Below are positions 1 to 64,000 of a stretch of DNA of 64,000 nucleotides, one piece after another. Source of the DNA: Romanomermis culicivorax (taxonomy: Eukaryota > Nematoda > Enoplea > Mermithida > Mermithidae); contig CAWUHX010000004.1 of NCBI GenBank assembly GCA_963922205.1, positions 558,001 to 622,000 on the forward strand, given 5' to 3'. The stretch's first letter is position 1. Each line of letters begins with the position of its first letter. The position numbers and the translations under genes were made by a program. The notes below the pieces were generated by a model. It did not search any database. It was not told where the DNA came from and saw only the letters and a list, made by a program, of their open reading frames with translations.

Positions 1-24
1 GATCAAGCAACATTGAATCTGAAT

Positions 25-235
25 GGCTTTTTCAAATAGCAATAACCTCTGCTATTTCCCACGCTAAGCCAAAGCTATAATTTCTAAAGTGCTACAAAAC
101 GATTTTGTAAAAACAATCTAGAAAAATGCTTGAAAATACGTGGAAAAAACAATCTAAGATCACAAAATCATGAATAACATGCTGGTTTCTGAAAGCTATA
201 AGCATATGCTACGATGACCTTCTCTGACCGCACAA
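25..235 (+). repeat. Dispersed repeat family R1, copy 1
   Basis: This AT-rich non-coding stretch recurs at about 29365-29790 in the same orientation and about 57560-57960 in inverted orientation. Shared landmarks include a block reading CTAGAAAAAT and, further on, AAAGCTATAAGCAT. The three copies are clearly diverged. I see no terminal repeats or coding capacity in this copy, so the element class is unknown. Confidence 0.55.
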
Positions 236-399
236 CATTGATTATTTTCAGTCAGATTAACTTTAGCTGCAAGCTTGCATTTTGAACTCGGCAACACATT
301 TTGTTTCAAGTGAAAAAAACCACCGGCCACTTCAATGCTAGGGAACTACTGCTCGAACGTCTGTATTGCACACTGTACGAGTAAAAAAGACTTATACTG

Positions 400-580
400 A
401 CTTAGTACTAACTGCACCAGTGAAAAAATCGTAAATTCAAAGAAAATTAGAAAAAAATTGTTTGTGGACCATTATTTGGAACATTGCTGTGGATCTTTTT
501 CTTCTTGTGCATAATACTTGCACTCTGCATGCAGAATTCATAAATAAACATGCTATTTCGGCTAGGAAAAATCTCTAGGT
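400..580 (-). repeat. Dispersed repeat R2, inverted relative to 51130-51290
   Basis: About 170 bp match, on the opposite strand, the sequence at 51130-51290, including the string GCACAAGAAGAAAAAGATCC on the minus strand here. The short reading frames in both places share a common peptide only because the DNA is repeated. No terminal repeats were found. Confidence 0.6.
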
Positions 581-1002
581 TTTGTGCATGGATGTGTAGA
601 AGTGCTATTACATAACTGCCAACAATTATTTTTATATCTGAATTTTTTAAATCAAATAAAAAACCAGTGAATTGGGGGCCAATTACTGGGGGAGAACTGT
701 GGGGGGGGGCGAATTGTCCATATCCCATAGTTCATACTGTACTCTTTCTATCCTATCAACCAGACAAAGAATAATTTCTCTGGTTGATATCATCAAGGAG
801 GTACAGTATGAATGTATACTGACGTGAATGGTTTCAGACATGATGTTTGTTGATACTGCATAATAATTTATTTGCACTATGATCCTTTGATTTAAGAATG
901 ATTAATGCAGTGCTCAGAATTTTGACAAATGTAACTTTACTCGAAGTCATAGGATCATGAAAGTGTGGTGAACAAGTGTGACCATCACTAAGTATGGAAA
1001 AA

Positions 1003-2640
1003 TTTAAACGAGGAATAATTCATCAAGGAGATTGCAAATGAATATTTCATAGTGTACTGAATGTGAACATGAATTCAAGACCAAATTAACTACAAGTTCT
1101 TCAGTCTTACTATTTTTTTCCGTCACAAATTACTATTTTTAATTTGGTGCGATACAATTTCTCTCTCACGAAGAAGATTATTTATACATGGAATGAAAAA
1201 CAAACGATTACTGTACATTATGCACAAAAAATTTACTGAGCACTTTTATTCCCCGATTTTCGTAGAAAAGCATCAATTGCTTTGTGGCATGTTCTCCAAA
1301 CGGCAGCGTATTTTTCGTTTGTTTGGGGTAGAAAACAAGTCATAACAGTTTCTTTGATATGCTGAATACGCCCCGGTGACAATGGTTCTTTTCCTTGCAC
1401 AACCCATATGTTACGGTTCATTAATTCCTGAGGTGTATATAGCTTTTGTAACATTTTTGTACAAAATGAATGCTGTTTGTCTAACAAGTCCAATTTCGCT
1501 TTGAGAAAGGAAATTTTGGGTCGTCATTGTTTGAGGTTCCTGTAACGACGGTAAACAAAAGACGGCTGAAGCAGGTGGAGGTTGAGCTCGCTCTAGCATT
1601 TCAGTAATTGTTTATGAATGGGATAATAGTCATCTTCATTATGGTAAAAGTCGGCCAGAGTGTTGGTTGGAGAGTTGGCTTCTATTGGCAGACTGTTGTG
1701 TTTTTTGGGTGTTGTACAGGGCATTGTGAGCGTGTTTCTCATCTCCATCACAATATTCAAAATTTTCGTATTGATTCAAATCATTTCTCTACTAGACTCG
1801 TTTAAAATTCTCAGACAAAGCGTTTGTATTTTCTGCAGATATTTTAGTGTACTCCAAAATTTCTTTCATGGTGTTTTTCATTTCAATCAGATTGGAATTT
1901 ACTTGCTTCAATAAATCCTCTGATACCGATGTTGATTTTGAGCGAATGAAAGTCGAGTTTTCATTCAGACTGTTGTAGGCACCAAAGACTGATAAAGCCA
2001 GGTTTGAGTCATCACTTAAAGTTGATGCTGGTGGGCTACCTGTAGAAGGAACCGAATTTTAAATTAAGCCAGTAATGCTTCTTATGAATTGATAAATGAT
2101 AAACAAATCCAGTTTTCAGGTTTCATATTTTATTTTTTAATGCAGAATTGCAGCAAGTCAAAGATTGTTGTTTCATGAGAATTTACATGGAAATTTATCA
2201 GTTTCATGTGGAAATGTTAAACATTTTGAAAGAAAGAATTGCACTGGAACCCCTATATTTTTCATGCTCTGTGTGTGTATTTACCTATTGATTTAAATGT
2301 CAACACAAGGCATAATGTACTAAGTATACTTCTGTTTTCGGCGTAAAATTTATGTCTACTCGAATTTTTTCTTGCAGTTTTTAATTGGTTAAGCTAATGA
2401 TTTGGTCGATAAGTGCATTTTGAAGGATACTGTAACTTACGACATGAAGTTTTAGCCATTTAAAATATAATATTATTACTGAAGGGTTATTGAAATACGA
2501 ATTTTTAATTCACAGACTTGACTCATGAATGTGCTGCATGTACATAAGGCATCATTTTTAACACAAAATGAAAATGTAAAATATTTCAAATCTCGGTACT
2601 CTCCATTTTTTTCCATACATTTCTTTTCCATTTTATTCTA
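1003..2640. repeat. Direct segmental duplication, copy 1 (BEN relic)
   Basis: This block aligns with 10743-12080 in the same orientation at high identity (above 90 percent by eye). It begins near TTTAAACGAG and ends near a shared GGTACTC. Copy 1 contains about 300 bp (roughly 1800-2120) that copy 2 lacks. Copy 2 abuts directly on an AT-rich simple-repeat tract. Confidence 0.8.
1233..2039 (-). pseudogene. BEN-domain protein relic, copy 1
   Basis: On the minus strand, the last 65 or so codons (1233-1450) read as the C-terminal half of a BEN domain, a DNA/protein-binding helical domain of chromatin and transposon-linked proteins. There is a TPQELMNRN motif, then LSPGRIQHIKE, and a final K-AIDAFLRKSGNKS. 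Upstream, an acceptor ending CTACAG at 2040 opens about 80 codons of Ser-rich and coiled-coil-like sequence containing LIEMKNTMKEILEY. The frame then breaks. Compared with copy 2, an 11-bp deletion near 1468 shifts the frame just before the BEN domain, and stops lie near 1800. It is therefore a pseudogene. The duplicate at 10971-11531 carries different lesions. BEN assignment is by motif recognition only. Confidence 0.6.
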
Positions 2641-2820
2641 TCCATCGTTTCCTTTATTATGTTATACTCTTATTTCAGTTCTCATTTCTTTTTCCATTCA
2701 CCTGTCCTTTTTCTTTTTTCTTTTTTCAATTTTTCCGTTTTCTATTCTTTGCTCCTTCTGCTTTTTTGTTTCATCTTTTCATTTCCTTTTACTCACTCAT
2801 TTTTTACTCTGTTAATTTCT
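2600..2820 (+). repeat. Pyrimidine-rich low-complexity tract
   Basis: About 220 bases are almost entirely T and C on the plus strand, with repeated TTTTC and TTTCAT strings. The open frames here translate to Phe/Leu/Ser-rich nonsense and are a product of composition. Confidence 0.7.
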
Positions 2821-2841
2821 ACCATACATACATATGGAGGG

Positions 2842-3065
2842 TAGGGGGTAAACCCCATACCTGAGACCCTGCCACCCCCCTCTGTCTCAAAAAAGTCGTC
2901 AAACACCCCCTTGAACTTTTTTCGAGATTGCTTTCTTCATGATTTTTGTGCATATTTTGTATGAAAAACTAGCTTTCAGAACTTTTTTTTACTCACCGAC
3001 CCCCTTACCCCTTGGATAAAAAGTCCAAGGACCCTGCTTGGAAAATTCTTGCCGTGAATGTCTGA
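2842..3065 (+). repeat. Dispersed repeat family R3, copy 1
   Basis: The landmarks are CCTGAGACCCTG near the left and AAAATTCTTGCCGTG near the right. The same order recurs inverted at 34975-35215, and the right end alone recurs near 15690-15726. The repeat is rich in C runs. No coding capacity or confident terminal inverted repeat was found, so it may be a MITE or another non-autonomous element. Confidence 0.55.
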
Positions 3066-3144
3066 TTTCCACTCTGATGTTCAGTACTTTATTCTTTTTA
3101 TACAGTTTATTTTCCTCTTCTGTTCTAGCACGTTTTTTGACGCC

Positions 3145-3327
3145 CCACAACCTGGCCAACCATATACCCAAGCCCCCCCCCAGTTTGGAAAAAACTAAAA
3201 AAATTTGCAAAAAGTGTGTTTTTTGACCTTTTTGGGAAAAATTTCGACTTTTTTCGACCCCCTCCCCCAAATTTCGGTTTTACCCCCCCCCCCCCCCCCC
3301 CAACTAGTCGGACCTCTGACAGGTATG
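3145..3327 (+). mobile_element. G/C-tract hAT-like MITE, 5'-truncated copy
   Basis: It matches the complete element at 60780-60988 from GGCCAACCATATACCC through AAATTTCGAC to the right terminus, here GACAGGTATG at 3318-3327 in place of TACAGGTATG. The left terminal repeat is missing. It contains an 18-base C run. The proline- and glycine-rich open frames on both strands are products of these tracts. Confidence 0.75.
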
Positions 3328-3940
3328 CCCCGGACAGTTTTTCTCCTAATATGCATTTTTCTTTAATTTTTCCTTCAAAATTTTCCTTAGGCTTAGGTTT
3401 AGGGTACAGCAGCTGCACCCGAAGGACGCAGTGCTGTTGAGGCTCTTCCAAATGAAGTTTTTAGTTGAAATCATTTAAAACGCATATAATGCATTTTCGA
3501 CATCTTAAAAATTTTGACCAATCAACAAGCAGGCGGTAATTTCGGCCAATCAAAAAAGGGCTAACACTTCGTCCCTAATGCTTAGTACTTTCACGTAGCT
3601 TGTTGTTCACCGTTTTTTTCCTCAAATGAGGTCTTTTGAGGAAAAAAATTTCGAAATAAGGAAAAAATTACATACTACTTGCATTATGTAACAACTAACA
3701 ACAAAAAATTGTAAAATAGTATACTCCAACTCACACATTTTTCAAAAATTTATTCAGCTCAGTACTCACGCATTTTTCCATGACACAAAAACAAGCTTTG
3801 AAGTTGAACGTTTCACATCTGATAGCATGCAAATTGTATCTTAAGAACATCATTTTGTCAACATGATCTGGTGTCGTTCTGTTGTGCTCATTGTTTGCTA
3901 CTACCGCTGCACATTTGGTCGTTTTTGTTTTTGGTGATTT
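3328..3940. other. Intergenic, no gene recognised
   Basis: AT-rich sequence in which I see no coding or RNA signal. Confidence 0.4.
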
Positions 3941-3944
3941 CCGT

Positions 3945-4205
3945 CTACCTTCTTCGGTTTCGTCTACTGCACCATACAGGCGGCTGTTTGTTTCTGTTCA
4001 AAATGTCTTTCCTGTCTTTTTCGAGTTTTTCATAATCAACATATGAACTTGGGTGAAATGATTTCAAGAGGCGAATAACAGATCCATTTCCCCACTTTGA
4101 AGCCTTAAAGCCCATCCCTCTTGAGATTGAGGTCTTGCACACCTTAAAAATTGCTACAGCACGATTACTTTCTTTCAAGTCGAAAAACGCCCACAGAGAA
4201 GACAT
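3945..4205 (-). pseudogene. Degenerate BED-type zinc-finger fragment (hAT relic)
   Basis: The 86-codon minus-strand frame has the layout of a BED finger, the N-terminal DNA-binding domain of hAT transposases. It shows SLWAFF, then KVCKTSISRG about 20 residues on, and LLKSFHPSSY. Two of the expected zinc ligands appear lost. Where AICKVC would be expected it reads AIFKVC, and where RHLKSFH would be expected it reads RLLKSFH. Each could be a single base change. No transposase body follows. A short domesticated peptide is possible but unlikely. Confidence 0.45.
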
Positions 4206-4209
4206 ATTT

Positions 4210-6125
4210 AAAAATTATCATGAAATTTTCCTGCAAAAAATACACTGAGTATTTCAAAAGAAACTGTGTAGGGAGACTAGGATTGAGTTGGGACTTGCAA
4301 CTAACAACAATAACAAGTCAAGGAATATAGGTTCTGTTGGTAAATGGCAACCTGATGAACGAGTCACACACAACAGAAAATTGGTAGTGTATCATTCATG
4401 TTCACTGTTCTAAATGTGCATAATACGTAACAGCTTACTCAGGCCCAGGCCTGCTGAGTGTTTCACCGGGCCTGAGCCTTGCCTGACCAGCAGGACCTGA
4501 ACAGGGCCCGGGTACCAAGTTGATCACTGGTTTTGATAGTGGAAAGATGCATTTTAGGAAGCCCAAATCTCAAGATTTTGCACCTTAAAACTTTAATAAT
4601 AATTATCATTTATTACCAAGCTCAGGCATGGCTTTTAGTATGTCTACCTTCAGTTACCCTTTAATCTTTAATAGTTTTCATCACCTTGAATGCACCATTT
4701 TTTCCTTGAAAATTTTTTCCACATGAGAACTGAACCCAAATTTTTTATCCTCATTTTCTAAGAATTTTTCACATTTCTAAAAACATTTATAATGTGGGTA
4801 CGGGTGCTTTTTTATTCATTTTTCAAGCACGCCCAAGTATTTTGTTAGATTTGGAGTCAGAAACCTGTTAAAATGGAGAAAAAATTTAGAAAATTATTTT
4901 TATGTTAGTCAAAATGAGTAGATGAAGTATATATTAGTGTTTAGAGGAGCAGATAAAGCATATTAACGATATAGTTCTCATGAATTTATCCACTATTAAC
5001 ATTTCTGTACAGTACAGAAGGTAATTCCCACAAAACTAGTAATTTGCTAGAAAGAGGTAACTAGAAATTGGAAGAAAATTGGGAGAAATCGCCAAAGCAA
5101 ATTTGTCAATTGTCGATGGAAATCCTGAATTTGGAAAGTAAGCCACCCACTGTTTTTTTTAGCGCGGTGCTAATCAAACTTGGGCCATGCTAATGAAAAA
5201 TTTTGATCATTAGCGCTGGGCGCTAATGACGAAATTTTTATTCCAGAATTCACAAGGCTGTCAGTACTTTGTCATAAGTCGATTTCATGTCTCTCACAAA
5301 GAGAAATCTCAAAATTTTCTGGCGCTTCACACTGGTCAATGAGTATAACATAACAGTCATTGCTTTCGATCAGGTGCAGTCATTAGAATATCTACTTCCA
5401 CTTACTGATTAACCTTCATCAGTTTTTATCAATTGAATTATTTCATTTCTTTTTTACTAATTTAGTCTAAAGTCAATAATTTGCTGATAATTGAGATTCT
5501 TCATCACTTCTCAAAATTTTATTCTCTCACTTCGTTTGGGGTTTCCCAACGTTTTGAAACTTTAACCTTCACAATCTGCGATTGAAAGAGGATAATAACA
5601 TCATTACAAGACTTTGAATTTAGAGCTTCTGTCCAGGAATAATTGTTGGGAATATACATTTTTCAGAATTTTCGAACTCAAAAAATTTTTTGGAACTCAG
5701 AAATATAGCAGACAGATACATCAAGCTTCATGTCAATGTATGCATGGTTTCACATTTTTATGGTCATCTGGCAACCTAGCAACACCTAGAGGGGTAAAGA
5801 AACTAGTAGGCAAAAGGTGAAAAATAGCATACTGTAGCTATACAATTTTTTACCTGTACAAACTTCATATACAAACTGAATGTGTTTTTCAGCTCTCCAG
5901 AGTCTCCATGCAAACTAACAGGATCCAACTAAGCGTTTCGCCCATAGGGCTGATTGCAGAAAATAATTTATGATTTTTTCTGGTCTTAATTTTGGTTTCC
6001 TTATTTCTATTTCAGTCTGAGATCAGTTTGTCTAGCAGTTAAGACGTTTTCTTTGGCATTCTCTTTTATTATTATCTAAGCTCAATGCTTCGTCATACTT
6101 CTTCAAATTAATTTAAAGTAATACA
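4210..6125. other. Intergenic with two small palindromic patches
   Basis: No gene is recognised. A GC-rich palindromic patch lies at about 4437-4512, with repeated GGCCTG and GGGCC strings. A perfect 10-bp stem with a 3-base loop lies at 5207-5229. The rest is plain AT-rich sequence. Confidence 0.4.
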
Positions 6126-6137
6126 TTGAAGGATTCA

Positions 6138-7770
6138 ATGGCGCGGCGATATATCAAAGTTAAGTGGGTGCAAAATAATGACAAAACCGATGGTCCTTTC
6201 AACTTAGTGTTCCCCAACAGGTTGCATCAAAAATCGCTGTTGTGCAATGGCGACTGCATACAGTGCACATTGAAATCAAAACTGTGGAATTGTGTAATCG
6301 TGGATGTGGAACTGAAGCAACGGAATGCCACATCGCCGGCATCTACATCCGAGGATACCCCGAAAAAAATTGTTGAACCACAGCAGCTGGTGCAAACAAA
6401 ACCCGTTAAAGTCCTAGGAGAAGGAATCTTCGAGAGAAGGGTAAGCTGCATATTAACTTACAGTAACTTAACTCTCCTTCGACGAACACTGAACCGGCAG
6501 CGACTACAAGGATGGATGAACATCCATCCTCGAAATTGCTGCGATCTTTAAAGGCGGCCACCAGCAAGGCCTTGGAAGTGACGCGCCAATTGGCCATGCC
6601 CTCTGACAATCTGCCCAATTGCAACCAATTGGGCTTAATGGATTTCAAAGATGAATATGATGAAGTGAAATTTTCAAATTTAAAATGTAAAACATGTGTT
6701 GATGGGTGGTCTTAATTCAAACATATTTACATTAAATCAAAAATACTAAAACCTTTTTTCGAATTTTAATAACCATTGACGACTGTCGTCAACTAAACTG
6801 AAGAGGGAAGCCTGTCGTCAACTAAACTGAAGAGGGAAGCCTGTCCAACACCATCAAATCAAAAGTCGACATCTACAATTTTGACATAATTATTGAACAT
6901 TTAGAAAGACATTTGTTGAACAATTGATAAATTTACATTGCCAGAAAAAGTTATAAAATTTTTAAAGATTATGTCGATGGCAGTTCCCACAGCCCCCAAG
7001 TAGTATTTGGTGGTCAACCGCCTTTGGCGATGAATGATCAACTATCTACAACCAATGGCCTTCTAAAGGACATATTAATGGCCATATGGGAAAATACAGC
7101 CAAGTTGATGAAAATAGAAGATTTATTGTCCCTAGGACTAACCACAAGTAAGTTTCTAAAACTTTAAAATAAAAGTTTAAAAATGTTACCAACAAACTTA
7201 CCAATTAGGATAAAATAACACATATCAACAGAAGTTGACGCCGTGGTGAACATTGATGCTGCACCGGTGGTAAATTTGCACCACACATAAAGATCAGCAG
7301 AGGATGTCATAAATGACATCAGATGGCGCAGCAGTCTCTATTCAGAGCCAGCCATTTACATCAAGAAATTAACGGTGATGCTCGCCTCCGAAGTTAGTGC
7401 AATTCTTAATACTTTAATTTAACTTTAATTAATATATTATTGTTTTTAATGTTTTGTTTTTGTATTATTATTTTTCTTATGTTTCGTATTTACTGTAGTA
7501 GGCGATTTTGGGGGACGATATGCTGAAGAGATCGAACATCTTCATGCTCGATTATCGGAGCAGCGCCACGTCATTGCGCATCAATGAATTGAAAGCCATC
7601 CTACATCAGGCGGTGGCCCAGGGGACATAATATCAACAAAGAATCAGACTTCGAGCCATTGTGGCTAGGGGCGGTTTGTTCGCTGCAGAAGAGATGCTAC
7701 AACCTGCAGCAGAGTGCTGCAAAGACGGCAATGACACACCAATTGGTGCAAATGGCCGTCGATAAATAAA
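6138..7770 (+). pseudogene. Relic of a multi-exon gene with a BEN-like C-terminus
   Basis: An ATG at 6138 opens 101 codons (MARRYIKVKWV onward) ending at a good donor, GTAAGC, at 6441. Coding-like sequence then runs to about 6715 in another frame, and again at about 7230-7400 and 7502-7630. The last two stretches read LTVMLASE and GDDMLKRSN followed by LRINELKAILHQAV, which resembles a BEN domain split by an intron (acceptor AG at 7500-7501). In-frame stops occur near 7290 and 7630, and the putative second exon begins with a stop in the expected phase. I take it to be a decayed gene. Codon-rich, higher-GC islands in AT-rich sequence support former coding. Confidence 0.35.
6785..6844 (+). repeat. 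Perfect 30-bp tandem duplication (2 units)
   Basis: A 30-base unit beginning GTCGTCAACTAAACTGAAGA occurs twice head to tail. It lies in the presumed intron of the neighbouring relic. Confidence 0.85.
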
Positions 7771-9756
7771 ATTTCGTTTTATTCATGTGTGCCTCAACCA
7801 TCTATATAGTACGTAAGTGTAATCTAAAAATTAAAATTTCCTTGATTTTATTTTTTTTTTCATTTTGGCCATGCATGTGCTTCTGGGCCCATGTTCCCAT
7901 GGCTGGGTATCACATCTAAGTGATAGCAGAAGGAAGCACTTTTTTCTACTTTCCGTAGTTGTCAATTAATTTCTTTTTTGAGCTTCTGATTTATTTTTAA
8001 TGACTTTATACCTATTGTCAACTTATTCCTATTATTGTCAACCGTTTAACCAATTTAAAGTGTCTTTACTTCTTGACATTTCAAAAGATGCAACGCACTT
8101 TTAAATATTTTTTTCCTTTGCTCCATTTCCGTTAATTCATTTTCATCCATTTGCAGTCTATTTTTTGCACACTACTGTCTTGCCTTCCACTTTCATTATT
8201 TGGGAGAATTTCTAGAAAATGCTAGAAAAATGGACTATATCTACTCGTGACAATGATTGACGCACACGACTGTTCATCTCCTATAGAATCTACATATAGT
8301 AGACCTATTTCCAAAGGAACAATGAGCGTAGTTCTGGAAAAAAGTGCACATCTTCCTTGGAGACGTTCGAGTATTTTTGACTAGGCATTCAGAAAAAATG
8401 GGGGTTTTCTCAAAACTAGGGGATTTTCTCCTGTAAGAATATTGTGCTGAAAATTGGAAAAGTCTTTAGATGATGGAAAAAGGGCCTGAAAAACCAAACT
8501 TTTCGGTGAACTTGTGAGAAATTTAAATTTTTGTTTATACAAATTCGCCACACTCTTCCATTTTTAATTTCTTCTATTAATTTTTCAGCTTTTGATATCA
8601 ACTTTGCTTTGTCGAGCTGCGCAATCTTTTTCAATGGATCCTCACCCTTGACTGGCGAGACTTTGAGCATGTTGTCCCCGAAAAAACACTGAAAACCAAA
8701 AAAATTTAGGTTTTGTTTAATTGTTGGTCGACCCTGATCAAAGAAGAAAGAAGAGAAATGAACTTAATTAAAACTCCTTTTAGTTTCAGTTTTGTTTCCA
8801 ACTGATTTATAACTCCGGGTTTTTGTTTATTTTATGCTTTCCATAGTAAATTTTATCATCACACTGAAGTAAATGAAGTAAAAAATCAGTATCATAATGA
8901 ATGTCATAATAAATTAGCCACATTTATTTATTACCTGTAACCATATTTACCTGTTCACCACACACACAACATGTATTAGTGTGCCTACAGTACGGTTCAT
9001 TATCTAACATGACATACGTACGTCATTCGTGCTGCTCCAATGTCTAGTTTTCTCGTCTACTAGGTATACTGTAAAAACCCCATGTACGTTCATAGTGGAC
9101 TGTGTAACGTACTGATAAATTATGCATTAGACGAGAGTAAATGTTTGCCAAGAAAGTATATAATAAAATAAAAGGATGAATGATAAAAGGATAAAATGCA
9201 AATAAAGTAAATTGCCTCCATTAGCCACTGCTAATAACCCTGCGACGGGGTCATCAATTGCAGTGCCTGGCCATGGGGACATGGACCCTGAGGCTTTGCA
9301 TGGCCACATGCAGGTGAGCATGCAAGAAAAACGGTGCAACAAAAACTGTGCAAAAATGAAAGTTAAAAAACTGAATAATCAATGCACAACTTATTAATCA
9401 CAGTAAATCACAGCATCACAGATTGGTAGTGACATCATGATTGATAGAATAATACAACATATTTAAAAATAAGGTAAACATAAACTAAACATAAACTTGC
9501 AAGAAATAAACTTTAAAATGCAACAACAACAAACTTACTAACTGATATCTAACTCCCTACACCTACAGATCATTTGACCCCGAACGGGAAGCCACACCTG
9601 ATCACCACGTCTCCATCCACGCGGCCCACCTCACATCAACCTGGAACCATACACCGCTGAAGCCATCGTCGTTTAAATTGTTATCAATACCCCCCGTGTC
9701 GTCCATATTGTCGTCATTCTCGAAAGTGCTGCTGTTGCCCATATTGCCATTGTCCA
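7771..9756. other. Intergenic, no gene recognised
   Basis: AT-rich sequence. A minus-strand open frame at 8416-8670 begins with a Lys/Glu-rich helical stretch but matches nothing I know. I found no supported gene, RNA or element here. Confidence 0.4.
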
Positions 9757-10742
9757 ATGAAAAAACAGAGACAAAATTTTGATTTTCAGAATCAAATTTT
9801 GATTTTTAACGAGATTTTCATGATAAAAATTTTGATTTTTAGAATCAAATTCATAATCAGATTTTGATTTGTAATGTGATCTTTTATCATCAAAATTTTG
9901 ATTGTTGTAATAAAATTTGAAATTTTCAGAATCTAATTCTGCATTTTAAAAATCACATTTTGAATTTCAATTTGATTTTCAGATTGAAATTCTGATTTTT
10001 AATTTCAAAAATTTAATTTCTCGTCTTCAAATTTATTTTCAGGCTCAAATTATGATTTCTGAGAACTAAATTTTGATTTCTGAGAACTAAATTTTGGATT
10101 TTTAATCAATTTTTTGAGGCACAAATTCTGTTTTTCCAATTTTGAAGATGAAATTTCAATTTCGCATTCTTCTGATCTTAAATGTGAGTCTCAGGATTAA
10201 AGTTTGATATTTTTATTGATTTTTGGGATCAAGTATTCATTGTTGACATCCATGATCAAACTTTAATTTTTTCCGAGAATCAAATTTTGATCTTCAAGTT
10301 GAATTTGAGAATAAAATTTTGATTTTGAAACAATTTTCAAGCTCAAATTTCTATTTTTAATTGTTATAATCAAGTTTTGATGTCTGATTTATATAATCAA
10401 ATTTTAAATTTAAATGTGATTTTCAGAATTAAATTTTGATTTTCAGAATAAATTTTATGATCGAATTTTAATTATTGATTTAAAGATTTAAAACTTTTAA
10501 TGGATCCTCGGATTTTTTGCCTAAAAGTTTAAAAAATCCACATTACAAGGAAACTATTTTTGATTGGGGTTTTCAGGCTCAAATTCTGTTTGTTCAATTT
10601 CAAGATGAAATTTTGATATTTGATTTTTCCAGATAAAATTTTTACTTTTTCAAAATAAAATTGATTTTTACTGAAATTTTGGTTTTTAATGTGGTTTTCA
10701 AAGACAAAATTTTGATTTTCAGAATCAAATTTTGATTTTTAA
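9757..10742. repeat. Degenerate AT-rich short-period repeat tract
   Basis: About 985 bases are built from variants of ATCAAATTTTGATTTT, a partly palindromic 15-25-base motif repeated dozens of times with drift. It ends exactly where the BEN-relic duplication copy 2 begins. No coding sequence. Confidence 0.75.
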
Positions 10743-12080
10743 TTTAAACGAGAAATTATTCATCAAAGAGATTGCACATGAATATTTCATAGTGTACTGA
10801 ATGTGAACATGAATTCAAGACCAAATTACTACAAGTTCTTCAGTCTTACTATTTTTTCCGTCACAAATTACTATGTTTATTTTGGTGCGATACAATTTCT
10901 CTCTCATGAAGAGAATTTTTTATACATAGAATGAAAAACAAACGATTACTGTACATAATGCACAAAAAATTTACTGAGCACTTTTATTCCCCGATTTTCG
11001 TAGGAAAGCATCAATTGCTTTGTGGCATGTTCTCCAAACATCAGCACATTTTTCGTTTGTTTGGGGTGGAAAACCAGTCATAACAGTTTCTTTGATGTGC
11101 TGAATAGGCCGCAGTGACAATGGTTCCTTTCCTTGCCCACCCCATACATTACTGTTCATTAATTCCTGAGGTGTATAAAGCTTTTATAACATTTTTGTAC
11201 AAAATTGCATTCTCGTGAATGCTGTTTGTCTAATAAGTCCACTTTCGCTTTGAGAAAGGAAATTTTGGATCGTCATTGTTTGAGGTACCTGTAACGAGGG
11301 CAAACAAAAGACGGCTGAAGTAGGCAGAGGTTGAGCTCGCTGCATTTCAGTAATTGGCGTATGAATGGGATAACAGTCATCTTCATTATGGTAAAAGTCG
11401 GCCAGACCATCGGTTAGAGAGTTGGCTGCTATTGGCAGACTGTTGTGATTTTTGGGTGTTGTACAGGACATTGTGAGCGTGTTTCTCGTCTCCATCACAA
11501 TATTCAAAATTTTTGTATTAATTTGAATCATTTCTCTTTTGAATCATATTTTATTTTTTAATGCACAATTGCAGTGAGTCAAAAACTGTTGTTACATGAA
11601 AATTTACATGGAAATTTATCAGTTTCATGTGGAAATGTTAAACATTTTGAAAGAAAGAATTGTACTGGAACCCCAAGAATTTTTATGCTCTATGTGTGTG
11701 TATTTACCTATTGATTTAAAATGTCAACACAAGGCATAATGTACTAAGTAAACTCCTGTTTTCGGCGTAAAATTTATGTCTACTCGAATTTTTTCTTGCA
11801 GGTTTTAATTGGTTAAGCTAATGATTTGGTCGATAAGTGCATTTTGAAGGATACTGTAACTTACGACATGAAATTTTAGCCATTTAAAATATAATATTAT
11901 TACTGAAGGGTTATTGAAATACGAATTTTTAATTCACAGACTTGACTCATGAATGTGCTGCATGTACATAAGGCATCATTTTTAACACAAAATGAAAATG
12001 TAAAATATTGCAAATGTCGGTACTCCCCATTTTTTCCCACACATTTCTTTTACATTTTTTTCCACACATTTCTTTTACAA
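10743..12080. repeat. Direct segmental duplication, copy 2 (BEN relic)
   Basis: This is the partner of 1003-2640. It lacks the roughly 300-bp segment carrying the coiled-coil codons of copy 1. Confidence 0.8.
10971..11531 (-). pseudogene. BEN-domain protein relic, copy 2
   Basis: The frame is open from 11531 to 11184 on the minus strand, through a Ser/Thr/Pro-rich linker into the start of the BEN region. It is then cut by a TAA at a codon that is CAA (Gln) in copy 1. The same frame resumes and ends at 10971 with FLRKSGNKSAQ, identical to copy 1. Copy 2 therefore has one clear nonsense mutation where copy 1 has a frameshift, and it lost the upstream coiled-coil exon part by deletion. The two lesions are independent, so both copies decayed after duplication. 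Confidence 0.6.
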
Positions 12081-13161
12081 ACTGAAAGAATTGGGTTTTG
12101 AAAGCCTAAAACTGATGTGAATAGAATGAAATAGGAGAAAACTAGCTTTAGCATTTCTGATGAAGTTAAGCAAATTTTTTAATCTAAGAGTGAGCAGCCA
12201 AAATGTTTTCCCAAGATGCAAAAATGATCATGTCTACTTCCATTTCCGAATCAACCATCAACAGTTTCTATCAATTGAGTTACATTGTCTTTTTTTGTAA
12301 TCATCAGTAGTAAGTATTTTGCTGAAAATTGAGATTTCTCATTCAATTTCTCTCTGGCGGCTGAAACCTGTTTTTGAGGTAGCCGCCAAGTTGGTAGAAC
12401 CTTATACACAAATGTTGGAAGTTCGGACTTGGGATGTCCCCCAATTAAAATTTTTTTCTGGTTTGAAAACCAGGGGCCAAATCTCTAAGCCTAAATTTTT
12501 AGGGGCCAAATTGAAATTTTGGGAGCCAAAAATTTTTGATTGAAGAATATTGTAACACACAGTAATGTATAATTTAAATTATATAGATACTCAATCAGTT
12601 GATATGTGTTAAAAAAATTACCCTTCCAAATTTCCAACCAGCAGCGTTTTCAGTTACAGGCTTTTTTCTACATATGTATGCAAAGTTGGGCCGACTTTTC
12701 TTTTCAGGCAAAGAAAATTTTATCCAAAAAACATGATATTTTGTTAATTTTTACACAAGTCTTCTTCCAAGATAGCACTTGAGTTCATTTCCTCCTGACT
12801 CAAAAGTATAGGGTTTGAAAATGCGGCTGCTGTTCTTATTGTTCTCTTGTTTCCTATATCTTTCCGATGCTACACAACGAAATTTTTCTTCCAGATTTTG
12901 ACACTCTAAATGCTGGAAAATCAATTCAAGGATAGCTTTTTCAATAAACGTACAACGTTGGAAAAAATGTATCATTTTACAAATTAAAAAATACGTCCAT
13001 ACTTTCATAAGTGTGAAAAATTCAAATTAAACTTGAAATTTATGAAAATTGTGTAAACATGCACTGATCACTTAGACATTAGTGTGCCAAGTTGTATCTG
13101 CATATCTTACAGAGAAAAAATTCGGCGATGTTTCAAGTGAAATTGGCCAAAGTTACCCCAC
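12081..13161. other. Intergenic, no gene recognised
   Basis: AT-rich sequence with no supported coding or RNA feature. The 12751-13008 minus-strand frame has no recognisable domain. Confidence 0.35.
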
Positions 13162-13266
13162 TTTACCTTATGTTTTTTGGGAAAAATTTCGACTTTTTTC
13201 CTCCCCCCCCCCCCCAAAATTCGGATTTACCCCCTTCACCAACTGGTCGTAGGTCTTACAGGTATG
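13162..13266 (+). mobile_element. G/C-tract MITE, right-half fragment
   Basis: The fragment starts at TTTTTTGGGAAAAATTTCGA and runs through a C tract to the intact right terminus TACAGGTATG at 13257-13266. It is the same family as 60780-60988, and its left half is absent. Confidence 0.7.
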
Positions 13267-13519
13267 GGTATAATCTTAACTACTTTCTATCAGACGCGGC
13301 CGTTAGCATATCTACTTCGACTTACTAATTAATGCTCAACAGTTTCCATCAATCAAGTTAGCTCGTTTCATTTTCTAATCGCTAACAGACCACTATGTCG
13401 CCCAAAATTGAGATTTTTCAACGTTTGCAACCCGGACTTTTGCGTTTATTGAGGATGGAAATTGAAGACATCATTCTAGACTGCGATTTTAGAACTTCTA
13501 TTCATGAATATCTGATGTT

Positions 13520-13567
13520 TGGTATATGGTTGGCCAAGTTGGCGGGGTCCCCCCAAGTACAGGTATG
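13520..13567 (-). mobile_element. G/C-tract MITE, left-end fragment inside a LINE relic
   Basis: About 48 bases, GGTATATGGTTGGCCAAGTT through TACAGGTATG at 13558-13567, are the left end of the MITE in reverse orientation. It abuts the C-terminal end of the decayed LINE reading frame and supplies false codons to it. Confidence 0.65.
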
Positions 13568-14360
13568 CAGAGGGCAGATTCTAATCTATGAATATCAAGC
13601 TCATGTAGACCTAGCCTTTGAAGTCTATCTTCATAGGACAAACCAGATTTATGACCAAAAACCTTTCTGGTATATTTATGTTGAACATTTTCGATGTAGC
13701 GTATGCTAAAAAATGTGGATTCCATACTGAACTACAGTATTCTAATATTGGACGTACATAAGTAACGAAAGCCTTTGCTAGAGTATTTTTCTAACGGGAA
13801 ACGGAAGACTTGAAAATTAAAGTGGACCTATTATAGGCATTTTTCACGATGTATCTATAGTGTTCTTTAAACTTCCTATTAGGATACATAAGAATTCCCA
13901 AATCTTTAACATAAATTGCCTTTGACGGGAGATGTTTGTAACAAAAGTATATTGATACGATGGGTTTTTTGCACCCAAATACAAGACATAACTTTTTGTA
14001 GTAGATATAGATAATTGCCAGACGGCAGACCAATTTGAAAGAGTATCAAGGTCTTGCTGAAGAATCATAAAATTTGTTGATACATTGAAAAAGCAAAAAG
14101 AAAAATTTCACTTTTGATATTGTCAATAATGTCATTTATGTACAAAAGAAACAAAGTTGGACCTAATACACCACCTTGGGGCACACCACTAGACACTTTG
14201 AGCTGAGATGATAGCGAGTTTCCAATTTTGACCCTTTGAAATCTGAAAATTTGATATCTAGCCGAAAAAGGGACTAGAAAGACCATATTTAGAAAGTTTG
14301 AGAAGGAGCTTAGAATGGGAAACTGAGTCAAAGGCCTTGGCAAAGTCAATGTACACCATG
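13568..14360 (-). pseudogene. Non-LTR retrotransposon (LINE) reverse-transcriptase relic
   Basis: Three minus-strand frames together trace the 3' part of a LINE reverse transcriptase. The first (14065-14349) carries SSGVPQGGVLGPTLFLLYIN, the hallmark RT motif, followed by FLFAF where the FADD catalytic box is expected, so the active-site Asp pair is not readable. The second (about 13791-14068) carries LDTLSNWS and then KDLGI, which match the usual downstream order. The third (13568-13725) carries YTRKVFG and LSYEDRLQRLGL, typical of the C-terminal region of jockey/CR1-like elements. Frameshifts separate all three, and the 5' half and endonuclease are missing. Dead 5'-truncated copy. Confidence 0.75.
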
Positions 14361-14375
14361 TCTTAAGGAGTGTCG

Positions 14376-14435
14376 GGGAACATGACGTTATATCAGTTAT
14401 ACATAGGGAAACATGACGTTATATCAGTTATACAA
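14376..14435 (+). repeat. Short tandem duplication (about 29 bp x 2)
   Basis: The string ACATGACGTTATATCAGTTA occurs twice, 28-29 bases apart, just beyond the LINE relic. Confidence 0.7.
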
Positions 14436-14469
14436 CTGTTTAACCATGTTTCTGTACAGAAAATTCTTA

Positions 14470-14530
14470 CAAACACAAAAAGTAAGAATTTCAGAAGATT
14501 TAAAACTGAAATTCTTACTTTTTGTGTTTG
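14470..14530. repeat. Perfect 25-bp inverted repeat (hairpin)
   Basis: Positions 14470-14494 are the exact reverse complement of 14506-14530, separated by an 11-base spacer. The arm begins CAAACACAAAAAGTAAG. The right arm abuts a truncated G/C-tract MITE at 14531, so this may be a rearranged end of that element. Confidence 0.85.
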
Positions 14531-14692
14531 CAAAAAAAGTCGAAATTTTTCCCAAAAAGGCCAAAAAGCATACACTTGTTTGCAAATTTTTTAATTTTTC
14601 CAAACTGGGGGAGGGGTCGGGTGATCTTGGGTATATGGTTGGCCAAGTTGGGGGGGGGGGTCTCCCCCAACCCCTCCCCAAGTACAGGTATG
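14531..14692 (-). mobile_element. G/C-tract MITE, reverse orientation, right end replaced
   Basis: In reverse orientation it matches the 60780 element from the AAATTTCGAC block out to the intact left terminus, read as TACAGGTATG at 14683-14692. The far end, which should carry the other terminal repeat, is replaced by the 25-bp hairpin arm. Confidence 0.7.
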
Positions 14693-15949
14693 TATAATGT
14701 GGAAAAAATCTGAAGTGTGGAAAAATTTTTTTGAGGTTTTTCCACAAATGTGGAAGAAAATTTTGAGGAGCTCTTCCAAATGAAGTTGTTTAGTTAAAAT
14801 AGTACCAAGTGTCTTAAAGTAATACAGTTTTTATACTTTGTGGTGAAATTATGTAGTGGTAAACGTATTTAGTCTATAGGCTGGTGGACCAGGTTCGATT
14901 CTTGAAGAAGGTAGGATTTTTCTGTAGTGTCAAGGAGTATGTGACGTGTGCAGATTTTATGCAAATGTGTCCCTGAATATCATGAGCGGCTGCGTTTTCG
15001 AACTGATCTGAATAGCTGGCATGTTAAGGAGTCCGAAAATACCAGTTTCGACCATAATTCCGAAGGGAACCGACTTGTAAAAAAATTCCAAAAATTCATC
15101 TTCCAATGTTCTATAGTATAGGAATCCGAAAATTAAAAAAAAGAAAAGAAAATCCGAGGCAACAATGATGCAGTTAATAATTCTTCATTTTTGCTAAGCA
15201 CAGATATCTCAGCTGTTGAATTTGTATGCAATTTAGGTTTTCCGTGCCTTGATTTTTTGTTTCTAAAACTATGAATTTTGATAAATTCTTTTCATAATTC
15301 CAGCCGAAAATGAAATTTTTTGTTTTTTATCGATTTTCGATAAATTACTGACTGTTCAAAAAAACAATGGTTTTTGTATTGTGATAACTATAGCTGTTTT
15401 TTTCAATTTTTCTTTCTTTTCTATTTGTTTTTGAAGCAGTTTTAAGCAGAACTTATTTTTTCAAAAAGTAATATTTGAACAAAAAATTGCAAATGCTGGT
15501 TTTGACCAGTTTTTTTTAAACTTTTTGTCGATTTTTAAGGCATCTTATTTTGGTCATTATTGTCGTTACTATTTTTGCTCTGTCAGCATTGCTTTCCAGA
15601 GCTCTCTCATTTTGAGCCGTCATCTTGAGTGTGGCCTACACCGTACATCTTTGTGGTTGTTTTACACTGCAACCAGAATCAAAAGTTTGAGGACCCAGCC
15701 TCCTGGAAAATTCTTGCCGTGCATTTCTATCGCCGATCATAATAAGATTTGCATGATTGTACGAGTTTTCTAAGTTACTGAAAAGTTTTGAAATTGATCA
15801 AGATTTTCTTCAAATGTTCAAGTGGGAAAATTTACTGTTCTGTGCAAAATTGTCATAATTCTCCAAACTTAGTGCGTATATAAACGGGGATAAATTATAT
15901 TCCAATGAATTACGACAGAGGATAAAAAAGAAATTTTATTCATTATTTC
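14693..15949. other. Intergenic; weak tRNA-like box pair
   Basis: No gene is recognised. TGTAGTGGTAAACG near 14852 and GGTTCGATTC near 14892 resemble RNA polymerase III A and B boxes at a tRNA-like spacing, but the flanks do not form an acceptor stem. A fragment of repeat R3 lies at about 15690-15726. Confidence 0.3.
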
Positions 15950-16610
15950 CGAACTTTTACTAATTTTCACATTTTTTTGTTTTAATTGATTTTTTATTTT
16001 TTATTGGTATTTATTTTTGGTCGTACTTCTATTTTTTAACATTTTCATTCACTTTTTCTTTTTCATTTCCTAATTATTTTATAGTTTCTTATTTATTTTT
16101 TCTCTTTTTTTATCAATTTTTTTATTATTTTCCTTTATATTTCAATTTTTTGTTTTAATATTTTTTCTGAATGCTCAATAATTTTTCACTATTTTCTTTT
16201 ATACTTTGTGCATATAACATGTCAAAAACGTTTATTTTTTGGTCGTTTTGTCCAGAACTTTTTTCCTTCCATTTTCTCAAATTTTTTCTTTTCATTTTTT
16301 AATTATTTTCATTCATTTTTTAGTTTTTTGTTTAGATTTTCTTTCAGTTTTATTCATTTTTCATTCTTATCTATTTTTTCCCATTCATTTCTTATTTATT
16401 TTCATACATTCATTTTTTCTTTTTGTTTCCAGGCTATTTTTTCTTATCGTTTCCTAATTATTTATATTTGTTTTTATTTTCTATTTTTTTTTGTTTTTTG
16501 CTCCATTACCTTTATTGATTATACATTTTTTTCTCTTTCAATTTAAATTAATTTTTTGTGCTCGTTTTAACCCAATTGTTTCTTATTTATTTGTTTCATG
16601 AATTTAGTTT
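15950..16610 (+). repeat. T-rich low-complexity tract upstream of the F-box gene
   Basis: About 650 bases are dominated by TTTTT, TTTATT and TTTCATT on the plus strand. Phe-rich open frames here are compositional. Confidence 0.7.
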
Positions 16611-16706
16611 TTTGATTTTTATTTGGTGTTTGCATCATCGTCATCTGGAGAAAAAGTTGCTTCTTTTGTTCAGATATTTAGAATCTGAATAGATCACGTT
16701 ATTCGG

Positions 16707-19151
16707 ATGGACGACGTCGTCATTATTACAGAAATCTTGAAATATTTCAACTTTCAAGAATTATGCATAGCGGAGCGAATAAATCCAAATTTCAAAAGTT
16801 GCGTCGAATGGGAATGGCATCGGTTAAAATACGTCGATTTTGATCAAATATTTACTGGTTCCTGGATAAAAGTTTTGAACAAAATTGAAGCTTATTGTTC
16901 CAGCCTGCTTCGTTTGAAAAATTTCCACAAGGTCTTGTCTTTCATGCTCACGAAAAGATGGGATCCGCGTTCGCCTGATCCATTTATACTTAGGAATTTT
17001 AAGAAAAATTTCCTTATCCTTCTTCCTAGTTTAGAAAAACTGATGTGTTTAGACATTGATTGGAATTTTATCGAAATATTCGGCTGGGAAAGTGTATTGA
17101 CTTTCGTGGAAAAATCTCACAATTTGAAGCAAATTGAAGCTAACAATGAACTACGAGAGAAAATAAATAAAGTTGTTATTGGCCATTCCGCCTTGACGAA
17201 ATTGATAGTTGTTCAACGTTACGATTCATGGATTGATTTATCATCATGTCGAAATTTGACTGATTTCACACTGACATTATATGGAACAAATCCAAAATAT
17301 GAACAATTGTATGCATTGTTGGATGTTAATTTGAATTTAGAAACTTTGGACATTGCTACAGTATCACACAATAATCTTCAGCTGATGGAAAAATTTATGA
17401 GGTTGCCAAAATTGAAGAGTTTGTCTTTGCACATTCGTCGGCTCAATTACACCCAGCTCGATGAAGATTTACTTTATCACAGAATTATGAAAGATTTGTA
17501 TTTCGTTTCTTTGCAAAATATTGAGGTCTACTGTAAAGACTCCGAAAGTCAGGCAAAATTCGTTGCTTTCCTACTATCCCGTAGTCCCTTGTTGAAAGAA
17601 TTTTCCTTACACGTATACCCCCAAAATTTGGCGTCTTATCACATCATTTTCGACAAATTTCCCCTTTACGATCGAATTGAAATTTTCAAATTAAACTATT
17701 GGTCGGGTCCAGATGAGTGGCCGCTAGATGGAGTGCGGTGGTTTATTTGCAATGAAATATCAAAAATGGTTAATTTAAAGCACTTTTCAATAAATTATGA
17801 CGGTTTTTGCTCCGATGATATTGAAAAGATCAGCCAATTAAGGAAATTAAAATTGTAAGTTCCAATTCTGCTAATTATATTGATATTGGCTAAATTTTTA
17901 TTTCGTGATGAAAAGCCAAAAGAATAATTTTGTCTTTCGTCTTGTTCAGAAAATCATGGTGATCATTTTTCATCTATGCTGTATTAGCGAAAACGATTCC
18001 TGAGTGCATGGAGGGTGACCAATTTCAGTGAAAAAACAAAAAATGCTTTGTGATAAAATTAACATAAATGAACAGGAAGAAGCCTAACGGGTCATTTATG
18101 CGTGACTTTTCCAACAGAATGCAGCGAAATGCAATGGACACAACATCACCGAACCGAAGCGAAATTTTCGTTCGGTTGGAGGTTACCGTTGGTCATTTTC
18201 TAGAAAATAGTAGTCATCCTTTGCGACTTGCAAAGTGCATTTTCAAGCTGAACTTTTCACGCCGTTGGTGATCCGTTCGGTTCCGTCGAAAAAGACAAGC
18301 GTAAATTACCCTTAAGCCTTAGAACAAGCTACTTGAAACAGCAGAACGACCATCTGCCCAAAAGTAACATGAACTATGGTGTATCGCCTGTCATGTGCAT
18401 CATTACTACAATTTGCATGTGTTTAACTGCTATAAAACCTGCATCTTGCTATTTTTTTATCTGAATCAATCATTGAAGGTGGTAAGCTGTCGAAAAATGT
18501 TTATTTTGTTGGGTTTTCGACCTCGTTGCTGAAAAATATTTCGCCCTTGATATCTTAACAAACATTAGAAATAGTTTTTTTATAAAACTGTCTTTTCTAA
18601 ACCGATTGCGATGCTTTTTTCTGAGTAGATAACACACTGTCTATGTTGCTGAACTGTTTTTTAATTCTTAAATTTTTTTCAGTCTGCGTTGGTCAGCAGA
18701 GGATCCTGCAGCTTTGAAAATGATGCGGTCCACCTCTTCATTGGAAGGAATACATTTATACGCCAATAGACCTGCTTCCCCAGGATCGTTCGACCTCATT
18801 TTGGATCAATGTCCAAATTTACGTTATTTTGCCGTCGACATCCTGAATGCCGAACAAATCCGGAAATTGCCCCTTAAAGCGCCCAACTTGCAATATTTCC
18901 TAATACACACGTATTATTCCAACTTAGCGTCAATCAAGGACGCATTAACATACGCAGTTGAAAATTTGCCGAATTTACGTCAATTAGTCATTCCTGAGGT
19001 GCTGTACAATTCAATGTTACTACTCAAGCCGGTGAAACGTTTGTCCAGGCAAAAAAGATTATCCATCATTACCGGCTGGCATTGCCCTTCTCCAGACGAC
19101 TTGATCAATGAATGGATTCATCTTTGCTGCCAGGAAAATCCATCCACCTAA
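16707..19151 (+). CDS. F-box/leucine-rich-repeat-like protein, copy A (two exons)
   Basis: Exon 1 is 16707-17854 and exon 2 is 18683-19151. The intron has donor GTAAGT at 17855 and acceptor TTTTTTTCAG at 18682, and the splice keeps frame, giving about 538 residues. The N-terminus (about residues 1-50, from MDDVVIITEILKYF to the WHRL region) has the pattern of an F-box, the segment that binds Skp1 in SCF ubiquitin ligases. The rest is irregular leucine-rich repeats (NLTDFTL, NLNLETL, KLKSLSLH, NLRYFAV, NLRQLVI), which usually bind substrate. Function is inferred from domain layout only. A pyrimidine tract ending TTTTGTTCAG at 16664-16673 is shared with copy D and may be the acceptor of a 5'-UTR intron. 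This is the only full-length copy of four in the window. The ATG was chosen because copy D starts at the same codon. Confidence 0.8.
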
Positions 19152-19479
19152 AATATTGGAACATCGAGAAACGTTCGGTGTCTTTTTCCCTTTAAATCAG
19201 ATTTTTTTCTCTTAGTTAGTTCGTAAACATGTTCTTGTTCCAATTGGCATATATCCCATTATTTTGTTTTCAATCGCATCAATTTGCTGCGAATTTTTCA
19301 CCAAATGGTCCAGTTTTGTTATCATTTTCACCATAAAAACTTTCTTAAAATGCAGAATTCTTCTCATAAAATTAAAGTTGAACCTAGAAAAGTAGAGATT
19401 TCCTACTATGATTTGCTGTCTTCGTCTCTCTTCACAACAACAGGAAAACATTTTTGAACAGTAAAAATTTTATTATAAT

Positions 19480-20050
19480 TTGTATGTCAAATTGAGAGAA
19501 ATTTGAATTTCTTGCCATAGTTTTCAGTCGTTCCTATAGAAAAAGCTGAAAAATTTATTCAAAATGCGAAAAAACTTTCGATAATTTTGGACTGAAATTC
19601 AAAAAAATCGTAATTCATGTGTATAATTTCTGTTTTTTTGCAGAAAAACCAGGAAAATTTTCTCGAGATGCGAAAATTTTTTCCTGATTATGACGTAAAA
19701 TTGACAGAAATCGCAATTTTTTAGTAAAATTTTCCATCATTTCTATTGAAAAAACCTAGAAAACTTCGTCAAAATACACTAATTTTCTCATAAATTTAAA
19801 AAATTCGCAAATTATTGCTATATTTTTCAGCTGGATAAATTCTCTAAAATGCAAAAAAATTCCTCCTAGTTTGGAAGTAAAATTGGAAAAAGATAGCTAA
19901 TTCCTGCTATACTTTTCTGTTTTTCAATCATTTTTACAAGAAAAACTGGAAAACATTTCTAAAATGTAAAAATTATTTGATAACTTCCATCTCAAATTGA
20001 GAGAAAGAGCAATTCATTATTATAATTTTCAATCGTTTCTACCAAGTAGA
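19480..20050. repeat. Degenerate ~110-bp repeats downstream of F-box copy A
   Basis: Successive variants of a unit with AAAATT, TAGCAATAAATTGCG-like and TTTTTCAG-like segments are spaced roughly 105-115 bp apart. The same family fills 55240-56400 and recurs at 61750-62150 in the inverted copy. No coding capacity. Confidence 0.55.
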
Positions 20051-20767
20051 ATAAGGCATTTTTTAGTGTGAAAATTCTACAGTATTACCCACTTTTGGAA
20101 AATCATTGTGTAAAAATATAGAATCGTCTAGTAGAATTTTTAGTTTTTTTTGTTTTTTTTTATTTATTTGTCGGAATCCTGTTCTAACAGCCATATTTGA
20201 TGTTGCAGACAAATTGTCGCATTCGTTTGAAAAATACTGTGAAATGATGTAATCACGGGTCAGACCGGACGTCGGATCCACTATTTTTTCCACGTTTGCA
20301 CTATAACAATGTGGAAAAAATGTTATGTTCTTTCGAGTGTTTTCAGCTCTTTCAATCATTCTGATATTTTTAGAGTCCTTAATAATTTGAAATTGAATGA
20401 AAAATTGTAATTTTCTGTAGAACAAGGTTTCCAGAAAACAATCCAACAGCTCAATAGACTTCTGGCGAATCAATTTTCCCAAGATTTATTTCAAAAATCT
20501 GATTTGAATTTTCTGGTCAAAAATCGTGATTTCTGAAAATTTATCATTTGAAAAATTCCAAAACTAGTGATTCATGCGCAAACTTTTGTGTATTTGGCCA
20601 AAAAGCTATGAGTAAGAAGAGTAGAAATTTTTCAAAAATGCTTCCATGAAGCTTTCGAATTCAATTTACGTTAAGAAAGGAACAATCACTTGAAAAATCT
20701 CAGGAAATTTACACGTGTTGATTTTTTTCGAAAAAAGTGGATGTTTAGTGATTACCAATTAAATCAC

Positions 20768-20775
20768 GAGGCGAG
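20768..20775 (-). other. Unoccupied target site of the 60780 MITE
   Basis: On the minus strand the sequence reads AACGTAAGT-CTCGCCTC-GTG. In copy B the matching eight bases CTCACCTC occur twice, flanking the 209-bp MITE. Copy A is thus the empty allele in a paralogous context. Confidence 0.85.
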
Positions 20776-21793
20776 ACTTACGTTCAAGATAAATACGAAT
20801 TATTAACCATTGAATGGTAAACAAGAGTACACATACTAAAAGTCGCTGCTGAGCTAGTTAATTTGTAAATAATAATGATAATTCAAGTTTTTTTGGATTC
20901 GAGTCTTGTAAAACGCATCAAAATGCATTTTTTCTGTATCCGACCTTCGCTAAAATGGTGGGAACTGTCATCAAGTCGATTGGCCGAAAAAATTTATTGA
21001 TTTTTTAGTTTCTTTATGGCAATTTTCTGGCTCTGTCTCAGGCTTAAACTTGGGCTGCGCTCATGACTAGGCTTTGGCTTATGCTCTGACATATGGTTAT
21101 GAAGCTGTGAACTAGATTTTTCCGACCAATAAAATTGAAAAAAACGTTTTCGCTCAGCACTGGTTTGTTGCTAATTTTGCTATTTTGCTGAAAAATTCAC
21201 CGTTTTTTCAATAAATCGGTGTTACTTTGAGCCCAGAAAAGCGTAACTGTAAGCAGGCTTTTTTGTGCACAGCAACTAAATTTTCAGCTGTGCAACCAAA
21301 TTTTTTCTGTAAAATTGCATGATGAATTTTTATGCATTATGAAATGGAAAATAGATTTCAATTCGTCCCTTTAGTGCCAAAAGGGCGTAAGTACACCGCT
21401 TCTGATTTTGAGAAAATCGAAGTTGAAGTTTTGATCCTTCACTAAAATTCGAGAATTTAATGTATTTATTTGTGCTTTGGCATATTTGATGAGCTGGTTG
21501 AGACCTATCCACCCATATCAGAATTAAGCAACTATTGTAATTTAAATTTGCTAATTAGGCGTTTATGTCTTTTTGGCATTGAAATAACTAATACTCAATT
21601 TTGGTACCCACTATTTAAAATGATGCCAAAAAGGCTTAAGTGCGAAACTGGCTATTGCTAACTTTTCTATAATGCGGTTTTTATACTATTTTACAAACAA
21701 AATTGAAAAATAACGGCATGAAATCACATGCTATAACATTTCACAAGAAAGTCACATGTACTTATTGCATATTTTACAATAGAAAAACAAAAG

Positions 21794-22598
21794 TTAAAAT
21801 TCTTCATCATGTTCTTCATCGTCTTCCAATATATCCGGCTCATCTAGTCTATCTACAATAGTAGCTGAAGTCGGTAAGTTACGGTAAAAATTTTTATATT
21901 GTTCAGGAATAGCCCCAGTGTCACATAAGTTAAGAAGATCCTTATATTTGTTAGCAGATATGGGCAAGGGGCCCTTGTAAGCTTTGCCGAGCTGAATTTC
22001 GAGTGAAGCTTGAACGGATTTTCGTCGACCAATTTTTACATTAACTAAGCTCCTTAAAGTGTTCGTCGTCATAGTTGTATTTAAAGTAAACAGAATTCGG
22101 ACATTCTTTCAAAAAACGGAACCATTTAATTAGAAGCCAATTAACCTTAGCACCATCAGTGTCAGTGGACCTATTACTAAGTAGCTGTTCTGCTAAAGCT
22201 TTAAGATCGTAAAAATCGTTGTTGAACAGGCGGTAAATTTTGTACGGATTTTTTTTCCTAGCTTGTGAAACAATTTGAAGCCAGTCTTCCACTGAATAAA
22301 CCATGCGGTTTTTCTTTGCATGTTCAATTGCCGAATGCATAGAGTCACACTCCATGTAAGTGTGACCCTTTTCCAAGAATTTTTGATCAATAATGTCAAG
22401 TTGTAAAGATCTGGAAGCCCAAAGTAAAGCTGCAACAATGTACTGATTTCGATTTTGACCAGTGCAGGTATCCGAAAACATCGAAATATGTTTCACAGTT
22501 GACGGCAGAAGACTCAAATATTTGTACAAACAAGTGCCAATTTCCGTTGCACCCCTATGGAACAGTATGCTCAGACAGCACTTACGTCTTTTTGGCAC
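21794..22598 (-). pseudogene. DUF7869-like protein relic inside the TIR element
   Basis: From about residue 15 the 22598-22041 frame reads HRGATEIGTCLYKYL, then FSDTCTGQNRNQY, then EKGHTYMECDSMHSAIE. These match the order I associate with the DUF7869 family, a transposon-linked group thought to have a nuclease-like fold. A frameshift near 22045-22070 separates the C-terminal part (21794-22072), which carries the YKGPLPISANKYKDLL and IPEQYKNFY blocks typical of the family's end. No start codon is evident, because the frame opens on GTG within a subterminal repeat, and the N-terminal region is missing. The presence of an acidic conserved triad cannot be judged from this fragment. Confidence 0.6.
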
Positions 22599-22998
22599 AG
22601 TTAGTTTGTTGCCCTTTTTGGCGTGCTACAGCATGCTAAAATGGCACTTACGCCCTTTTGGCTCTAGTATATTAAGCCGACTGAAGAATAGTTATGTCAC
22701 TTGCGTCTTTTTGGCATATGCTTAAAATGTTAGCATTTTAATTCAGCACCGAACCCGTAATGCCAAAAAGGCGTAAAAGCAAAACATCCTTACTTGCGCC
22801 CTTTTGGCAAAATTTTACAAAGTAGGTGGCACTTACGCCTTTTAGGAAATGGTTTTTTGCAAGGTCAATTTTTATTTCTATTGAAGGAGGAAGGGTTTAC
22901 TAAACTTATTTCAATGAGACGAATCTAGTGGTATAAATAACTCCATTTTTTCCGGTGTAAGAGACTTACGCCCTTTTGGCACTAAAGGGACGAATTGA
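22579..22998. repeat. Subterminal motif array of the DUF7869 transposon
   Basis: Variants of ACTTACGCCCTTTTGGC occur near 22580, 22646, 22699, 22761 (inverted), 22793, 22830 and 22964, with others near 21375 and 21625 at the other end. Spacing is irregular. The likely role is transposase binding, which is inference. Confidence 0.7.
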
Positions 22999-23102
22999 TC
23001 TAAAATATTTTATATTTTTCTAGTGTATTATTAGAGAAAGTCATTCTAGCTAATGTTCCTATTGTAGCTTTTAATGATCAAGATATGGATGGATAATAGT
23101 TG

Positions 23103-23548
23103 GGTCCTATTAGTGTTTTTGGAAAAAAAAAACATTCTGAATCTAGGTGCAAATTCTTGCCGGTAAGAATGCAAATTCTTGGTTGCTTGCCAAGTTTTCG
23201 AATTGTAGTTTGCCCAACTGAAAATTCATCGGATTCGCTGAAAAATTAAACCTTCTGTTTTGGAAATGAACGTTGAAAAGATTGATTTTTCAGCATTCTA
23301 GAGTATCAAATGGTCACTTTACACAAATTTTTATTCCGAGTGTAAACAAGCGTATTTTCGTGATTTTTTGTTGAACAGGTTTTCAACTGCGGGGAATTCA
23401 GTTCCCAATCACTTTACTCAAAAAATTATTTCAAGTGTAAACAAATGTATTTCTACGATTTTTAGAAAGGAGGGGTTTTTGGCTATGGAGAATTCGATGG
23501 ATGCAGTTACACCACACAAAAAATCTCTCAAGTGTAAACAAGGCTATT
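23103..23548 (+). repeat. Segmental repeat shared with 30181-30875
   Basis: This block matches 30181-30875 in order, except that the latter carries a 245-bp mariner-like MITE. It includes two and a half units of the 96-99-bp tandem repeat (unit starts at 23341, 23436 and 23533) and then jumps straight into an F-box gene fragment. Confidence 0.75.
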
Positions 23549-23830
23549 TCAAATTTATACTTTTTTCTGGAAGAATGTTATGGGCAAAATTCAAAGATTT
23601 TGTTCTCGTCTGCATCATTTGAAAAATTTAAACTTGCTCTGGAAAAAGGGGTTGTTTGATTCACCTGAGCCATCGATAGTTGCGAATTTTAATAAAAATT
23701 TCCTTATCCTTCTTCCAAGTTTACAAAAATTAATATGTTTGAAAATGTACTCATTTTTTGTGATTCATTTCAATGGGAAAATGCATTGGACTTTGCGGAA
23801 AATTCTCGTAATTTGCGGAAACTTAAGGCC
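23549..23830 (+). pseudogene. F-box/LRR fragment, copy C
   Basis: The segment from CTTTTTTCTGGAAGAATG onward is nearly identical to 35430-35700 of copy D. It encodes the region just after the F-box, through ILLPSLQKLICL. The F-box itself is absent, because the left junction is with a tandem repeat. A T-homopolymer near 23755 puts the following codons out of frame, and homology ends near 23830. It is a broken fragment. Confidence 0.75.
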
Positions 23831-23869
23831 CTGTCATACTTCACCGCGCGTTCATTCAATTGGGCAATG

Positions 23870-25550
23870 AAACCACCGCACATTTATCCATGTTTTCAAC
23901 TGGCTTGAACAACACAGCAATGCAATTATTATAATCCTAACTGACAGGTTAACAAAAATCAACGCAGAACAACCCACAGTCAACACAGCTTTTTGGCAAT
24001 CTGACAATGCTAGTTGTTTTCATGGCTCCCCAACCTTGCTCATGGTGCCAACAATATCTCTGAAAACAGCTGTGACTATCAAGAACTTGGACTTCTCTGA
24101 ACCTCAATTCAGTAGAGGCTCATGTGACTGAATTGCTGCACTAATAAAGAGGCAAGTTGGAATGTTTTTAGATAAAAACCCTAGGTGTGCAACTGCTGAA
24201 AAATTCATCAGGTGTGCTATGACACATGTGAAGGTCAAATGATTATCATTCATCACTGGCAATCTGGAAATCTCACACAAGAAGATGGATCTTGAAGCAG
24301 TCAGTATCAAGAGCTACTTCAATTTCTAGGTCACATCTACTGAAATGAAGGCGACTAAAGCTTACAAGGTTGGTACCGGAAGCATATTGAAGACAAAAAT
24401 ATTGTATTTTGAACAGTTGTGGTTCATGAAGACCAGCCAGAGGTTGCACCCCTTCAAACATCACAGTTCTGGATTGCCATTAATCCAAAAATCACAACCG
24501 TCAACTTTGAAGAAGAATATGAAGATCTTTTAGCTGCCACTCATGAGCCATATAGTATGGAAAGCAGTGCCTTCAACTGTCCTGAAGAAGGCTGTATAAA
24601 GGCTTTTGGTGTTCATTGCAACTTGTTGCAGTATCTTATTTTGGGTAATCACAAACTAATGCCACAGCAAACAAGTTTACATGATATGGCAATACAAACT
24701 TATAGTAGAACATTAGAAAAGGTTGGAATAATACATGTAATTGGGGGGAAGTGCTATGGCACCCCCCCCAGAAATCGTCGACCATATGGCTAGCCAGATG
24801 GTAGCCGTATAGACCCCATACTTTTGCTCGGAAAAATACTGAAAAATGTCATTTTTTGACAAAAAAATAATAATTTTTGAACGAAAAATGGTAAAAAATT
24901 TGAATTTTCTCGGCGCTTCGCGCCATAAATACATTTTTTGGACTTTATAGGGAAAAATTACTATTTTTTTGAACTGTTTTCAGACTTTTTTCGTGAAAAA
25001 ATCAAATTTTTTTCCTTGAGAGACTCCTCCCCCCAAAATTTTGGGAATTACTGACCTCTGGCCCCAAAAAAGTCGCCCAACCTCCCCCAGACCTCGAGGC
25101 TCTGTTACATGTATGGTTTGATTCACCCCTGGCTAGCCTGAAGTTCGAGAACCTCTTCAATTGTTTTATGAAACTGACTAGTTTGATGTTATGGAAAGAG
25201 GTAACATAGGATATGCAGTCCCTTGACAGAAAAACAACATGGATACTTGCTAGAAAAACACAATGGTGGCATTGCAAATCCTAAAAAATTCAATGCTGAA
25301 GTTGTTGTTGAAGAAATGAGGGGGAACCCATCTTTTCTCAGATCTGACTTCCTCACACAAAAAAAATTACTGGATTCTGGGCTAGGGAAGCCAGCCATAG
25401 TCGGATAGAACATACTACATTTTATCGTAGCAACCTGGAAGGAGAATGTGGAGTTAAAGATGAAGAAGAACCCTATGAGGATCGAGTAATGTTTGATCCT
25501 CATTTAGAATATAAAAGTGAAATACCAAAAACAGATTCTTTTGAATAACT
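23870..25550 (+). pseudogene. Relic of a transposon-linked protein with an SDNA-C-H motif and a C2H2-like finger
   Basis: Plus-strand codons read HVFNWLEQH, then WQSDNASCFHGSPTLL, then FSEPQFSRGSCD followed by a stop, then QVGMFLDKNPRCATAEKF. I recognise this order from a widespread metazoan family in which SDNA-x-C-Y-H is followed by a DFSE-Q-GK--CD motif. It is probably RNase H-fold and transposon-derived. A C2H2-like segment, FNCPEEGCIKAF with NLLQYL, follows at 24570-24640. The closing block (about 25290-25400, EEMRGNPSF and DFLTQKKLL) lies beyond a 366-bp insertion at 24740-25105. Several stops and frameshifts make it a pseudogene. The family assignment is from memory of motifs. Confidence 0.45.
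24740..25105. mobile_element. 366-bp insertion flanked by TACATGTA
   Basis: The eight bases TACATGTA occur at 24732-24739 and 25106-25113, and the interrupted gene relic reads sensibly across the join. The insert has G and C runs near both ends, and its right part resembles repeat R3. Its ends do not form a convincing inverted repeat. TACATGTA is itself palindromic, so the duplication is suggestive rather than proven. Confidence 0.5.
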
Positions 25551-28500
25551 TTCAATAATTAGTGTGTAGATCTGAATCTTTAAAAATGTCATCTGGTTTA
25601 GAACAAATATTTCTATGGGATTCAATTGAATTTTATATTGAGCTCTTATGATCTGAAAATGATCCAGAGTTTATCAGTTTTTGTTGAAAATTTGAACAAT
25701 CTCTCCTCTTATAGTTAAGCAAAAGAACATGGCTTTTCTAGTTTTTAATATACAATGGGTGTCAATACTTTGCTGCAAGTTGGTTGGTTATGTAGCCACA
25801 TACTGTGGCTCCAATGTGGTCGATTTGAACTAGAATTATTAATATTCCAACTAAATGAAACAACAATTTGCACCTGAAAATTTTTCAACAATATCAAGAA
25901 TGTGTTTAACTTTGTATAATTTCCCATGTAAGGGATAACGATATTATGACTAAACCTTATGGGTGATGTCAGCCAAGATGTCAGCCTGCAATGTAAAAAG
26001 TTTCAGTTGGATTATTAGAGTTTTGGGTGAATGACTGCATTTTGAAACAAAAAATTTTATAATTTGATTCAAAAATGACTTCCACTCGCTTCACTGTAGC
26101 ACACCCAATGTTTTTTTCATTTTGATGAAACTTTGTGGGTATGTGGCCAAGGGGTCCAGCTATGACATAGTGGAGTTTAATCAATGACACTCATTATTTG
26201 ACTTTACAGGTACAAAAATGTGTGAATTTGTGTCATAAATAACTGCTGAAAATTTGAAATTAAAGTGTTATGTAAACCATAATATTGACACTATACATGA
26301 AAGTATGTTGTAGTGTGTTTTCACTGATTTTCCACGATTTTCCAATAGATTTGTCAATTTGTAAAAACGCCCTCAAGTACAACACATCCAACCATGCCCG
26401 ACCTGGCCCAGCGCGATGGTTACTGTAGAAGACGAATTTTGTGAATTAGTTAGTATTTTTTCTATTGATTATTCTCGTGCGCCTCGCTTTTTTATATTAA
26501 CTAGTATTTTGCCTGTACTTTATTCGCCTGGTTTTTATAACAGTAAGACGTCATACTTTTGGAAGGGGCGATTTTTAGGTAAGTTTTATAAATAAATATT
26601 TAGTTAGAAAAGTGTTTTATTTGTGTCAAAAAGTGTGTTACCTTGTCTGACTAGTTTTAGTCAGGCATTTCTTGGAAAGGTAGTATTCTGTTCTTGACTT
26701 CTCGCCCCTGAGTGAGGAGTCATTCCGAGGTTTAGGGCAGGCGCAGGGAAGCACTGGCGTTAAGGTCGATCCCTGGCTATCTTTCCTGCACATCAATTCC
26801 CCTTGCCAATTTTACACCCTTCCTCCGACCTGATGGATCAAGGAGGCAAAAATCGGCTAGTGCCGCCCCAAAGATCAAACCAACTTTTCAAATACAACAA
26901 GTATATGTTTCAAGCATGTACCCCAAGCATCGCTACATACACTGGCAAATAATTATTGATCCGTATTGCATTCTTGAACACTTATAAGCCTTCAATGATT
27001 GTGATCTAAAATTTTGAAAACTGCAAAAAATTTGAACATTTGGATTGATGTTACAAAATGAATTTTGATTTTTAGATCAAACAAATACTGGCATGTTGTT
27101 CAGTGCAAAAAACTGTACAAAATTTGTTTTTTTTTGAGGTATGATTAATTTTTTACTTATCACAACCTTGGTCGAGTCCTAGAGAAATTGTGTCTCAAAA
27201 AGTTTCAGTTTTCCACAGGACCCCAAAAAATCCGCACTGTATGCAAAAAATCCCTGCATGCAGGCAGTGTTTTTTTGTACTTTACAAAAAAAATGGTCGA
27301 GGATACCAAAGAAAGCCCACATATTAGATCAGTCATTATTCAAATCAATCATCAGAGTCATTTTTTGAAAAAGCCAGGTTGCCATATGCAACTTTTGCTG
27401 CACAGACACATTTTTAGTTGCCCACACTAAAATTTATAAATCTGCTTAGTTTGATCAGAAAAGTGATTAAAAGTTTATTCTCTTGTATTTCATTCACTTT
27501 TCATCATTTCTAGACTTCCAGAACTGAATTTCATGAGTTGTCAGAAAAATTCAAAAAACTAGCTGAATTAACCTGTTCAAAGCCTTGCACTGGATAATTT
27601 TGATTCCATGGCCTCCAAAATGTCGGAAAATTATTTTTTTAAGCACATTAGTCTGCAACTATGCACTGATGATCGATCATGATGTTTTCACCATTTCATT
27701 GGCAAAAGCATTCAAACATTTTTCTATCATTTTGGATCTAACATATCTAGAGCCAGTATAATTTAACAATAGTTACTTATGATTGTTTTCAAGGGTATAA
27801 AGCATAAAAAAGCAATATACATATTAGACATGAAATGAATCCAGCTTTATGTAGTTTCAGAATCCAAATCCAGGAAATCAGTAAGAACGGAATCCAAATC
27901 TGACATTGAGGATTCGGGTGAATCCGAATTCTACACTAATTTTTGCCAAATCAAACATGCACAATTTATTGACTACATTTAGTGTAGGTTAATGTAATTA
28001 TTTTATTTTAACATATTTATTTCATAGAAGCAGGGTTTCTCTTCTCCTAGCAGACTATTAAGGGTTGGAGCAGAAATTTTTTTGATGCTTTTCTGCACAG
28101 AGGCAGTGTAATATATAGGTTTCATTTCTTTGTGCGATTTCTTTCCATGTTTGGATGGGATGAATGTCAACTGTGATGCCCTGTTTGGTATGTCAACTAT
28201 CTAGTTATGTCAACTGTGATGCCCCGTTTGGTACGACTATTCTCCATTTGTCCTTAACTGTGGGTGAGATATAGGGGGACCTTGGATGGGATGAATGGAA
28301 TTACTATTTTTCGGCTAATCTGACATTTTTCAATGAAATCAGGTAACCCAAATCCCCCTGCCACATGCTGCCCACATTCACTTAAATGATCAATTAATAG
28401 TTTGTTCCTTGTGCTGCGGATATATAATTAATCTCTAATATACAAATATGGCCATCACGAAATATAATTCACCATTGGTGAATTTCAAATATTAGTTGAT

Positions 28501-28740
28501 TGTTTTTTTGTGGGTCGAATAAAATTTGAAGATTCTTTCGCATTAGATAATCCATATCAAGGTGATTGAAAGTCATTTTTACCAACATACCTCGAATTAA
28601 GAATGGATTCTGATTCAGTCTAAAATTTTGGACAAGACTACTGAATCCGAATTTGGAAAATCAGTGAAGTCGAGTCTGAATCCAGAAAAAAGGTCCAAAT
28701 CTGGGGTTTGTCTCATCTTTAACTTTCGATTTGAATATCA
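25551..28740. other. Long stretch without a recognised gene
   Basis: Mostly AT-rich. About 26390-26900 is richer in GC, with a TATA-like and an AATAAA-like string and a GC-rich 3' part, and could be a solo LTR or an old exon. I could not fix its ends. Nothing else is supported. Confidence 0.35.
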
Positions 28741-28748
28741 GTAATTAA

Positions 28749-29207
28749 CAGTGTTTTTTTGTACTCGGTTCATTTGTACTGGTACAAACAACCTCTCAAA
28801 AACTGTTTGTACTTCAAAATTTGCGAAAAATTGGTGGAAAAAGGATTCATTGTTATAAAAAGCAATAAACATGCTGTGAAAAATATGAATGCGTTGACTA
28901 TTTCCAGGAGACACATAAGAAGGCTACAAATTCAGACAGATGGAACACTTGATCAAGAGGCACATAACATGCACTAGTGAAATACTCCTCAAGCTTTTAT
29001 TATTATGCCACAGCTGCTAGTTTGTCATTTTCGATGTGGATGCATAACAAACAAGTCCTACAAAGTTCATTGATACTGAACACTGACAGCTGTTGAGTAA
29101 CAAAAAAATTTTTTGTTGAAAAATTTTCATTTGTACAAGTACAAACGAACCCCAAATTTTCGTTTGTGCTCTAGACTGTTTTGTTCGTAAAGTACAAAAT
29201 AACACTG
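28749..29207. mobile_element. hAT-type MITE with 8-bp target duplication
   Basis: The element begins CAGTGTTTTTTTGTACT and ends in the near reverse complement AGTACAAAATAACACTG. It is flanked by identical GTAATTAA at 28741-28748 and 29208-29215. The eight-base duplication and CAGTG ends are typical of hAT elements. Inner repeats of GTACAAAC in both orientations extend the subterminal palindrome. The short frame inside has no transposase motif, so it is non-autonomous. Confidence 0.85.
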
Positions 29208-29364
29208 GTAATTAATGCCAGTGGTTAGCATCAGAGGAAATTTTTGGATTTTGATTTTCTATAGGATTGGAAAATGAATATTTTCATTATTTACATCCTG
29301 CCTGAAAAGTCTGATTTTTGGTGAATTCAACATGTTTTCAGTTAGGCAATCTAAAATCCAAAAA

Positions 29365-29790
29365 TTATGCAAGTATAACACAGTATTTAGATGGCTTTTT
29401 CAGACAGAAGAACCTCTACCATTTTCCCACACTGATGATGTCTTATCATTTTCCAAATGCTATTATGTTCCCGAAAGTCAAAAATTCTAAAGGACCACAA
29501 AACAATTTTGTGAAAATGATCTAGAAAAATCTGATCTCGTCAAATACATTAAAAAACAAAAGAAACTCCAATATCATCCATAAAATGCTGATGTTCAAAA
29601 GCTATAAGCATAAGCTAAATCCACATTTTCCTGATGCACAATGAAAATGATACATAAAATCATAAGTGATTTGAAATCTCATGAGAAGCACCAAAAAACT
29701 TATGATATTTTTTTATGCATAAAAATGCATCATCAGACAGGAGACTCAGGCATGTAGCTGAGGAGGAGACAGGGAGGGACTGGTCCCTCC
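29365..29790 (+). repeat. Dispersed repeat family R1, copy 2
   Basis: It matches 25-235 (same orientation) and 57560-57960 (inverted). It extends further than copy 1 into a block containing GCATCATCAGACAGGAGACT and a GAGGGACTGGTCCC string. No coding assignment. Confidence 0.55.
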
Positions 29791-30222
29791 CAAATTTTAT
29801 TTTAGAGTACAAAAGACTGAACTTAGTGTAAGAAGTTGCACAACTCAAGCTAATCTAATCACACATCAGCACGTTGTTGCCAAATAAATAAGTGTATTTT
29901 ACATTCGACCTAGTGTACTTCTGGCCAGCTTTTGGCTGAAATAGTGTTTTTTCTAATTATTTATTTGATTTTCCATTTGTACCACCGAACTTATTTCAAT
30001 AGAACTTTTGCTCCATAGCAGTCACGGTTGACCATACAATATTTCAGCAAAATCTTGTATTTGACAAGAACTCTACTATACTGTTTCAGATAAATTTTTG
30101 ATGGAGTTCAAAAATAGATTTACATCTGATGTGCAAGATTTACTGCTAGCAATTGAAGCACATTGGATCCTATTAGTGTTGGATCCTATTAGTGTTTTTG
30201 GAAAAAAAACATTTTGAATCTA

Positions 30223-30467
30223 TAGCTTGTTTTTTATAAAATGCTTCTAAATTGAAAAAGGACAAAAATCAACTATGCTATCAAAATCGCGTTCACAAGG
30301 CTTTGACAATAAGATTTTTCGTTCTAAAAATTGTTATAAGTTGATTGAAAAAGTTCACAAGTTTTCAATCTCACGTGATGAATAGTTTAGCTGAAAATTG
30401 TAAAAATCTAAAATAGAACTTGCTTTCCACTTTTATAATTTAGAAGCATTTCAAGAAAAACAGACTA
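30223..30467. mobile_element. Mariner-like MITE, copy 1, at a TA site
   Basis: The 245-bp element has about 33-bp imperfect terminal inverted repeats (TAGCTTGTTTTTTATAAA at the left, the complement of TAGTCTGTTTTTCTTG at the right) and is flanked by TA at 30221-30222 and 30468-30469. The paralogous stretch at about 23150 reads GAATCTAGGTGC without the element, which confirms the TA duplication. TA targeting is characteristic of Tc1/mariner. No coding capacity. Confidence 0.9.
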
Positions 30468-30589
30468 TAGGTGCAAAGTCTTGCCGGTAAGAATGCAAAT
30501 TCTTAGACGTTTGCCAAGTTTTCGAATTGTAGTTTGCCCAACTGAAAATCGAATTCGCTGAAAAATTAAACCTTCTGTTTTGGAAATGA

Positions 30590-31500
30590 ACGTTGAAAAG
30601 ATTCATTTTTCAGCATTGTAGAGTATCAAATGGTCACTTTACACAAATTTTTATTCCGAGTGTAAACAAGCGTATTTTCGTGATTTTTTGGTTGAAGGGG
30701 TTTTCGACAGTGGGGAATTCAGTTCCCAATCACTTTACTCAAAAAATTATTTCAAGTGTAAACACATGTGTTTCTGCGATTTTTTGAGAGGAGGGGTTTT
30801 TGACTATGGAAAATTCGATGGATGCAGTCACGCCACACAAAAAAATTCTCTCAAGTGTAAAAAAGGCTATTTCAGCGATTTTCTGTGGAAAGGGTTTTCA
30901 ACGGCGGGGAATTCAATTGATGCGATCACTACACAGAATAATTATCCTGTGTGTAAAACGAAGGTATTTCCATGGTCTTTTATCGGGAGGGGTTTTCGAT
31001 CAATGGGAATTCAATCGATGTGATCACTTTACACACAAAAATATCCCGAGTGTAAACAAGCGTATTTTTTTGATTTTTTGGTGGAAGGGGTTTTCGATCG
31101 AAGCGAATTCAATGGATGCGGTCAGTTTACACACAAAAATCATCATTAATGTAAATGAAGGTACTCCTATGACGTTTTGCAGGTTTGGTTTTTGACCATT
31201 GGTAAATTGATGGATGTAGTCATTCTACACCAAAAATTATCTCAGGTGTAAACAAGCATATTTTTGTGATAATTTGGAGCACAGAGTTTTGGACCACAGG
31301 GAATTCAATGAATGTGATCACTTTACGCACAAAATTATATCGAGTGTATACAAATGTGTTTTTGCCATTTTTGTGGAAGAGGTTTCTGACGATGGGAAAT
31401 TCAATGCACACAGTCACTCCATACAAAAAAATGTTTTTTTGGGTTGGAGAGTTCTTGATCACTGGGAATTCGATAGTAACAGTCACTTTACACTATGTTT
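30590..31500 (+). repeat. Tandem array of 96-99-bp units
   Basis: Unit starts (TGTAAAC or variants) fall at 30661, 30757, 30856, 30952, 31051, 31150, 31247 and 31345, giving spacings of 96, 99, 96, 99, 99, 97 and 98. Each unit contains GGGGTTTTCGA-like and GGGAATTCAATGGATG-like blocks. Overlapping open frames exist on the plus strand because the period is close to a multiple of three. I do not recognise a protein domain. Three units recur at 23341-23548. Confidence 0.8.
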
Positions 31501-31682
31501 ACAACATGTTTTATGCTCTATGTAGTTTATGTATTTTTTACTTTTACCGGAAGTGAGAATTCGTAGTTTTAAGATTGTTTTTTATTGTTTCTTTGATGTG
31601 AAGATGACCAAATTTAAAAGTTTAATATGCTTCTATGAAAGTTTTCACACATGGCTGAGCCCACCTAAAAAGGGGTGGACTA

Positions 31683-31928
31683 TAGTTTGTTTTTTATAAA
31701 ATGCTTCTAAATTGAAAAAGAGACAAAAATCAACTATGCAGTCAAAGTCGCGTATAGAATGCTTTCACAGTAAGATTTTTCACTCTAAGAATTGTTAAAA
31801 GTTGATTGTATAAGCTCACAAATTTTCAATCTCGCATGATGAATGGTTCAGCTGAAAATTGTGAAAATCTAAAATAGTACTTGCTTTCCACTTTTATAAT
31901 TTAGAAGCATTTCAAGAAAAACAGACTA
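31683..31928. mobile_element. Mariner-like MITE, copy 2, at a TA site
   Basis: This 246-bp element is about 90 percent identical to 30223-30467 by eye, with the same terminal repeats and flanking TA at 31681-31682 and 31929-31930. Confidence 0.85.
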
Positions 31929-32065
31929 TAGTCTATCAGAAAATGCCCCGTTGGGGCAGAAAAGAGAAGAATATACTTGCCTGGAAGTCACCAAGCTTGA
32001 AAAAGAAGTGAACTAGATTTTGGAGAACTTGGGTTAAATTTGGAAAAAATTCACTTTTCTAGTGG

Positions 32066-33323
32066 CGTATTCCTAAAACAGCGTTTCCTAAAAGAGCGTT
32101 TCCTGAAAGAGGGTTTCCTAAAACAGCAGATTCCTAAAACAGCAGTTCCCAAAACAGCGGATTCCTAAAACAGTGTTTCCTAAAACAGCAGATTCCTAAA
32201 ACAGCGTTTCCTAAAACAGTGGATTCCTAAAACAGCGTTTCCTGAAACAACGGATTCCTAAAACAGCGTTTCCTAAAACAGCGGATTCCTAAAACAGCGT
32301 TTTCCTACATTAAAAAGATATGTATTAAATCACAATGATGTGTTTCCCATGGTATGCGTTGCAAAGCTACCTCCAGAAGTGCTGTAAAGTGAAGTGTGTA
32401 CGTATTGTGCGAGTGTTAGTCACTTTTTCATTCATTAATAACTGTTTTTTGAAAATGGACGTGTTTAAGACTCAGAAAAAAGTGAATGTTTAAGCTTAGC
32501 TGGCTATTGTTATAGAATTGATTACCGAAAGCCCAAAAAAACGATTTGGCGCTGTACAAAAACAGGCTGCAAGGGAAGTGTTGTAATAAAAAAATGAATG
32601 TTATTGTTTTCTCATTTTGCGCCAAATTGTTTTAGTAGAAAATTGAATGTTACCATTATGTGCTCTCATTTTGTGCCGAAAACCATGCACATAGCTTTTT
32701 TTGTGTTTATTTTAAACGTTTAAGCATCTACAAACGTTTGCATTTGAAAAAACAGTTTTCTTTCAAAAGTCTACAAAAATCTGCATTTTTTGCCTAAAAA
32801 AATAAAAAGCTACTAAAATTTTGCTTCGCATCAATTGACACTTTTTCCATTTTGAAAGAAAAATAGCGAATTTCGCAATGATTAAACCCCCATGCATTTG
32901 CATACGGATAAGACACGTCCTTGGAGAACAATTTCAAAGATAGTGGATATACCCCAGTGACTACATATTTACTAAGTTAATGGTTAGTCATTGTTTGTTT
33001 ATTATGTAACAAAAACAGACACTCTTCATTTAGCAAAATAAACTTTTTCAACAGCGATCTAGTGTAAAGAAACTGAATGACAAATTGTGCCCATATATCA
33101 TATACTAGGAACCGCTGTTTTAGGAAAACGCTGTTTTAGGAAAACGCTGTTTTAGGAATCCGCTGTTTTAGGAAACACTGTTTTAGGAATCGGCTGTTTT
33201 AGGAAACGCTGTTTTAGGAATCCGCTGTTTTAGGAAACACTGTTTTAGGAAATGCTGTTTTAGGAAACGCTGTTTTAGGAAACACTGTTTTAGGAAACGC
33301 TGTTTTAGGAACTGCTGTTTTAG
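32066..33323. mobile_element. Foldback-like element with tandem-repeat inverted arms
   Basis: The left arm (32066-32310) is about 15 units of a 15-16-base motif, ATTCCTAAAACAGCG alternating with TTTCCTAAAACAGCGG. The right arm (33107-33323) is about 14 units of the reverse complement, CGCTGTTTTAGGAAT and variants. Between them lie about 800 bases of AT-rich sequence with no gene. Long inverted arms made of short tandem units are the layout of foldback transposons. No target-site duplication was recognised at the edges. Open frames reading repeated PKTAF-like peptides are products of the repeat. Confidence 0.65.
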
Positions 33324-34970
33324 ACATAAACCTTTTTAGTATTGGATTTTCATTCTTCCTCATAAAAAATTTTTCCATGTCTGTGAAAAAGTATATTCTG
33401 CAGCTGAGAGCATCAACACACTCCACAACGAAACATGTGCATCTTCAAAATTTTGAGGAGGGTACAGGGGTGGACCTTGGTTTTTTTGGCGTTTTTGGAG
33501 AAAAAAAATCCAGAAAAAGTTGACTAAAAAAATTTTTTTTCATAACAAATTATCCAGTTTTAAAACCCTTGGGGTAGTTTGTACCCCCAACCCCATGTCC
33601 TCTCTCGCACATGTGAGCTAACTGTGTTAAACTTTTTTTATCTTTTTAGTGTCAATAACAGGAATCAATTCTGGGAAAGTGGCACATGAAATCCCACTCG
33701 TTTTTTTAGAAAAGGCTACAGCACAAAGTCTTCTCGGTACTAAATCGATTGTGCAAGATATTTTTAATTCACTCATTTCATATAGCATATCATATAGAAT
33801 TCACTCCATAAGTTCTACTGATTACAAACTATAAGCAAATTTATTCTCCTCTATTTAACTATTAAAAAATTGCATCATTCCCAGTATTTGGGCTTAAGCT
33901 GAAATTTACAGAAAGAGTGCAAGCTTTTTGCAGGATGGCAGACGGGAAGCAAGTTCACCCACCCCTGTCGCTTCAGTCCTGCTTTCAAAAAGTTGCACTG
34001 TTGTAGTGGGAGTGCAAAAATGGTGGAGGAGAACGGGGTACGGGCATCGGGGCACACCCATAATGTAGGCGTGGCTGAACCAGGATTTTTGTCTGCTTTA
34101 CCCTGTTCTCCCATTTGCAAATTGGAATCCAATGACTGTAACCAAGGCTCAGTTGCACTAAAGGGGTCTCAGATCGAGCTCAAGATAATTTTGAGCAAAA
34201 AAGCCACTCGGTTTGATCACAAGTTGAATATAATTTGAATGCCATCAGGACTATAACGAGCTCAATTATCCCCAAAACAACTAAATGTAAAATTTGTGCA
34301 ATTCCCAAACTCGAACTTCATGCCAAGTATTAGTTAATCCTGAAGTGAGTATTGTTTATTCACTGGAAGAAAATAATTTGGACGTTGTGATTAGCTCAAA
34401 CTCAGAATCATCAATTCAAACTCAATGTTGAGATCATCCCCATGTTGGGAAAGTGCAACCAACCTCAGGTTTCTTTATAGTTCTGAAAATGTCTATAATA
34501 TGCCTCCCTCACTATTTTCCAGCTAGTGGTAAGGCAGAAGTTTTGAATCAGTGGGGAGTTAGAATGGAATTGGTTCAACATGTCTTCACATTTGAAGTCA
34601 TGTGCATAATATTTTCACAAAGAAAAATGTTACTGTAGTTGATGCCAGGGGTTGGACAAAATGCATGATGCAGCAGAATGTACTTTTTTACAGCCCTGGA
34701 AATTTTTTTTTGAAAGAATGAAAATCTGGTATAGTGAAGGTGATTTTTTTCCAACTTCAACTCAAGTTCTCAAGAATCTAGTCCGCTTCTTTTTCTAGCC
34801 TGGCAACTATCCCAACGAGTATATTCTTCTTTTTTCTGGCCCATAGTGGTATTTTCTAACAGACTAGTATATGTCACAAAAATTCTAGTATCTGCGAAAA
34901 GAACATTTGGTGCCGGCTGGTGCTAAATACTGTAGCACTGATGCCTGAACATTCCTATCTCTCTATTACA
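33324..34970. other. Stretch without a recognised gene
   Basis: No supported coding or RNA feature. About 33890-34140 is somewhat GC-richer and carries short open frames on both strands with no known motif. Confidence 0.35.
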
Positions 34971-34974
34971 ACAG

Positions 34975-35215
34975 ATATGCATGGCAAGAATTTTCGACTT
35001 TTCATCTTGGTGGTGGGGAGATGGGTGTGGGCGAGCAGAAAAAACAGAAAAAAAGCTCCGCAACCACATGTTTAATGCAAAATATGCAAAAATCATAAAA
35101 ATGCTGTCCTAGAGAATGTTTGGGGGGAGTATTGAACTTTTTTGGGCCAGGGGGTGTACAGGGTCTCAGGTAGGAGGGTCTACCCTCAACCCCACCCAAC
35201 CCCCTATGTGCATGT
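34975..35215 (-). repeat. Dispersed repeat family R3, copy 2
   Basis: This is the reverse-oriented match to 2842-3065. It has GGGTCTCAGG, complementary to the CCTGAGACCC landmark, and GGCAAGAATTTTC, complementary to the other end. It lies about 70 bp upstream of F-box copy D. Confidence 0.55.
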
Positions 35216-35284
35216 CATTCTCTTCTGCAAGTAAAATTCTCTTTTGTTCAGATAGTAAGAATCACCATCGATCGCTTTATTGAT

Positions 35285-36195
35285 ATGGATGATGTCCTCA
35301 TTATTAGGGAAATCTTAAAATATTTTGATTTCGAACAATTGTGCATAGCGGAGCGAATAAATTCCAATTTCAGAAGTTGCGTTGAATCGGAGTTGTATCA
35401 GTTACAATACGTCAATTTTGATCAAATACATACTTTTTTCTGGAAGAATGTTATGGGCAAAATTCAAAGATTTTGTTCTCGTCTGCATCATTTGAAAAAT
35501 TTAAACTTGCTCTGGAAAAAAGGGTTGTTTGATTCACCTGAGCCATCGATAGTTGCGAATTTTACTGAAAATTTCCTTATCCTTCTTCCAAGTTTACAAA
35601 AATTAATATCTTTGAAAATGTACTCATTTTTGTGATTCATTTCCCTGGGAAAATGTATTGGACTTTGCGGAAAATTGTCGTAATTTGCGGAAACTTAGTG
35701 TGTATATGGGCGGGAGTGAATTATTCAACAATGAAATATGAGAGAGAATAAATAAACTTATTATAGGCCATTCCACCTTGATGAAATTGGAAATTATCAG
35801 AGGTGATGATTTATGGATTGATTTATCATTGTGTCGAAATTTAATTCATTTTACATTGGAATTGGATGAAGGAATGGACAGTCGAAAATACGAACAATTG
35901 TTGTCATTGCTCGATTTTAATTTGAATTTAGAAAATCTGAATTTTGTTAAGGTATCACATAGTAATCGTCAGCTGATCGAAAAGTTGATGAAGTTGATGC
36001 CAAAGTTGAAAAGTTTGTTCTTGGACATTTGTCAGTCTGACACCGACCTCGATGAAGATTCCGATTTACCTTACCACAGAATTAGGAAAGATTTATATTT
36101 CATTTCTTTGCAAAATATCAAGGTTGGCTGTGAGAAATTCGAAAGTCACGCAAAATTTGTTGCTTTTCTATTATCTCGTTGTCCCTGTTGAAACA
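35285..36195 (+). pseudogene. F-box/LRR gene, copy D, broken
   Basis: The ATG at 35285 starts MDDVLIIREILKYF, closely matching copy A, and runs about 115 codons. A T-homopolymer near 35628 then shifts the frame. The next segment carries a TGA near 35740 where copy A has CGA (Arg). The third segment (35778-36191) is open and holds the WIDLSLCRNLIHFTLEL and KLKSLFLDI repeats. A one-base deletion near 36188 shifts it again, and homology stops near 36205. Exon 2 is absent, and the gypsy element starts 65 bp further on. It shares the upstream TTTTGTTCAG with copy A. It is a pseudogene by at least three lesions. Confidence 0.8.
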
Positions 36196-36269
36196 ATTTT
36201 CTTTGCTGGTACCTAGTGCTTCACACCAGGTACCCGGGTCTTTCGGGTACCCGGGTAGACCGGGGTATA

Positions 36270-36746
36270 TGTTAGGCTGCTGTGGGGTCAAGAAGATGCA
36301 ACAGTTCTGACCACAGGCTAACAACAACAACAACCACAAACCTCTCCCAGATGTTTCACCAGATACTCGCCAGAACTTTCACCAAACCTCGGGCAGAACA
36401 CCTTGGCACGTACCTCAGGAGATCCTACCCAAGTCTCCAAACCTAAACTTATAAGAGCCTCCCCTGCCCTCACAAAACAAAACAACTTACAGGTTCAAGT
36501 TGTATTGGGTGACGAGTGGCGATGCCAAATAAATAATAATAAACAAAATATTATAAACAAGGCGATGGTGGCATCGCTCCATAAAACGAATCTTTTTAAC
36601 ACTGATAAAAAGACACAAAAAACGCGAAACAGTGGCAGCATAATTCTATGCAAATTATCTTTCTCTTTCAGCCACTTTTTGCCGCGTCCAACTGCCTGTG
36701 CACCGACGCCGGAAGCTGAACACGTGCACCTGAGACCACCTCAACA
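36270..36746 (-). repeat. 3' LTR of the gypsy element
   Basis: It starts and ends with TGTT...AACA (TGTTAGG at 36270 and CAACA at 36742-36746, plus-strand reading). It is roughly 90-95 percent identical to the partner LTR by eye, including a 3-bp difference in an AAC run. On the transcribed strand it contains a GTAAGT string at 36490-36485, conserved in the other LTR. Confidence 0.9.
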
Positions 36747-36759
36747 TCCCTCAGCCCTC
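36747..36759 (-). other. Candidate polypurine tract
   Basis: Read on the minus strand the 13 bases next to the 3' LTR are GAGGGCTGAGGGA. They are mostly purine, as expected for the plus-strand primer of reverse transcription. Confidence 0.45.
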
Positions 36760-37487
36760 AAAACCGACCGACGGGAGGTGAAAACCTTTCTGCAGCCTGA
36801 GTCTCATACTGAGGCCCCGACTGCATAACAGTTTTCCCCTCGGAAAACAAATTTTTGGGGCTACCCCCTCCAAAATGTGATCCAGCCCCTACCAGGTCCT
36901 TCAGGTGATAGCGACCTTGACCAATCCATTGGGCAGGGCAACTTTTTCAGGCTACTGGAAACGATCATGAACGTAGTTCGGCCTGGACTTTGACGTCGAT
37001 CTGTGCCTAGATCCAGGGCGTCGCCATTCCTCTTCTCCCGTGTACTGGTTTTTACAGCTTTGGTGATGAGGTACCCCAGGTGCGCTTCCTCCACGGTCGG
37101 CCGCTCGCCACGTCGCTCCGTCCAATACAAATGTACTCAGTAAAAAACATTTTCTATAAAATACTTCAATTTTACGAAATAAATTTTATAAATGCAAATA
37201 AAAATTTTCATGCCTTCATCTTTTTCAGGCCCTGAAAGTAAACGAGAAAAATACGAGGGCTATGTACACGCCCGAAATAAGATGGACAGAAAGACGAATT
37301 TCGCCGGGCAACTTTTGGGCACCGGAAACGAGAAAAAATTTTAAAATTTAAAGCAACAATAAAACGAGATAATATATTTTTTTTTGTATTTTGTATTTTA
37401 TTTGTGTTTTTGTATTTTTGTATTTTTTGAAATAAAATTTGTACGAAATAATTAATTTTGGTCCAAAAATTGAGCGGCTATATGAAA
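36760..37487. other. 3' untranslated part of the gypsy element
   Basis: This lies between the Gly/Arg-rich ORF and the 3' LTR. A minus-strand open frame at 36861-37130 has no ATG and no known motif. The rest is AT-rich with T runs. Confidence 0.4.
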
Positions 37488-40400
37488 TTATTGTTGCCCG
37501 CCGCCACCATAACCGCCGTATTGGAAGCTACCACAGCGAGGGTAGGGTCCACCCTGAGCTCCACAACCCCTGAGGAATCCCCCAAAAACTCCTCGAGGCT
37601 GGGCCGCACGAGGGGGTCCGCCCATCACCTGTCCTCCATACGGTATCGCCTGTCCTCTATACGCCTGTCCTCTATACCATTTTGAAGGGTCTTCCTTGAC
37701 CCTGTCCCTGACCTCGGCCTCGGCCATATCCCCCTTTAGTTCCCCTCTGGTATGAGCCCTGAGTGGAACTTACGGAAGATACTCCAGAAGCTGAGGTACT
37801 GGACTTCCCTTGACTCTGTTGATTTGCATACGGTAATTTGAATACTCCAGGCTGGTGCTGACCCTGCGAGTGAGACGATTGTTGCGAGTGCTGGCTCCTA
37901 GACCTGGATGTATCTCTAGGTTGTCTCTCCGTTAAAATGGGAATCTTGAAGGGTTGCCCCTCCTCATCCTCGGCCTTCTGGAATTTACCAGAAAATTTCT
38001 GAACCATATCTGACAACCTTCTTTTCACTGCAGTTTGTTGGTGTTCCTGCATTCTGTTGGCATACGCTTCCCTGAATGCAGTACTACCTTCTCACAGCAG
38101 GTAGATAGAATAATACCTTTCCGTAACAAATGACTTGGCCCGTGCATCCACTGCACCAATATGTCTTGGGCCCAACTGCTGCTGTTCTAACTTTAGCAAC
38201 ACCATGGTACATAGGTATCTCACGGCTGCCATAACTATTTCCGCATCAAAATGATGAAACCAATTTGGCATGAACTTGAGCCAAATATACTCCCAAATGG
38301 GCTCAGGAAGGTTTACATGATCATACAGGAAACCACCTTGAAGATCAAAGTGATCCCCATAGTTCTCGTAAAGCTCCTCTACTCCATTATTCACCAATGC
38401 CCAGATGATTTGATTCCTATTATCATCTGGCATATCCTGAGCAAAGAATTCGATCACCTCTGGTGTCGAAAAATCTATTCTTCCCTTCACTATGGGAAAC
38501 TTCTTATGGACATCCCAGTAGTCTCTCAAAACAGAACTCAGGTACTCCAAAGTTACTTCCTTATCTCTACTTCTCTTGACCGATTTAGTCGGTTCCGACG
38601 TAGAGGGTTTAGAAATAACTTTTTTCCCTGCGGAACTGCTCTGGTTCTGCTGAGAAGTCTTATCCACTTTAGACACGGGCGTAGCCAAAGTACTTTTCAT
38701 CGTTGCACTTACCTGAGATGCAGACGATTTACTAGGCACTTTAGCCGAAGCAACCGTCGACTGCACTTGACTCGTAGAACTTTTGGTTCCAGGCATCAGG
38801 CTCATCGGCGTAGTTCCAGTCTTGGACTTGGTTGAATCCATCAATAAAGTAGTAGATCCTGCAAACTTCAAGTCCACAGACGTAGAACTCCCTGTCTGTT
38901 CTCCTTCACCATCACTAATTTCAATAACATCTTCTTCATCTCTCCTCTTAGCCCTATTGGCCCTTCGGGCTTACTTCCTCCTTCCTAATCTTTTAATCTG
39001 ATCGTCCGTATGACCTTCCGCTCTAAATTTTCTAACTTCTTCCGCAGTATACATTCCTGGTATACCACCGTCTATACTTGGATCTCTGGGTGCTACTTGA
39101 ACTGTCGGCGTAACCTTGCTGATGGCAGGTTGGATGACCTGCGTACTAGCAGGCTGCGCTGGCAATTTCGGGATATGATAAGCAGTAGGCGGCTTGGCCG
39201 GAGCTTGCATGACTGTAGGCGCTGCCAGAGGTGTCGGCTGCGCCATAATACCAGCCAATACCTGCTCCAGCTGCTTCTGCTGCTGATCTAATCTCGCTTT
39301 TTGCTCCGCAAGCTGTTTAGCGAAAACCTCTTTCTGCCTTTCGATTTCCTTTTCAGCTCGCTCCCTGAGCCTTGCTTCAATTCCCTCTATTGTTGTACTT
39401 GCAGCAATCGTTATCAGATTGCTTTCATCCAGCATTTGCTCTGCCCTGACATCCATTCCAGAAAGTAGACTCTCTGTCTGATCTACTAAAGAGGTTACCT
39501 GTGTTTCTTGATCAGGCTGTATCAACGATTCAACAGTGACCTCCTTGTCCACTTCTAAATCGTCTCCTACCTGATTCAAGTCTATGGGGGGTGTTGAGGT
39601 CTGCAGGTATCGCTTGTTGCTGTGCTTTCGCCGCAACAGGCCCAGCCTGCATCCCCTGCACCTGATCCAAACTACTCATGTCAACTCCAGATTGCTGACT
39701 CACCGTTGTGCTTACCTCAGTGCCTGTAACCGGCACTGCTGGCTGCTTACCTGTCGGTGTCACTACAACCTTATCGCCAATATGCGTAATTTGAAAACCT
39801 GGAGCATCCAACAGCAATATCGGCTCAAAAAATGGCGGCTCGTAACCTGGAACGTATTCCGGTTGATATGCTAACACGCTCTTCTTCTGATTCTCCTTCG
39901 TTGCGTCCTCACTCATATCTATTGGGTATCGCAAACCTGGAACTCGGACAGCTATTTGGCGGAAGTAAAACCTCTGATAGCAGTACGGATTATCTTTGTA
40001 CTGCGGACACTCCGCCAAATGCTTCCTCTTATCTTCCGGTCTTTGCTCCCATGATTTGGTCTTGGGCCAAAATCGGATCGGCAAAAATCCGAAACAATTT
40101 CCCCAACATGTAATCGCATCGCCCTTTGTTGGCGTATGCACCTCCTTTACTGGAAGACTATTCAAAAATGACAAGTACAGACCGTACCTATCTCCCCTCC
40201 ACAACATCTTCAAGAGTTGTTCCTTTCCCTCAGGGCTAAAGGATCTCAAATAGTTATGGTCAAGGAGAGAGGTAAGGTACTCTTCCGCTTCCTCTCTACA
40301 AGCTGGCCAAAATAAATGAAACGTAAGCGGAACTTTGTTACACACTGACTCCAAATTCTTAAAATTGTCCTCAATCAATATTTCAGAATAAGGAGCGATA

Positions 40401-40770
40401 TCCATACTCCAGTGTTGTCTTACGTACGAGTCTTTACCATTCGAAACTCTGACTGGTTCATACTCGTGGTAATCAACTTCCAGAGATGTTATCTCCAACA
40501 ACTGTTTCATTTCTTTCCTATACCTTAGGAAATTCTCGTACAACATCATAGATACTGGTTCATCAAGTCTACTGAAACTCTTCCCTTGATTCACCATATC
40601 TACGACCTTCTTTGTAATTCGAGTTCTAATCTGCTTTTCTGACAAAGCTTCTTCAAACTCTTCATCCTCACTTACTGTATCGTACCCGTCCACATTCTTA
40701 CTTTTTTCTTTGACGGTATAATCGGGATGAATACCTTTAGGTATACTTACTTCTCTCCCTCTCTTCGGAT
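37488..40770 (-). pseudogene. Long accessory protein of the gypsy element, Gly/Arg-rich tail (ORF-X)
   Basis: Five minus-strand segments join into one former protein of about 1090 codons. (1) 40770-39600: a globular region with FHLFWPACREEAEEYL and a CPQYKDNPYC pair of cysteines, then a Gln/Pro linker. (2) To 38971: a charged coiled-coil-like stretch ([17 protein letters not shown]) and a Pro/Ala-rich part. (3) To 38092: a Ser/Thr-rich linker and a helical domain with VLRDYWDVHKKFP. (4) To 37672: a basic Ser/Gln part ending in GYGRGRGQGQGQGRP. (5) To 37488: a GGY-rich end. Breaks are a six-base homopolymer shift at 39586-39591, an in-frame TAA at 38971-38973, an in-frame TGA at 38092-38094, and a homopolymer shift at 37680-37683. 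The frame overlaps the end of the exonuclease ORF. No transmembrane or signal segment is seen, so it is not an envelope. The tail suggests RNA binding. The family is unknown to me. Confidence 0.6.
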
Positions 40771-40777
40771 TTGACTC

Positions 40778-41808
40778 CTAATGAGGGAAGCTGTACTGCG
40801 TATAGCCTCCAAATGAGGTATCCATTTGGGCAGCCATACGGGCATACACCTCCTGTCTCATCACGTGATAAATAGCCGATGACTGCGGCTCTTCCACTTC
40901 TGGACTTCCGCAAAAGGTCTGCCGAAAATTTTCACCATGTATCATGTTAAAAAACCTATATAGCCTGAAAGCCATTATCTGAATCTGATCTGCTTTCATC
41001 AAATCATGCGGAAAATATTGGAATCCGACCTCGACTTCCATAGCTAACTCATAGTGGAAAAACGCTAGGAAAACCAACAATGAGTAGTAGGCGTCCAGTG
41101 CTGAATACCGTATTTCAAACTGCGTTAATGTGTGCCTACAGAATCGCTCACGTTGCGCACTCTGACGGAAATCGACTTGGAAATAACCGATGTCCGCCAG
41201 ATACAGCTCCCTGAACAACCCTTTCAGCTTAAAAGTCTCCGGGCAAAGTCCCAACTTTCTGGACATTGCCAAAAATCATCCGTTCAACTGGTCTCCTACC
41301 TTGGCTACGTCATAATAACGGCCATACGAAGATGTTACTCTATGCTTGATCTCCGGTGTTAGAACAACATCTTGGTGCTTTCTGCCTGCGCCATTAACAT
41401 TCCAGATGGCAACCAGATCTGTAACCAAGTTGTATCCAACGAGAAGCATGTCCGAATCTAAGAGCTCATGAATGAGCGTCCATTCCTTCGGCATGATTGT
41501 CGTAGTATCTACAACAAAAGTGTCTCCAGTCACCGTCGAGAAGCTAATGACTCTCGCGAACTCCTTCCCTTTTGAGTTATCAACTCCAGAAGTCGCGAAA
41601 ACCTTACTCACATACTCTTGAGTAACTTTCTCTGTATCAAACCCGATAATTGGCTGTCCTTGAAACCCACTCTCCTTCAAGGTTTTGATCATTTCAGCCA
41701 CCTTACCTATTTCGACCATTTTCGGTTCCGTCAATTCCAAGGGAAATCTTCTGAAATTCGTGGCGAACCATCATTCCAATTCGTGGACTCTGACAATGCG
41801 TTTAACAT
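40778..41808 (-). pseudogene. DEDDy 3'-5' exonuclease-like ORF of the gypsy element
   Basis: Counting from the ATG at 41719, the 313-codon frame shows the three exonuclease motifs of the RNase D/WRN/Egalitarian type. Motif I is IIGFDTE (D28, E30). Motif II is LLVGYNLVTDL (N97, D101). Motif III is RYSALDAYYSLLVF (Y205, D209), whose Y-x3-D spacing defines the DEDDy class. The frame is cut by one in-frame TGA at codon 148 (41276-41278), between motifs II and III, and otherwise runs to 40778. An ATG at 41808, just after an acceptor-like TTTTTTAG, would add about 25 residues if one base were lost near 41745. This family removes nucleotides from RNA or DNA 3' ends with two metal ions. The substrate here is unknown. 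It sits between integrase and ORF-X, where other elements carry env. Confidence 0.7.
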
Positions 41809-41814
41809 TGTAGT

Positions 41815-42153
41815 CTAAAAAATTCAGGCAAAATGTTTACAACTTTTTAATGAGAATTTCTCGAAGTGGACACATATCGGTTAGATTCTACCTTCACCAC
41901 AGATAGTAAGCACAAAAAAGGAAAAAGAAAAATTGCAAGCAGGGGACAATAAGGTACCAAACATATATTGGGTTAGTGTTGGTAGATACTTAAACACAAG
42001 TGTGGCCCCGACTTCTACCTTATACGGGAGTACACGCACAGACCACCTGCGTCTTCCATCATTCAACTGCTAGCCGTCTCAATCCAACGCCCAAAACGGC
42101 CTATCCAACTAATAAATTAAGAATTTCCAAGAAGACTTTTAAAAAATACTTAC
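41815..42153 (-). other. Candidate splice signals upstream of the exonuclease ORF
   Basis: On the minus strand a consensus donor GTAAGT lies at 42153-42148. A pyrimidine-rich acceptor TTTTTTAG ends at 41815, seven bases before an ATG. The acceptor could also receive the GTAAGT donor present in the 5' LTR (50010-50005). Either would give a subgenomic mRNA for the downstream genes. This is inference from consensus strings only. Confidence 0.35.
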
Positions 42154-43064
42154 TATTTTAGCCAAAATGAGGAAATTCGTAGAAAATTAGATAAAGATGG
42201 AATATTTTAAAATTTAAATAAATTTGAAATTATCTACCCCTAGTCGACTAGTTGCTACACTCCACTTCTTCCCCATCACATAGACGAATTTATCCAACTC
42301 GCTATGTGTGTAGAGGAATAATGTAGTTTCCCAAAAAGTCCAAATTTTGCGCTACGGGCAGCTTTGCCGCACTTTTCCAAGTTGACAGAACAAATTTGTT
42401 CCCACTAATCTTTTACAATTGTCTAGGCCTTCATCTAGACACCCGTGGGCTATAACATCCTGCTTTGCCCAATAAATTTTAAGATTAACTAAGTTTAAAA
42501 ACTTAGGTCGCTTACCATCGACTAAAACATACTGATTATTTTGTGGGGGTCCGTGACCAAATATTGTTTTGTCTGGCGTCCATTGGGGGGCCGGGACATT
42601 TCTTCCGCTTCTTTCTCAAATTCTTACAATTTGGCACTGTCAATTTTCGAAAATTTTTTAAAATTTTTTAAGAGCTGAAAAATCGACAAATTTTCGGCTT
42701 TTGCTACTTTTTGTCTTTTTTCACTCTAAAACTCAGCGGTTTTCCAATTCTTCCAATATTCACAGAATTGGTGGGCAACAACTACTATTTCCTCCGAAAA
42801 AATTAATCGGACTCGGGGAAATTTAAAATTTTGGGCCGCCAAAAAATTTTAAGAATTTGGGTTTTTTGCGAAGAGTGCTTTTTTACCAAGAATTTTTGAA
42901 AATTTAAAGATTTACGCAAGGGAATATTAAAAATACACGATAAATACATAAATAAATACAATTAAATACAATTTGTACCTAAATACACAATTTGGGACGA
43001 AAAAATATGGGGGGGGGGGGTAATCACATGCACACACACAAAAAACACAGCGCTAAGTGCTATG
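42154..43064. other. Spacer between integrase and exonuclease ORFs
   Basis: No ATG-started gene is recognised. About 88 open codons lie on the minus strand near 42617-42355, containing VLVDGKRPKFLNLVN-like sequence without a start codon, and may be an exon. A 12-base G run followed by a short CA repeat lies near 43010-43045. Confidence 0.35.
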
Positions 43065-45995
43065 GCAGTTTATAATTACTAATTTTTGAATCTACAGTAA
43101 ACTGTGCGTCCTTAGATGACACGTTGTTAGACTCCAGCCATCTGCCGGTCTCGTAGCGAAAGTGTTTTAACCTGCTCACAGATACCACCTGCTTTTTCAG
43201 CGGCTCTCTCCAGTGCGCAATTTCAAGCACATTCTCTGATAATCTCCTATTATCAGTAACAACTTACGGTCCTTGCCACAGCAGACCCAGTTTTTTCTGT
43301 TTATCGACTTTCAGCAAAACCCAATCATTGACGGAATAATCATGAGCTTTTGCTTTACGGTCAAAAAACTTTTTACAGTTCTCCGCAGCTTTCCTGATAT
43401 TCTCTGAAATGACTTCATAAGTTTCTACTAAACTTTGGGTTAGTATATGCTTATAAGCCTCATAGTTCATTGGCAGAACTATATTTCTTGTAACACCAAT
43501 ACTAATGCCAAAATTAGCCTCATGACCTTTCAGTAAGGCAAATGGAGAACATCTCGTTGAGGTATGAGGTGTGGCATTGTAAGCAAAAACGACAGATTGC
43601 AAATATCTGTCCCACTTGTCTGAATCTTCTATAGCAACCTTTTGCAACTGCTTGATCAAGGTTTGGTTAAATCTTTCAACCATTCCATTTCCTTGTGGAT
43701 GGTAGGCAGTTGTGAAAATCTTCTGACACTCCAATAATTTACACACTGACATCATCAGATCAGCTGTAAAGCATGAACCATTATCACTCAACAATTTCAC
43801 CGGGGTCCCATGCCTGAACACAATATTTTGAAGAAAACTGTCCACAATGGTTACAGCAGATTGATCAGGAATCATTTCTGCTTCCACCCATTTTGTAAAG
43901 TAATCTTGAAATACTATCACATATGGTCTCTTCTCACTCATGGGAGAAATTCCTACAATATCCACAGAGACTATGTCAAATGGTCCTCTAGGAATAATTG
44001 GATTTAACGGCCGTATAGTAGCCTTTCCTGGAGTCGCAATTTGACATATCGGACAAAAGCTGATCCAGCTCCGAACATCCTTTTCGATGCTCAGCCACCG
44101 GAACCGCTTTTTAATAATAGCAAGGGTTCTCTTAAACCCTTGATGCGTCATCATCACTGCTCCATGATACTGATGTAGGACAACTTTTTTGAGAACAGAG
44201 GGCACAACAACTTGATCCTCTGCCTCGCCAAAAGTCTCTCTATGTAGTATCCCTTGATCAATATAAAAGTTACTTTGAGACTTGGTGCCACTATTAGCAC
44301 CTAGTTTCTCGAAGATCACCTTTAAATCTTTATCCTTTCCTTGCAACTGCGCCATCAAGGCGTTTGAGATAAGCCCTTTCGGTCTACCATCTTCAATTTG
44401 AGGGGCTTCTTCAAACTCCTTCTCCTTCGGTTCAAAAATTCTCTTCACTTGCTCTTTAGATTTAGCTTGCCCAGGAGGATGTCGTTTTTCCTCCTGCTGC
44501 AAGTTTTTTGCCATTTGTCTAGTGACTACCGCCTCAATTTCATATTTCTCAGGTGTTTGATAATTATCAAATTCTATAGAAATATTAAGTCGAGTTTCAT
44601 CACTAACAGTATACTTTGAAGCCACTGAAGCTGTGGCCATCTTCACCGAAGTGAAGACTCCTACAGCCTCATCCACTTCATCTCCTCTGAGTCTCCGAAG
44701 TTGATTCACTAAAACTTTGTGGTTTTGGTTAATGACTTCGTCTTCAGCAAGAGATTTTACTTCTCCTTTCTGAAAGATAAGTTCCCATTTCGGTGGCAAC
44801 TTCTCCTTCTGTTCATCCGGTTCCTCCTTCCTGGAGAGAAAATCAGCCATGGCATTTTGTCTGCCAGGCATGTACTCCAACTTGTGATTAAACTGACAAA
44901 CGAATGCATACCACCTCTTGAGTTTGTCATTAGTCTGTGTGTTGACCCTCATTGATAATAATGGTTTGTGGTCAGTTTGAATCCTGACCTTTTGGCCCAA
45001 AAGATAATGTTTATAAATTTTTAGGTTTTATTCCACAGCTAAGCATTCCCTTTCGGTGGCACACCATTTCCTTTCTTCCGCCCGCAATATCCTACTATTG
45101 TAGGCTATCACCCAACGTTCCGAGTCAGTCTCTTGACATAACACTGCTCCCAATGCAATTCCACTGGCATCCATTTGGAGAATGAATCTGGCAGATCCAT
45201 CTAGAATTGGATGCTGTAAGAAAGGCACTGAGGTCAATGCTACTTTGAGCTTCTCAAAAGTTTGGTAAGGTAACTCCGTCACGTTCCACACTCCCTTCTT
45301 GCCTGTTAATTTGTACAAAGGTTCAGCTAGTGCTGCTAAGTCCGGTATAAATTTCTTACACCATTGTAGCATACCTAGGAATCTTTGCATTTTCTTAACA
45401 GAATCCAGGAATGGAAATTCTGTTATTGCTTCGACCTTCTTAGGATCGGGAGAAATTCCATTCGCATCCAAGATGTGTCCTAAAAAGTGCACTTTCTCGG
45501 GAAGAAATTCACATTTCTCTGGCTTAAGAGTCAACTTCGCCTTCCTCAACACTTCTAGCACCAATTTCAAATTCTCTAAGTGTTCCTCGAACGTATTTGA
45601 GAAGATGATAATATCATCCATGTACACTAGGCAAATTTTCCATACCAAATCCCCAAGGATTCTCTCCATCATCCTTTGGAATTCAGCCGGTGCATTCTTC
45701 AACCCAAACGGCATCACACTAAACTGAAACAAGCCCTCTTGGCATATAAAAGCCGTTTTCTCCTTGCTCTCCTCCTCCATCGGGACCTGCCAATATCCCG
45801 ACTTCAAATCTGGAGTTCTAAATAGTCATCCATTCTCGGGATGGGATATTTATCATCCTTGGTCACTTCGTTTATACCTCTAAAATCAACTACTGGTCTC
45901 GTAGTTCCATCTTTCTTTCCAACTAGGAACAAGGGTGCAGCCCACGGTGACTTCGAGGGCTCGATCACTCCCTGATCCAACATCTCCTTTATATG
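43065..45995 (-). pseudogene. Gypsy pol: reverse transcriptase, RNase H, integrase (broken)
   Basis: Reading down the minus strand, the RT fingers region (PIPRMDDYLE) is followed by a small deletion with frame change at about 45808-45815, where the first catalytic Asp block is expected. RT resumes with SGYWQVPMEEE, VMPFGLKNAP and the intact YMDD box near 45620. RNase H follows with FILQMDASG and RECLAVE, then a TAA at 45028-45030, then TDHKPLLSM in the same frame. Integrase has an H/CPIC zinc region, VSVDIVG, LLSDNG and MVERFNQTL, the DDE-type core. The C-terminal GPY/F module reads WQGP then TAA (43264-43266) and continues with VVTDNRRLSENVLEI to about 43065. It copies element RNA into DNA and integrates it, but is inactive here. 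Confidence 0.9.
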
Positions 45996-48900
45996 TCACC
46001 TCACTCCAGGCCGACTATTAATTGAAGCTCTGTAATATCTCTTTGCTACAGGTCTTGCATCTCCTGTATCTATCTTGCATGTCAGAGCTGGGGTTGTAGT
46101 AGCCGGATCACCAGGCAAGCTGAAGACATCTCTGTATTTCAACAAAGACTCTATAGCTTTTGTCTCCTGCTCTTCCGATATTTTCACCTTTGATATCATC
46201 TTGCATAGTGAAGTATAGAACTCTACAGAATCGGATTTTGATAATGCAGGCATTCCTTCCTTTACCATACAGGTCTGATATTCCTTTTCCTCCTTTATCC
46301 TTTTCATTTCCTTCACCTTCTTGTATGTATCATCATCTTCAATAAGCATAGATTCTGTATAGCCAATGATTTGATCTCTCTCAAACCGACAACCAGAACC
46401 TCTGTTATTGGAGATTAGTACTACAAACTCGTCTTTTGATCTGTCTACAACTGCTTTCTCCATTCTGAACTTCCTTTCAGAATCTTTTGATTCGACAATA
46501 ATTCCGTTCAACGTGGCATCTCCATGTTGATCCCAAAATTTTGCCTTCATCAAAACATCTGTTCCATATGAAATGTAGGTTTTACTACATGCAACAATTG
46601 CAACAGTTGTCTTTAGCAGACAAACTTTTGGATAAACAATTTGATTTATACAATCAGTCGACGCCACACTGACTTTAGTCACTTCTTCCATTACCGTTTG
46701 CACAGTAGTTACAAAAGGAACTTGAACTACGTCAATCTTCTTCTCAATGCCCTGTATCATCATGGCATTTCTTTTAAAATCAATCACCACACCTAAATCT
46801 GGGTGTGCTAAAAAATCTGTGCCCAAGATCAGGTCCTCACCTGCATCTGGCAACACTATAGCATTGACTGGAAAATGTCCAAATTCAGTCTTCATACAAA
46901 CTGGTACATACCCATAGGCATGCACAATTTTTCCATCAGCTACAGTCACTTTAAGAATACGAGGGTACACTGTATAATCAACGTCTAATGCCCTTTTCAG
47001 GAGCTTAGAAGACATGACCGTACACTGAGCTCCTGTATCAATTAAAGCTCTGGTAGCCGTTTCTTTAATAACTACATTTATGTAGAAAGGAACCGTTTTC
47101 GCATAATCTTCCAACAATCTTTTCTCTATGTCCGTTGCTTTCCTTCCATACTTCACATGAGCCAAATCTCTTTCCTTTACCTTTTCTAGAGGTGTCACCT
47201 TATCCAGGTGAATAATACTTCCCAGAACCAAACTAGAAGATTTGCTTCTACTCTGATCGCTTTCATCATCCACATCCATACGGCTTGTCACCATTACGTT
47301 ATGCGAACTAGGTTGCGACTGGTTGGAAACAAATGATCCAGATTGATCCTGGACGGTACTAGCCTGAATAGCCAGTTGACTAGTTGACCCAGATAGCATC
47401 AACTGAGGCTGCCTCTGCAACTGTATGCCTTGCTCTCTAAGTCTGCAGAATTCCCTGTATCTCTCAAATTCTGGGTCATACCCATACATTTGATCTTCTT
47501 CGGGGAATCCTACATAATAGGCACCTGTTCCTCTTCCTCTAAATCCAAATTGAGGTCCACCTCTACCTCTAAAACTTCCTCTAAATGTTGCATTCCTATC
47601 ACCACCATAATACTGATTAGGCAAGCCACGGTTAAATCCACCGCGTTGCTGTTGCTGACGCAGGTATGCTAATGTTTTACACTCTTCCGTAGCATGGGTA
47701 TTATTCTTATGATATATGCAGTAGGGCCTCTGCTGCTTCAACGGCTTCTGCTTTTCAGCAGACGCAGTCTTCACAGTAGTCAACTCCTTTAAAGCTTCAT
47801 TCTGAGTAACCTGTAATTTATCCACTTTCTGAACCAATTGTAGCCATTCCTTTGAGAGAATAGCTAAAAAAGACTCCTTGGCCTGCTCCTCGTTAGACTT
47901 TTTGACATCAGGAGGCGATGGGCCAGGTTGCATCTCTTCAGCATTCTCCTCACTTCTCTCCTCTTCCACTGCCTTTTGCAACTGATTTTGTGGTCTTGAC
48001 TTCCTCTGGTTATACTTTTTAGTACTTCCATATGGAGCATTCCCTACAAAGGCAATTTCCGGGCACTTCTCTTCCATAGCTACAACTTGATTCACCACAA
48101 TCGGTTTATCCTTGGCTCCAAAAGTAGTAAACACATTCTTATACTTCTTATCAATCTGAGTTACAGCGTATGCAAGGTCTTGCCATGTTTTCATCGATGG
48201 CAATACGTCCTGCAACTCTGTCTGATATAACGGACTACTTTTATAAATGAAGGCATTAATAATATTCTCTTGCCTTACTTGATCACTCTGATCTGCATAG
48301 ACCAGATCCACATGATTACTCAACCTCTTTAAAAACTCTAAGGCTGACTCGCCTTCCTCCTGTTTCATATTGAATAGCTCTCTCTTGAGCATCGTCAAAT
48401 CATAAGTCGGCGCGAGATACTTTAAAATATTTCTCCGTGCTTCTATATAACTTGAGGATGTTCTCGCTATCCTCCTTGCTGTATTCTGAGACAACCATCT
48501 CAAACACTCCTTCTTTACTTTATCCGCAGTGTTCTCCGCAAACTCACTTTCCAGATCAGTAAAAAATTTCAACGCCTCCGTCGGCTTTATACTATCATGT
48601 AAAGGTCTATGTTTCAAGGCCTTTACCACATCTCTCACATCAACTTCTACACTTGAGCTAGAGTACGACGTAGATGAACTGCTATTATCACTATCCGAGT
48701 AATGTCTACTCCTAGCTCTAGATCTGTGAGATCTCCTTCTACTCTTGGACTTCCTCTTTCTCCTCTTCTCAGGGCTAAGGTCAGCTCTATTTGCGGTATC
48801 TCTCCAAGGAGTAGGACGAGAAAATCTGTCCTCTCCCTGGGACGATTCGTCGCAAATAGTCACCTTCCTTTCCCTAGACCTCCTATTCTCTGAGTAACCG

Positions 48901-49322
48901 TAGGCATTCGATTGTGCTTGTTCAGCATTCCTCGAACTCTGCGGCTCCTCAGTCCAACCTCTATCTCTACTCAAATATTTGTCTCTATCCTCTTGAGACC
49001 TTATATAAACCTCTGAATGAACCTCCCTCTTAGGTTCACTTGCCCTTTCTACTCTATTCTCAATGTAAGAAGACTCACCTATCTTCTTCCGTTGATCTTC
49101 TTCCTTTTCCTTTTCTCGCTCCTGCGTTGTTTCGATAACTTTAATTAATAATTCCATTTTCTTTTCCAGCGCATTAATTGGCAAATCCTTGGGATCGACT
49201 CGATCCCTTTGCTCCTCTCGTCGAATAAAATTCGCCATTCCGGGGTCGTATCGCCTCGAATATTTATCGTCCTATAAAACCACCGGCCCGTCCTCATAAT
49301 ATTTGTCATAATTCATATCCAT
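45996..49322 (-). pseudogene. Gypsy gag-protease, in one frame with pol (broken)
   Basis: An ATG at 49322 begins gag, with an in-frame TAG at codon 17 (49272-49274). The frame is then open for about 1080 codons from 49238. It holds an N-terminal charged coiled-coil-like region, an Arg/Ser-rich patch ([17 protein letters not shown]), and a capsid-like domain around [13 protein letters not shown] to [14 protein letters not shown]. There is a [14 protein letters not shown] knuckle (C-H-H-C) and an aspartic protease with [14 protein letters not shown] near 47040 and [11 protein letters not shown]. It reaches the RT connection ([10 protein letters not shown]) and ends at a TGA (45996-45998) preceding HIKEMLDQGVI of RT in the same frame. 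Gag and pol therefore appear to have been a single reading frame, with no frameshift between them. Confidence 0.85.
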
Positions 49323-49684
49323 CATGTTTGACCTCCACCCGGTTTCGACTTCCCTCTAATCTCCTCCAGCGTCTCGGCCATCGGATGGACCAACTTCGGG
49401 GGCGATGTCGGTCTCTCTCTCTCAAAGGTCTGCTGACCTCTGACACTACCACTTACCATAGTTTCAACCTCGGCTTGCCTAGCCATCTCAAAACCACTTC
49501 TCCTCAACTCTTCTTCCATTCTTGCCACTTCAGCATTTCTACTCTCTCTCCTTCCTTCAGTCTCAGGTGCCTGTGCTTGAACCTGTTCTACCGCTGCGTG
49601 TTCTTCAGCAGAGTCGAGATTCGAAACACTAGGTTCATGTGACCTAGGAGGAGTCCTCAAAGTTTTCCCTACCGGAATACTCAT
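49322..49684 (-). CDS. Small leader ORF of the gypsy element, upstream of gag
   Basis: A 120-codon frame begins with ATG at 49684 (MSIPVGKTLRTPPRSH) and ends at a TGA whose last base is the first base of the gag ATG (TGATG at 49324-49320). That arrangement permits termination-reinitiation. The product is hydrophilic, Glu/Arg-rich and likely helical in the middle (VARMEEELRRSGFEMARQ), with no known domain. It is the only ORF of the element without a lesion. It could be an N-terminal gag part or a separate small protein. Confidence 0.55.
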   Translation of the reverse strand: MSIPVGKTLRTPPRSHEPSVSNLDSAEEHAAVEQVQAQAPETEGRRESRNAEVARMEEELRRSGFEMARQAEVETMVSGSVRGQQTFERERPTSPPKLVHPMAETLEEIRGKSKPGGGQT

Positions 49685-49772
49685 CTTCTTAATTTTTCCA
49701 GTATGTGCCTGTAAATAAAACCCAGGAGGTTTAGTTATTTTTCTGGTGGTTCTCCGGTTATCTCTCGTGAGA

Positions 49773-49790
49773 GGCGTTAAGAGTCCACCA
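49773..49790 (-). other. Candidate primer-binding site
   Basis: Two bases inside the 5' LTR the minus strand reads TGGTGGACTCTTAACGCC. It begins with the TGG expected to pair with a tRNA CCA end. I could not identify the tRNA. Confidence 0.45.
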
Positions 49791-49792
49791 CT

Positions 49793-50266
49793 TGTTAGGC
49801 AGCTGTGGGGTCAAGACGATGCAACAGTTCTGACCACAGGCTAACAACAACAACCACAAAACTCTCCCAGACGTTTCACCTGATACTCGCCAGAACTTTC
49901 ACTAAACCTCAGGCAGAACACCTTGGCACGTACCTCAGGAGATCCTACCCAAGTCTCCAAACCTAATCTTAAAAACTCCAACCCCTATGCTCACAAAACA
50001 ATACACTTACGGGTTCAAGATGTATTGGGTGACGAGTGGCCACGCCAAACAAACAATAATAAACAAAAATAGTGTATAAAGGCGATGGGGGCGTCGCTCC
50101 ATAAAACGAATCTTTTTAACACTAATAAAAAGACACAAAAATCGCGAAACAGTGGCAGCATAAATCTATGCAAATTATCATTTTCTTTTCACCACTTTTT
50201 GCCGCGTCCAACCACCTGCGCACCAACGCCGGAAGGTGAACACGTGCACCTGGAGCCACCCCAACA
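49793..50266 (-). repeat. 5' LTR of the gypsy element
   Basis: This is the 474-bp partner of 36270-36746 with the same TGTT...AACA ends. On the transcribed strand a TTTATACACTA string near 50075 could be a TATA box. CCCGTAAGT at 50013-50005 is a strong splice-donor match, conserved in both LTRs. Confidence 0.9.
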
Positions 50267-51368
50267 GACATTCAACTCCGGAAGGAGGGAAATGTAATGT
50301 ACCTGCTAAAGCAGTACTGTAAATATATGGCATACTGTGTGTGATAAACATTTATTAAATATTATTCATTTTCGTACTTTATCCTCTCAAGGGTGTCTGG
50401 GATTCACACCCAAACATTCCTATAAAATTACATGAAGTACTTTATTTTGATCCGTTCACACCCCAGTAGCCCATTTAAGATGCCCTAATTAATTTGTACA
50501 AATGGCAGCTGGTCCCCTATAACCTACACTAAACCACACATTCCACGGCTGCCGTAATCCCCCGTAAAAATCGTAAACAACACCTGCACACAGTAAAATA
50601 AGTAAAAGCCCCGCCAGACAGTAGTCTCAAGTGCAAGGGTAGGGACGGCCCCACAAAACATGTGTATTCAGAGAAACAGATACAGGAAGCATGCACAGAA
50701 GCACAGAGGTGTGGCTAAGCCCACTGTAGGAAGCAGGCAAGACACGAAAAGCATGCCGTACTAGAATAGCATTGAAAGGCGTGACTAAATTAGCAAGGAT
50801 AGTAAAGCAGGAAGCGGCAATTGGCGGAAGAAGATGGACAGAAGCAAGACCTCCCGCGATGCCCAGGGAGTGGCCAAAAACGTCGTATTTAAAGAGAAGC
50901 AAAGCGTGGTTTTTGTCATTATTATTCATAGCCTTAAATTCGTTTTTCGCAATCGTTTTATATTTGCAAGCTGCCATTTTTACGAAAGCATTTAAATGGA
51001 GGCCCATTCGTGTATTTGCAAACCGAGACTCCGCTCTTGTGTATTATTGTCGACGTCTCAGAGCAGCCGTCGATTTGTATCGTATCGCCCCATATTGTGA
51101 ATCGCCCGTCTCCCTCGCCCTGTTTCGTTGCCCTAACAGCATGTTTATTTATGAATTCTGCATGCTAAGTGCAAGTATTATGCACAAGAAGAAAAAGATC
51201 CACAGCAATGCTCCAAATAAAGGTCCATAAAGAGTTTTTTTAAATTTTCTCTGAATATAAGATTTTTTCACTGGTGCAGTTAGTACTATGTTTTAGATCA
51301 AGCCATAAAGCCATGTCAGAAATCTGGCGATTTGTGCCAAAATGTGTGACCGTGTTGAAAATTTATTA
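50267..51368. other. Spacer between gypsy and Harbinger elements
   Basis: GC-richer than its surroundings in parts. An open frame at 50772-51230 (plus) ends in the dispersed repeat R2 (51130-51290, inverted relative to 400-580) and matches no protein I know. It could be part of another retroelement's LTR or leader. Confidence 0.35.
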
Positions 51369-51515
51369 TTTTGAGAATCTGTTCTGATACTTTGCTGAGC
51401 TGTTTTGAGAATCGCTGGATTAAGAATCACTATGTTGAGATTTCGCTGTTTTGAGACTTCGCTGAATTGAGAATCGCTATTTTGAGAATCACTGTGTGTG
51501 TTTCGCTGAATTGGG
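51369..51515 (+). repeat. Short tandem array related to the foldback unit
   Basis: About eight degenerate 15-16-base units of CGCTGTTTTGAGAAT lie here. They resemble the foldback arm unit CGCTGTTTTAGGAAT of 33107-33323. No inverted partner was seen. The array lies about 100 bp left of the Harbinger element. Confidence 0.6.
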
Positions 51516-51871
51516 GTTAAACCAACCCCACATAACTAATTGGCATGTTATTCAATCATTAAACTCATTTGTTAATATCAATCACTCCGAATGGCTGTAC
51601 TGTTGTTTGTAACACCTGGGCCCAGTTGTTCGATTCTTTCCTTAACTTTTTCCTTTAAAGGATTCCTTAACTCTTAAGGTGTCCTCATTAAAGGTGACCT
51701 TTAGAGGTGCGTTGCTCCAATAATTTCTACCTTTTCCTTGAATAAGGAGACCTTAAAAGGCTTCCTTAAATAATTTTGTTGTATTTTTTTTGCTATTCAG
51801 ACAAGTAATTTTTAATTATTTAATAATTTTGAATAAATTTTTAATTTGTAATATTGTGTCCAATTATTACG

Positions 51872-53164
51872 ATGGAAATACAAACGGATTTTAAGAAAAC
51901 GAAAAAGCCACGAAGTGCAGCGTTTAGTTCGGAAGAAAAAATTTTCTTTTTATCGTTAGTTAAGGAGCGGCGCGACGAAATCTTTGCGTGTGAAATGAGT
52001 GCCCAATCAAACAAAAAGAAACGCTTTGCTTGGGAACAAGTAAAATTTTAAAGGTAAAATTTTTAACACATTACTCAGTGAATGTCGCATGTTATTAAGA
52101 TAACGAATAAATATAATAAAAAATCGACGACTGGAATTCGTACAACCGAATCGTTACAAAAGTTGTGGGATAACTTGAAATGGATTTTCAAAGAAGAACG
52201 TTCAAAATGTGATAAAGAAGCTAGGTAAATGGCATGTATTTAATTTAAATTTCGGCAATTTATATCAAAATTAAACTATCTATTCTTAGAAAAACAGGGG
52301 GTGGACCTCCACCACCGCCTATTAGTCAAATTTCTCAAATTGTTGACGATATTTTCGGCGACGCTTCTGAACCATACTTTACTGGAGAATCGACCGGAAT
52401 CGATACATTAAATGAAATTAATTCGACCGGGATAACTTTATCAAAAAATGTTAATCAAACAAAAGGTCCTACGAATGAATTAATGTATTCACCTTTATCT
52501 GACTTAGACGACGATGAAGTTTTAAAAATATCGCGTAAAACTATGTTTGTATTTGTATTTATAGCCGAAACTGTAAATTTAATTATTCTTTTTAGGTAAA
52601 AACCTCGATCGTGAACGTGAAACGGAGCAAAATTTAGGTCCCTTGGCTTTTGACGATTCGGATTTTACCCTTAGACCTTTGTCGAGTAATTAATATTTTA
52701 TTTTGCGTAAAAATTGTCATATTCAAAATTTTAATGATTTTTAAGGTTTGGAACAGCAATCACTGGAAAATAATATTAATCGTCCATCGTCTTTACCCAG
52801 CGCTCCAGGATCGTCATTGTTTTTTAGCGGCCGACCGTCGTCATTACCCAGCGCTCAAGCTGGTTCCTCCTTACCCGTCCAAAGTATTGAATCGAGGAAA
52901 TATATGAAAAGGCGATACGTCAGCAGTAACATTTGCGAAGAACAACAGAGTCGTTCTAAAGAAGCAATAGCCGAAGATTGTCTTCGTATTGAAAAAGAAG
53001 TAGCAGCGGCCAAAATTGAAGCTTATAAAGAGTTTTCCAATGCTGCTAAATTGGCCGCCAGTTATTTTAATACTGCCGAACTTAAAGCTCGTTTAGAAAT
53101 TACAAAAATAATTCAGGATAACCCTGGAATTGAAAAAGCTTGTGTGAATATTGTTAATCAATAA
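51872..53164 (+). CDS. Myb/SANT-like (MADF-type) partner protein of Harbinger
   Basis: There are five exons: 51872-52039, 52100-52224, 52290-52534, 52596-52685 and 52746-53164. All introns are GT-AG (60-65 bp) and phases agree, giving about 348 residues. Residues 18-95 (FSSEEKIFFLSLVKERRDEI, AWEQITNKYN, SLQKLWDNLKW) form the tri-helical Myb/SANT-like domain found in the second gene of Harbinger elements. In known systems this protein binds the transposon ends and brings the transposase to the nucleus. The middle is Ser/Pro-rich with a duplicated PSSLPSA. The C-terminus is a long helix (RIEKEVAAAKIEAYKEFSNA). The weakest point is the first intron (donor GTAAAA, acceptor TTATTAAG). The ATG at 51872 was chosen because upstream frames lack one. 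Confidence 0.85.
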
Positions 53165-53240
53165 TTTTAATTTTTTATTTAAAAAAATGTTGACCAATAT
53201 AATTATTAAAAAATTGCTTATCAAGAATGTTAATTTTTAA

Positions 53241-54562
53241 TTAAAAAAAGTGTTGACAAATATAATCACGACGCCTAATATTATTATCAAAATTGTTGGG
53301 TAAATCATTATTATCGTCAATATCATCATTTTCAACTTCATCTTCAAAATCGGGCAAATTTAAATGCACGGCGTAATTGTGTAAAATTGCGCAACATAAA
53401 ACCAATTTGGGAACATTCTTGAAGAAAACTCGAATTTCGCCGTGCAAAATATGAAAGCGTCTTTTCCACCTGCCAAAAACTTGTTCTATAAGAACACGGG
53501 TTCTTTTATGTGATGAATTGTAACGATGTTGTTGATTATTATTTGGTTTTAAATAAATCGTTAAAATAATATCCGAACACGGATACCCGCTATCACCTAA
53601 CAAATAGCCAAAGTCTAATGGCTGACCATCTAAATGCGACTTCAATCTTGATTCTCTAAAGACGCGAGCGTCGTTCGCCGTACCCGGAAATGAAACGTTG
53701 ACGTTAAAAAATTCGCCATTTGGCCCACATACAGCTTGGACGTTATACGTTTTTCTATGTTTTCTATTGAAATAAACATGCTCGATTCGTTTTGGCGGCA
53801 AAATTTGAACGTGAGTACCATCAATGAGGCCGATAACGAATGGAAATCCGTTTTTTTCTTGAAATTTTTCGTGAATGTCGCGTCGTTGGTTGTAGGTCGG
53901 GAATTTAATAAATGACGAGCTATGTTTCACGAGAGCATTGATTGTTGACCATAGGCTACGACATTGCGTACTTTTATCGATGTTTAGAGTATCACCAATT
54001 ACCTAGAAATTAAAGTGGTGCGATATTCATGTATATAATATACAAAAAACGATTTTAGACTTCAAAATTCCTACAAAACGTTTTTTAAGGCGTGCAAAAA
54101 CTAACTTGTTGAAATGCATTAGACGCCAAATAACGTAAAGCTAAACAAATACATTCTAATGGCAAAATCGAATGATTTCGATTCGTTGACCTTTCTAAAT
54201 TGTTTTTTAATAAATCGGTCAAATTTAAAATGGCCGCTGGCCTAAAACGATATCTAAACAAAAAGACACTACTATGTAAAATCTTTTAAGCAAAAAAAAA
54301 TTTAATTTAAAGAACTATACTCCGCAAATTTTAGAAAGGAAAACATTTTAGCAAAAGCCTCAAATTTACTTTTTTTAAGTTCCAAAAATTTACACTTTAA
54401 ACGTAAGATCCCATCAATCTAAATTTACCTTTCATAAATTTGAAAGTCGGATAATCCATCGAAAGGCGACGTTGTATCACGTAATTTTCGTATTTTCCTT
54501 GGTAGTTCATCGTCACTATCGTCGTCCGAATATAAAACGCGAAAGATTCGATTAAGAGCCAT
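53241..54562 (-). CDS. PIF/Harbinger transposase (HARBI1-like)
   Basis: There are three exons on the minus strand: 54562-54429, 54253-54106 and 54002-53241, with introns of 175 and 103 bp (GT-AG) and consistent phases. The product is 347 residues, close to HARBI1 length. The N-terminus is acidic (YSDDDSDDELPRKI), followed by a helical region (PLECICLALRYLA). The DDE_4 nuclease region follows: GLIDGTHV (D155), GTANDARVF (D205), LLGDSGYP (D231) and VLIEQVFGRWKRRF (E267). It cuts and reinserts the element with its Myb-like partner. No lesion was seen. The C-terminal tail is Asp/Asn-rich. Splicing was inferred from sequence. Confidence 0.9.
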
Positions 54563-54922
54563 AATTTGAAGTAAAATATAATTTGTGAAACGACGAAAAA
54601 AAATTTTTATCGTTAAATTATCTTTTAACTAGAGAAACGAAGTGTAATTCTATTAATACGTTTAAAAATTTTTAAAAATAAACATTTTATTTAATGTTGA
54701 GGATGCTCGGTAGCACCCTTGACTTAAGGATTCCTTGAAAGGAAAAAAATGCTTAAGGAAAAGATCGAGGAATGTTCGAGCAATCCGACGTTTAAAGGAA
54801 TCCTTTGAAGTGTTTCCCTTTTAAGGAACGGATTGGAGCAACACCTTCAACATTTCCTTCAGAGGAAGGAATCGTTTAAGGACTCCTTAAGCTTTAAGGA
54901 ACAATCGAACAACTGGGCCCTG

Positions 54923-55239
54923 ATTCACTCGAATAAAATTGATCTGTGCTGCGAAAATATTTTTCAATGAGTAGTAACCGTTCAGATTGGCCCATAGCAT
55001 TTCAGCTACTGATGCGCTTTGGCCACTGTCTCGATTCAGCCACCAACTTTTTTCTCGCCAGAACACCAACTTTTATATCCCCATAAGTCCTCAAGCATTG
55101 TGATTAAATTCCTTGGAGAAATTGTAGGTTTGACCCCATAATTTGTTAATAATTTGACCCTTTAGCATTATGTGCAAAGGACCATTTTTAGAGTGTCGAT
55201 TGAAGGTATTTCCATAAAACAATAAGAACTTATTGGCTG
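54923..55239. other. Right flank of the Harbinger element
   Basis: No gene recognised. Plain AT-rich sequence. Confidence 0.35.
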
Positions 55240-56400
55240 AATTTTTTGCCAAATTTACATCAAATTTTTTTTAGTCAATTTTACGTCAAAATCTGGAAAA
55301 ACTTTAGCATCTTGAGAAAATTTTCGTGGTTTTTTTGTGTAGAAAAGATTTAAAAACAGAAAATTCTACGCAAATAATATGATTTTTCTGAATTTTAGTT
55401 CAAAATTATGGGAAACTTTTCGCATTTTTAAAAAATTTTCCAGGTTTTTCTTTATAGAAGCGATTGAAAATTAAGGCAATAAATTGCTATTTCTCTCAAT
55501 TTGAATTCGAAATTATCCTAAAATTTTTAATTTTTAAAAAAAGTGTTCCAGTTTTTTTGTAAAAATGATTGAAAAACAGAAAATTATAGCAGGAAATTGA
55601 GATTCTTCTGCATATAACTTCAAATTTATGAGAAGAATTTTGTATTCTAATAAAATTTTTCAGCTTTTTTTGTAAAAAAGATTAAAAAGCACAAAATCCA
55701 TTGCGATTTTTTTCCAACTTTACTTCTAAACTGCGAGAAATTTTATTGCATTTTAGAGAATTTTTCCAGCTTTTTTTGTGAAAATGATTAAAAATAGAAA
55801 ACTGTAGCAATAAATTGCGAATTTTTTCCAATTTTACTTCAAAATTATGACAGAATTTTTGAATTTTGGGAAAGCTTTCAAGTTTTTCTGTGAAAATGGT
55901 TAACAAACGGAAAATTACACACCACTAATTTTCGAGTTTTCTCAATTTGACTTCAAAATAATGACAAAATGTCTGTCTTTTTAAGAATTTTTTCAGGTTT
56001 TTTCTGTATGTAGAAATGATTTAAAAAGCAGAAAATTATGGCAATAAAATGTAATTTTTTTCAATTTGACTTGAAATTTACTAGAAAAGTTTTGCTTATT
56101 GGAGACTTTTTCAGGTTTTTTTGTTGTTCAAAATTTTTGTATTTGGACGACGTTTTCCAGGTTTTTTTCATAGAAATGATTGAAAATTATAGCAATAAAT
56201 TGCGATTTTTCTGAATTTTACGTAAAAACAAGGATGAAATTTTTGCACCCTGAGAAAATTTTCCTGTTTTTTCAGAAAGGGATAAAGAGAAGAAAATTAC
56301 ACGTGGATAAATTCTGATCTTTCAGAATTTGAGTTCAAAATTATGGGAAAGTTTTCCGATTTTTTTGTAAAAATGATTAAAACTGAACCGTTTTTTTTAA
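55240..56400. repeat. Array of degenerate ~110-bp units
   Basis: About ten drifting units are marked by GAAAATTATAGCAATAAATT-like and TTTTCAGGTTTTT-like blocks spaced roughly 105-115 bp apart (for example near 55358, 55470, 55575, 55690, 55795 and 55905). The same family flanks F-box copies A and B. Non-coding. Confidence 0.6.
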
Positions 56401-56456
56401 AAATTCGCAGATCGTGCTTCAATTACAAAGCCAAATTAATATACTCCCCAGGTTGG

Positions 56457-56830
56457 TATGCTTGTTGAGTCTTACTCAAAATCTTGTAAGCATGCTTTGT
56501 TCAATGCTTGCAAGTGCTGTACCTTTGTCTTGCTTATGATTTATAAGATATACAGTAAGCATACATCAGATCTTATGATTTCAAAGATAGCATGACTAAG
56601 ATCTTGTGGTATGGAAGCAAGCATGACTAAGATCTTATGATACAAAAGCAAGCCTGACTAAGATCTTGTGATATGAAAGCAAGCCTGACTAAGACTTTAT
56701 GATATGAAAGCCAAATAGCGAGCATGACTAAGATCCTGTGATATGAATGTAAACTCAACTAAGATCTTATAATATGACTTAAGCATGACTATCTTATGAT
56801 GCAAGTGTAAGCATGACTATGAAAAGATGA
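56457..56830 (+). repeat. Tandem array of ~31-bp units
   Basis: Variants of CATGACTAAGATCTTGTGAT occur at about 56591, 56622, 56653, 56684, 56723, 56754, 56783 and 56812, so the period is 29-31 bases with one 8-base insertion. Degenerate units extend left to about 56457. Non-coding. Confidence 0.75.
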
Positions 56831-57559
56831 TGCTAGAATCGAAGAAGAGCATATAACCTTGAGAGATACATGTAACATCATGTTTGGCCGTATGATATCT
56901 TAATCTTGCTTAAAAAATCGCCATCAAATCTACTTTCCTGAAATTTTATTAGAGAAAAAATTATTCGAACCTGCAAAACAAAAATCATTTCAATCATATA
57001 TAGATAACATTGATGCATCACCTGTGACAATATTCTTTTTGTTAGCATTTTCGACTTCTTTGAGTGTTGTACCTTCTAGAATTTTATCAGCAGCAGCCAG
57101 AATAGTGCTGCACGTCTAGAAGATGACCAATGAAAATGCTAAAAAATTTTAATTTGAGAATAATTCTTACTTTCGAACCCACACAAATGAATTTCACAAC
57201 AATCAATTTATTTGTCATTTCATATTGCTGAAACACGAATAAAAAGATAACAGCATTTTTCATTCAGAAGAGAAAATAATCACATGACAGCAATGGAAAT
57301 CACAAATTACTGTCAAGAAAAAAATGTCCTTTCACAATTTTTCTTAGGAAAGTCATTTCTATCTGTTTCTACAGTCATAATTATTCAGAATACTATCAGA
57401 ACAAGGAATGCATTTACTGAGAGAAGTTCTCATCACTAATCCAATCAGAACAATTTTCCTTTTTCACAAATCAGATAAGGCAGAGAAAATAAATTATTTC
57501 TGCCAGTCGGACTAAGTGAGCCAGATAATGTGAAATATCAGCATAAGTAAAATCATTTA
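56831..57559. other. Intergenic, no gene recognised
   Basis: AT-rich with no supported feature. Confidence 0.4.
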
Positions 57560-57960
57560 CCTGGTTTGCAGCACTCATTGGGGATCACTGAACAAATTCC
57601 TTGATGCATGAATCTAGTGATACAGCATCATCGATTGGATGATCTGAAAAATTTCTGATTAATGTTACGCAGTCCCTCCTTGTCCCCTCCTCAGCTACAT
57701 GCCTGAATCTTCTGTCTGAAGATGCATTTTTACGCATTAAAAAAATATCGAAATTTTTCTGGTGCTTCATGCCAGATTTCAAATCACTTATGATTTTTTG
57801 TATCATTTCCGTTGTGCATCTGGAAAATGTGGTCTAGCTCATGCTTATAGCTTTTGAACATCAGCATGTTATGGATGAATATTGGAGCTTCTATTGTTTT
57901 TTCATGTATTTGACGAAATCCGAGATTTTTCTAGATCATTTTCACAAAATATTTCTTCTG
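57560..57960 (-). repeat. Dispersed repeat family R1, copy 3
   Basis: It is inverted relative to 29365-29790. A minus-strand frame here (57585-57806) has no domain I recognise, and the other copies do not keep it open. Confidence 0.5.
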
Positions 57961-58740
57961 TCTGTACAAATTTTTGAAATTTGTGAACATTATTTTTTTG
58001 AATTTGGCAAATGATTCAAAAACTATCAGTTTGGGCAGTCATAGATATTTCTGATTGCATGTCTGATTTTTCCAATTTAGTAGCAAACTCTCAACATGAT
58101 TTTTTAACCTTGTCCAACTATAAGAAATGATTGAATTGACTGCAGTGCAAAATTAGACCACCTGGCTGGGAAATAAATGTGGACAAGATTAATCTTTTAG
58201 CGTTCCATTATCAAAAATAAAATTTTTGAATTTTTCAGCAAAGTAGGTTAATTTTTCAGTGAAATAGCAAAATTAGGGACAAACCAGTGCCGAGCAAAAA
58301 CCTTTTTTTCAATTTTATTGGTCGAAAAAATTTAGTTCACTGCTTTATAATCATATTTCAGAGCATAATCCAAAGCCTAGCCATGAGCACACGCCCAAGT
58401 TTAAGCCTGAGACTGAGCCAGAAATTGCCACAAAGAAACTAGAAAAATCAATAAATTTTCTCCGTCAATCGAATTGATGACAGTTCACACCATTATGGTG
58501 GAGGTTGGATACCAGGGTTGGGAAAAAAACCCATTAAAAATATCGAATTTGGGTTTTTCTGTGTTCAATCAGGGTTTTTTATTTCACAATTGTGGTTCTG
58601 AATTAAATATAAAACAAAAGCAAAGTTTTTTTTTTAAGTTTTTTCTTCATAAAGCAAAACATTTTCAGATCATTTTTCCTGATTTTAAGCAAAAATACAC
58701 AGATTCCATATCATAACAAATAAAATCATATACTAATACA

Positions 58741-59516
58741 CAGGCTTGTATCCAGGAATTTTTTTTAGGGGATGCAGAGGTCCGCTGACTATATGACTTT
58801 CTCATAGAACGCATTAGGTGAATCCAAAAAATTCTCTAGCAACTATAAAACAGGTGAAGAGGTTAAGATGCATTGATAAATTAACACATGACAAATTCAG
58901 AGATAAAACCATGTAAAAATTTATTGATCGGACATCAATTCAGGTGCAACAATTATAAAATATCAACGTTGAAAAATCACAATAAAAAATCTAGCCGATG
59001 CTTTTTTTTTAGCAAACATAGTGAGAACTTCGTCTGCTTCCAGTTTTACTGACTGATTTATGTACAATTGAGCAAGGCCATTCAAACGAGTGGATTTCAT
59101 AGTCGACCGCAGATAGTTTTTGAGGTATCGCAGCATTGAAAACGATCTTTCAGCAGTTGCTGTTGCTATTGGCAGCATGCATAAAATCTGATTCAAATCA
59201 TACAGTTGTGGCAAATACGATAAATGATGTTTCTAAAATGTTTGAGAAAATATACTTTTAAGAGTATGCTAATCCCCGTTTCATAATACAAAATATTTTA
59301 AAAACAATCCAACTGAAAAAAGAAGAATGCTCCATGAAAGTGAGTGGAATGAGACATCATGTGCTGAGGAGCTAGAAAAGTCTTCAATTCAATCGGTATA
59401 TGTGTAAAATTGAGAACAATATTTTTGTTCTAGATTATTGTGGCCTTTATCTAGTGTTTTGTACTTTTAAAAAAATTGAACAGGGGGGGCCCCCGCCCCC
59501 TCTAAATACGGCCTTG
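58741..59516. mobile_element. hAT element (nested) at a CTAATACA duplication
   Basis: The 776-bp element begins CAGGCTTGTATCCAG and ends in the imperfect complement CTAAATACGGCCTTG. It is flanked by CTAATACA at 58733-58740 and 59517-59524. It carries the C-terminal end of a hAT transposase (58963-59214). It lies within the outer hAT element, so it inserted later. Confidence 0.85.
58963..59214 (-). pseudogene. hAT transposase C-terminal (hATC) fragment
   Basis: About 83 codons read LPIATATAERSFSMLRYLKN, the dimerisation-domain signature of hAT transposases and their ZMYM1-like relatives, followed by STRLNGLAQLYI. The DDE core and BED finger are absent. It lies wholly inside the nested element 58741-59516, so that copy is an internally deleted derivative. 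Confidence 0.85.
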
Positions 59517-60779
59517 CTAATACACTGTCAACAAAATTTTTGGCATTGAATTTTATGAAATCTAGCTTTTTGACCAATAAAGATGACAATCATTTATGCA
59601 ACTTGGTGTGAACAAAGCCTAATGTTGAAAAATTACGCTTTGATGACGCAGTGCACACCAAAATGGAAAACGCCTGATCATAACATGACAAAAAAATTTT
59701 GCTTGCTTGCTATTATTAGTCTTAAAAACGTTACTCTGAAGGCAATTTTTTGGAATGAAGGCCACGTTTTGCCTTCCATCAACCAATATTGCATAGCAGA
59801 TTTTTGGTCACTCTCCAGCATTCTGTAATGAAACATATTTTTTCTTGATCTTCACTTCACTTGCCTGAGATCTTTTAATCATTGAGTTGTCTGTAAATTG
59901 TGACTTTGCATGGTAAAAAAAGTTTGATTTTTCTTTCTTGAACATTTATACTGCTTACAGCCATTCAACCATCATATTTGGTTGTCCATTTTCAGCCCAT
60001 TTTTGGACCCAAAAAGCCATCAGCTGCCTCTTTTTCCAGTGGATCTGCTGTCTCCCTCAAAATTTTAGAGCTGCTCAAGTCATCTCGCGAAATGCTGATG
60101 GCTGTGAGCTGTAGGTATAACAAAAACTTCAGCAGCACTAGCACTGCTCAGAAGTGCTCAGGACCCATAAACAGTAAAATCTGCCTGATATTCAGATAAA
60201 CTACCGAATCCAATCAACTTCAGCCAAAAGACAATTCAAACATAAGTTAAATTTATTGAATATGAATCTTAAGCTTTTTGATTAAAACAAATTAATCCAA
60301 CAGAACAGTCATAGGAACTGAATCGAATAGCACTAAAAAGTCTCTTGGATTGAAAATTTACGATAGCATTTGATTTGTTTGTTGTGTTGTGTGATCTAAT
60401 CCCAAATCTGCTGTCATGTCAGTACCAAAAAAGATTGCATTGCAGTAACTAAAGTTGGCTCAACTCCCAATTTCATAGTTAAATCATGAAGAAACTTGTA
60501 TTCCTGAGAAAAAAAAAACGGAAAAATATGAATTTTTTCCTCAAAAAACCCAAAAATCCAGAAATGTCCAATTTTCAACCCTAAAACCCAATGCCCGCCA
60601 ACCCTCTTGGATACAGAAAAAACGCATTTTGATGCATTTTACAAGATTCGAATCCAAAAAACTTGAATTATTATTATTTTACGTATTAATTAGCTCAGCC
60701 GCGACTTTTAGTATGTGTACTCTTCTTTACCATTCAATCTTTAATGGTTCCTATTTATCTTGAACGTAAGTCTCACCTC

Positions 60780-60988
60780 CATACCTGTATTTGGGGGGGG
60801 GAACCCACCCCCAACTTGGCCAACCATATACCCAACCCCCCCCCCCCCAGTTTGGAGGAAATTGAAAAAAATGTGCAAAAAAGTGTTTTTTGGCCTTTTT
60901 TGGGAAAAATTTCGACTTTTTTCGACCCCTCCCCTCAAATTTCGGATTTACCCCCCCCCCCCAACTGGTCGGAGGTCTTACAGGTATG
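60780..60988 (+). mobile_element. G/C-tract MITE, complete copy with 8-bp target duplication
   Basis: The 209-bp element starts CATACCTGTA and ends TACAGGTATG, a perfect 10-bp inverted repeat. It is flanked by CTCACCTC at 60772-60779 and 60989-60996. Copy A of the segmental duplication has one CTCGCCTC and no insert (20768-20775). The 8-bp duplication suggests a hAT- or P-type transposase in trans. The CAT... ends are not the classic hAT CAG. Long G and C runs fill the interior. Confidence 0.93.
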
Positions 60989-61749
60989 CTCACCTCGTGT
61001 TTTGATCGGTAATCACTAAACATCCACAATCCACATTTTTCAAAAACAAACACGTATGTAAATTTTCTGCGATTTTTGGAGTGATTTTCCTTTTTTGACG
61101 TAAATTGAATTCAAAAGCTCCATGGAAGCATTTCTGAAAATTTTCTACTCTTCTTACTCGTAGCTTTTTGATATACGAAAGTTTGCGCATAAGTCACTAG
61201 TTTTGAAATTTTTCAAATGACAAATTTTCACAATTCACGATTTTTGACCAGAAAATTCAGATCTAACTTTTGAAATAAATCTTCGGAAAATTGATTCTCC
61301 AGAAGTCTATTAAGCTGTCAGATAGTTTTCTGGAAACCTTGTTCTACAGGATATTACAATTTTTCATTCAATTTTAAATAAAAAAGACTGTGAAAATATC
61401 AGAATGTTAGAAAGAGCTAAAAACACTCGAAAGACCACAAGATTTTTTCCACATTATTATAGTGCAAATGTGGAGAAAAATAGTGGATCTGACGTCCGGT
61501 CTGACCCGTGATTACATCATTTCACAGTAACTTTCAAACGAATGCGACAATTTGTCTGCAACATCAAATATGGCTGTTAGAACAGGATTCCGACAACAAA
61601 ATACCAACATAACTAAAAATTCTACTTGATGATAATATATTCTACACAATGATTTTCCAAAAGTGACAAGATTGGTACCTCTCGTCATCAACATTTTTTT
61701 ACACTGGGTAATACTGTAGAATTTTCACTCTGAAAAATCATCAGATCTA

Positions 61750-62156
61750 CTTGATAGCAACGACTGAAAATTATAGCAATAAATTGCTCTTTCACTTAAT
61801 TTGAGATGGAAATTATCCAATACTTTTTACATTTTAGAAATGTTTTTTCGAGTTCTTCTTGTAAAGATGATTGAAAAACAGAAAAGTATAGCAGGAATTA
61901 GCTATCTTATTGCAATTTTACTTCCAAACTAGGAGGAATTTTTTTGCATTTTAGAGAATTTATCCAGCTTAATAAAAATATAGCAATAATTTGCGAATTT
62001 TTTAAATTTATGAAAAAATTAGTGTATTTTGACGAAGTTTTCTAGGTTTTTTCAATAGAAATGATGGAAAATTTTACTAAAAAATTGCGATTTCTGTCAA
62101 TTTTACGTCAAAATCAGGAAAAAATTTTCCCTCCTTGAATAGTTTTGTATAGAGAA
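61750..62156 (-). repeat. Degenerate ~110-bp repeats beside F-box copy B
   Basis: This is the inverted counterpart of 19668-20050. It is joined directly to the truncated exon 2 of F-box copy B by a deletion. Confidence 0.6.
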
Positions 62157-64000
62157 ATATTGCAAGTTGGGCGCTTTAAGGGGCAATTTCCGGATTTGTT
62201 CAGCATTCAGGATGTCGACGGCAAAATAACGTAAATTTGGACATTGATCCAAAATGAGGTCGAACGATCCTGGGGAAGCAGGTCTATTGGCGTATAAATG
62301 TATTCCTTCCAATGAAGAGATGGACCGCATCATTTTCAAAGCTGCAGCATGCTTTGCTGACCAACACAGACTGAAAAAAATTTAAGAATTTAAAAACAGT
62401 TCAGCAACATAGACAGTGTGTTAGCATACCTACTCAGAAAAAGGCATTGCAATCGATTGTTTGTTAGGATATCAAGGACGAAATGTTTGTTAAGATATCA
62501 AGGACGAAATATTTTTTAGCACAAGGTTCAAAAGTCAAGCAAATGAACATTTTCCGACAGCTTACTACCTTCAACGATCGATTCAGATAAAAAATAGCAA
62601 GATGCAGGTTTTTTAGCAGTTAAAAACATGCAAATTTTAGTAATGATGCACATGACACATGAATGACAGGCAATACACCGTTAGTTCATATTACTTTTCG
62701 GCAGATGGTCGTTTTTCAGTTTCAAGTAGCTTGTTCTTAGGCTTAAGGGTAATTTACGCTTGTCTTTTTCGTCAGAACAGAACGGATCACCAGCAGTTTG
62801 AAAAGTTCAGCTTGAAAATGCACTTTCGATCGCAAAGGACAATTGAAATTTCTTATAATATGAACTCCAACAGAACAAATTCTCCTTTTTGCCCGAAAAT
62901 GCACTTCGAAAATCGCAAAGGATGACTACTATGTTCTAGAAAATCACCGACGGTAACCTCCAACCGAACGAAAATTTCGCTTCAGTTCAGTGATGTTGTA
63001 TCCATTGCATTTCGCTCCATTCTGTTGCAAAAGTCAAGCATAAATGACCCTTTAAGCTTCTTCCTGTTCATTTATGTTAATTTTATCACAAAGTCGCGCA
63101 TTTTTTTGTTTCTTGCGTTGAAATTGGCATTCCATGCGCTCAGTTTTCACCAATTCAGCATGGATGAAAAATGATCAGCATGAATTTCTGAACAAGACGA
63201 AAGACAAATTTATTCTTTCGGCTTGTCGTCACGAAAAAATAATTAAGCTGATATCGATGTAATTAGCAGAATTGGAACTTACAATTTTAATTTCCTTAAT
63301 TCGCTGATCTTTTGAATATCATCCGAGTAAAAGCCGTTATGATTTATCCAAAAGCACTTCAAACGAACCATTTTTGATATTTGATTGTAAATAAACGACT
63401 GTACTTCATCTGGCTTCGGCGAATACACTAGTCTGAAAATTTCTATTTGATTGTAAAGGGGAAACTTGTCGAAAATAATGCGATAAAACGCCAAATTTCG
63501 GGGGTATGCTCTCATAGAAAATTCTTTCAACAGGGGACTACGGGATAGTAGGAAAGCAACGAATTTTGCATGACTTTCGGAGTCTTCACAGTCAACCTTA
63601 ATATTTTGCAAAGAAATGAAATACAAATCTTTCATAATTCTGTGAAAAGGTAAATCTTCATCGAGCTGGGTGTAATCGAACCGAGGAATGTGCAAAGACA
63701 AACTTTTCAATTTTGGCAAACTCATCAACTTTTCGATCAGCTGAAGATTATCATGCGATACGCGATCAATATCTAAACTTTCTAAATTCAAATTAACATC
63801 CAGCAATGCATACAATTGTTCATATTTTGGATTTGTTCCATATAATGTCAGTGTGAAATCAGTCAAATTTCGACATGATGATAAATCAATCCATGAATCG
63901 TAACGTTGAACAACTATCAATTTCGTCAAGGCGGAATGGCCAATAACAACTTTATTTATTTTCTCTCGTAGTTCATTGTTAGCTTCAATTTGCTTCAAAT
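62103..64000 (-). CDS. F-box/LRR-like protein, copy B (5' end off the window, 3' truncated)
   Basis: The visible part of exon 1 is 64000-63283, with donor GTAAGT at 63282. Exon 2 starts at 62370 after an acceptor matching copy A. About 240 exon-1 codons are open and closely similar to copy A in the leucine-rich region. Exon 2 follows copy A for about 70 codons (to LQYF). It then enters unrelated repeat sequence because of a deletion, and stops at 62103 after about 17 new residues. The product would lack roughly the last 85 residues of copy A. The frame is otherwise undamaged, so it could be expressed as a shortened protein, or be a young pseudogene. The F-box itself lies outside the window. 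Confidence 0.65.
62371..63282 (-). other. Intron of F-box copy B
   Basis: This is homologous to the intron of copy A (17855-18682), but a stretch near 62810-62925 is partly duplicated. GT-AG ends are conserved. Confidence 0.75.

What the first reader, a model, noticed from the sequence alone, without database searches (positions are those of the whole stretch)
40778..41808. A gypsy retrotransposon carrying its own DEDDy 3'-5' exonuclease-like gene
Seen: between integrase and the 3' LTR, a frame has D-x-E, N-x3-D and Y-x3-D motifs in the right order and spacing for RNase D/WRN/Egalitarian-type exonucleases, broken only by one TGA. Known: Ty3/gypsy elements normally carry env or nothing here, and I know of no described gypsy lineage with this domain. 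Inference: the enzyme could trim cDNA or RNA ends, or act against host small RNAs.
Basis: partly seen in the sequence, partly recalled or inferred. Interest (0 to 1): 0.88.

Follow-up and report, generated by a model that had tools for sequence, protein, structure and literature searches.

The report
Nematode gypsy retrotransposon with own exonuclease
An abundant jumping element in a mosquito-parasitic nematode carries a gene for a nuclease-like protein that selection has kept intact in many copies; similar add-on genes were already reported from rotifer elements, so this is a new variant of a known kind.

Summary
The motifs are real. Between integrase and 3' LTR of a minus-strand Ty3/gypsy element (LTRs 36270-36746, 49793-50266), window 41770-40778 holds D-x-E, N-x3-D and Y-x3-D in DEDDy order. 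The host assembly matches Romanomermis culicivorax, a mermithid nematode. It is no one-off capture: 62 of 150 scored copies have the frame open over at least 1395 codons, and 86 of 86 integrase copies checked (of 109 listed) have it about 1.5 kb downstream. 36 of 37 copies keep all six motif residues; nine intact copies show purifying selection (ratio 0.12). Pfam PF01612 matches weakly, below its cut-off where shown; an independent profile ranks 12 of 12 copies above 2000 shuffles. A second gypsy family carries a clearer DEDDy ORF3; the one copy seen whole shows no RT domain but near-identical LTRs. The claim that no such lineage is described is wrong: rotifer LTR elements have DEDDy ORF3s (PMC5408684). 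New here: nematode host, 1445-codon ORF3, selection evidence. Catalysis and role are untested.

The parts
49793..50266 (-). 5' LTR (474 bp)
   Evidence: 89% identical to 36270-36746 over 479 aligned columns; begins TGTT, ends AACA
49773..49790 (-). primer-binding-site-like stretch (TGGTGGACTC...) 2 nt after the 5' LTR
   Evidence: sequence and leader alignment of 5 copies; the matching tRNA was not identified
45996..49684 (-). gag and protease; start ATG inferred at 49684; window frame broken upstream of 49271
   Evidence: leader alignment; stop-to-stop ORF 49271-45996; gag-asp_proteas E 9e-10
45028..45995 (-). reverse transcriptase and start of RNase H (window copy in pieces)
   Evidence: RVT_1 E 2.6e-32; best PDB match Ty3 RT 4ol8, E 2.9e-49
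43060..45027 (-). end of RNase H and integrase
   Evidence: H2C2 E 7.7e-15, rve E 1e-12; a 2258-codon open frame holds the integrase in many other copies
41815..41822 (-). TTTTTTAG, a 3' splice-acceptor-like site just downstream of the TAA that closes the ORF3 frame
   Evidence: present in 12 of 12 copies compared; use as a splice site is inferred
40778..41770 (-). DEDDy exonuclease-like N-terminal part of ORF3; D-x-E 41638-41630, N-x3-D 41431-41417, Y-x3-D 41107-41093; TGA at 41278-41276
37488..40777 (-). rest of ORF3, broken in the window (40777-39530, 39675-38971, 38970-38092, 38091-37672, 37769-37488): middle region, coiled-coil-like linker (by eye), C-terminal region, RG/GY-rich tail
   Evidence: matches the intact 1445-codon frames; no Pfam family over its cut-off
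36270..36746 (-). 3' LTR (477 bp)

Best explanation
A Ty3/gypsy LTR retrotransposon family of Romanomermis culicivorax has, in the position where env or ORF3 genes sit, a third gene of about 1445 codons whose N-terminal quarter is a divergent DEDDy (RNase D/WRN/MUT-7 type) 3'-5' exonuclease domain. Shown: it is a standing part of the element, present in many copies and kept by selection for its amino-acid sequence. Inferred: it is made from a spliced mRNA (the coding signal starts at a conserved acceptor-like site, upstream of any shared in-frame ATG) and is catalytically active. Inferred and least certain: it joins the element's own RNP through its long RG-rich C-terminal part and trims 3' ends of element RNA or single-stranded cDNA during replication, acting mostly for the element that encodes it, since an apparently RT-less relative that moved recently still keeps its exonuclease ORF3. 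My estimates: about 0.95 that it is a real, selected element gene, 0.9 that it has the DEDDy fold, 0.75 that it is catalytic, 0.4 that its main role is 3'-end processing for the element.
For: Copies: 62 of 150 scored places have a frame of at least 1395 codons, 56 exactly 1445 (counted). Linkage: 74 of 109 listed integrase places have a listed ORF3 hit at a fixed 1.48-1.56 kb; of the other 35, 12 were fetched and 12 of 12 have it too, 2 of them only over its first 162 residues; 23 not checked. Motif residues: all six in 36 of 37 distinct copies. Selection, 9 intact copies: exonuclease ratio 0.124; segregating changes 43 syn:16 non (first part) and 17:9 (second part, outside the search query); ORF3 residues 40-1445 293:144, binomial p 6.5e-91. 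Recent movement: LTRs 100% identical in C511 (478 of 478), 99.4% in C135, 99.0% in C348, each with a 1445-codon ORF3; 4-bp target duplication in 4 of 4 resolved pairs, the 5' LTR of a fifth not found. Second family: PF01612 best E 4.2e-14; profile matches WRN (E 8.8e-6) and mut-7 (1.2e-4); catalytic positions invariant in 9 of 9; LTR pieces 100% and 99.6% identical in the copy seen whole, with no RVT match in the ORFs scanned; ORF3 of 4 copies of that type, one of them the copy seen whole, 85 syn:29 non, ratio 0.10. First- and second-family exonuclease regions: 4 of 2000 shuffles reach the real score.
Against: The window's own halves give no Pfam match or E 0.072; three full-length intact ORF3s give PF01612 at E 0.033-0.13; the domain piece of L031 17.7 bits against 23.6. 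The window copy is not among the 80 places found by a PF01612 search of the genome. PDB: only chance hits for the window half, EXD2 and heme oxygenase both at E 1.9 for the L031 piece, nothing for the A1 profile. hhalign against the second family (prob 5, E 0.0078) and RNase D (prob 0.2) is weak, with Neff 1. The noncoding spacer differs by only 0.066 between copies, less than synonymous sites (0.14); against that yardstick the exonuclease ratio is about 0.27, not 0.12. 5 of 37 copies share a TGA at one CGA codon that removes the third motif, and 9 of 150 places have the 230-codon frame that this stop gives, so a sublineage may have spread without an intact exonuclease, unless that codon mutated repeatedly. 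The 37 copies are 93-100% identical in DNA to L031, so motif conservation within the family is weak evidence alone. The second family was found by a PF01612 search, so its match to PF01612 is by selection. 'RT-less' rests on one copy seen whole. The only GTRAG donor found in the leader is in the wrong phase for the acceptor. Nothing shows expression or activity.
Confidence: 0.6

Rival explanations
1. Counter-silencing: the ORF3 nuclease degrades or trims host small RNAs (or their precursors) that silence the element.
For: DEDD nucleases act in small-RNA pathways elsewhere (recalled: ERI-1, MUT-7). The host is reported to lack Piwi and piRNAs and to have no 5'-triphosphate small RNAs (PMC4323106, passages) and to have the highest DNA methylation among the few nematodes where it was found (PMC8821070, passages), so it has other defences that an element could attack.
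Against: No piRNAs are reported there to attack; MUT-7 promotes silencing (recalled); a trans-acting suppressor would help all elements, so its upkeep in an RT-less relative is less easily explained.
Confidence: 0.2
2. Non-catalytic RNA-binding or structural role of a DEDDy fold, as Rodriguez et al. note for Maelstrom and EXD1.
For: Long extra regions and RG/GY-rich tail (27 K+R against 8 D+E, 34 G in 175 residues); the C-terminal region is the most constrained part (7 nonsynonymous of 45 changes).
Against: All catalytic positions kept in 36 of 37 copies and invariant in 9 of 9 of the distant second family, which a pure binding role would not need.
Confidence: 0.15
3. One-off capture of a host exonuclease exon by this copy, with no role.
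For: The window copy is broken, its LTRs are only 89% identical and no target duplication was seen.
Against: ORF3 at fixed spacing in 86 of 86 checked integrase copies of 109 listed, intact frames and purifying selection.
Confidence: 0.01
4. Env-like protein: ORF3 is a divergent envelope and the exonuclease likeness is accidental.
For: Env position and likely spliced expression.
Against: No strong transmembrane stretch (best Kyte-Doolittle 19-residue mean 1.58) and only 2 N-glycosylation sites in 1445 residues of L031; all DEDDy motifs in order.
Confidence: 0.04

Closest known systems
DEDDy ORF3s of bdelloid rotifer LTR retrotransposons Juno and Vesta (Rodriguez et al. 2017, PMC5408684; abstract, passages, section 13 seen)
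   Same: LTR retrotransposon with a third ORF downstream of pol that resembles RNase D-like DEDDy exonucleases, found in more than one family of one genome
   Different: Nematode host; a 1445-codon ORF3 (rotifer ORF lengths not seen); here the motif residues are canonical D, E, D, Y, D, whereas the paper says DEDD is changed to DEED; purifying selection measured here, while the paper's sequencing section covers only env and GDSL ORFs and its discussion reports no clear departure from neutrality. Sequence kinship with the rotifer ORFs was not tested
Athena/Terminon retroelements of rotifers (PMC5408684 and PMC6431247, passages)
   Same: Retroelements that carry DEDDy ORFs among accessory genes
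   Different: Penelope-like RT and not LTR gypsy elements
Cellular RNase D, WRN exonuclease, MUT-7/EXD, Rrp6 (PF01612)
   Same: Order of D-x-E, D and Y-x3-D motifs; PF01612 is the family matched
   Different: Window family scores below the Pfam cut-off where the score is shown; element-encoded, followed by about 1100 residues without known domains
Ty3/gypsy elements with env or no third gene (recalled)
   Same: PR-RT-RNaseH-IN order, LTRs, RT closest to Ty3
   Different: Nuclease-like ORF3 in place of env

Membership tests
Ty3/gypsy LTR retrotransposon | RT of the Ty3 type | tested here: met
   Best PDB matches 4ol8 (E 2.9e-49) and 7q5b (Ty3 Gag-Pol)
Ty3/gypsy LTR retrotransposon | Gene order PR-RT-RNaseH-IN between LTRs | tested here: met
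Ty3/gypsy LTR retrotransposon | Short target-site duplication | tested here: met
   4 bp in 4 of 4 resolved other copies, a fifth not resolved; not seen at the window copy
DEDDy 3'-5' exonuclease (PF01612) | D-x-E, D, Y-x3-D motifs in order | tested here: met
   36 of 37 copies keep all six motif residues
DEDDy 3'-5' exonuclease (PF01612) | Pfam curated score | tested here: not met
   17.7 bits against 23.6 in L031; scores of the other 11 members were not shown, best E 1.8e-4. The second family passes
DEDDy 3'-5' exonuclease (PF01612) | Match to an independent DEDDy profile above chance | tested here: met
   12 of 12 above 2000 shuffles; hhalign alone was weak
DEDDy 3'-5' exonuclease (PF01612) | RNase H-like fold with DEDD site | not testable with these tools
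   Structure prediction switched off
DEDDy 3'-5' exonuclease (PF01612) | Metal-dependent 3'-5' exonuclease activity | not testable with these tools
   Needs a bench assay
Retroelement DEDDy ORF3 group of Rodriguez et al. 2017 | Third ORF 3' of pol in an LTR element | tested here: met
   86 of 86 checked integrase copies of 109 listed
Retroelement DEDDy ORF3 group of Rodriguez et al. 2017 | Closer kinship to other retroelement DEDDy ORFs than to cellular ones | not tested
   Rotifer sequences were not fetched; A1 and A2 searches returned only R. culicivorax proteins (3 of 3 and 14 of 14)
Envelope (env) gene | Transmembrane segment and glycosylation | tested here: not met
   Max hydropathy 1.58, 2 N-glycosylation sites; a crude test

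The most novel reading that the evidence does not exclude
In a nematode without piRNAs, two diverged gypsy families each depend on an element-encoded DEDDy nuclease that works in cis on their own RNP, or disarms the host's remaining small-RNA/DNA-methylation silencing, so that even an element that lost its reverse transcriptase must keep it.
Probability: 0.2. Interest if true: 0.8.

Novelty: new variant of a known kind. Interest (0 to 1): 0.5.

Why it matters
DEDDy ORF3s were reported from rotifer retroelements, with no measured selection on them in the parts I read. Here they occur in a second animal phylum, in a high-copy family with very recent insertions, under purifying selection, and in an apparently RT-less relative. 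That makes the question of what such nucleases do for retroelements testable: there are many intact natural copies, recent insertions, and a natural group of copies that lack the third motif.

Tried and rejected
One-off host capture: rejected by the copies. Independent evidence by structure: tool off. Protein-database relatives outside the host: none for ORF3 residues 1-380 at E 1e-3 among 1510 candidates; A1 gave 3 hits and A2 14, all named R. culicivorax (for A2 only the 8000 best candidates were scored). Common origin of the whole ORF3s of the two families: the C-terminal likeness is not significant (146 of 3000 shuffles reach it), nor is the middle (213 of 500). Gag donor joined to the ORF3 acceptor: phase does not fit. 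Rfam families in 35000-51500: 0 at gathering scores. Host SL RNA, 18S rRNA and the P0002 subfamily search did not complete; the host was named instead from protein hits and from assembly size and scaffold number. E. coli-type RNase D as profile: 80 of 202 loci kept, all enterobacteria; I aligned 18 of them plus E. coli, a shallow profile. Rows dropped before counts: for selection I used 9 of 12 intact copies, leaving out the three of other length (L038, L043, L044); for residues 10-39, 11 of 12 (the broken L042 left out); for the second family's domain 8 of 9, L056 left out (178 syn:53 non, ratio 0.086). Literature on this in nematodes: searches; judged by titles and starts of abstracts, none is about DEDDy or exonuclease ORFs in nematode LTR elements. 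PMC5718144, which holds the word DEDDy, was not opened. Absence in print is claimed only for those searches. In alignment A1 column 1 shows M where most copies have TTG; this is the tool's start-codon reading, corrected from the raw codons.

Full report
What is there. The window lies in an assembly of 359,112,060 bases in 595 contigs, the size and scaffold number given for Romanomermis culicivorax v2 (359.1 Mb, 595; PMC10879605, passages); the 3 and 14 protein relatives found are all named as that species. On the minus strand a Ty3/gypsy element runs from a 5' LTR at 50266-49793 to a 3' LTR at 36746-36270 (89% identical), with gag-protease, RT, RNase H and integrase in order. The integrase frame ends at 43060. 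About 1.2 kb further on starts a third frame, ORF3, whose broken remains reach 37488.

The observation. In 9 of 14 copies fetched (chosen to include intact and broken ones; 7 of the 14 places also lie among the 30 loci) the frame is open for exactly 1445 codons; 3 more have 1418, 1449 and 1468; 2 are broken. The TGA of the window at codon 148 of the domain is found in no other of 37 distinct copies (44 loci, 7 of them repeats of the same place).

Is it an exonuclease domain? The window's own halves are weak: no family and PF01612 at E 0.072. In intact copies 12 of 12 match PF01612 at E up to 1, best 1.8e-4, and the one score shown (17.7 bits) is below the curated cut-off of 23.6; over the whole 1445-residue protein the E-values are 0.033-0.13. 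A profile made without this family, from the second family plus RNase D, ranks all 12 above 2000 shuffles and, in the two alignments printed, lines up the three motifs. Pairwise, the two families' regions score 54, reached by 4 of 2000 shuffles. Against this, hhalign with such shallow alignments was weak, PDB searches gave nothing useful, the window copy is not among the 80 places of a genome search with PF01612, and no structure could be predicted. The reading as a divergent DEDDy domain is therefore well supported but not proven.

Is it part of the element? Yes. Of 150 scored places (2593 first-look candidates) 62 have at least 1395 open codons. Of 109 scored integrase places (7925 candidates) 74 have a listed ORF3 hit at 1.48-1.56 kb; of the 35 others 12 were looked at and all 12 have it, 2 of them matching over the first 162 residues only; 23 were not checked. 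Three of four dated copies with intact ORF3 have LTRs 99-100% identical (the fourth 93.6%), and all four have 4-bp target duplications; in a fifth the 5' LTR was not found. The window copy itself is old and lacks a visible duplication.

Is it under selection? Among nine intact copies the nonsynonymous/synonymous ratio is 0.12 in the exonuclease part, 0.14 overall and 0.05 in the C-terminal region. The second part of the exonuclease region, which was not in the search query and so is free of that bias, gives 0.13. These copies were picked for open frames, which excludes stops but does not by itself produce this ratio. A caution: the noncoding spacer between integrase and ORF3 differs by 0.066 on average, less than synonymous sites (0.14), so with the spacer as yardstick the exonuclease ratio would be about 0.27. 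Catalytic residues: 36 of 37 copies keep all six; one has E30K. A shared TGA at a CGA codon in 5 of 37 copies is unexplained: inherited, or repeated CpG decay in a host with DNA methylation (PMC8821070, passages).

How it may be expressed. In 11 of 12 copies the first 42 codons of the frame hold no ATG, yet residues 10-39 show 13 synonymous against 1 nonsynonymous change among 11 copies, and a TTTTTTAG follows the closing TAA in 12 of 12. This suggests an upstream coding exon joined by splicing, as for env genes. The donor is not known: the conserved GTAAGT in gag is in another phase. A non-ATG start is not excluded.

The second family. A PF01612 search of the genome gave 80 matches among 119 candidates. 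Eleven were opened (L045-L054 and L056; the other 69 were not) and share one ORF3 type, up to about 614 codons; an integrase-like frame was seen upstream, by eye, in 8 of the 10 loci L045-L054, and the two compared by BLAST are 27-39% identical to the first family's integrase where aligned. Its exonuclease part passes Pfam clearly (by selection, since PF01612 found it), its profile finds WRN, MUT-7 and Rrp6, and its catalytic residues are invariant in 9 of 9. In the one copy seen whole the LTR pieces are 100% and 99.6% identical, and the ORFs scanned hold a zinc knuckle, RNase H and integrase zinc-binding matches but no RT. ORF3 of four copies of that type, one of them this copy, shows 85 synonymous against 29 nonsynonymous changes; whether the other three lack RT was not examined. 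If confirmed on more copies, an RT-less element that still keeps its nuclease argues for a cis-acting role.

Mechanism. I commit to 3'-end processing of element RNA or single-stranded cDNA in cis as the most likely role (about 0.4), with counter-silencing and non-catalytic binding as rivals. Rodriguez et al. suggested 3'-end processing of retrotransposon RNAs and also discussed post-transcriptional silencing. R. culicivorax is reported to lack Piwi, piRNAs and 5'-triphosphate small RNAs (PMC4323106, passages), so a piRNA target is unlikely here.

Novelty. DEDDy ORF3s in LTR retrotransposons are known from bdelloid rotifers (PMC5408684: abstract, passages and section 13 seen), and a DnaQ-like 3'-5' exonuclease is cited as a known accessory domain of LTR elements in PMC6338049 (passages). 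My searches, judged by titles and starts of abstracts, listed none about nematodes. I file this as a new variant of a known kind.

Noticed in passing
G000:C69, loci L143 4526-6000, L055 and L144 1-251: Second gypsy family with a DEDDy ORF3; this copy has near-identical LTRs (about 620 bp) but no RT domain in the ORFs scanned, so it looks like a recently moved non-autonomous element.
   Followed up: partly
L004, L006, L009, L012, L022 (codon 192 of the domain): Five copies share a CGA to TGA stop that cuts off the third motif; 9 of 150 places have a 230-codon frame as this stop gives. Inherited or repeated CpG decay is not settled.
   Followed up: partly
P0016 (UniRef gene model of R. culicivorax): A predicted 470-residue protein joins a DEDDh RNase_T domain to a piece of the second family's ORF3; either an element inside a host gene or a gene-model artefact.
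   Followed up: no
window 32065-32307 and 33106-33323: Two 31/15-bp tandem arrays in inverted orientation about 0.8 kb apart, up to 95% complementary.
   Followed up: no
window 30634-31353: Tandem array of about seven diverged 98-bp units.
   Followed up: no
window 35174-36191: F-box-like open frames (likeness recalled, not searched) directly beside the 3' LTR.
   Followed up: no
window 42352-42615, minus strand: An 87-codon open frame in the spacer between integrase and ORF3.
   Followed up: no
L031-L040 spacer between integrase and ORF3: The noncoding spacer of about 1.2 kb is less diverged between copies (0.066) than synonymous sites of ORF3 (0.14), which hints at constraint in the spacer or a faster change at synonymous sites.
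   Followed up: no
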